This document shows positions 1 to 40,921 of a DNA stretch of 40,921 bases, piece by piece. A model generated the notes under the pieces. That model was not told the origin of the DNA and searched no databases. It saw only the letters and a list, made by a program, of their open reading frames with translations. Positions within the stretch are counted from its first letter, which is position 1; each line of letters opens with the position of its first letter. The stretch is from Desulfobacterales bacterium (lineage in GTDB: Bacteria; Desulfobacterota; Desulfobacteria; Desulfobacterales; Desulfatibacillaceae). Location: contig JAGVAW010000345.1 in the NCBI GenBank assembly GCA_020060085.1, positions 1 to 40,921 of the forward strand. The letters are read 5' to 3'. The translations under genes were made by a program, and so were the position numbers.

Positions 1-1313
1 GCATGAACATATTGCACATAAAACACGGGGTTGTCGTTGGATTTTTCCTTGGCAAGCTCCAAGTCAAAATCCAGGGGGCTGTCGTGGTGGCGGGTGAGAA
101 ATAAAAACCTTGCAGCATCCTTGCCCACCTCATCAACAACCTCTTTCAGTGTGACAAACTCGCCAGACCGGGTGCTCATGGCAAGGGGCTGGCCGCCCCG
201 AAGCAGGTTAACAAGGGTCACAAGAAGGGCGGTAAAGGATTCCTGTTGCCTGCCCAAAGCCTGGACAGCCGCATTAATCCGGTTCACATATCCGTGATGG
301 TCTGCCCCCCAGATGTCGATTATTCGCTCAAAGCCCCGATCAAACTTGTTCTTGTGGTAGGCAATGTCCGAAGCAAAATAGGTGGTAAGGCCGTTGGCGC
401 GCACAACAACCCTGTCTTTTTCATCATTGTATTTTTCCGTGGCAAACCAGAACGCCCCGTCCTTCTGGTAAATCTGGCCCTTTTCCTTGAAAAAGGCCAG
501 GGCCTCTTCCACAGCACCGGAATCATATAGGCTCTGCTCGGAGAACCAGCGGTCGTAACGAACCCCAAAGTCCTCCAAATCCTTGCGTATTCCCGCAAGA
601 ATGGCCTCTGCTGCAAATCTGGCGCAAAAGGCAATGGCCTCATCTTCACCCATTTCCAGAAGGCCGGGCTGTTTATTCAGGGCATCTTGAGCCAGATCCC
701 GGATATAATCGCCCTGGTAGCCGTCTTGGGGAAAATCCACTGCAATTCCGCCAAGCTCTTTGGCCCGCATATAGACCGAAAGACCCAGAGTGCGAATCTG
801 GCGGCCCGAATCATTGATGTAGTATTCCCGCTGCACAGCATGGCCCGTGGCGGCAAGCACATTGGCAAGGCTGTCCCCCACAGCCGCGCCCCGGCCATGA
901 CCCACATGAAGGGGGCCTGTGGGATTGGCGGAAACAAACTCCACCTGAACCTTTTGCCCTTCCCCCAGGTTGCTGCGGCCAAAATCCACGCCTTTTTCCA
1001 GAACCTCAACCAGCACGCTGTTCCAGGCCTCCCGGCGCACATAAAAATTGAGAAAGCCCGGTCCTGCCACCTCAATTTTTTCGATTACGCCCTGCCTGTC
1101 ATCCACAGAATCCTGAATAATCCTGGCGATTTTGGCAGGGGCCATGCGGGCCGCTTTTGCGCAAACCATGGCCCAGTTGGTGGCAAAATCGCCATGCTGC
1201 TCAATCTTTGGCTCCTCAAGGCTCGGCAAGGGATAATCCGCCTGGGGAAGAAGGCCCTGCTGGCAGGCCCTGTCAATGGCTTCCCTTAAAATTCCGATTA
1301 TTTCATTTTTCAT
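1..1313 (-). CDS. argS: Arginyl-tRNA synthetase, 3' end cut by the window edge
   Basis: Class I aminoacyl-tRNA synthetase that charges tRNA-Arg in the cytoplasm. The minus-strand frame opens with ATG at 1313 and runs off the left edge still open, giving about 437 codons of the usual 550-580. The translation begins [13 protein letters not shown] and contains the N-terminal additional domain. It then shows the class I HIGH-type signature as [16 protein letters not shown] and continues through the ArgRS core ([31 protein letters not shown]). A KMSKS-like segment reads [11 protein letters not shown]. The missing part is the C-terminal anticodon-binding domain. It is divergent from plsY, with about 200 bp between the two starts. 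Confidence 0.95.
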
Positions 1314-1517
1314 GTTGGCACTATAAATTTCTTGTCAAAACAGTTAATTGAGTTAAAACGCTGGAGTTGTATTGTCTTTTTGGCTCTGTGTCAAGGTTTT
1401 GGGCAGGGGCAGGCCCCAAAATTAAGCTTCCCGCCCTGTTTGACCCTTTTGCCAAAAAAAGGCATTCTTGCCAATATTGTTTCTTGGCTTTGGCCTGCAA
1501 CAATAAGGAGCAGCTTT

Positions 1518-2117
1518 ATGATTCTATGGATTTTGCTGCCATTGGGGGCCTGGCTTCTTGGCTCAATAGCCTTTGGTGCTCTGCTTGTGCGCTGGAAAAC
1601 AGCTTCAGATATCCGGGCGCAGGGTTCCGGCAACATCGGGGCCACCAATGTTTACCGCATTCACGGCAAAGCCCTGGGGGCCGCCACCCTGGCCCTTGAT
1701 GCAGCCAAGGGCGCAATCCCTGTTGCCCTGGCCCTTTTTTTAGCCCCGGCAAACCCCCACCTTGCCCCTGTGGTCGGCCTCTTTGCCCTGCTGGGCCACT
1801 GCTTTCCGGCATATTCTTACCTGAAAGGCGGCGGCAAGGGTGTTGCAACAGCCGCCGGTGCAGCCCTTGTGCTTTCTCCTATCACCCTTGGGGCTTCCCT
1901 TGGGGCCTTTATTCTGGCGCTGATTATAGGGGGCCGGGTTTCGGCTGGCTCCCTGGCCGCAGCAGCCTGCCTGCCACTTTTCGGTTGGCTTTTCGGTCTG
2001 CCCTTCTTCACAGTTTTTATTTTCGCCATCATGGCCCTTGTTGTCTTTGTCCGCCATCAGGCCAACATTGCCCGCCTGCTTGCAGGCACGGAGCCAACGC
2101 TTCGGGACAAAAAGTGA
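1518..2117 (+). CDS. plsY: Glycerol-3-phosphate acyltransferase PlsY
   Basis: Integral membrane acyl-phosphate:glycerol-3-phosphate acyltransferase, the first acylation step of phospholipid synthesis. The 199-residue product is the normal family length and is almost entirely hydrophobic, with about five membrane segments. Conserved PlsY motifs are visible: GSGNIGATNVYR near residue 40, a LKGGGKGVAT segment near residue 105, and the C-terminal VRHQANIARLLAGTE. I chose ATG 1518 because AAGGAG lies at 1505-1510, seven bases upstream. The frame stays open further upstream to 1332, but that part has no family similarity. It converges with hypF, leaving 15 bp between the stop codons. Confidence 0.94.
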   Translation: MILWILLPLGAWLLGSIAFGALLVRWKTASDIRAQGSGNIGATNVYRIHGKALGAATLALDAAKGAIPVALALFLAPANPHLAPVVGLFALLGHCFPAYSYLKGGGKGVATAAGAALVLSPITLGASLGAFILALIIGGRVSAGSLAAAACLPLFGWLFGLPFFTVFIFAIMALVVFVRHQANIARLLAGTEPTLRDKK

Positions 2118-2132
2118 AGCATTGAAGACCGA

Positions 2133-4469
2133 TCAGGCTCCCTTTGCCTTGCCCTCTTTTGCCAGGGCTGCGGCTACTGCAGCCTGTCCCAGGCTTATGC
2201 CTCCGTCCCCTGTTGGCACAAGCCTGTGGATGAGCACTTTTTCCATGCCGCCTTCCTTGAGAAGGCGGATCATCTGCCTTAAAAGCAGGGCATTCTGAAA
2301 GACCCCTCCGGAAAGGGCCGCTGTTTTAACGCCGGTTTTTTTGCTCCAATAAAGGCAGGATTGGGTAAAAACCCGTGCAACCGTGTTGTGAAACCGGGCA
2401 CTTATTATTGATGCCGGAACTTTGCTGTGGATGTCTGCCACAACAGCCCGGACAATTTGCCCGGCTGGAATTATCTTTGGCGAAGTATCTTTTGAAAGGA
2501 TTTCGTAGGTCTGCCTTTCCTTTTGATGGGCAATTGACTCCAGCAGCATGGCCGCATGGCCCTCGTGGGCCGATTCCAGGCAGATGCCACAAAGGGCTGC
2601 AACCGCATCAAACAGCCTGCCAAGGCTTGTTGTGACAGGGCTGTTTATGCCCCTTTTTATCATTTTGCACACAATATTTATATGCTCTTTAGGTATGGCG
2701 GCTAGGGCTGGCGCTTGGGGCGCATTTTCGCCAAAGGCATTTGCCAGGTGGCTTAAAGCCATGCGCCAGGGCTGGCGGGCAGCCGCATCGCCCCCAGGCA
2801 GGGCAACTGGCTCAAGGTGGGCCAGCCTTTTGCAGGAAATAAAATCCGCCAGAAGAGTCTCTCCACCCCACACGGTGTTGTCCGGCCCCAGCCCCGCGCC
2901 GTCTGCGCAAATGCCTATAACCGGGCCGCAAAAGCGGTTTTCCGCCATGCAGGAAGCAATGTGGGCATGGTGATGGCCTATGCGGAAAACAGGAAGGCCC
3001 CGCCCCCCTGCATATTCCAGGCCCGGATGCCCGGCAAGCAGGTCGCAGGCAGCAATTTCCGGCTGAATTTGGGTGATTTTTTCCAGATGAGCTATGACAT
3101 CAAGGAAAAACCGCCTGGACTCAAGGCTTTCAAGCCCTCCTATGTGCTGGCTCAAAAAGGCCTTGTCGCCATCTGCCAGGCAAACGGTGTTCTTAAGCCA
3201 TGCACCGCAGGCAAGCACAGGCAGAACCCTTTGCCTTAAAAAAACCGGGGCAGGCACAAAGCCCCTGCTGCGGCGCAAAAAAATGGGCCTGCGGCCTGAA
3301 GCCCTCATCACCGAATCATCGCAGGCAGCAACAATGGGCCTGTTGTGAACCAGAAAAAAATCCGCCACACCCGAAAGGCAGTCAAAGGCTTCCGTATTTT
3401 TTGTGCAGATGGGCTGGTTGCTTATGTTGCCGCTAGTCATAACAAGAGCGGAAAAATCTTTGACCAGAAGATGATGAAGCGGCGTGTATGCAAGCATTAC
3501 AGCCACATGGGAAAGCCCTGGGGCAACCTGCCCGGCCAGGGGCGAGCCTGCCCGCTTTTTGGCAAGAACCGCTGGCCGGGCCGGGCTTTTGAGCAGGGCA
3601 TCTTCTGTGACGGAAAAAAGAGCCACAGCCCTTGCAGCCTCCAGGTCCGCGCACATAACAGCAAAGGGCTTTGCGGGCCGGGCCTTTCTTTTTCGCAACA
3701 GCCCCACAGCCTGCGGGTTGGCGGCATCGCAGCAGAGATGAAAACCTCCCAGCCCCTTGATTGCAACAATGGCACCATTTTTTATGAGGCGGGCAGCCTC
3801 CCCCACAGGATCTTTTGTTTTCACCGCCTCCTTGTCGGCGGTAAAAAGGCTCACCATTGGCCCGCATTGGGGGCAGGCATTGGGCTGGGCATGAAAGCGC
3901 CGGTCATTGGGGTTGCAATATTCCGCCAGGCATTCCGGGCACATGGCAAAGCCCTGCATGGAGGTGGCGGCCCTGTCGTAAGGAAGGCCAAGGGCAATGG
4001 TAAAGCGCGGCCCGCACTGGGTGCAGTTGGTAAAGGGATAGCCAAAGCGCCGGTCGTCAGAATCGCAGACCTGGGCAAGGCAGAAATCGCAAACCGCCAC
4101 ATCCGGGGGCAGGCCTGTCCGGGCAGGGCTGGGCGCAAGACTTGGCTTAACGGAAAAGCTTGAAAGGCCTGACAAGGGGATTTTTTTTGTTTTTATCCGC
4201 TCAATGCGGGCAAGGGGCGGGGCCTCGGCCTTTACGCGCCTTACAAAGGCTTTCAGGCAATCTTTATGGCCCTGGGCCTCTATCCTGACACCTAGGGAGG
4301 TGTTCGCCACCTGTCCGCAAAGGCCCATTTCCTTTGCAAGGCGATATACAAAGGGCCTAAAGCCAACACCCTGCACAGTGCCGCTTACGGTTATGACAAG
4401 GGCCTGGCGATTCTTGTCCGGGTTTTTGCAGGAATTGGCGCCAAAAAGGTTTTTGCTCCTGTTGCTCAT
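2133..4469 (-). CDS. hypF: Carbamoyltransferase HypF
   Basis: Makes the thiocarboxamide on HypE from carbamoyl phosphate and ATP, the source of the cyanide ligands of the [NiFe] centre. All domains are present in its 778 residues. An acylphosphatase domain (VSGTVQGVGFRPFVYRLA) comes first. Two zinc fingers follow (CDFC...CTQC and CPEC...CPQC, roughly residues 125-205). Next is a YrdC-like domain (IKNGAIVAIKGLGGFHL), then a Kae1-like domain with HHHAHIASCMAEN and LSGGVFQNALL. It is the last gene of the hydrogenase operon. Its ATG overlaps the hypC stop by 4 bp (ATGA), so the two are probably translationally coupled. Confidence 0.97.
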   Translation of the reverse strand: MSNRSKNLFGANSCKNPDKNRQALVITVSGTVQGVGFRPFVYRLAKEMGLCGQVANTSLGVRIEAQGHKDCLKAFVRRVKAEAPPLARIERIKTKKIPLSGLSSFSVKPSLAPSPARTGLPPDVAVCDFCLAQVCDSDDRRFGYPFTNCTQCGPRFTIALGLPYDRAATSMQGFAMCPECLAEYCNPNDRRFHAQPNACPQCGPMVSLFTADKEAVKTKDPVGEAARLIKNGAIVAIKGLGGFHLCCDAANPQAVGLLRKRKARPAKPFAVMCADLEAARAVALFSVTEDALLKSPARPAVLAKKRAGSPLAGQVAPGLSHVAVMLAYTPLHHLLVKDFSALVMTSGNISNQPICTKNTEAFDCLSGVADFFLVHNRPIVAACDDSVMRASGRRPIFLRRSRGFVPAPVFLRQRVLPVLACGAWLKNTVCLADGDKAFLSQHIGGLESLESRRFFLDVIAHLEKITQIQPEIAACDLLAGHPGLEYAGGRGLPVFRIGHHHAHIASCMAENRFCGPVIGICADGAGLGPDNTVWGGETLLADFISCKRLAHLEPVALPGGDAAARQPWRMALSHLANAFGENAPQAPALAAIPKEHINIVCKMIKRGINSPVTTSLGRLFDAVAALCGICLESAHEGHAAMLLESIAHQKERQTYEILSKDTSPKIIPAGQIVRAVVADIHSKVPASIISARFHNTVARVFTQSCLYWSKKTGVKTAALSGGVFQNALLLRQMIRLLKEGGMEKVLIHRLVPTGDGGISLGQAAVAAALAKEGKAKGA

Positions 4470-4723
4470 GAATTTTCTTGGAAGGGAGCGTTTTCAGGGT
4501 CATCGTCCATACCTGCCAGGGCTTTGAGAATCTCAAGGGCCTCTTGCGCCCTGGCCGGGTCCATCTTGTGAATGCCAAAACCTGCATGAACAATTATGTA
4601 ATCACCCACAGCAGGCTCTTCAATTAAGGAAAGGTTTACGGGCAGCATCACTCCCCCGCCAGCATCCACCACACCTTGCTGGCCGTTTATTGATTCAATT
4701 CTTGCAGGCACGGCAATGCACAT
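4466..4723 (-). CDS. hypC: Hydrogenase assembly chaperone HypC
   Basis: Small chaperone of 85 residues that carries the Fe(CN)2CO unit with HypD and delivers it to the hydrogenase large-subunit precursor. The protein begins MCIAVPARIES. The invariant Cys2 that binds HypD and the precursor is therefore present once Met1 is removed. The family pattern GDYIIVHAGFGIHKMD follows at about residues 40-55. It lies 2 bp downstream of the maturation-protease gene and overlaps hypF by 4 bp. Because it sits in the structural operon, it is probably dedicated to the MvhA-type large subunit encoded two genes upstream. Confidence 0.96.
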   Translation of the reverse strand: MCIAVPARIESINGQQGVVDAGGGVMLPVNLSLIEEPAVGDYIIVHAGFGIHKMDPARAQEALEILKALAGMDDDPENAPFQENS

Positions 4724-4725
4724 AT

Positions 4726-5214
4726 TTATTGGCCTTTCCTGTCAGCGGCCGCCAGAAATGCCCGGATGTCATGGGCAACCGCCTCCACAAGACCAGGAAA
4801 AAGCCCGGCCAGAGCAGGGGTAAGCTCTTTGCCAAAGGCTATTTCGCAGCCTGCTGTTATGCCATAAATCCGGGCAAGTTGCGGCATCTCCTGCCCAAAA
4901 AGGCTGCGGCCAAGCTCAAGAACCGAAATCAGATCCAGGCCGTGGGAGGATGCTGTGTGGCGGCCCGCCTCCCAGGGGGAAACCAGGCGCAGCTCCCCAA
5001 TGCTGCTGCCTTCATCCAAAAGGGCGTCCACCACAAACAAAAGGGAGTATCCACGGGCCTTTTCCAGTATTTCCAGGTTTGCAAAGGCGCTTTTTTCCGT
5101 GTCCAGCCCGTCAATTCGGCCCTTTAAGGCCTCTGCAATGCGCAGGCCCACCCCGTCATCAGACAAAATGGGGCTGCCAAGCCCCAGCAGCAGGGCGTGG
5201 GACTTCTTTTTCAC
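4726..5214 (-). CDS. Hydrogenase maturation endopeptidase (peptidase M52)
   Basis: Nickel-dependent protease that trims the C-terminal tail of the [NiFe] large subunit after metal insertion. It has 162 residues, typical of the HyaD/HycI/HoxM family. The N-terminal motif reads GLGSPILSDDGVGLRIAEAL, where most members have GIGN in place of GLGS. The later acidic position (FVVDALLDEG) and the histidine (ASSHGLDLISVLELG) that help bind nickel are present. It starts with GTG at 5214, overlapping the mvhA stop codon as GTGA, so translation is coupled to its substrate's gene. The substrate is inferred to be the adjacent MvhA-like protein, which keeps a 25-residue tail after the DPCxxCxTH motif. Confidence 0.93.
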   Translation of the reverse strand: MKKKSHALLLGLGSPILSDDGVGLRIAEALKGRIDGLDTEKSAFANLEILEKARGYSLLFVVDALLDEGSSIGELRLVSPWEAGRHTASSHGLDLISVLELGRSLFGQEMPQLARIYGITAGCEIAFGKELTPALAGLFPGLVEAVAHDIRAFLAAADRKGQ

Positions 5215-6671
5215 GACGAGACCTCATCCAGCAGGCAGCCATTTTTGTCCCTTATGACGATTTTGATGGGAATGCGGCCCGGCAGGCTGTGGGTGGCACA
5301 GGCCAGGCAGGGGTCGTAGGCCCGAAAGGCCATTTCCACCTCGTTAAGCAGGCTTGGGCTTGCCTTGCCGTTTTTTATGCGGCTTTGGGCTGCATTTTTA
5401 ACGGAAAGGCATATGGGGCCTGCATTGTGCTGGGTGGCCACAACCAGGTTAACCTTGGTTAAAATGCCATTTTCATCAGTTTCGTAGTGGTGGAAAAGGG
5501 TACCCCGCGGGGCTTCCACACAGCCTATGCCCTTTTGCACAAGTTGCAGATTCATGTTGCGGATGTCCCGGCTTGTAAGCTCATCCGCGTTTGCGATGGC
5601 GCAGTTTCTTTCCGCAGCCATAAGCGCGCAGATGAGCCTTGCCCAGTGGAAGGCAAGGGTATGGCCCGAAGGCCTGCCCCCCAGAAACTCGAACATTTTG
5701 TCGCGTTCTGCCTGGGCAAGGGGGGTGGCCATACCGCCTGCAACATTCAACCGGGCCAGGGGGCCAACCCGATAAAGGCTTGTTCCCTGGCCGGGGGTAA
5801 GGCCCTTCCAGCCCCTTTCCTTTAAAAAGGGCAGCTTCACAAAGGTCCACGGCTCCACATGCTCGGCAATAAAGCTGGCGTAATCCTTGGGATCAAAAAG
5901 GGCCAGGCGGCTTCCATCCACATCGCAAACAGCCACCTTGCCATCATAAAAGGCCACCTTGTCATTTTCATCCACAAGGGCCATGGAGCAGAGATCCAAC
6001 TGATAGGCCGGGCTGTGTAACATTTCCCCAAAGTGCTTGTCGTTTAAAATCAAATCCTTGAAAAGGGTTAGGGCATACCGGGCGAAATCCAGGGTCTGAT
6101 CTGCCGTCTTGCGGATAATGTCGCGCTCTTCAGGGCGGATGGCGCGAGGCACGCCGCCGGGAAGCCCGCCTTCGGGGTGAGGGGCCTTGCCGAAAACAAG
6201 TCGGATGATGTCCCGGTTTTTCTTGCGGATGTCTATGACCTTTTCGCCAATTTCCCTGCCCAGCTTGCCCACCACGCCAACAATGTTGCGCAGGGCCGGG
6301 TCAATGTCTTGCCCCAGCAGAAGATCCGGGGCTGCCAGAAAGAAAAAGTGGACATAATGATCCTCAATGAAGAAGGCGTTGTATTCCAGCTCGCGGATGA
6401 GGCGCGCTGGCAGGGGCGGCTCAACAGACCACAGGGCATCTAATGCCTTGGTGGCGGCCATGTGGTGGGCCGAAGGGCATACTCCGCAGATATTGGGCGC
6501 AATGCGGGTCATTTCCTCTGCAGGCCGGCCAAGGCAGAAAACCTCAAAGCCCCTCAACTCCGTGACCTGCCAGTAGGCATCTTCCACATTCCCGCTGTCA
6601 TCAAGGAATATCTCTATCTTGCCGTGGCCTTCAAGCCTTGTGATGGGGTTGATGGTTATGCGGCTGCTCAT
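5211..6671 (-). CDS. mvhA: [NiFe] hydrogenase large subunit, MvhA-like (group 3)
   Basis: Catalytic subunit holding the NiFe active site. It has 486 residues. The N-terminal cysteine pair is in ICGVCPSAHH (Cys62, Cys65) and the C-terminal pair in DPCLACATH (Cys455, Cys458). All four nickel ligands are cysteines, with no selenocysteine codon. The 25 residues after His461 are the expected propeptide for the adjacent protease. The protein lacks any Tat signal or membrane anchor, and its neighbours mvhG and mvhD indicate a cytoplasmic F420-non-reducing (group 3c-type) enzyme. ATGA overlap with mvhG upstream and GTGA overlap with the protease downstream show tight coupling. Confidence 0.95.
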   Translation of the reverse strand: MSSRITINPITRLEGHGKIEIFLDDSGNVEDAYWQVTELRGFEVFCLGRPAEEMTRIAPNICGVCPSAHHMAATKALDALWSVEPPLPARLIRELEYNAFFIEDHYVHFFFLAAPDLLLGQDIDPALRNIVGVVGKLGREIGEKVIDIRKKNRDIIRLVFGKAPHPEGGLPGGVPRAIRPEERDIIRKTADQTLDFARYALTLFKDLILNDKHFGEMLHSPAYQLDLCSMALVDENDKVAFYDGKVAVCDVDGSRLALFDPKDYASFIAEHVEPWTFVKLPFLKERGWKGLTPGQGTSLYRVGPLARLNVAGGMATPLAQAERDKMFEFLGGRPSGHTLAFHWARLICALMAAERNCAIANADELTSRDIRNMNLQLVQKGIGCVEAPRGTLFHHYETDENGILTKVNLVVATQHNAGPICLSVKNAAQSRIKNGKASPSLLNEVEMAFRAYDPCLACATHSLPGRIPIKIVIRDKNGCLLDEVSS

Positions 6672-7663
6672 GGGCGCTCCTTGTCAAGGGGGTGCATTTT
6701 CAATGCAGCCTTGCCCAGTATGGATACGGGCTGGGTGAAACGGTAAAAAAGGCCTGCCGGGTCAGGAATTGTTTCCACAAGCTGGGCCAGATCAAAATAC
6801 TGCTCTGTTCTTAAAATGGATGCCAGGGCGGACAGATGTTTTGTTCCTGCGTCCTCCACACCTGCAACCGGGCCGAAGCAGCCCCGGCATGGCATATTGT
6901 TGCGTATGCAGGTTTCTCCGCAGCCGCTTCGGGTGGCAGGCCCCATGCACAGAATGCCTTCCTCCAGAAAACAGTAATCCGGGTCTGTTTCAATGGTATG
7001 AATCTGCCTTATCTGATGGATTTCCAGGCGCGCGGGCTTTTTGCGGTTACGCGGGCACACATCGCACAAGGCCCGGCGGGGGGCAAGGGCAGAGCCTTTG
7101 GGCGGCAGGTCCCCTGCAAGCACGGCATTTATGGCCTGGCTTATGAGGTGGGGTGGAGGCGGGCAGCCGGGCAGAAAATAATCCACATCTATGACCTGCT
7201 TTATGGCCCGCACCTTTTCGTGGAAGGCCGGAAGGGTAAGTTCGTGGCCGTTGACAAGGCTTTTTTCCTGGGGAATGGTTCCCTCCGGGTTTTCGACAGT
7301 CGGCGCATCCCTGTAAACAAAATCCAGTATTTCCTGACGGCCAACAAAATTTGCAAGGCCCGGCGTGCCGCCAAAGCAGGCACAGGCACCAAGGGCAAGC
7401 ACAAGCCCTGCCTTTTGCCGCAGCAGCCGGGCAATTTCCAGGTGCTCGTCATTGCGCACGCAGCCGCTTATTATGGCAAGGGCCAGGCTGCAATCGGAAA
7501 GAGCCTGAACATCCTGGTACTTGTAATCCAGGGCAACAGGCCAAAGGACAATGTCCAGCTTGTCGGCCACATCCAGAAGCCCAGCGTCCAGATCCACCAC
7601 TGCCATATCGCAGCCGCCGCAGGCTCCAAGCCATGTTATGGCGACTTTTGGTTTTTGTGCCAT
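6668..7663 (-). CDS. mvhG: [NiFe] hydrogenase small subunit, MvhG-like
   Basis: Electron-transfer subunit that carries three Fe-S clusters from the NiFe site toward MvhD. It has 331 residues and begins MAQKPKVAITWLGACGGCDMAV, so it has no Tat leader, consistent with a cytoplasmic enzyme. Proximal cluster ligands are Cys15, Cys18, a cysteine in LGACACFGG (94/96) and Cys166 in GCPPPP. The distal and medial cluster cysteines are at 199 and 202 (CDVC), then 230, 238, 247, 251, 258 and 261. Its ATG is 31 bp downstream of the mvhD stop, and its stop overlaps the mvhA start. Confidence 0.95.
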   Translation of the reverse strand: MAQKPKVAITWLGACGGCDMAVVDLDAGLLDVADKLDIVLWPVALDYKYQDVQALSDCSLALAIISGCVRNDEHLEIARLLRQKAGLVLALGACACFGGTPGLANFVGRQEILDFVYRDAPTVENPEGTIPQEKSLVNGHELTLPAFHEKVRAIKQVIDVDYFLPGCPPPPHLISQAINAVLAGDLPPKGSALAPRRALCDVCPRNRKKPARLEIHQIRQIHTIETDPDYCFLEEGILCMGPATRSGCGETCIRNNMPCRGCFGPVAGVEDAGTKHLSALASILRTEQYFDLAQLVETIPDPAGLFYRFTQPVSILGKAALKMHPLDKERP

Positions 7664-7694
7664 GCGCTGACCTCCTGCAAGCTTCCTTTAGGTT

Positions 7695-8147
7695 TCAGGC
7701 CCTTGCCGGAAAAGAATCCCTGCCCGATTCCCCGCCTGCCGCAAGGCTGTCGGCAAAAAGCCGGGCCGGGCCTAAAGGCGCAATCTGGGATGCCATGTCT
7801 CGCACAAGGGCCGGAATTTTTTCTCCGTCAGGATTCATGGCCGCAATCACGCGCAGGCGTCTGGAATCCAGGCCCCAGGCAGGCAGGATGCGCTGGAGCA
7901 GAAAGACCTTGGCCTCTGTCTTGAAATTGCCGTCCTGAAGGTGGCAGTCTCCCTCCGGGCAGACAAGAATAAGAATTCCATCCGCCCCCTTTGCAAAGGC
8001 TTCAAGAATGTGAGTTGCGTCTATTTTGCCGGAGCAGGCCACAGGCACCCAGTGATCCACGCCCTTTAGGCTCTCCTTGTGCGGGTCCAGGTAGCCCCAG
8101 CCAAACTTGCAGGAAAAGCAGACTATGCGCGGGTTGTAATCCTTCAC
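7695..8147 (-). CDS. mvhD: MvhD-like [2Fe-2S] electron-transfer subunit
   Basis: In methanogens MvhD passes electrons from the Mvh hydrogenase to the flavoprotein HdrA. Here 150 residues give the whole conserved domain. The five cysteines are Cys10 and Cys13 (CFSC), Cys38 (VACSGKID), Cys63 and Cys68 (VCPEGDCHL), and the GDCH motif typical of the family is intact. The segment ILEAFAKGADGILILVC matches the family core. The gene is 9 bp downstream of the flavoprotein gene, so in this operon the acceptor of MvhD is most likely that flavoprotein and not HdrA. That partner assignment is inference from context. Confidence 0.93.
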   Translation of the reverse strand: MKDYNPRIVCFSCKFGWGYLDPHKESLKGVDHWVPVACSGKIDATHILEAFAKGADGILILVCPEGDCHLQDGNFKTEAKVFLLQRILPAWGLDSRRLRVIAAMNPDGEKIPALVRDMASQIAPLGPARLFADSLAAGGESGRDSFPARA

Positions 8148-8156
8148 CTTGCCTCC

Positions 8157-9995
8157 TTATTCCTTGTGCGTGTTGCCGGACATTTCCTTTTCCGGCAAGG
8201 AGCTTTCCAGGCCCGCCAGAACCCCGGCCAGGTTGCGGGCAAAGGGATCATCCTGCATGTAGCGGGCAGCAGATGGGCAGGCGACCACGCACATTGAGCA
8301 GGATTTGCAGCGAAGCTCCTCTGTGACGGAGCGCTTGCCCCCGTCAACCTCCCTCAGGGAGCATGCATCAAAATAACAGGCACTTACGCACAATCCGCAG
8401 CCGGAGCAGCGGTCCAGAATGACCCTCACCGGGCTTAAGCCCTCCTGAATGCCCACGGAAACACAGGCCATGCAGGATATGCAGGGGCCACAAGAAAGGC
8501 AGCGCCTTGCCTCCTCCACAGCTTCCGGCAGGGTGAAGCCCCGCTCAAAGACCTGGAAGTGCATCCGCTTTTCTGGCGGAATCCACAACACTTCCGGCTC
8601 GGACTCGTAAAAGCGCCGCCTGGGAATGTCCTGGGGAGCAAAATGCTTGCGCCGCCCCTTGGCAAGGTCCAGGCCCCGCAGGTAGCGCTCAATGGATTCC
8701 GCTGCAACTGTTCCGTCCTGCATGGCATTCACCATGAAGCTGGGGGCTTTGAGGTCTCCGCCCACAAAGACCCAGGGCTTTTTCTTGCTCTGAAGGGTTA
8801 GGGAATCCAGGGGAATTCTGCCCCGCTCGTCCACAAGGTTTTCCCGGCGCAGGAAAGACTCCTCCGGGCCCTGGCCCACGGTGATGATTAGCACATCCGC
8901 ATCAAGGCGCAAATTGTCTTCCATGTTGAATTCCGGGTTAAAGCCGCATTCGTTGAAAACACTTGTGCAGGCAGGGCACTCTATGCCAGCAAGGCGCTCG
9001 GCTTTGCCAAGAATCCGGCTCACGCCCCGGCTGTAAAGTATGCGGATGCCTTCCTCCCAGGCTCCTCGCACCTCTTCGGGGTCTGCCTGTATGCTGTCTC
9101 TGTGCTCCCTTTCAAGCCGCTCAAGGCATACCAGGGTGGTATCCCCGGCAAGCCTCCTGGCCGTGCGGGCAACATCAAAGGCCACATTGCCACCGCCTAT
9201 GACCACCACCTTCTTGCCCCTAAAGTAATTGGGTGCAATGTTGCCGTGGGAGACCTCGTACAAAAAGGTGTGGCCGTACATGACCCCTGAATAGTCCTGG
9301 CCGTCAAGCTCCTTTCCCCCAAAGGTGAGGGTTCTTGGGGCGGGCGCGCCCTCGGCAACAAAAACAGCGGCAAAGCCCTGATTTCTCAAGGCCTCCAGGG
9401 TAAGCTCGCCCTCTCCCACGCGGGAATGAAAGCGCACATCTATTCCGGCTATCCTCACCAGGTTTTCAAGGCTTGCGGAAAGCACCTTTTCCGGCAGCCG
9501 GTAGCGGGGAATGAGCCACAGGGCACCGCCAAGCCGCCCGGAAGCCTCGAAAACCGTTACAGGATAGCCCCGCCGGGAAAGCTCGTACCCACAGGAGAGG
9601 CCTGCCGGACCGCCTCCCACTATGGCCACCGGCTCCCGGTTTCTTTTGTGCTCCCAGGCAGGCTTCTTGTCCATGTAATAGGTGTAGGTGTCCGAAATAA
9701 AACGCTTTAAAAGCCTGCGGCGGATTGCCCCGCCCTTATCGTGGTAATTGCACAGAAGCTCGCACAGGCCGCAGACAAAGCCGCACACGGTGAAAAAGGG
9801 GTTTTTCTCGTAAAGGTAATCGCCTATCTGGATTATGCCTTCATGGGCAAGGTGCGGGTCTTCCGGCAAAAGGCTTATAAGAACATTGGTGCGCTGAATG
9901 TCCTCGTTTATGGGGCAACCCATCTGGCATGGCGGCACGAACTGGCGCACCGCAGGCTCAACCGCTGCTTTGGAATCCCTTGTGCTGGTCCACAT
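8157..9995 (-). CDS. GltD/NfnB-like FAD oxidoreductase with C-terminal ferredoxin domains
   Basis: A 612-residue iron-sulfur flavoprotein. The N-terminus has GltD-type cluster cysteines (Cys23, Cys27, then CGFVCGLCELLC at 71-82). A first Rossmann fold for FAD follows (VAIVGGGPAGLSCGYELSRRG, GGGPAG at 127-132), then a second for NAD(P)H (VVVIGGGNVAFDVARTA, 265-279). The C-terminus has a run of five cysteines (499-511) and two classic [4Fe-4S] motifs (530-540 and 563-573). ATG 9995 has GTGAGG five bases upstream. It is the first gene of the hydrogenase operon and takes the place that hdrA has in Mvh-Hdr operons. It probably connects hydrogenase electrons, through MvhD, to NAD(P) and possibly ferredoxin. 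The substrate is not determinable from sequence alone. Confidence 0.85.
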   Translation of the reverse strand: MWTSTRDSKAAVEPAVRQFVPPCQMGCPINEDIQRTNVLISLLPEDPHLAHEGIIQIGDYLYEKNPFFTVCGFVCGLCELLCNYHDKGGAIRRRLLKRFISDTYTYYMDKKPAWEHKRNREPVAIVGGGPAGLSCGYELSRRGYPVTVFEASGRLGGALWLIPRYRLPEKVLSASLENLVRIAGIDVRFHSRVGEGELTLEALRNQGFAAVFVAEGAPAPRTLTFGGKELDGQDYSGVMYGHTFLYEVSHGNIAPNYFRGKKVVVIGGGNVAFDVARTARRLAGDTTLVCLERLEREHRDSIQADPEEVRGAWEEGIRILYSRGVSRILGKAERLAGIECPACTSVFNECGFNPEFNMEDNLRLDADVLIITVGQGPEESFLRRENLVDERGRIPLDSLTLQSKKKPWVFVGGDLKAPSFMVNAMQDGTVAAESIERYLRGLDLAKGRRKHFAPQDIPRRRFYESEPEVLWIPPEKRMHFQVFERGFTLPEAVEEARRCLSCGPCISCMACVSVGIQEGLSPVRVILDRCSGCGLCVSACYFDACSLREVDGGKRSVTEELRCKSCSMCVVACPSAARYMQDDPFARNLAGVLAGLESSLPEKEMSGNTHKE

Positions 9996-10309
9996 AAGCG
10001 CCTCACCCTGTCTTAAGCCTGCATCAACTGCGGCCCATTAAATCAATCCGGCTGAAAAGAACTCCCTTTTACAGATAATTATTTCCGCAAAAACCTTGCC
10101 GTCAACAGATCGAATTCCCCAGCTTATTCTTTTGCAAAATAAGGCGGCAAGCTTGCAAATCCTCGATATATATTTACCACGGGGATATTTTCCCGGCAAG
10201 CTTGGCCCAGAGGCTGCGCCTGCCCTTGCAAGGCCACTGCAAAAAGGCTACGCTTTTTTTCACGACAAGATGCCTTTGTTTGAATGCTGTCAGCAATTTA
10301 AAGGTGCTT
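9996..10309. other. Divergent intergenic region with repeated CAAGCTTG palindromes
   Basis: 314 bp between the hydrogenase operon start and trmL with no coding potential. It contains two copies of GGCAAGCTTG (10146-10155 and 10195-10204), each with the perfect palindrome CAAGCTTG, 49 bp apart. It also has an inverted repeat CTTATT-N9-AATAAG (10123-10143) centred on TTTTGCAAAA. A TTGACG -35-like hexamer reads on the minus strand at 10100-10105 above an AT-rich stretch, but no good -10 follows. Regulatory function is inferred only from symmetry and position. Confidence 0.35.
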
Positions 10310-10819
10310 ATGGAATCTGCCCAAAGAAATGTGGTGCTTGTACATCCGCAAATCCACTGGAACACGGGCAACATAGGCCGGACCTGCCTTGCTGTGGGGG
10401 CAGCCCTGCATCTTATAAAGCCGCTGGGCTTTTCCCTGGAAAGCTCCCAGGTTAAAAGGGCCGGGCTGGACTACTGGCACAATGTGGATGTTGCCCTGTG
10501 GGAGAATTTTGAAACCCTTGTGCGCGCCAGAAATATTGATGAGAGCCAGATCTGCCTTTTCACAAAAAACGGTGGCCTCCCCCATTGGGAAATACCCCAG
10601 GCAAAAAGGCTTTTTCTTGTCTTTGGCTCGGAAACAGGAGGCCTGCCAGAGCAAATTCTGGAAAAGTACCCAAAAAGAACCTTTTACATTCCCATGTCCG
10701 GCGCGGTGAGAAGCCTAAACCTTTCAACCGCTGCGGCCATAGGCCTTTACGAGAGCCTGCGGGGCCTTGTGAAGGGTCGGGGAATAAGCACCCCGCAAAG
10801 CCAGGAAGCACAAAAATGA
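10310..10819 (+). CDS. trmL: tRNA (cytidine(34)-2'-O)-methyltransferase TrmL
   Basis: SPOUT-fold methyltransferase that 2'-O-methylates the wobble base of leucine tRNAs. The 169-residue product starts MESAQRNVVLVHPQIHWNTGNIGRTC, the usual TrmL N-terminus. The trefoil-knot motifs are present: LVFGSETGGLP and the C-terminal IPMSGAVRSLNLSTAAAIGLYESLR. ATG 10310 was chosen because family similarity begins there and AAAGGTG lies just upstream at 10300-10306. The frame is open to 10202, but that extra part is not TrmL-like. The stop overlaps the next gene's ATG by 4 bp. Confidence 0.94.
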   Translation: MESAQRNVVLVHPQIHWNTGNIGRTCLAVGAALHLIKPLGFSLESSQVKRAGLDYWHNVDVALWENFETLVRARNIDESQICLFTKNGGLPHWEIPQAKRLFLVFGSETGGLPEQILEKYPKRTFYIPMSGAVRSLNLSTAAAIGLYESLRGLVKGRGISTPQSQEAQK

Positions 10820-12393
10820 ATTTTTCACCCATTAATCCGGTGGGCTGGGTAAGGCAAATAAGCCTGCCCAGGCCCGGAATCGGCGATAACACGGCAGATG
10901 CAGAGCGCTTATGCCAGGCCCTTGGTCGCGAGCTGGGCAACAGGCAGGTTAGGATTGATTGGCGGCTTTTGCCAGAGCTGCCCCAGATGCTGCGCCAGGG
11001 AGATTTTTGTGTCAAAGCGACTGTTTTTCCGGGCCGGGAAGGCCTTGTTGTCATAGGTCTGGCCCCTGCAAACAGCCACTCCTTGCCCATACTGGGCCTT
11101 GCGGTTGACATAGGCACAACAAGGGTGGCCATCCGCCTTGTTGATATGGAAACAGGCCAAAACCTGGGGGAAACTTCCTTTGACAACCCCCAGGTGGCCG
11201 TTGGCCCGGACATTCTTTCGCGCATACATTTTGCCCACTCGCCGGAGGGGGCATCCGAGCTTGCAGGGCAAATCCGCAGCGCCATAGGCCGCGAGAGCCA
11301 GGCTCTGGCCCAAAGGGCAGGCTTTGATGCCACGCGCATTCTGGCTGCGTCCGTGGCCGGAAACACGGCCATGAGCCATCTTTTTTTGGGGCTGCCCACA
11401 GCAAACATGATTCGAGAGCCCTACATCCCTGTCATCAACCATCCCGGCTCGTGGGAGGCCCACGCCCTTGATCTGCCCTTTGCGCCCCTTGCAAGGGTCT
11501 TTGTCTTTCCCAACATAGGCAGCTACTTTGGCGGGGATTTGGTGGCAGGGATAATGCAGACAGGCATGGACCAAAAACAGGAAGTGACCATGCTTGTGGA
11601 TGTCGGCACAAACGCGGAGGTGGTTGTGGGCAACCGGGACTGGCTCATGGCCTGTGCCGGCGCGGCAGGCCCGGCACTTGAAGGGGGCATGAGCCGCATA
11701 GGAATGACAGCCGCACCAGGAGCCATTGACAGGGTGAGCATAGACCCAAAAACCCGCTCCATTGCCTGGCACACCATTGAGAACAAGCCCCCTGTGGGTA
11801 TATGCGGCTCCGGGGTTATAGATCTGGCTGCCGGGCTTTTTCTGGCGGGCATGATGGACATAAGGGGAAAGCTTGTCCCAGAAGCCTGCTCTGGTCGCCT
11901 GCTGGAAAAGGATGGCCTGCTTTCCCTTGTGGTGGTTGAAAAAGCGCTTTCCGGCACAGGGGAAAACCTCTGCCTGGATCAGACAGACCTGGATTCGCTC
12001 ACCCGCTCCAAGGCCGCCATGTACACGATTTTGAGAACCCTAACCCTTTCTGTGGGTGTTGAAATGCAAAATCTGGCCGCCTTTTTTGTGGCCGGGACAT
12101 TTGGCTCCTACATTGACCCGGAATCCGCTGTCACAATTGGAATGCTGCCGGATCTGGACAGGAGCATCTTTTCCGGGGTGGGCAACACAAGCCTGGAGGG
12201 GGCCGCCCTTCTGCTTGCCCAGGCCGGGTCCGATGAAAAGGCCCGTAAAATTGCCGGGCGCATAACCTATCTTGAGCTTAATGTTAACCAGGAGTTCATG
12301 AACCGCTTTTCTGCGGCAAAGTTTTACCCGCACACGGATATTGCCCGTTTTCCCAGCGTGGCAAAAAAGCTTGGGGCTGCCCCTGCTGCCTGA
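10816..12393 (+). CDS. ASKHA-domain protein (DUF4445/RACo-like) lacking the N-terminal ferredoxin domain
   Basis: Members related to RACo use ATP and a [2Fe-2S] domain to reduce inactive Co(II) corrinoid proteins. The 525 residues here begin with what looks like the middle linker domain. They then contain the actin-like ATPase core: LAVDIGTTRVAIRLVD (95-110), SVAGNTAMSHLFLGL, LVDVGTNAEVVVG, AGAAGPALEGGM, GICGSGVIDLAA and AGTFGSYIDPES. Only Cys33 and Cys65 occur before the ATPase core, so the [2Fe-2S] ligands of RACo are absent. The ATG overlaps the trmL stop (ATGA). No corrinoid methyltransferase gene is nearby, so the client protein is unknown. Confidence 0.82.
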   Translation: MNFSPINPVGWVRQISLPRPGIGDNTADAERLCQALGRELGNRQVRIDWRLLPELPQMLRQGDFCVKATVFPGREGLVVIGLAPANSHSLPILGLAVDIGTTRVAIRLVDMETGQNLGETSFDNPQVAVGPDILSRIHFAHSPEGASELAGQIRSAIGRESQALAQRAGFDATRILAASVAGNTAMSHLFLGLPTANMIREPYIPVINHPGSWEAHALDLPFAPLARVFVFPNIGSYFGGDLVAGIMQTGMDQKQEVTMLVDVGTNAEVVVGNRDWLMACAGAAGPALEGGMSRIGMTAAPGAIDRVSIDPKTRSIAWHTIENKPPVGICGSGVIDLAAGLFLAGMMDIRGKLVPEACSGRLLEKDGLLSLVVVEKALSGTGENLCLDQTDLDSLTRSKAAMYTILRTLTLSVGVEMQNLAAFFVAGTFGSYIDPESAVTIGMLPDLDRSIFSGVGNTSLEGAALLLAQAGSDEKARKIAGRITYLELNVNQEFMNRFSAAKFYPHTDIARFPSVAKKLGAAPAA

Positions 12394-12401
12394 TTTGCGT
12401 C

Positions 12402-12433
12402 CTGAATCCGGCTTGAACCCGGCTTGAATCCGG
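12402..12433 (+). repeat. Three tandem 11-bp units, CTTGAAYCCGG
   Basis: Between the RACo-like gene and the M16 peptidase gene the sequence repeats about three times as CTGAATCCGG, CTTGAACCCGG, CTTGAATCCGG. No function can be assigned; replication slippage is a simple explanation. Confidence 0.6.
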
Positions 12434-12460
12434 CTCTGCCGTGTTTACCTTGTTTTAAAA

Positions 12461-12480
12461 GCAGCTTCATTGAAAGCTGC
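12461..12480 (+). terminator. Hairpin upstream of the M16 peptidase gene
   Basis: GCAGCTT (12461-12467) pairs with AAGCTGC (12474-12480) across a 6-base loop. CGGACTTTTAAT follows, with only four consecutive T. It could be a weak terminator of the trmL operon or a leader hairpin of the next gene, whose ATG is 25 bp further on. Confidence 0.35.
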
Positions 12481-12504
12481 CGGACTTTTAATCAAGGATT
12501 TGCC

Positions 12505-15390
12505 ATGCCCTTTCTTAAAAACAGCTTCCGCGCCCTTTTCCTGCTCTGTCTTGCAACAAGCTTTCTTTTTGCAGCGGCCCTGGTTTTGCCCCAGCCGCCC
12601 GCTCAAGCCCAAGGCCCTTCCTGGCCCCATTCAGGAAGCGGCCTGACCCCGGACCCGGCAGTTATTTTCGGGCAGCTTGAAAACGGCGTGCGCTATGCCT
12701 TCATGCAAAATTCCGAGCCTAAAGACAGGGTGACCGTTTACCTTGTCGTGCAGTCCGGCTCATTGAATGAAACTGACGAGCAGCAGGGCCTGGCCCATTA
12801 CCTTGAGCATATGCTCTTTAACGGCACCCAGAACTTTGAACCCGGCGAAATGGTGAAATACTTCCAGTCCATAGGTATGCGCTACGGGCCGGATATAAAC
12901 GCCCAGACCGGCTTTTTGGCCACCCTGTATCATGTGATTCTGCCGGATGGAAATGAAGCCTCGCTTGACAAGGCGCTTCTGGTGATGGCGGACTTTGCCT
13001 CCCGCGCGCTGCTCCCTGAAGAGGAGGTGGAAAGGGAAAGGGGCGTGATACTGGCAGAGATGCAGGCCCGCGATTCCGTTGATTTCCGCACATTCAAAGC
13101 ATCTTTAGAGTTCATGCTTCCCAATGCGCGGGCAGCATCCCGGCTGCCCATAGGCAAGGAGGAGGTTATAAGGGGCGCAGACAGGGAGCTTTTGAAATCC
13201 TATTACGATGCATGGTACAGGCCCGACAAGTTTGTGGTTGTGGTTGTGGGCGATTTTGAGCCGGAATTGGCCAAGCCGCTTGTAACAAAGCATTTTGAAG
13301 ACAAGAAGCCCCGTGGCCGAATTTTGCCGGATGCCCATCCAGGGCAGTTGGGCCACAAGGGAAACCGTTTTTTTTACCACCACGAAAAAGAGGCCTCCGG
13401 CACCCATGTGGCCATTGAGGTGGTTTACAACCAGCCAACACAAGTCGATTCCATACAGACCCGGCAGGAGGCCCTTTACCGCTCTTTAGCCAGCGCGGTT
13501 GTGCAAAACCGGCTAAATGACATCAAAGAGCAGCCCGGCGCGCCCTTCACATCTGCCGGGGTTCATGCCAGCCCCTTTTTAAAAAACATATTCTTTGCAA
13601 GCATTTCAGCAAGCAGTCTGCCGGAAAACTGGGAGGCGACCTTAAAAGTTCTGGAGCAGACCCTGCGCAGGGCCATTGACCACGGATTTGATGCAAGCGA
13701 GGTGGACCGGGCAAAAAGAAACGCCCAGGCCTCCCTTGAGGCAGCAGTCCTTGCTGCCCCCACCCGCAACAGCTCAACCCTTGCCATGCAGATAATCGGC
13801 CATATCAATGATGACCGGGTTTTTTTGAGCCCTGCCCAGCAGCTTGAGCTTCTTGCCCCCATGATAGAGAAGGCCTCACCTGAAATTCTGCACAGGGTTT
13901 TTGCCTCCCTCTGGGACAGGGATCATCGGCTTGTTCAGGTTACGGGAAATGCCTTGCTGGAGGCCGACAAGCCCCAGGAGCTTATTCGGGATGTTTTTTT
14001 GCAATCCCTTGCAGAGGAGGTTAATCCGTTAGAGGAGCAGGCAGCTCCTGATTTTCCCTTTCTGCCTGCCCCAAAACAGCCGGGAGCAATATCAAGCCAG
14101 GAAACCTTTGAAGCCATTGGCGTGGAAAGGGTTATTTTTGAAAACTCCCTGGTTTTGAACACAAAAAAGACTGATTTTAAGGCCAATGAAATTCTTTTTT
14201 CCCTGGCCTTTGGCCGGGGGTCTGCCTCCCAGCCCCTTAACAAGCCGGGCCTGAAAGAGCTTGCCCCAGCGGTCATCAACGATTCCGGATTAGGCCCCCT
14301 CACGCGCCAGGGCCTTGCAAGGGCACTTGCAGGAACCACCGCGTCCATTTCCTTTTCCGTTAACCAGGACTCCTTTGTCTTTTCCGGCAGTGCACAGCCA
14401 AAGGAAATCGAGCTTGTTTTCCAGCTCTTGCAGGCCCACCTGGCTGCCCCGGCCTTGCGACAGGATGCCTTTGACAGGGCAATGGAGCAATTTGCCCAGA
14501 CATACCTGGAGCTTGCCCAAACGGTTGATGGGGCCTTGCGCATGAAGGGGCCGCGCTTTCTGGCAGGCGGGGATCCCCGTTTCGGCCTGCCGGAGAAAGA
14601 GGAGTTTTTTGCCCTTACTTTGGAGGATATCCGCGCCTGGGTTGGCCGGGCCATTGAAAATGAGCCGCTTGAGCTTTCCGTGGTGGGTGATATTGACCAG
14701 CAACAACTTGTGGAGCTTTGCGCCCTTTATCTGGGCAGTCTGCCTCCCCGGCAGGAGACTCCCCCGGTTCAGGCAGAGCCTGTGAGAATCCCCTCCGGAA
14801 AGACCCTGCTCCTGGCTGTTCCAACAGTTCTGGACAAGGCTGTGGTTCTGGCAGCCTTTCCCACAGAGGACATCTGGAACATTGGCCGTACCAGACGGCT
14901 GGCAGTTCTGGGCGATGTTTTTGCCGAGCGCCTGCGCGAAAGGGTGCGCGAATCTCTTGGCATAACCTACTCTCCCCATGCCTGGAACCAGCCTTCGCGG
15001 GCCTTTAGCGGATACGGCTCCATGCGGGCCCAGGTTGTGGTGGATGCCTCGCTTGCCAATGCCGTCAAGGACGAAATTTTAAATATTGCCGGCCAACTCG
15101 CCCAAGGGGGGGTTGTTGAAGACGAGCTTGCAAGGGCGCTGACCCCATCGGTAACCCATATCCGGGAGCTTTTGCGGCAGAACCGCTACTGGCTTGGCAC
15201 TGTGCTTTCCCTTTCAAGCCGCCACCCGGAGCAGCTCTACTGGTCAACCAATATTCTGGATGATTATCAGTCCATCAGCGTGGAGGATGTTTCGGCCCTG
15301 GCTGCGCAATACCTTAAGCCCGGCCTTGCCGCAGTTGTGCTGGCAGTGCCGGAATCAGCAGCAGGGGCAGGGGAAGAAACAAAAGATTGA
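12505..15390 (+). CDS. Secreted zinc peptidase of family M16 (insulinase/pitrilysin-like)
   Basis: Exported metallopeptidase of 961 residues that probably degrades peptides in the periplasm. The N-terminus is a clear signal peptide (basic MPFLKNSFR, a hydrophobic run, then PPAQA). The inverted zinc motif HxxEH reads HYLEH (His98, Glu101, His102). The third ligand is likely a glutamate in EEVERERGVILAEM near residue 178. A second, catalytically silent M16 domain fills the C-terminal half (GITYSPHAW region), as in pitrilysin-type proteins. I chose ATG 12505 because AAGGA at 12494-12498 precedes it and the signal peptide starts there; an ATG at 12424 is possible but poor. The substrate is unknown. 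Confidence 0.92.
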   Translation: MPFLKNSFRALFLLCLATSFLFAAALVLPQPPAQAQGPSWPHSGSGLTPDPAVIFGQLENGVRYAFMQNSEPKDRVTVYLVVQSGSLNETDEQQGLAHYLEHMLFNGTQNFEPGEMVKYFQSIGMRYGPDINAQTGFLATLYHVILPDGNEASLDKALLVMADFASRALLPEEEVERERGVILAEMQARDSVDFRTFKASLEFMLPNARAASRLPIGKEEVIRGADRELLKSYYDAWYRPDKFVVVVVGDFEPELAKPLVTKHFEDKKPRGRILPDAHPGQLGHKGNRFFYHHEKEASGTHVAIEVVYNQPTQVDSIQTRQEALYRSLASAVVQNRLNDIKEQPGAPFTSAGVHASPFLKNIFFASISASSLPENWEATLKVLEQTLRRAIDHGFDASEVDRAKRNAQASLEAAVLAAPTRNSSTLAMQIIGHINDDRVFLSPAQQLELLAPMIEKASPEILHRVFASLWDRDHRLVQVTGNALLEADKPQELIRDVFLQSLAEEVNPLEEQAAPDFPFLPAPKQPGAISSQETFEAIGVERVIFENSLVLNTKKTDFKANEILFSLAFGRGSASQPLNKPGLKELAPAVINDSGLGPLTRQGLARALAGTTASISFSVNQDSFVFSGSAQPKEIELVFQLLQAHLAAPALRQDAFDRAMEQFAQTYLELAQTVDGALRMKGPRFLAGGDPRFGLPEKEEFFALTLEDIRAWVGRAIENEPLELSVVGDIDQQQLVELCALYLGSLPPRQETPPVQAEPVRIPSGKTLLLAVPTVLDKAVVLAAFPTEDIWNIGRTRRLAVLGDVFAERLRERVRESLGITYSPHAWNQPSRAFSGYGSMRAQVVVDASLANAVKDEILNIAGQLAQGGVVEDELARALTPSVTHIRELLRQNRYWLGTVLSLSSRHPEQLYWSTNILDDYQSISVEDVSALAAQYLKPGLAAVVLAVPESAAGAGEETKD

Positions 15391-15414
15391 AGCAGAAAAA
15401 GCCCCTGGCGGATT

Positions 15415-15876
15415 TTATCCGAAAAGGCTTGTCAGCCTTTTGTGCCGCCAGGCAAAAATGGCCTTTACAAGGGCCTGCTGCAAAGGCCCTGCAAGGGAAA
15501 GGCGGGAGACAAAGCGTACCCTGTCTGTTACGCGGCAGCCGCTGTCAGCATCCTCCAGGGTGCGTATATGCTCCCAAAAAGACTGGGTGAGCATGGAGGA
15601 GCGCTCCACAAAGCGCACGCCCGGCTCTATTTCCACAAGGGTCACATCATCATATTCCACGGGCAGAAGCCCAAAGAGCAGAATCCAGCTCCGGCAGAGC
15701 TTTTGCCCCAGAGGCACGGTTTGGGGCGTAAGTGTTTCAACGCTTTTGGGAAAGGTCATTTTCAAAAAAGGGGAAAACTCCCTGTTTAAAAGCGCGGGGG
15801 TGCTTATATGCTCCCACAGAGCAGACCGCGGCGCAGCAACAATGGAGCTGATGAAAACTTCGCGGGTTGTTGTCAT
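15415..15876 (-). CDS. SRPBCC-superfamily protein (START/polyketide cyclase-like), function unknown
   Basis: A 153-residue protein beginning MTTTREVFISSIVAAPRSALWEHISTP. It has the beta-strand, helix and curved-sheet pattern of the SRPBCC helix-grip fold: a start resembling coenzyme-Q-binding/cyclase-dehydrase proteins, DVTLVEIEPGVRFVERS in the middle, CRVTDRVRFVSRLSL late, and a C-terminal amphipathic helix with WRHKRLTSLFG. Such proteins bind lipids or hydrophobic metabolites, but no ligand can be read from the sequence. It converges with the M16 gene (24 bp gap). Upstream is tRNA-Val with a terminator in between. I see no convincing own promoter in the 40 bp left, so it may depend on read-through. 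Confidence 0.75.
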   Translation of the reverse strand: MTTTREVFISSIVAAPRSALWEHISTPALLNREFSPFLKMTFPKSVETLTPQTVPLGQKLCRSWILLFGLLPVEYDDVTLVEIEPGVRFVERSSMLTQSFWEHIRTLEDADSGCRVTDRVRFVSRLSLAGPLQQALVKAIFAWRHKRLTSLFG

Positions 15877-15916
15877 TTATCCAATTCGCACCATGTGAAA
15901 CGGGCAGCCAAACAGC

Positions 15917-15945
15917 AAAAATGGGCTGCGGGGAAGCCGCAGCCC
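15917..15945 (-). terminator. Rho-independent terminator after tRNA-Val
   Basis: GGGCTGCGG (15923-15931) and CCGCAGCCC (15937-15945) form a perfect 9-bp GC-rich stem with a 5-base loop. On the minus strand it is followed by a short T run (A run at 15917-15921). It lies just downstream of tRNA-Val. Confidence 0.75.
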
Positions 15946-15959
15946 AAGAAAAAGCTTTG

Positions 15960-16034
15960 TGGTGGGCGATGCAGGATTTGAACCTGCGACTTCTACCGTG
16001 TGAAGGTAGCACTCTCCCGCTGAGTTAATCGCCC
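15960..16034 (-). tRNA. tRNA-Val (anticodon CAC)
   Basis: Read on the minus strand, the sequence folds as a complete cloverleaf. The acceptor stem is GGGCGAT/ATCGCCC, the anticodon stem is CTACC/GGTAG with loop TTCACAC, and the T-loop is GGTTCAAATCC. The anticodon is CAC, decoding the valine codon GUG. The CCA end is encoded (TGG at 15960-15962 on the plus strand), with discriminator A. Its length is 75 nt with CCA. It has its own promoter about 50 bp upstream and a terminator just downstream. Confidence 0.95.
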
Positions 16035-16086
16035 TGGTATTTAATCAACCTTATGTTTGCAGGCCCGCTGCCGCAGACAGGCTCTT

Positions 16087-16115
16087 TCTATACTGGCTTC
16101 CCTTTTGCCGGTCAA
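16087..16115 (-). promoter_or_regulatory. Sigma-70-type promoter of tRNA-Val
   Basis: Minus-strand TTGACC (plus 16110-16115), a 17-bp spacer, and TATAGA (plus 16087-16092). The expected start is near 16080, which leaves about 45 nt of leader before the mature tRNA. Confidence 0.65.
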
Positions 16116-16205
16116 CCTTTTTTTTGGGCAGTTTTTTGTCAAAAAGCCTTTTGGAAAAAAGCTCCCCTGAAGCACACAAAAAAGATGTGGCTGTTTATTT
16201 TATAA

Positions 16206-16234
16206 TTGACATCGGCCTTGCTCCACTATAAAAA
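16206..16234 (+). promoter_or_regulatory. Sigma-70-type promoter of the rplU operon
   Basis: A consensus -35 TTGACA is at 16206-16211, with TATAAAAA at 16227-16234. The spacing is 15 bp to TATAAA or 17 bp to TAAAAA. The predicted start is near 16240, about 55 nt before the L21 start codon. Confidence 0.55.
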
Positions 16235-16294
16235 GGTTGTTTGCTTGCCGGCTCAAAAGAGGCCTGCGATAAAAAATTTTAGGAGGAAGAGCCA

Positions 16295-16609
16295 ATGTAT
16301 GCGGTAATCAACACCGGCGGAAAACAGTACAGGGTGGAAGAAGGCCAGATTCTCCGGGTGGAAAAACTGCCGGGCGAGCTTGGCCAGGCCGTGCAGATTA
16401 ACTCTGTGTTTTTGTTTTCTGACGGCCAAAACATAAGCGTGGGCCAGCCCCTGGTGGACAATATCACGGTTGATGCCACCATTGTGGAGCAGGCCAAGGC
16501 GAAAAAGGTTCTGGTGTTCAAGTTCAAGCGCCGCAAGGGCTACCGCAACAAGCGGGGACACCGCCAGCCTTACACCGCTTTGCGGATAGACAAAATTCAG
16601 GCCGCATAA
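16295..16609 (+). CDS. rplU: Large ribosomal subunit protein bL21
   Basis: Structural protein of the 50S subunit that binds 23S rRNA. The 104-residue product is full length (MYAVINTGGKQYRVEEGQILRVEKL at the start; FKFKRRKGYRNKRGHRQPYT near the end). AGGAGG at 16281-16286 precedes ATG 16295 with good spacing. It is the first gene of the rplU-rpmA-obg-proB-proA-nadD-rsfS run, with a promoter about 60 bp upstream. Confidence 0.98.
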   Translation: MYAVINTGGKQYRVEEGQILRVEKLPGELGQAVQINSVFLFSDGQNISVGQPLVDNITVDATIVEQAKAKKVLVFKFKRRKGYRNKRGHRQPYTALRIDKIQAA

Positions 16610-16654
16610 GGCCGTGAAATGTGCGCCTTAACGCGCATGGGGAGTTAAAAGGTC

Positions 16655-16918
16655 ATGGCACACAAAAAAGCGGGCGGAAGCTCCAGAAACGGCAGGGATT
16701 CCAACGGTCAGCGCCGGGGCGTGAAGTGCTTTGGCGGCGAGATTGTAAGGGCGGGCAATATTCTTGTGCGCCAGCTTGGCACCGTGTTCCATGCCGGTGA
16801 GAATGTCGGCCTTGGAAGGGACTACACCCTTTTTGCCAAGGTGGATGGCCGGGTTGCCTATGAAAGATATGACCGCAACCGGCAAAAGGTGAGCGTATAT
16901 CCGGATTCAAATTCATAG
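16655..16918 (+). CDS. rpmA: Large ribosomal subunit protein bL27
   Basis: 50S protein whose N-terminal tail reaches the peptidyl-transferase centre. It has 87 residues and begins [22 protein letters not shown], the standard start without the cleavable extension known from Firmicutes. The conserved core continues [26 protein letters not shown]. The end, VSVYPDSNS, is a little longer than usual. Its last 13 codons or so overlap the upstream part of the obg frame (open from 16873), which has no normal start codon; see the obg entry. Confidence 0.98.
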
Positions 16919-17910
16919 ACGAAGCCGTACTTTTTGTTCAGTCCGGAAACGGCGGCAGGGGATGCGTCAGCTTCCGGCGGGAAAAGTACGAGCCTAAAGG
17001 CGGTCCTGATGGCGGGGACGGAGGCCGCGGCGGTGATGTTGTCCTGAAGGTGGGCGGCAGGCGCACCCTGCAACATTTCCGTTTTCAGCACAGGTTTTTT
17101 GCCCCAAACGGCGAGCACGGCAAGGGTGCCCAAAAAACCGGCAAGGACGGCGCACATTGCATAATTGATGTTCCGCCCGGAACCGTTGTAAAAGATGCCC
17201 AAACCGGCGAAGTTCTGGCAGATCTCACAGAGGAAAACGCTTTGTGGATCGCGGCCAGCGGGGGCCGGGGGGGCCGGGGCAACAGGCGCTTTAGCACTTC
17301 CACCAACCGGGCGCCCAGGTATGCGCAGCCCGGTGAGCCGGGCGAATCCAAAACCCTCAAGCTGGAATTGAAGCTCCTTGCTGATGTTGGCCTTGTGGGC
17401 CTTCCCAACGCAGGAAAATCTACCCTTATAGCCGCCATGAGCAGCGCAAGTCCCAAGACCGGGGCCTATCCCTTCACTACCCTCACGCCCAACCTGGGCG
17501 TTGCAACCCCGCCCCATTCCGAACCTTTTGTGGTGGCGGATATCCCCGGCCTGATTGAGGGCGCGCACGAAGGCGCAGGTCTTGGCATCCGCTTTTTGCG
17601 CCATATTGAGCGCACCAGCGTTTTGGTGCATCTTCTGGATGCAGCCCAAATTCCCGAAGAAAACCCGCTGGAGCCCTATAACACCGTGCAAAACGAGCTT
17701 TTGGCCTACAACCCAAAGCTTACCAAAAAGCCGGTTATTGTGTGCTTAAATAAAATTGACCTTGAAAATGCCCCCCAGGGCGCTACAATGTTTGAAAAGG
17801 CCTTTGATGGGCCAACTCTTCGCATAAGCGGGGCGACCGGCCAGGGGGTAAATGAGCTTATAACGCGGCTGGCCGCCATTTTGAACAATCCCCCGGAGCA
17901 AGAACCATAA
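16906..17910 (+). CDS. obgE: Obg/CgtA GTPase, with no standard start codon visible
   Basis: Ribosome-associated GTPase acting in 50S assembly and the stringent response. From 16906 the frame reads [20 protein letters not shown], which aligns with the normal Obg start MKFxDEAxxxVxxGxGGxGC but has TTC where ATG is expected. The Obg fold ([14 protein letters not shown]) and G domain ([37 protein letters not shown]) are intact. The length from here is 334 residues, normal for the family. The frame is open only from 16873, after TGA at 16870, and has no ATG, GTG, TTG or CTG before 17044. Starting at GTG 17050 would delete most of the glycine-rich Obg domain. A rare start such as ATA, a -1 frameshift out of rpmA, or a base error could explain this. 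Confidence 0.85.
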
Positions 17911-17916
17911 GCTGCC

Positions 17917-19098
17917 ATGAGCGCAAAAAAAAACCAAATTTCAAGCCTTGCGCCGGAAATGAGCCAGGCCCAGCGCCGCGCTTTTTTTGACAGCATAAAA
18001 AGCGTTGTCGTAAAGGTGGGCAGCGGCGTGCTTACCGCACCTGACGGGCTGAATCCTTCCATAATAAAAAGCCTTGCTGCCGATATTTTTGGCCTGACAA
18101 ATTCCGGCCGCCAGGTTATTCTTGTGTCTTCGGGCGCTGTGGCTGCCGGAATGAGGCGCATGGGCCTTAAAAAAAGGCCTGCCACAATCCGCGAAAAGCA
18201 GGCTGTTGCCGCCATAGGCCAGAGCAGGCTCATGCGCCTTTATGAAAAGGCCTTTGAGGAACACGGGCTGATGGTGGCCCAAATTCTGCTCACCCGCTTT
18301 GATCTGTGCGACCGCATCCATTATCTGAATGCCAGAAACACCCTAAAAACGCTTCTTGGCTGGGGCATTCTGCCAATCATAAACGAAAATGACACGGTTG
18401 CCGTGGATGAGTTGAAATTCGGGGACAACGACAACCTTGCTGCAATGGTGGCGCATCTGCTTGATGCGGACATCATGGTCAACCTCACAGACATTGACGG
18501 TCTTTATACCGGAGACCCCCGCACAGACACAAACGCCTGTCGGCTGGACTTTGTGGAGCGGGTGACCGAAAAAATCGAGTCCATGGCCTGCGCCTCTCCG
18601 GGGGCTGTGGGCACCGGGGGCATGGCATCCAAGGTGGCGGCAGCCAAAAAGGTTTCCGAGGCAGGCATTGGCGCAGTGGTTACAAACGGCAAGCAGCCCG
18701 GCGTGCTGGCCGCCCTGTTTGACGGCCAGTACACAGGCACCTTTTTTGCGCCTTCAACAAAACGACTGCCCAGCAAAAAATGCTGGATAGCCTATGCCCT
18801 TAAACCCCAAGGTGCGCTTATTGTTGATGACGGCGCAGCGCGGGCCATTGAAAAGCAGGGAAAAAGCCTTCTGCCCATAGGCATTGTGCAGGTGGAGGGA
18901 ATTTTTCCTGTGGGCGCGGCCGTGGAATGCCGCAGGCAGGATGGCTCCGTTATTGGCGTGGGCCTTACAAATTACGATTCCGCCTCCGTTGAAAAGATTT
19001 TAGGCCTTTCCAGCGCCCAGGTGAGGCAAACCCTTGGCGAAAAGCACCATGACGAGGTTATCCATAGGGATAACCTCGTTGTTAATTGCCAGGACTGA
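17917..19098 (+). CDS. proB: Glutamate 5-kinase with PUA domain
   Basis: Phosphorylates L-glutamate in the first step of proline synthesis. It has 393 residues. The amino-acid kinase domain spans roughly 25-275, with VVVKVGSGVLT, LVSSGAVAAGMRRMG, NENDTVAVDELKFGDND and GTGGMASKVAAAKK. A PUA domain covers about 295-385 and ends in EVIHRDNLVV. The ATG is 6 bp after the obg stop. A second possible start, MSQAQRRAFF at 17959, is equally plausible because neither has a strong ribosome-binding site. The last codons form a perfect 12-bp hairpin (19052-19079). Confidence 0.95.
   Translation: MSAKKNQISSLAPEMSQAQRRAFFDSIKSVVVKVGSGVLTAPDGLNPSIIKSLAADIFGLTNSGRQVILVSSGAVAAGMRRMGLKKRPATIREKQAVAAIGQSRLMRLYEKAFEEHGLMVAQILLTRFDLCDRIHYLNARNTLKTLLGWGILPIINENDTVAVDELKFGDNDNLAAMVAHLLDADIMVNLTDIDGLYTGDPRTDTNACRLDFVERVTEKIESMACASPGAVGTGGMASKVAAAKKVSEAGIGAVVTNGKQPGVLAALFDGQYTGTFFAPSTKRLPSKKCWIAYALKPQGALIVDDGAARAIEKQGKSLLPIGIVQVEGIFPVGAAVECRRQDGSVIGVGLTNYDSASVEKILGLSSAQVRQTLGEKHHDEVIHRDNLVVNCQD
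19052..19079 (+). repeat. Perfect 12-bp inverted repeat inside the proB 3' end
   Basis: ACGAGGTTATCC (19052-19063), loop ATAG, then GGATAACCTCGT (19068-19079). It lies in the codons for HDEVIHRDNLV and ends 93 bp before the proA start. No T run follows, so it does not look like a terminator. It could act as an RNA-processing or stability hairpin. Confidence 0.7.
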
Positions 19099-19171
19099 CT
19101 TTACTGCAAATACAGCGCGGGGTTTAAGGCCCTGCCTGCCAACAAGCTTTGAAAACAAAATGGAGGGCTTT

Positions 19172-20428
19172 GTGGACTTTCAGGAGACCATTATTTGCTT
19201 GGCAAAAAGCGCAAAGGAGGCTGCCCGCGTTGTCAGCCGCTGCTCAACAGACCAAAAAAATCAGGTTCTTATAACCATTGCGGATTTGCTGGATAAAAAG
19301 CGGAACCAGGTTTTTGCGGAAAACCAAAAGGACCTTGCGCAAGCAAAGGAAAAGGGCCTGACTTTGGCCATGATTGACCGGCTGCGGGTGACAGATTCAA
19401 CCATTGAATCCATGCGCCAGGGCCTTATGGAAGTGGCCCAGCTTTCCGACCCTGTGGGAGCCATTGAAACGAGCTGGTTGAGGCCAAACGGCATTTCCGT
19501 GGGCCGCATGAGAATTCCCCTTGGCGTTGTGTGCATGATCTACGAATCCCGGCCAAATGTCACTGTGGATGCAGCGGGCCTGTGCCTTAAGGCAGGCAAT
19601 GCGGTGATTCTCCGGGGCGGCTCCGAGGCCTTTTTTTCAAACATGGCTCTGGGCCAAATAATATCCGAAGCCCTGGAAGCAAATTCCCTTCCTGCCAGCG
19701 CCGTGCAGCTTGTTCCTGTGGCGGACCGGGACGCTGTGAAGGTTCTTCTTGCCCAGGAGGATTACATTGATCTGGTGATTCCCCGCGGCGGCGAAGGGCT
19801 TATCCGCTTTGTGGCACAGAACTCGCGCATTCCCGTGCTGAAGCATTACAAAGGTGTGTGCCATGTCTTTGTGGATGAGGATGCTTCCCTCAACATGGCT
19901 GTTGAAATTGCCTACAATGCCAAGGTGCAGCGGCCCGGCGTTTGCAATGCAATGGAGACAATGCTTGTGCACAAAAATGTGGCTGATTTATTTCTGCCCC
20001 TTGTTGGAGAAAGCCTTCAGGCTGCCGGTGTGGAGATAAGGGGATGCCCCCTGGCCTGCAAAATTCTGCCCTGGGCAAAACCTGCTGGAGAGAATGACTG
20101 GGGATACGAGTTTCTGGATCTCATCCTTGCTGTCAAGGTTGTGGACAGCATGGACGAAGCCCTTGATCACATTGCAAAATACGGCTCCCAGCACACAGAG
20201 AGCATTGTCACCCAGAATTACCAACGGGCAAGGCGTTTTATAAGAGAGGCGGATTCCTCCATGGTGGGGGTGAATGTGTCCACCCGCTTCAATGACGGCG
20301 GCCAGCTAGGGCTAGGCGCGGAAATAGGCATAAGCACCTCAAAGCTCCACGCTTTTGGCCCAATGGGTGTTATGGAGCTTACGACCACCAAGTTTGTTGT
20401 CACAGGAGACGGCCAAATCCGTAAATAG
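19172..20428 (+). CDS. proA: Gamma-glutamyl phosphate reductase
   Basis: NADPH-dependent reduction of glutamyl-5-phosphate to the semialdehyde, the second step of proline synthesis. From GTG 19172 the product has 418 residues, the typical ProA length. The aldehyde-dehydrogenase-fold landmarks are present: PLGVVCMIYESRPNVTVDAAGLCLKAGNAVILRGG, LVIPRGGEGLIRFV, and catalytic cysteine in VQRPGVCNAMETML. I chose GTG 19172 because GGAGG at 19162-19166 is five bases upstream. ATG 19160 lacks such a site, and the longer frame from 19034 runs into proB. Proline genes inside the rplU operon are a common arrangement in this phylum. Confidence 0.95.
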   Translation: MDFQETIICLAKSAKEAARVVSRCSTDQKNQVLITIADLLDKKRNQVFAENQKDLAQAKEKGLTLAMIDRLRVTDSTIESMRQGLMEVAQLSDPVGAIETSWLRPNGISVGRMRIPLGVVCMIYESRPNVTVDAAGLCLKAGNAVILRGGSEAFFSNMALGQIISEALEANSLPASAVQLVPVADRDAVKVLLAQEDYIDLVIPRGGEGLIRFVAQNSRIPVLKHYKGVCHVFVDEDASLNMAVEIAYNAKVQRPGVCNAMETMLVHKNVADLFLPLVGESLQAAGVEIRGCPLACKILPWAKPAGENDWGYEFLDLILAVKVVDSMDEALDHIAKYGSQHTESIVTQNYQRARRFIREADSSMVGVNVSTRFNDGGQLGLGAEIGISTSKLHAFGPMGVMELTTTKFVVTGDGQIRK

Positions 20429-20435
20429 GGCAGGC

Positions 20436-21101
20436 ATGAAAATCGGCATTTTCGGCGGGACCTTTGATCCCATTCATCTTGCTCACTTAAGGGCAGGGGT
20501 GGAAGCTGCCCAGGCCCTGGATCTGGCACGGGTTTTTTTTGTACCCAGCCACACGGCCCCTCACAAAAGGGCTGGTGGCCTGGCAAGCGGAGAGCAGCGC
20601 CTGGAAATGGTTAAGCTTGCCGTGGCCCCTTGCAGGCTTCTGGAAGCATCGGATGTTGAAATAGCACGGGGCGGCAAATCCTTTACTGCTGAAACCCTGG
20701 AATACTTTAAAAACAAACTGCCCGATTCCAAAAGGGTTTTTCTGGTGGGGCTGGATGCTTTTGTGGAAATTCACACCTGGAAAAACTTTGAAAGCCTTTT
20801 TTCTTTGGCAGACTTTGCCGTGCTTTCCAGGCCCGGAACCAAGGGCCGGGAACGGATGGAGGCTTATATCCGCGAGTATTTGGGAGGCCTTCTCTCCAAA
20901 GATGATTCCGGGCAATGGGTCTCGTCCTCCGGGCAAAAGCTTTGTTTTTTAATGGTTACGGGTATGGATATTTCCGCCACCTTCATCAGGCAGAGTGTGG
21001 GGCAATCCCGCGATATAAGCTTTCTTGTGCCCGATACGGTTAAGGATTACATTGAAAAGAACCGCTTGTATAAAAAGGAAGGGGAAACAAAGGGCTTATG
21101 A
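20436..21101 (+). CDS. nadD: Nicotinate-nucleotide adenylyltransferase
   Basis: Adenylates nicotinate mononucleotide in NAD synthesis. The 221-residue product begins MKIGIFGGTFDPIHLAHLRAG, containing the GGTFDPxHxxH nucleotidyltransferase signature. It ends with a variant of the ISxTxIR motif (DISATFIRQSVGQSRDISFLVPDTVKDYI). ATG 20436 is the family start, with AGGGCAGG just before it. It is 7 bp after the proA stop, and its stop overlaps rsfS by 4 bp. Confidence 0.96.
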   Translation: MKIGIFGGTFDPIHLAHLRAGVEAAQALDLARVFFVPSHTAPHKRAGGLASGEQRLEMVKLAVAPCRLLEASDVEIARGGKSFTAETLEYFKNKLPDSKRVFLVGLDAFVEIHTWKNFESLFSLADFAVLSRPGTKGRERMEAYIREYLGGLLSKDDSGQWVSSSGQKLCFLMVTGMDISATFIRQSVGQSRDISFLVPDTVKDYIEKNRLYKKEGETKGL

Positions 21102-21496
21102 AAAATAGCCGGGCAACGCCCAAAGAGCTGGAGCCTTTTTTTGCCGCTGCCGGCGAAAGAAAGGCCCAGGGCATAATTGCCCTGGATCTTCGCGGAAAAT
21201 CATCGCTGGCAGACTTTGCCGTTATAATGAGCGGTCGCTCAAGCCGCCAGGTCATGGCAATAGCCCAGGCTATTGAGCGCCTTCTTAAAGATAAGGGCAT
21301 CAAACCCCTTGGGGTGGAGGGCGCAAGTGAGGGCCAATGGATTCTGTTGGATTATGGCAATGTAATCATCCATGTTTTTTATGAATCAACCCGCGCCTTC
21401 TACGACCTTGAAGGCCTTTGGCCGGATGCGGCAAGATATCAGCCTGTATTAAAGCAGGAGGATGCCCTGCTTGAAGAAAAACAGGATATGGAATGA
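21098..21496 (+). CDS. rsfS: Ribosomal silencing factor RsfS
   Basis: Binds ribosomal protein uL14 and blocks subunit joining when nutrients are low. The 132 residues cover the whole RsfS/Iojap domain (ALDLRGKSSLADFAVIMSGRSSRQVMAIA, GQWILLDYGNVIIHVFYESTRAFYDLEGLWPDA). It overlaps nadD and the next gene by 4 bp each (ATGA), so these three genes are translationally coupled. Pairing with nadD is the usual context. Confidence 0.95.
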   Translation: MKNSRATPKELEPFFAAAGERKAQGIIALDLRGKSSLADFAVIMSGRSSRQVMAIAQAIERLLKDKGIKPLGVEGASEGQWILLDYGNVIIHVFYESTRAFYDLEGLWPDAARYQPVLKQEDALLEEKQDME

Positions 21497-22050
21497 CAAC
21501 CCCTTTAAAACCATACGAAACTATAGTTGATTTTGTGACCGGCAATTCCATACCCAATGTTGGTGCTGAAGAAAACCGCCAGGCAGTTGAAAGAATTCTG
21601 GTGGAAAAAAAGGGTTTTCCTAAAAGCGCCTTGAAAATTGATTTTCCAATTGAATTTTCCGTTGGCAGCAAGCCCCATGTCTCTGCTGTCAACATAATGG
21701 TTTTTGCAAAGGGCGGCCAGCCGCTTATGGCCGTAAAGTGCGCTGCCGGGTCTTTAGGCTCCTACGAGCGCGAGGCCGTATCCGCAGCAAGGCTTGCCGC
21801 AAATCCGCCTGTGGGCCTGGCCCTGGTTTCAGACGGAAAGAGTGTTACCCTGCTGGAAACCCAAATGGGCAAGGTTGTGGGTGGTAATTGGACGGAAATC
21901 CCCGATTTTGAACACTCGGAAGAATGGCTTTTGAAATATAAAACCCCGCCCCTTTCTTCAAAGCGCCTGGATCAGGAACGGCTCATTTTCCGCACCTATG
22001 ACGCAGGCAATGTGAATGTGGGACGGGGTCTTGGATCCGGCTGCGGTTGA
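21493..22050 (+). CDS. HsdR-N-terminal-like protein with degenerate nuclease residues
   Basis: A 185-residue protein resembling the N-terminal PD-(D/E)xK domain of type I restriction HsdR subunits (VGAEENRQAVERILVEKKGFPKSALKIDFPIEF). In active members an aspartate and an ExK pair follow. Here the equivalent positions appear as Asn67 (AVNIMVF) and VKCAAG (Lys82, Ala84), so nuclease activity is unlikely. There is no HsdS, HsdM or helicase part nearby. It overlaps rsfS by 4 bp and is the last gene of the operon, which argues for a housekeeping role and against restriction. The function is unknown, and the domain assignment is by eye. Confidence 0.7.
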   Translation: MTTPLKPYETIVDFVTGNSIPNVGAEENRQAVERILVEKKGFPKSALKIDFPIEFSVGSKPHVSAVNIMVFAKGGQPLMAVKCAAGSLGSYEREAVSAARLAANPPVGLALVSDGKSVTLLETQMGKVVGGNWTEIPDFEHSEEWLLKYKTPPLSSKRLDQERLIFRTYDAGNVNVGRGLGSGCG

Positions 22051-22073
22051 AAATAATCCGGTTAGTCCGGTTG

Positions 22074-22089
22074 AAACCCGTTCGGGTTT
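22074..22089. terminator. Hairpin between convergent genes
   Basis: AAACCC and GGGTTT flank GTTC, followed by TAAA on the plus strand and by AACC on the minus strand. It lies between the stops of the HsdR-N-like gene and gyrB and could end either transcript. Weak evidence. Confidence 0.35.
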
Positions 22090-22110
22090 TAAAGTCAGGC
22101 CCTTTTGGCC

Positions 22111-25694
<3,584 letters not shown>

Positions 25695-25749
25695 TACCGT
25701 TTCTCCTAAATAGATTTTTGAAAACAAATATAACTAATATACCCTGACC

Positions 25750-25780
25750 AAACAGCCTATAAATTAATAACAGGCTGTTT
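25750..25780. terminator. Hairpin upstream of dnaN
   Basis: AAACAGCCT (25750-25758) and AGGCTGTTT (25772-25780) form a 9-bp stem with a 13-base loop and flanking T/A runs. It sits in the 225-bp AT-rich gap between the DUF4301 stop and dnaN, and probably ends the DUF4301 transcript. I found no DnaA-box cluster or clear promoter in the rest of this gap. Confidence 0.5.
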
Positions 25781-25919
25781 TTATTGTATTTATAAAATAG
25801 AAAAAAGTTAACTCAATCAGCCCGGCCCTGATTAAAAACAAAGGCTTATTAACAGTTTTTTTTTCCTGGTTAAAAACCATTCCGTTATTGTCCGAACTGC
25901 AAGCCGTGGGTGAACATTT

Positions 25920-27476
25920 TTAATGAAAATGGCTTGGCTTTAAAAGGTCGGTAATCTTTTTTACCGGGTTATATGCAACCATTGGAATATCAATAAAAAT
26001 GCTGTTCCAGAAAGCCATTGAACCGTTCCACAACCCGGGAAGCTCCAGAGCCAGAAGTTTTGCCCCATCTTTTGATTTTTCAGAAATAAAAACCGCCTTT
26101 TCGTCAACGAAATCTTTTAAATTGAATGGGTTGCCAAAACGGTCCTTAAAAGCGCAAACAATGTCCACAGGGTTAAAATGAGTGGATGATAAAAAGAGGT
26201 TTTTTTGCGTTGCAAAATTCTGGTTTATCTGTGCGCCTTCAACAATCTGTATGCTTATGCTCTTATCCGTGCCCCTCACCCAGAAAGGCGCGCCTCCAGG
26301 GTCACCCTGATTTTTAACCATCCCGCAAACCCTTAAAGGCCGGTTGAATTTTTTCAGCAAAAAAAGCCTCAAATCGTTGCCTGAACGATTTTGTACATCC
26401 AGATTAAGGGTTTGCGTTGCAAAAGCAGAAGCTTTTTTCAAAACCATATCATCAGGGTCAATAGTATCCAATTTCTCGATAAAATTAAAGATATTTTTTT
26501 GAACCTCCAGAAGAAATCCCGCAAGGACCTTTTTAAAAAAAGCCCTTTCTTCTTTATCCTGGTCGCGGACCACATTATCAATGTTGTTTATGAAAATTAA
26601 ATCTGCATCCATTTTTGAAAGATTTTCCAAAAGGGCACCATGTCCTCCTGGCCTGAAAAAAAGAGAGCCGTCAGCCAGGCGGAAAAGCTTTTTTTCTGGA
26701 GTTACCGCAAGGGTATTGGTTGAAGGATTTTGCTCGGAAAAATCCAACACGAATTTAACATTTTGTTTTTTTTCAAGAGCCTTTGCACCCTCTTTGGCGT
26801 GAGATTGAAAGACAGCGCTTTTTTGCCTGTCCACTGTAAAATGGAGCCTGCAACAATTCTGGCGACCCTTTGCATACAGAATGGCTTCCACAAGATGCTC
26901 CACAACTGCAGTGCGGGGACCGTCATCATAAAGATGGAAAGGAATAAGCCCCTTTGGCATATTGCTAAAGAAAAGCCCCTTATCATCAAGAACAAGGCTT
27001 ATCAAAACGCCAAAAGATTTTTTTTCAAACAAAGATTCTGCATTAAAACCCTGTTGTTCGGCAGCCTTAACAATATCATCCCAAAAAGGAAATTTATTTA
27101 TGTTCTCCAGAAACTCTTTTACATCAAGAGCGGATTCATCACCCTTCTTTGCTTGCCTTTCCAAAAAATCCTGATCTTCTGCCTTGTCTTTCCAGGCCAT
27201 AAGGGCCTTAAACATTCGGGATGCAGCACCTGATGCAGGAACAAACTTGATAATTTCCAGTTGGCTGGCAGCGTCTTCAAAAAGCCTGGCAAGGGCTGAA
27301 GCCTTGTCTTTTTCCAAAGCCAAAATTCCATTTCCAAGGGTGCAGGGTCCAACAATGCTCAAATAATGAGGCCCCTTTTCCAAAACAGACAACTGCCAAA
27401 TTGCCTGCTCAAGGGAAATCCCAAGAGTTTTAAGCTGTTTTAAATCATCTTCAGAAAAAGGTCCTTTTTGGGCCAT
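25920..27476 (-). CDS. DUF4301 family protein, function unknown
   Basis: A 518-residue protein that I recognise as DUF4301, best known from Bacteroidota. Characteristic stretches are FSEDDLKQLKTLGISLEQA at the start, FVPASGAASRMFKAL near residue 80, a middle segment FHLYDDGPRTAVVEHLVEA, and RPGGHGALLENLSKMDADLIFINNIDNV. The glycine-rich SGAASRM loop and the GGHGALL and NIDN segments recall sugar-nucleotidyltransferase folds, but no activity is established to my knowledge. ATG 27476 has AGGAGAA upstream. It is not tightly linked to either neighbour, and its A+T-rich codon use differs from the first 20 kb. Confidence 0.85.
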   Translation of the reverse strand: MAQKGPFSEDDLKQLKTLGISLEQAIWQLSVLEKGPHYLSIVGPCTLGNGILALEKDKASALARLFEDAASQLEIIKFVPASGAASRMFKALMAWKDKAEDQDFLERQAKKGDESALDVKEFLENINKFPFWDDIVKAAEQQGFNAESLFEKKSFGVLISLVLDDKGLFFSNMPKGLIPFHLYDDGPRTAVVEHLVEAILYAKGRQNCCRLHFTVDRQKSAVFQSHAKEGAKALEKKQNVKFVLDFSEQNPSTNTLAVTPEKKLFRLADGSLFFRPGGHGALLENLSKMDADLIFINNIDNVVRDQDKEERAFFKKVLAGFLLEVQKNIFNFIEKLDTIDPDDMVLKKASAFATQTLNLDVQNRSGNDLRLFLLKKFNRPLRVCGMVKNQGDPGGAPFWVRGTDKSISIQIVEGAQINQNFATQKNLFLSSTHFNPVDIVCAFKDRFGNPFNLKDFVDEKAVFISEKSKDGAKLLALELPGLWNGSMAFWNSIFIDIPMVAYNPVKKITDLLKPSHFH

Positions 27477-27606
27477 TTCTTCTCCTTGGTGTTTCCATGA
27501 AAGCTGGGGCCAGGCCGTGTAAGGCCTTGGCTGGCAAAATAAGATAAGTTGCTTTAAATAAAAGAAAAAATAGCAAAACTCATCTTTTTATAAATAGCAT
27601 AAATCT

Positions 27607-27628
27607 GCTTTTCCATAAAGGGAAAAGC
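27607..27628. terminator. Hairpin downstream of the ABC transporter gene
   Basis: GCTTTTCC (27607-27614) pairs with GGAAAAGC (27621-27628) across a 6-base loop. It is in the 208-bp gap after the ABC transporter stop. Short T or A runs lie on both sides, but none directly adjoins the stem. Confidence 0.4.
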
Positions 27629-27684
27629 GCCCATTTTTAAAAGATTTTACTACCTGGCATTAAGAAGGATCACCAAAAACCCAT

Positions 27685-29472
27685 TCAAAGCCCGTTTAGT
27701 TTTTCCTGAAGCAGCCGGTCAGAATAGATTTTGGCGTAGAGGCCTCCAGCCTGCAGAAGTTTTTGATGAGAGCCTGCTTCAACAAGAGATCCTTTATCAA
27801 GCACAAGAACAAGGTCTGCCCTTCGCAATGCGCCGGTGCGATGGGTTATGGCCAGCGTGGTTTTACCCTTCCGCATTTCAAGGATATCTTCCATTATGTC
27901 CCTTTCGGTTCGGGCATCCACCATAGAAAGGCAGTCATCCAAAATTAGGACCGGGGGATTTGCAATAAGAACCCTTGCAAGGGCAAGGCGTTGGCGCTGG
28001 CCACCGGAAAGGGTGATTCCCCGCTCCCCCAACAAGGTATCCAAGCTCTTTTTAAGGGATTTTACTTCCTGATCCAGACGGACAAGAGAAAGCACCTGCT
28101 CTATTTTAGCCTCATCCACCTCCTTTCTGCCAAAAACAAGATTGTTTTTAACTGTATCTGAAAAAACCACCGCATCCTGTAATGCCACAAGAAGATTGTT
28201 CCGCACAACATCCAAAGGCATCTGGCAAATATCATTGCCATCCAGAAACACGGTTCCTTCTGGTGGCTCCCAAAGCCGGACCAAAAGAGAGATAAGGGTG
28301 GATTTACCAGCCCCGACACTTCCTGTAAGTGCCGTAAACAAACCGGCAGGCACCTTAAGATTAAGGTTGCTCAAGGCTGAAGACGGCTGGCCTGGATAGG
28401 AAAAAGAAAGCCCCTTTGCAACAAGTTCACCGGCAATTTTGACCTTTTTTATTTCAAGGACACGGCTGCTGGTGTTTTCCGTAGGGCTGTCCAGCACGCT
28501 GCTTATTCGCTCCATGGCTGCACCGCCACGGCCAATAAGATTTGTGACCCAACCCATGGCCATCATGGGCCATGTAAGAAGATTCAGATAAACCGTAAAG
28601 GCCACAAAATCGCCAGGGGAGATATCCCCAAAAACAGCCAGGCCACCGCCATAGCCCACCACAATAGCTAGGCCCAGGTTGGTGAATATCATCATCATGG
28701 GAAAAAATACGGCAAGGCTTTTTGCAAGTTTTATGTTTTCATCCGCGTAGTGCCTGCTTCTTAAAATAACCTTTTCGCGGGTCCACTCCTCCTGGCCGTA
28801 AGCTTTGATTACCCGGATGCCGGAATAGGACTCCCGAACCTGCTGGGTCAAATCCCCGAAACTTTTTTGTACACGCTGGTAACCGGCAGACATTCGTCTT
28901 GTGTAGATACGCGTGAAGATAACCACAAATGGCGCAGGGATTAATGTGTATAAGGTGAGCGTTGGGTTAATGGAAACCATGAAGGCCACGGCTGCAGCTC
29001 CAAGCAGCAGGCCATCTGTGGCTGCGGCAAGCCCCATGCCTGTTGCCATGCGCACGGCGTTTAAATCATTTGTGAACCGGGCCATCAAATCGCCGGTTGA
29101 ATGTTTTATGAAATAGCTTTCAGGGAGTGTTTGAACATGGGAGAAAAGTCTTTCCCGAAGGACTTTTTCCACCATTCTGGCGTGCCCAAGCAAAAAAAGC
29201 CGCCATATATAACGAAAAAGAACCATGAGCGAGGCAAGAAGCATTATCCAGCCAGCATGGGCAAGCAGGATTTTACTGGTGGCTTCCCTTAAGGTGAGGG
29301 AATCCACAGCGCTTTTAATGACAAGGGGTATTACAAGTTGAAGCCCGTCCACAATTAACAGGCTTAGAAACCCCAAAGCCAAAAAAAATGCGTTCTGCCT
29401 GAACAGGGGGCCAAGGGGGGCAAAGTTTTTGAAGGCTCGCCCAAAGCTTAAGGATGATTGTTTTTGATCCAA
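27685..29472 (-). CDS. ABC exporter half-transporter (permease-ATPase fusion), MdlA/MsbA-like
   Basis: A 595-residue type IV ABC exporter half: a membrane domain of about six helices (roughly 25-315) followed by an ATPase (roughly 345-590). The ATPase shows Walker A GSVGAGKST, signature LSGGQRQRLALARVL, Walker B VLILDD and switch histidine in LAITHR. The residue after Walker B, normally the catalytic glutamate, is aspartate (LILDDCLSMVD). This is typical of the degenerate half of heterodimeric exporters, but no partner half is adjacent. The start is TTG 29472, preceded by AGGATAAGG with good spacing. The substrate is unknown. Confidence 0.88.
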   Translation of the reverse strand: MDQKQSSLSFGRAFKNFAPLGPLFRQNAFFLALGFLSLLIVDGLQLVIPLVIKSAVDSLTLREATSKILLAHAGWIMLLASLMVLFRYIWRLFLLGHARMVEKVLRERLFSHVQTLPESYFIKHSTGDLMARFTNDLNAVRMATGMGLAAATDGLLLGAAAVAFMVSINPTLTLYTLIPAPFVVIFTRIYTRRMSAGYQRVQKSFGDLTQQVRESYSGIRVIKAYGQEEWTREKVILRSRHYADENIKLAKSLAVFFPMMMIFTNLGLAIVVGYGGGLAVFGDISPGDFVAFTVYLNLLTWPMMAMGWVTNLIGRGGAAMERISSVLDSPTENTSSRVLEIKKVKIAGELVAKGLSFSYPGQPSSALSNLNLKVPAGLFTALTGSVGAGKSTLISLLVRLWEPPEGTVFLDGNDICQMPLDVVRNNLLVALQDAVVFSDTVKNNLVFGRKEVDEAKIEQVLSLVRLDQEVKSLKKSLDTLLGERGITLSGGQRQRLALARVLIANPPVLILDDCLSMVDARTERDIMEDILEMRKGKTTLAITHRTGALRRADLVLVLDKGSLVEAGSHQKLLQAGGLYAKIYSDRLLQEKLNGL

Positions 29473-29914
29473 AATAACCTTATCCTGAATAAAATTTCAA
29501 CCCATTGGGTTTGCATGACCTTGCTTAAGCAAAAAGAGCTTTAGTTTTTTTGCATCTAAACGCTAGCGTCTTTTTTATAGCCCATATTCGGGCAATCGCC
29601 AACTGTGGAGCTTATAAATATGGCCGGAATATGATGGCTCCCAAAGATCGTCAAAACAGAAGATGCAGTTTGCTAAGTTAAGAGGCAGGGCGTTTGGCTG
29701 ACAAAAACTTGTGATATGGTTTGAATGAAAAAGTCGGCTGGAGAAAAAACCAAAGCCAAAACAGAGGCGGTCAGGAAATAGCCTCAAGTTATATTATAAT
29801 AACAGCTTGTTATCATTAGTATAAATGTGGCGCAAGAGGGAGGCAATACAAAACTTGCGGTGATAAAAGAGTTGGTGCCGGATTGTTAAACAGCCTCTGA
29901 CCGGCAGGCTTGCT
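29473..29914. other. Palindrome-rich divergent intergenic region
   Basis: 442 bp between the ABC exporter and hypD starts, AT-rich, with no convincing gene. It holds four perfect palindromes: AACCCATTGGGTT (29499-29511), TTGCTTAAGCAA (29521-29532), ACGCTAGCGT (29560-29569) and ATAACAGCTTGTTAT (29799-29813). A TATAAA at 29820-29825 may be a -10 element for hypD but lacks a good -35. Operator function is inferred from symmetry only. Confidence 0.4.
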
Positions 29915-31024
29915 TTGAATTCAAATGAGCGGAATGAATCCTTGACTATAAACTCTGCGCCATATTTCGATGCCGTAACCGCCACTAGGTTATTAGAAAA
30001 AATCCACCGGGCCGTAACAGGGTCCCTGCGGTTTATGGAAGTTTGCGGCACCCATACAACGGCCATTTTCAGGCACGGAATTAAGAGCCTTTTGCCAAAA
30101 GAGATAGAACTGGTTTCTGGGCCTGGCTGTCCTGTTTGCGTAACAAGCCAGGGGGATATGGATGCCTTTATAGATCTTTGTGCAAAGCCAGAGCTTGTAA
30201 GCGTTGTATTCGGGGACATGGTGAGGGTGCCTGGATCCAAATCCAGCCTTGCGGCGGAACGGGCCAGGGGGGCGGATATCCGGGTTGTTTATTCACCCCT
30301 TGATGCTGTTGAATTGGCTATTCGCAATCCTCAAAAAGAGGTGGTTTTTTTTGGAGTTGGCTTTGAAACCACCGGGCCGACAGTGGCAGTAGCTGTGATG
30401 GAAGCCAATAGACGCAAGCTTAAAAACTTCTTTGTTTATTGTGCGCTTAAACGCATACCTCCGGCTCTTAATGCTCTGTTTTCGGAAAGTAAAAGCGCCT
30501 TAAACGGCCTTTTATGCCCCGGCCATGTTTCCACAGTAACCGGGCTTGCGGCATATGCGCCAATTGCCATACGCTTTGGGCTTCCCTGCGTTGTGGCTGG
30601 ATTTATGCCTGTGGATATTCTCCAGGCAATACTCATGCTTGTTACCCAGACCCAACAAGGCATGGCAACAGTGGAAAATGCCTATGGACGGTCAGTTTCG
30701 ACTCAAGGCAATGCTCTTGCGCGCAAGGCTATTGAAACCGTGTTTGACACCTGTGACGCCCAATGGCGGGGACTTGGGATTGTGCCGGACAGCGGCTTTT
30801 GTTTTAAAAAAGAGTTTGCTCTTTTTGATGCAACAGAGCGTTTTGGACTTGTCCCAAAGCAAGGCCAAGAGCCCAAAGGCTGCTGTTGTGCTGATGTCCT
30901 GAGGGGGCTGGTGATGCCCTACTCTTGCCCTTTGTATAAAAAGGTCTGCACACCCCAAAACCCTGTGGGGCCTTGCATGGTTTCTGGTGAAGGGGCCTGT
31001 GCTGCACATTTCAAATATTCATAA
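29915..31024 (+). CDS. hypD: Hydrogenase maturation factor HypD
   Basis: Iron-sulfur scaffold on which, with HypC, the Fe(CN)2CO group is built. It has 369 residues, the normal length. Conserved motifs are MEVCGTHTTAIFRHGI, LVSGPGCPVCVTSQGDMD, VFFGVGFETTGPTVA and a C-terminal cysteine group for the [4Fe-4S] cluster (CCCADVLRGLVMPYSCPLYKKVC...GPCMVSGEGACAAHFKY). No in-frame ATG exists near the start. TTG 29915 or TTG 29942 are the candidates, both with weak ribosome-binding sites. hypE follows 77 bp downstream. The matching hypC and hypF genes are about 25 kb away in the hydrogenase operon. Confidence 0.95.
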   Translation: MNSNERNESLTINSAPYFDAVTATRLLEKIHRAVTGSLRFMEVCGTHTTAIFRHGIKSLLPKEIELVSGPGCPVCVTSQGDMDAFIDLCAKPELVSVVFGDMVRVPGSKSSLAAERARGADIRVVYSPLDAVELAIRNPQKEVVFFGVGFETTGPTVAVAVMEANRRKLKNFFVYCALKRIPPALNALFSESKSALNGLLCPGHVSTVTGLAAYAPIAIRFGLPCVVAGFMPVDILQAILMLVTQTQQGMATVENAYGRSVSTQGNALARKAIETVFDTCDAQWRGLGIVPDSGFCFKKEFALFDATERFGLVPKQGQEPKGCCCADVLRGLVMPYSCPLYKKVCTPQNPVGPCMVSGEGACAAHFKYS

Positions 31025-31101
31025 AAAGGTTTTGGGACAAACCGCCAATATTGTCGCATCTGGTCTTTGGGTTTTAAAAATGTGCCAGGAAAGCAAAATT
31101 C

Positions 31102-32109
31102 ATGAGTAAACAACTTGTAATGCTTGAACACGGGAGTGGCGGCAGGGCAAGCGCTAATCTCATTGAACAGCTTATTTTGCCTGCTTTTTCAAATCGCTAT
31201 CTTGCACCGCTTGCAGATGGTGCAATTCTTGATCCAATCCCCGGCAGAATTGCTGTTTCAACAGATAGCTTTGTTGTAGATCCAATATTTTTTAACGGAG
31301 GCGATATAGGAAGCCTTGCAGTTAACGGAACAGTAAATGACATTGCCATGTGCGGTGCCACGCCAAAATATTTAAGCGCGGCGTTTGTTCTGGAAGAAGG
31401 TTTTCCCTTGGCCGATCTGAAGAAGATTCTTTCTTCAATGAAAAAGGCGGCCAAAAGAGCCGGAGTTCTAATTGTAAGCGGCGACACAAAAGTTGTGCCA
31501 AAAGGAAAGGCCGACAAGATTTTTATCAACACAACAGGGGTGGGAAGCGTACCTTTCGGTCTTGATGTTGGCCCCCATGCAATATGCGAAGGGGATGCTA
31601 TTTTGCTTTCAGGATTCATGGGGGATCACGGCCTTTCAATTATGATGCTTCGGGAAGACCTTGGTTTTTTTGCAGAAATTCAAAGCGATACAGCCCCGCT
31701 AAATGGGCTGGTTTGTGATTGCCTGGCTGCCTGCCATGTGCATGCGCTGCGGGACCCGACCCGTGGCGGAGTTGGGGGCGCCCTATGGGAAATTGCAAGG
31801 GCGAGCGGTTTTGGCATAAGCATTCAGGAGTCAGGCTTGCCTGTAAGGCCACAGGTTGAATCCGCCTGTCAGCTTCTTGGGCTTGACCCCTTGTATGTTG
31901 CCAATGAAGGCTGCTTATTGGCCTTTGTGCCGGAAGGAGAAGCAAAAACGGCTTTAAAGATCATGCAAAACAACCCTTTTGGTAAAAACGCTGCCATAAT
32001 AGGCAGGGTTACAAAAGAAAATAAGGGGCAGGTTTTTTTGGAAACAAGGGCCGGAGGAACAAGAATCATAAATCCCCTTGCAGGAGAGCTTTTGCCCAGG
32101 ATCTGCTAA
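31102..32109 (+). CDS. hypE: Hydrogenase maturation factor HypE
   Basis: ATP-dependent dehydratase that turns the carbamoyl group received from HypF into a thiocyanate on its C-terminal cysteine, the source of the CN ligands. It has 335 residues in the PurM-like fold: MLEHGSGGRASANLIEQL, DSFVVDPIFFNGGDIGSLAVNGTVNDIAMCGATP, LIVSGDTKVV and DPTRGGVGGALWEIA. The protein ends PRIC, with the essential terminal cysteine present. A very strong terminator follows directly. Together with hypD it forms a two-gene unit; hypA and hypB are not in the window. Confidence 0.97.
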   Translation: MSKQLVMLEHGSGGRASANLIEQLILPAFSNRYLAPLADGAILDPIPGRIAVSTDSFVVDPIFFNGGDIGSLAVNGTVNDIAMCGATPKYLSAAFVLEEGFPLADLKKILSSMKKAAKRAGVLIVSGDTKVVPKGKADKIFINTTGVGSVPFGLDVGPHAICEGDAILLSGFMGDHGLSIMMLREDLGFFAEIQSDTAPLNGLVCDCLAACHVHALRDPTRGGVGGALWEIARASGFGISIQESGLPVRPQVESACQLLGLDPLYVANEGCLLAFVPEGEAKTALKIMQNNPFGKNAAIIGRVTKENKGQVFLETRAGGTRIINPLAGELLPRIC

Positions 32110-32112
32110 AAA

Positions 32113-32166
32113 GGCACAAAAAATTGCGGATGCTCCAGATAAAGAGCATTCGCAATTTTTTGTGCC
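32113..32166 (+). terminator. Strong terminator after hypE
   Basis: Two 23-base arms (32113-32135 and 32144-32166) pair with a single G-T wobble around an 8-base loop. The stem includes an A6/T6 tract, so it can act in both orientations and also insulate the convergent zinc-ribbon gene. Confidence 0.85.
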
Positions 32167-32203
32167 AGAAAATACCCTGCCTTGTTTGCCGGGCGCTACC
32201 GGC

Positions 32204-32884
32204 CTAATGCCCAGCCACATCCCTGCCGCAATGTTTGCAGACAGCCGCCCGCTGCTTGATTATCTCTGCGCAGAAGGGGCATTCGCGGGTAAAGGTTTTC
32301 TGGTGCAAAAGCGCGATGGAATCCTCCACCCTCTGGCGCAGAATATCGCTGGGGTATTTGCCGTTCTTAAGGGGTTCAATGCTCTCAAGAACGCCCATGT
32401 CGCCTATCATCTCTGCTGCTTTGAGGCGCACCCTTGGAGGTGTGAGTGCATCCAGGGTCATTGCCAGAACGCGGGCATGGTTGGCGGTAGTGTAACATTC
32501 TGCCAGTTCCGCAAAGCCATCCTTAATTGCTTGGTCCAAAGCCTTTTGCTGGGCAACAATCTCCTCATCAATTATCTGGGCTGTTCCCCCCATTGAGGAA
32601 AAAACCGGCATACAGTCAAAAGAGTCTGTTCCCGGATAGTTAAGGCAGCGGGTTGATGCCTTGTGTGCGTATTCCGAGCCGATGTGATCCCACCCGGCTA
32701 TGAAGAGCGGGCACTTGTCGTTGAAGCACACATAAAGGTACGGCACGCCCCAGCCCAGACCATCCGAAAAGTTCATCATGGGAACTTCCCACAGGCTCAT
32801 GGCCTCGCTGCAATGTGGACAAAGGGGTTTGGGTTTTGCCAAAATGTCTTCAAGAACCTCTTCCCTGGTCTGATTAAAATTCAT
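32204..32884 (-). CDS. Two-zinc-ribbon protein with a HEAT-like middle, function unknown
   Basis: A 226-residue protein. The N-terminal zinc site is Cys22-x2-Cys25 with Cys53 and Cys58 (YVCFNDKCPLF), which resembles the Ogr/Delta-type finger. The C-terminal zinc ribbon is Cys202-x2-Cys205 with Cys216-x2-Cys219 (CPFCAEIIKQRAAVCKHCG). The middle (VRLKAAEMIGDMGVLESIEPL) looks like one HEAT-type helical repeat. GGAGG five bases before ATG 32884 supports the start, and a promoter lies about 105 bp upstream. I do not recognise a named family. Its neighbours, the parS-like sites and mnmE, do not define its role. Confidence 0.75.
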   Translation of the reverse strand: MNFNQTREEVLEDILAKPKPLCPHCSEAMSLWEVPMMNFSDGLGWGVPYLYVCFNDKCPLFIAGWDHIGSEYAHKASTRCLNYPGTDSFDCMPVFSSMGGTAQIIDEEIVAQQKALDQAIKDGFAELAECYTTANHARVLAMTLDALTPPRVRLKAAEMIGDMGVLESIEPLKNGKYPSDILRQRVEDSIALLHQKTFTRECPFCAEIIKQRAAVCKHCGRDVAGH

Positions 32885-32989
32885 ACTTGCCTCCTTCCAA
32901 TCGGCGGCAAAACCGTCTCGTAATAAGGCTGCAAAAAAAGAGCTTCAAGCCCTTTGGTGATGGGCTGTTTGCTGCCAGCCCGTTCTACA

Positions 32990-33017
32990 AAAATAAGGGT
33001 CAACGCCGCCTTGTCAA
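32990..33017 (-). promoter_or_regulatory. Sigma-70-type promoter for the zinc-ribbon gene
   Basis: Minus-strand TTGACA (plus 33012-33017), a 16-bp spacer and TATTTT (plus 32990-32995). The start would be near 32983, about 100 nt before the ATG. Confidence 0.45.
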
Positions 33018-33074
33018 TGCCTGTGATGCCTAACGGAAAAGGCAGCGGATGAACAGCTTATGACTGAAAATGGA

Positions 33075-33094
33075 ATTGTTCCATGTGGAACAAT
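33075..33094. promoter_or_regulatory. parS: parS-like site 1
   Basis: ATTGTTCCATGTGGAACAAT: two perfect 9-base arms around a central TG. It matches the ParB site consensus TGTTNCACGTGNAACA except that the centre is TG in place of CG. It lies in a 309-bp gene-free stretch (32885-33193) downstream of mnmE, a gene often next to parAB and the origin. Confidence 0.65.
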
Positions 33095-33096
33095 TC

Positions 33097-33115
33097 GCCG
33101 GAAATCGCATCCGGC
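33097..33115. repeat. Inverted repeat between the two parS-like sites
   Basis: GCCGGA and TCCGGC with a 7-base spacer, placed between the two parS-like palindromes. It has no T run, so it is not a clear terminator. Confidence 0.5.
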
Positions 33116-33123
33116 AGACATTG

Positions 33124-33143
33124 ATTGTTCCATGTGAAACAAT
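33124..33143. promoter_or_regulatory. parS: parS-like site 2
   Basis: ATTGTTCCATGTGAAACAAT, differing from site 1 at one base (A for G at the 14th position). Its centre is 49 bp from that of site 1. Twin sites at this spacing fit a ParB loading region. Confidence 0.65.
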
Positions 33144-33193
33144 GGTGGGGTTGCCTTGAGGGAGCCAGCGGGAATTCCCGAAAAAAAGGGCGG

Positions 33194-34570
33194 TCATTTG
33201 CCGATGCAGAATTGCGAAAACACCTGGTCTAAAATATCCGGGTTTGCGGTCTGCCCTGTTATTTCCCCAAGGGCATTTACGGCATCCTGAATTTCAATTG
33301 CAGCAAGCTCTATCGGCAGGCTGCCCTTTGCATTCAATATGGAAAGCAGGTTTTTTCGCGCCCTGGAAATTGCTGCACGATGCCGGACATTGGGGGCCAC
33401 ATTAAATTCCAAAGTGTTTGTCCTATGAACAAGGGAAAGAATACTGCCAGCCAACTTATCCAGATTCTCCCCTGTGAGCGCAGACACCCTCACCCACGGG
33501 ATATTGGCCATGCCTTGAGGCACCTCATCAGGGCCATGATAAGGGACAATGAGGTCCGACTTGTTGGCTGCCACAAGCAGGGGCTTGTTTTTAAGCTGTT
33601 GAAAAAGCGCTTCATCTTCGGCAAGGACTCCCTGGCTTATATCAAGCACAAGAACAACAAGGTGGCATTGGTTTATGGCCTCACGGGTTTTCTCCATGCC
33701 AAGAAGCTCAACAGCATCCTGGCTTGGGCCAAGTCCGGCGGTATCGGTAAAGACAAGTCCATATCCCTGCACAATGGCCTTTTCCTCAATGCAATCGCGG
33801 GTTGTGCCGGAAACAGGGGTAACCAAGGCCCTTGGCCTGCCCAAAAAGGCGTTAAGCAGGCTGGATTTGCCTACATTGGGCCGCCCTGCCAGAACAACCC
33901 GTATGCCCTCCCGAAGAATCTGCCCCCTCCTGGCGGCTTCAAGCAGGGCATCCAGGGCAGGCAGGGCCTGCTGGGACAAAGACTGAAAAAATGCTTCCTC
34001 GTCAAACTCGCCGGCATCATCACCAAAATCCAAAGCCGCGGAAATTTTCACCAGCCAGGAAAGAACAATCTCCCGAATTTGCCCCACCTCGCGAGAAAGG
34101 CTCCCCTGCATCTGGGATAGGGCAATATCGGCGGCCCGGCTGCTGGAGGCGTCAATGAGATCGGCCACAGCCTCGGCTTGCGCAAGATCCATTCTGCCGG
34201 ACAAAAAAGCGCGTCTGGTAAATTCTCCGGGCTGGGCGGGCCGCGCACCCAGAGAAAAGACAAGGTCAAGAATTGCCCCTAACGCTGCTTTGGACCCGTG
34301 GGCGGAAATCTCCACCACATCCTCCCCGGTATAGGAATTTGGGCTGGGCATGAAGGCAAGCAGCACATCATCGCGCACAAGGCTTGAGTCAGGCTCCACA
34401 ATTTGGCCATAAATCAATTTTCTGGGCCGGATTGCTGTTCCGGGCTTATGCGGCTTAAAAATCCGGGATGCAATGGACAAGGAAAGGGGGCCGGAAATTC
34501 TTATAATTCCGATGGGCCCGGGGCCAGGGCCGGTTGCAAGGGCAGCTATGGTGTCAATGTCTGAAAACAT
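33194..34570 (-). CDS. mnmE: tRNA modification GTPase MnmE (TrmE)
   Basis: Works with MnmG to add the carboxymethylaminomethyl group at wobble uridine 34. It has 458 residues: the N-terminal tetrahydrofolate-binding domain (DTIAALATGPGPGPIGIIRISG), a helical domain, the inserted G domain (GRPNVGKSSLLNAFLGRPRALVTPVSGTTRDC, DTAGL, NKSD) and the invariant C-terminal FCIGK. The start codon matches the family. A promoter ends only about 7 bp upstream and no ribosome-binding site is visible, so the mRNA may be leaderless. mnmG is not adjacent. Confidence 0.96.
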   Translation of the reverse strand: MFSDIDTIAALATGPGPGPIGIIRISGPLSLSIASRIFKPHKPGTAIRPRKLIYGQIVEPDSSLVRDDVLLAFMPSPNSYTGEDVVEISAHGSKAALGAILDLVFSLGARPAQPGEFTRRAFLSGRMDLAQAEAVADLIDASSSRAADIALSQMQGSLSREVGQIREIVLSWLVKISAALDFGDDAGEFDEEAFFQSLSQQALPALDALLEAARRGQILREGIRVVLAGRPNVGKSSLLNAFLGRPRALVTPVSGTTRDCIEEKAIVQGYGLVFTDTAGLGPSQDAVELLGMEKTREAINQCHLVVLVLDISQGVLAEDEALFQQLKNKPLLVAANKSDLIVPYHGPDEVPQGMANIPWVRVSALTGENLDKLAGSILSLVHRTNTLEFNVAPNVRHRAAISRARKNLLSILNAKGSLPIELAAIEIQDAVNALGEITGQTANPDILDQVFSQFCIGK

Positions 34571-34576
34571 GGCGCT

Positions 34577-34605
34577 GGCATATGAGCAAAAGGAGTAATT
34601 GTCAA
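34577..34605 (-). promoter_or_regulatory. Promoter immediately upstream of mnmE
   Basis: Minus-strand TTGACA (plus 34600-34605), a 17-bp spacer and TATGCC (plus 34577-34582). The predicted transcription start falls on or next to the mnmE ATG at 34570. Confidence 0.45.
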
Positions 34606-34653
34606 CAAGCCCGAATTTTTGAGTTTTGAAATGCAGCCCCCATTAAAAAGGCC

Positions 34654-37955
<3,302 letters not shown>

Positions 37956-37959
<4 letters not shown>

Positions 37960-38630
37960 GCCTGGCTCCCTGGCGCAGAAGAACTTGCGCCATTAAATGA
38001 ATTTAATATCAAAGCCGTTTGCAGGCTTATATATTGGTCAATACTGTACTGGCGGGCCAGAAACCACCTTCTCAATGCCCACATATGGCCCCAGACCACA
38101 ATGTTGTGGGCCATGAGATCCACAGCAGGTTTTTCCAGGGGCGGCAGCACACCCTCATCGCAAAGCCTGTGCAGGGCCTCAAAAAAGCGGCCCGTGACGC
38201 GCACCTCGGTTTTTAAGACCTCTGTTCGCCATTTGCGGGGAAGAGACTGGGTTTCCTGGTAGATCAAAACAATGTGATCCGTCATGCAGTCGCACACAAG
38301 AAAATACTCGCGAATCATCTCGGCAAGCACGCCTGCTGCGGTGTGTGCGCGGGCCAGAGCCTGGGTTACGCCCGCCTCCATCTCCCCATGTATGGCGTCA
38401 CACACCAAAAAAAGCAGATCCTCCTTGCTTGTCACATACTCGTAAAGGCTGCCTATGGAAAGATTTGCAGCCTTTGCAATTTCCCTTGTGGTGGTGCGGT
38501 GAAAACCCTTTTGAACAAACAGGCCCACAGCCGCATCCACAATCTGGCGTCTGCGAAGCTGCACCAGCTTGTGGTCCTTGACCTGGGTGGGTACTTTGTG
38601 GGCAGCAGTCTGAACTGAATTTGACGCCAT
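37956..38630 (-). CDS. TetR-family transcriptional regulator of icmF
   Basis: A 224-residue repressor-type protein. The N-terminal helix-turn-helix reads [48 protein letters not shown], typical of TetR proteins linked to acyl-CoA metabolism. The C-terminal ligand domain is variable and gives no direct ligand clue. It overlaps icmF by 4 bp, and its own promoter contains a near-palindrome, TGAACGCTCGCTCA. This suggests that it represses the tetR-icmF unit and responds to a short acyl-CoA or related metabolite. The ligand and operator are inferred. Confidence 0.9.
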
Positions 38631-38685
38631 GCTTTTTCCTAAACCCTTTTACAGGGCTGCAATTAAAAGATGCAAGCCTGCCGAC

Positions 38686-38699
38686 TGAACGCTCGCTCA
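38686..38699. promoter_or_regulatory. Candidate TetR operator
   Basis: TGAACGCTCGCTCA is a 14-bp palindrome with one mismatch per arm pair. It covers the predicted start site (near 38698) of the tetR-icmF promoter, a position suited to autorepression. Confidence 0.4.
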
Positions 38700-38704
38700 T
38701 ACAC

Positions 38705-38733
38705 CTTTTAGCGTTCTTTCCCCTTGCTGTCAA
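38705..38733 (-). promoter_or_regulatory. Promoter of tetR-icmF
   Basis: Minus-strand TTGACA (plus 38728-38733), a 17-bp spacer and TAAAAG (plus 38705-38710). Confidence 0.55.
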
Positions 38734-38743
38734 GGCTGTTAGC

Positions 38744-38772
38744 TTGATTTAATCTGGGCCGTGGTTTATAGT
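38744..38772 (+). promoter_or_regulatory. Promoter of cvpA-mazG-hisH
   Basis: TTGATT (38744-38749), a 17-bp spacer and TATAGT (38767-38772), divergent from the tetR promoter. The start would be near 38779, about 70 nt before the cvpA ATG. Confidence 0.55.
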
Positions 38773-38847
38773 TCCTACACCCTTTTGGGCGGGGATTGAT
38801 AATGCCAATAGGCGGCAACTCATTGGAAAAAACATGGGGGGGCAGAA

Positions 38848-39399
38848 ATGAACTGGCTTGACATTGTGATTCTGGTGCTTGTTGCCTGGTGTCTTGTTCG
38901 GGGCCTCATGCGCGGCATCATCAGCGAGGTTGCCGGTCTTTTGGGCGTAGTGGTGGGATTCTGGGCAGCCTACAAGTGGCATGCGGGCATGGCAGAGTCT
39001 CTTTCGGGATGGGTGCAGCATCCTGATTCTCTGTGGCAGACCCATCCTCATTACATCAGCATTGCATCCTTTTTAATCATTTTTGTGCTTGTTTACCTGG
39101 GTGTGAGCCTTATCGGCTGGGCCATAAAGGCCATCACAAGGATTGTGAGCATGGGCTGGGCAGACCGGCTTGTGGGCGGAATCTTCGGTGTTGCCAAAGC
39201 TGTACTGATAGGCTTTGTAATCATTCTGGCAGTAACTGTGCTGCACCGCAAAGGAGAGGCCACAATAGTCAACGAATCGCGCCTTGCCCCCCATGTTACC
39301 CAGGCCGGGCAGACAATCATCAGCGCCTTCCCCGCAGACTGGCGGGAGGACTTTAAAATGAAACTGGAAGCCTTAAAAAGCGAATGGTCAAGACAATAG
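38848..39399 (+). CDS. CvpA family membrane protein
   Basis: A 183-residue inner-membrane protein with four hydrophobic segments in the first 140 residues (MNWLDIVILVLVAWCLVRGLMRGIISEVAGLLGVVVGFWAAYKW, FLIIFVLVYLGVSLIGW, VLIGFVIILAVTVL) and a soluble tail. It matches the CvpA family, named for colicin V production in E. coli and linked to envelope functions; the biochemical role is unsettled. The run GGGGGG before ATG 38848 serves as ribosome-binding site. Its 3' end overlaps mazG by 16 bp. Confidence 0.9.
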   Translation: MNWLDIVILVLVAWCLVRGLMRGIISEVAGLLGVVVGFWAAYKWHAGMAESLSGWVQHPDSLWQTHPHYISIASFLIIFVLVYLGVSLIGWAIKAITRIVSMGWADRLVGGIFGVAKAVLIGFVIILAVTVLHRKGEATIVNESRLAPHVTQAGQTIISAFPADWREDFKMKLEALKSEWSRQ

Positions 39400-40133
39400 A
39401 AGACAAAAGCATTTCCGATAAAAGCAAGGCCCTGGAAAAACTCGAAAAGCTTGTGGCCCGGCTGCGGGGCGAAGGGGGATGCCCCTGGGATCGCAAGCAG
39501 ACTCCCGCCTCCATGCGCATTTACCTCATTGAGGAGATGTACGAGCTGATTGATGCCCTTGACAGGGAGGATGATGCAGGGGTTTTGGAAGAGCTTGGCG
39601 ATGTTTTGTTCCAGGTCTTTTTCATGGCAAGGCTCTTTGAGGAAAAGGGCCTTTTTTCCATTTTGGATGTGGCGGATAAAAACACGGAAAAGATGACGGG
39701 CCGACATCCCCATGTTTTTGGGGATATCACAGTTAAGGATGCTGCAGATGTGAGAAGCCGCTGGCACACCTTTAAAAAGGGATCCCAGAACATAAACACC
39801 GTTCTGGCCTCCGTGCCAAGAAGCCTGCCCTCCCTGCTTCTGGCCTATCGGGTCTGCGAGCGGGTATCCCGCGTGGGGGTTGACGCCTGCCCGGGCAAAG
39901 GCCCGGAGGAGGTCATCAGGCCTTCTGTGGAGGCTTTTTTACAGGCAGCCCAAGACAGCAGCAGCCAAAAGGAGCTCACAGAAGAGCGCCTGGGAGATAT
40001 GCTCTTTGCCGTGTGCGGTCTGTCCCACCGCCTGGGAATTCACCCTGACACGGCTTTGAAGCAGGCTGTGGAGAGATTTGCAGAGGGCTTTTCATCAGAC
40101 CGGCAACAGGATGACAATGATAGCAATAATTGA
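39384..40133 (+). CDS. mazG: Nucleoside triphosphate pyrophosphohydrolase MazG
   Basis: Hydrolyses (d)NTPs to monophosphates and PPi, cleaning aberrant nucleotides and damping stress signals. The 249 residues show the two tandem MazG folds: first GGCPWDRKQTPASMRIYLIEEMYELIDAL with the metal-binding acidic helix EELGDVLFQVFF, then a second copy with EERLGDMLFAVCGL. Its length is close to the E. coli protein (263). It overlaps cvpA by 16 bp and hisH by 17 bp, so the three genes are likely one operon. Confidence 0.94.
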   Translation: MVKTIEDKSISDKSKALEKLEKLVARLRGEGGCPWDRKQTPASMRIYLIEEMYELIDALDREDDAGVLEELGDVLFQVFFMARLFEEKGLFSILDVADKNTEKMTGRHPHVFGDITVKDAADVRSRWHTFKKGSQNINTVLASVPRSLPSLLLAYRVCERVSRVGVDACPGKGPEEVIRPSVEAFLQAAQDSSSQKELTEERLGDMLFAVCGLSHRLGIHPDTALKQAVERFAEGFSSDRQQDDNDSNN

Positions 40134-40740
40134 TTATGACGCAGGCAATCTTGCAAGCGTTGAGCGGGCTGTAAGGCATCTTAACATTAACTGCAAGGTC
40201 ACAAGAAGCCTGAATGACCTTAACAAGGCCAAACGCATAATCTTTCCCGGTGTGGGTGCGGCAGGCAGCGCAATGGAAAGCTTGAGGCAGCTTGGCCTTG
40301 ATGTTGCCATAAGGCAGGCTTTTGAGGCCGGAAAGCCCATTTTGGGCATATGCCTTGGCGCGCAGATAATTTTGGAAGCCAGCCAGGAGGATGATGTCTC
40401 CTGCCTGGGCCTTATAAAGGGCTGCTCCCTTGCATTTCCAAGCAACATGAAGCAAGACGGTGCAAAGCTCAAGGTCCCGCACATGGGCTGGAACAACATT
40501 GCCATAAAAAAAAGCCATCCCGTGCTTACGGGCATAAGGCCTGAACATCAGTTTTACTTTGTTCACTCCTATTATCCTGCCCCTAAAAATCCCGATGACA
40601 TCCTTGCCATAACCCGGTACGGAGAGGACTTTGCCTCTGCCCTTGCTGTGAATAACCTTGTGGTTACCCAGTTCCACCCGGAAAAAAGCGGGCAGCCGGG
40701 GCTTAACATCCTCAAGAATTTTGCTGCCTGGAAGCCCTGA
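40117..40740 (+). CDS. hisH: Imidazole glycerol phosphate synthase glutaminase subunit HisH
   Basis: Class I glutamine amidotransferase that supplies ammonia to HisF in histidine synthesis. It has 207 residues: MIAIIDYDAGNLASVERAV at the start, the nucleophile elbow GICLGAQIILEAS with catalytic cysteine, and the His-Glu pair in VVTQFHPEKSG. ATG 40117 was chosen because AACAGG lies six bases upstream and the family begins MIAIIDY; ATG 40111 is an alternative. The start lies inside the mazG 3' end. hisF, the usual next gene, does not follow within the 181 bp left. Confidence 0.95.
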   Translation: MIAIIDYDAGNLASVERAVRHLNINCKVTRSLNDLNKAKRIIFPGVGAAGSAMESLRQLGLDVAIRQAFEAGKPILGICLGAQIILEASQEDDVSCLGLIKGCSLAFPSNMKQDGAKLKVPHMGWNNIAIKKSHPVLTGIRPEHQFYFVHSYYPAPKNPDDILAITRYGEDFASALAVNNLVVTQFHPEKSGQPGLNILKNFAAWKP

Positions 40741-40754
40741 AAGGCTTGCTCCTG

Positions 40755-40921
40755 CCTAGCCTGGATAATTCACGAGGCAAGATTTGCGCGAGAGCAAGGA
40801 AGAAAGAGGAAAGCTGTACTCTTGTACCGCTTTCCTCTTTCTGACGCAGCTATCGAGCAAATCGGGCCCGCCCGAAGGGTGAAAAATTTTATCATTTAAC
40901 AATAATTCTCAATTGAAAACA
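40755..40921 (+). mobile_element. Possible left end of an IS1380-like insertion sequence, cut by the window edge
   Basis: After hisH the sequence reads CCTAGCCTGGATAATTCACG, which resembles IS1380-family terminal repeats that begin CCTA. It continues into a long imperfect palindrome and then an AT-rich leader ending at the window edge. Inside are the 14-bp arms AGAAAGAGGAAAGC (40801-40814) and GCTTTCCTCTTTCT (40829-40842), with outer GATTTGC and GCAAATC arms. No transposase is visible inside the window. The alternatives are a terminator of the hisH operon or a dispersed non-coding repeat. Confidence 0.35.

Follow-up and report, generated by a model that had tools for sequence, protein, structure and literature searches.

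A group 3c-type [NiFe] hydrogenase operon with a GltD-family flavoprotein in place of HdrA, a predicted soluble H2:NAD+ oxidoreductase

Relation to described systems

Group 3c [NiFe] hydrogenases are commonly annotated as electron-bifurcating partners of HdrABC. The operon described here resembles the MvhADG–HdrABC system in MvhA, MvhG and MvhD, the last of which serves as adaptor to an FAD protein whose ferredoxin tail carries two clusters. In contrast to that system, however, a GltD-family protein replaces HdrA, HdrBC is missing and the N-terminus of MvhD is altered. A GltD-type NAD(P) domain is likewise linked to MvhD in HdrL-MvhD of Desulfobacterium autotrophicum (PMC2702500) and in type III HdrA with a GltD insert, which in Bathyarchaeota is linked to mvhADG (PMC12054007). 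Both of these keep the HdrA body, whereas here the likeness to HdrA is confined to the ferredoxin tail.

The FAD/NAD(P) body and the cluster domain are shared with StnC, NfnB and DsrL. StnC, like our flavoprotein, has a lysine at the FAD-proximal cluster position and a C-terminal RCLxC piece, and DsrL also ends in a ferredoxin domain. The differences are that the partner here is a [NiFe] hydrogenase, reached via MvhD, that YRR is missing and that the tail is HdrA-like. No NfnA-like gene is present in the operon and (C/A)LE stands for YRR, which separates the protein from NfnB; the architecture is like that of DsrL, but the operon lacks dsrAB. The same overall reaction as predicted here, H2 with NAD(P), is found in group 3b and 3d [NiFe] hydrogenases (sulfhydrogenase, Hox), where the module is FNR-like or NuoEF-like. 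MvhA and MvhG of our operon, in contrast, score best with the VhuA and VhuG models, albeit below the equivalog cut-offs. In the open literature, mostly without subscription papers, no account of an MvhADG set with HdrA replaced outright came up, and an earlier one is possible. Judged by sequence, the system is most likely a variant of group 3c hydrogenase that acts as a soluble H2:NAD+ oxidoreductase.

The operon and its flavoprotein

The window, i.e. the whole stretch of 40,921 nucleotides that was analysed, corresponds to contig C144; the assembly has 3.36 Mb and is 91.7% complete. Between 9995 and 2133, seven genes follow one another in the same orientation on the minus strand, and all of them are backed by Pfam and/or NCBIfam matches. 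Since the successive gaps are only 9, 31, -4, -4, 2 and -4 bp, the run probably forms a single operon. Its first gene (8157..9995, minus strand) encodes a GltD-family FAD/NAD(P) iron-sulfur flavoprotein of 612 aa (Pyr_redox_2, Fer4_20, Fer4_7). It is followed on the same strand by mvhD (7695..8147, GTG start; FlpD/MvhD 88.9 bits, with matches to solved MvhD chains) for the [2Fe-2S] adaptor subunit, by mvhG (6668..7663; VhuG family 196.7 bits) for the hydrogenase small subunit with 12 conserved cysteines, which matches solved MvhG 5odc_E over its full length (E 5e-67), and by mvhA (5211..6671; VhuA family 370.6 bits) for the [NiFe] large subunit. MvhG and MvhA retain the cluster and Ni motifs, in MvhA C62/C65 (ICGVC) and an intact C-terminal DPCLACATH (5289-5315, minus strand), and the three subunits with these motifs place the enzyme in group 3c (Mvh/Vhu).

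The remaining genes, also on the minus strand, encode a hydrogenase maturation protease (4726..5214; TIGR00072 above cut-off), the maturation chaperone HypC (4466..4723; PF01455, and TIGR00074 above cut-off) and the carbamoyltransferase HypF (2133..4469; TIGR00143 771.7 bits, above cut-off). Thus, the chaperone, protease and HypF genes named in the original prediction are confirmed by family models. The prediction had placed the operon at 4466–9995; all genes of this span lie where it put them, but the operon extends past 4466, because hypF lies at 2133–4469.

Further genes of the contig may be mentioned here. HypD-like and HypE-like maturation proteins are apparently encoded at 29915-32109 on the plus strand, about 20 kb from the operon. 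A protein resembling the corrinoid activators RACo/AcsV, with the linker, middle and C-terminal domains of RACo, is encoded near the operon on the opposite strand (10585-12393, plus), and its gene adjoins the hydrogenase operon in the related loci L049 and L050, too. At 34654-37959 on the minus strand a protein of 1101 aa resembles an IcmF-type fusion of a B12-dependent acyl-CoA mutase and its GTPase chaperone, and a putative TetR-like regulator precedes this gene.

In the flavoprotein, an FAD-NAD(P) body of the GltD/NfnB/StnC type precedes the two-cluster ferredoxin tail. With a Fer4_20 cluster domain and a two-Rossmann FAD/NAD(P) body the protein belongs to the GltD/NfnB/StnC superfamily, and the body matches NfnA (9n5u), StnC, NfnI, dihydropyrimidine dehydrogenase and GltD. 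It stays below every NCBIfam cut-off, the best match being subfamily PRK12771 with 322.8 bits against a cut-off of 516. The N-terminal GltD-type cysteines C23, C27, C71, C75, C78 and C82 (9750..9929, minus strand; Fer4_20) are invariant in 16/16 aligned members and are presumably cluster ligands by homology to NfnB and StnC. Also invariant in all 16 is C343 of a PxC motif in the NAD-binding domain (8967-8969, minus strand). An AlphaFold2 model, computed from an alignment of the window protein and that of L049 only, had a mean pLDDT of 32.7 and supports no structural claim. Viral contigs held no close relatives of the flavoprotein and 17 distant ones, none extending past residue 448; on plasmids only remote GltD-like proteins were found, all below 60% identity.

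The five-cysteine motif C499/C502/C505/C508/C511 (8463..8501, minus strand) had been regarded as an extra motif. The cysteines are real and invariant in 16/16 members, but part of the motif is probably no extra cluster site, as RCLSC appears to be the relocated first GltD motif. Residues 473-508 align with residues 13-50 of the solved GltD-type chain 4ylf_B (i-Evalue 0.0039), in which RCLxC of the aligned piece provides the first two distal-cluster ligands. The equivalent distal-cluster ligands of NfnB are Cys39 and Cys42 (PMC7596348). This type of piece is missing at the N-terminus of our protein and is placed after the body, as in StnC. We infer from this sequence comparison that the distal GltD cluster obtains its remaining ligands from C499 and C502. 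The other three cysteines, C505, C508 and C511, may bind an additional cluster, perhaps together with C71.

The tail (residues 524-582; 8250..8426, minus strand) with two [4Fe-4S] motifs has as its best solved match, if searched alone, the C-terminal domain of HdrA (9sfi_A, E 5.7e-12). In methanogen HdrA the C-terminal ferredoxin domain faces the MvhD side. Consequently, the tail is predicted by analogy to be the natural contact for MvhD. An identity of the 612-aa protein with HdrA or HdrL, including type III, was considered and rejected: the HdrA model matches residues 524-581 only, and the thioredoxin-reductase-type FAD body of HdrA is absent. On the whole contig this model matches only the tail and MvhD, and the HdrB model matches nowhere. 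Hence, as originally claimed, there is no hdrA, hdrB or hdrC in the window, and the HdrA partner encoded with a typical group 3c hydrogenase is lacking there.

Conservation and ancestry

Two sets of genomes, 395 from the phylum and 389 from the class, were searched with the flavoprotein alignment. With a threshold of at least 610 bits, orthologs were found in 24 genomes from 13 families; four of the 24 had first surfaced among 77 relatives searched with MvhA. Six genomes (L115-L120) with matches of 410-430 bits were left out, being paralogs of 32-36% identity without mvhD beside them. The original prediction had called for a search for the same five-gene order in other genomes; mvhD, mvhG and mvhA accompany the flavoprotein gene in all 21 loci complete enough to judge (window, L050, L051, L052, L103-L113, L148-L151, L154, L155). 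Contig ends truncate the other three loci, which leaves mvhA and mvhD visible in L153, mvhD in L114 and none of them in L152. In a Desulfatibacillaceae MAG (L049) this operon recurs with a flavoprotein of 94% identity.

In L109-L113, flavoprotein and MvhD form one reading frame of 724-733 aa with the tail fused directly to MvhD. These fusions in five genomes are strong evidence that the two proteins work together. The gene order in L154 is mvhG-mvhA-FAD-protease-mvhD, and L153 is consistent with it as far as it is readable. Thus, the gene set is retained despite rearrangement and fusion. L153 and L154 represent a more distant, possibly intermediate flavoprotein group (49% identical) with the protease gene before mvhD and an MvhD nearer to the canonical form.

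MvhD itself has diverged. Its N-terminal motif VCFSCKFGWG (8094..8123, minus strand) is lineage-specific: the 15 aligned GltD-linked MvhDs have a common VCFxCxFGWGY-type N-terminus followed by a deletion of four to five residues, and of the canonical FxCxWC pair only the first cysteine is left. The four common cysteines of canonical MvhD are kept in all 15; the additional C10 is missing in L108, which has Val instead. FxCxWC is kept in the MvhD of L114 and L153, and L154 is intermediate. HdrA-linked MvhDs and the copies on contig C90 of the same genome have the canonical N-terminus.

In a maximum-likelihood tree of 32 large subunits, 15/15 GltD-linked MvhA fall into one group with support of 100/100. 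Their neighbors are partnered by HdrA-MvhD fusions (L053, L054), HdrA (L055) and HdrABC (L056), of which L053-L055 stem from the same family as the genome of the window. Since all GltD-linked MvhA form one group beside HdrA-linked ones, HdrA and the GltD-type protein were probably exchanged a single time, in a direction that the tree does not root. The predicted combination of an Mvh hydrogenase with a GltD/NfnB-like flavoprotein is therefore well supported by the 21 complete loci, the five fusions and the separate clade. The wording "in place of HdrABC", however, is better replaced by "in place of HdrA", because among the closest hydrogenases HdrA is the common partner, and HdrBC may or may not be present.

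Electron path and alternative readings

As the product of the operon we propose a soluble H2:NAD+ oxidoreductase of four subunits that is reversible and does not bifurcate, a reading of the sequence that we hold to be probable, though by no means assured. MvhA would split H2 at its Ni-Fe site, and the clusters of MvhG would pass the electrons to the [2Fe-2S] center of MvhD. From there they would enter the HdrA-like tail of the flavoprotein and travel via the GltD-type clusters to the single FAD, where NAD+ would be reduced. At low H2 the reaction could run in reverse, from NADH to H2. A split into high- and low-potential branches would not be needed.

The acceptor is suggested by the NAD(P)-binding Rossmann segment, residues 263-292 (9120..9209, minus strand), which ends in E292, CLE replacing YRR. 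In the solved GltD-type NADPH enzymes that were matched, YRR ends the second strand of the NAD(P) fold. All 16 members carry (C/A)LE at this position, and E292 is invariant (16/16), so that at the level of this motif the protein is of the NAD-specific GltD type. DsrL-2, which has YRR, is strictly NADP(H)-dependent, while DsrL-1B uses NAD(H) only and DsrL-1A strongly prefers it (PMC7596348). Because YRR of the NADPH enzymes is replaced by an invariant acidic motif, NAD+ is probably the acceptor. The original proposal of NAD(P), possibly with ferredoxin, can thus be narrowed to NAD(H), probably without bifurcation.

A linear electron chain is the simplest reading, because no NfnA-, HydB- or HdrB-like subunit is encoded in the operon, nor is a second flavoprotein found among its genes. 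In addition, K97 (lysine in 15/16 members) corresponds in the alignment to StnC K170, which ligates the FAD-adjacent cluster, and the FAD of StnC was concluded to be non-bifurcating (PMC10482914). An electron-bifurcating H2:NAD+/ferredoxin oxidoreductase, working with a single FAD or with HydABC-like cluster gating, would give the extra invariant cysteines C505/C508/C511 a role in a low-potential branch. It would also agree with the conserved R166, which corresponds to NfnB R201, a residue that supports bifurcation in NfnB, and with a descent of the family from HdrA-linked hydrogenases of the bifurcating type. StnC, however, has the matching arginine as well as the Lys-ligated cluster position. 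Together with the missing partner subunits, this makes bifurcation unlikely. If anything less likely is its most specific form, an HdrA-free, single-flavin [NiFe] hydrogenase whose GltD-type FAD, with a rebuilt cluster chain, would bifurcate electrons from H2 to NAD+ and ferredoxin.

Alternatively, MvhD of the operon might serve HdrABC sets encoded elsewhere, the flavoprotein being a side entry or a separate enzyme. The genome does encode HdrL/HdrA-type proteins and, on contig C90, an HdrA-HdrC-HdrB run, and PF00374 detected no [NiFe] large subunit in this genome other than MvhA of the operon. Moreover, hdrC-hdrB-hdrA adjoin the operon in one of the 21 complete loci, that of genome G459, without an mvhD of their own in the stretch read. 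A wider complex including HdrCBA is for this reason possible in G459; an hdrB-like gene is also present in the truncated locus L114. The Hdr-type genes elsewhere in our genome, however, have MvhD copies beside them (ten FlpD-type places in total, including that of the operon). Furthermore, the diverged MvhD N-terminus is common only to GltD-linked MvhDs, and the direct fusions in five genomes tie MvhD to the flavoprotein. We therefore regard service to remote Hdr sets as improbable.

Three further observations are added. In L150/L156 (G459), L149 and L148 the GltD-hydrogenase operon is directly followed on its downstream side by genes of a complex-I-like membrane module (Proton_antipo_M); L156 contributes a 49-kDa-like subunit, and in G459 hdrC-hdrB-hdrA lie between operon and module. 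On contigs C116, C273, C339 and C170 of the genome of the window (G000), several MvhD- or HdrA-type frames contain one in-frame TGA, which suggests selenocysteine, as reported for Desulfobacterium autotrophicum. An RnfC-type match is present on contig C137 of this genome.

That the same architecture uses NADP(H) is very improbable: the GxGxxA motif of the NAD(P) fold, tied to NADP by the rule used in PMC12054007, speaks weakly against NAD(H), and most of the solved structures matched in the GltD family belong to NADPH enzymes, but the basic YRR residues have given way to an acidic residue in all 16 aligned proteins and the DsrL kinetics link YRR to NADP(H).

If the proposed non-bifurcating H2:NAD+ oxidoreductase is correct, the label of an HdrABC-bifurcating enzyme would be wrong for the group 3c hydrogenases of some anaerobes, and a further [NiFe] hydrogenase route to NAD+ would exist. 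MvhD would then be an adaptor for flavin enzymes that are not related to each other. Since HdrA-type and GltD-type sister operons occur within one bacterial family, the contribution of the FAD partner to the hydrogenase becomes directly testable.
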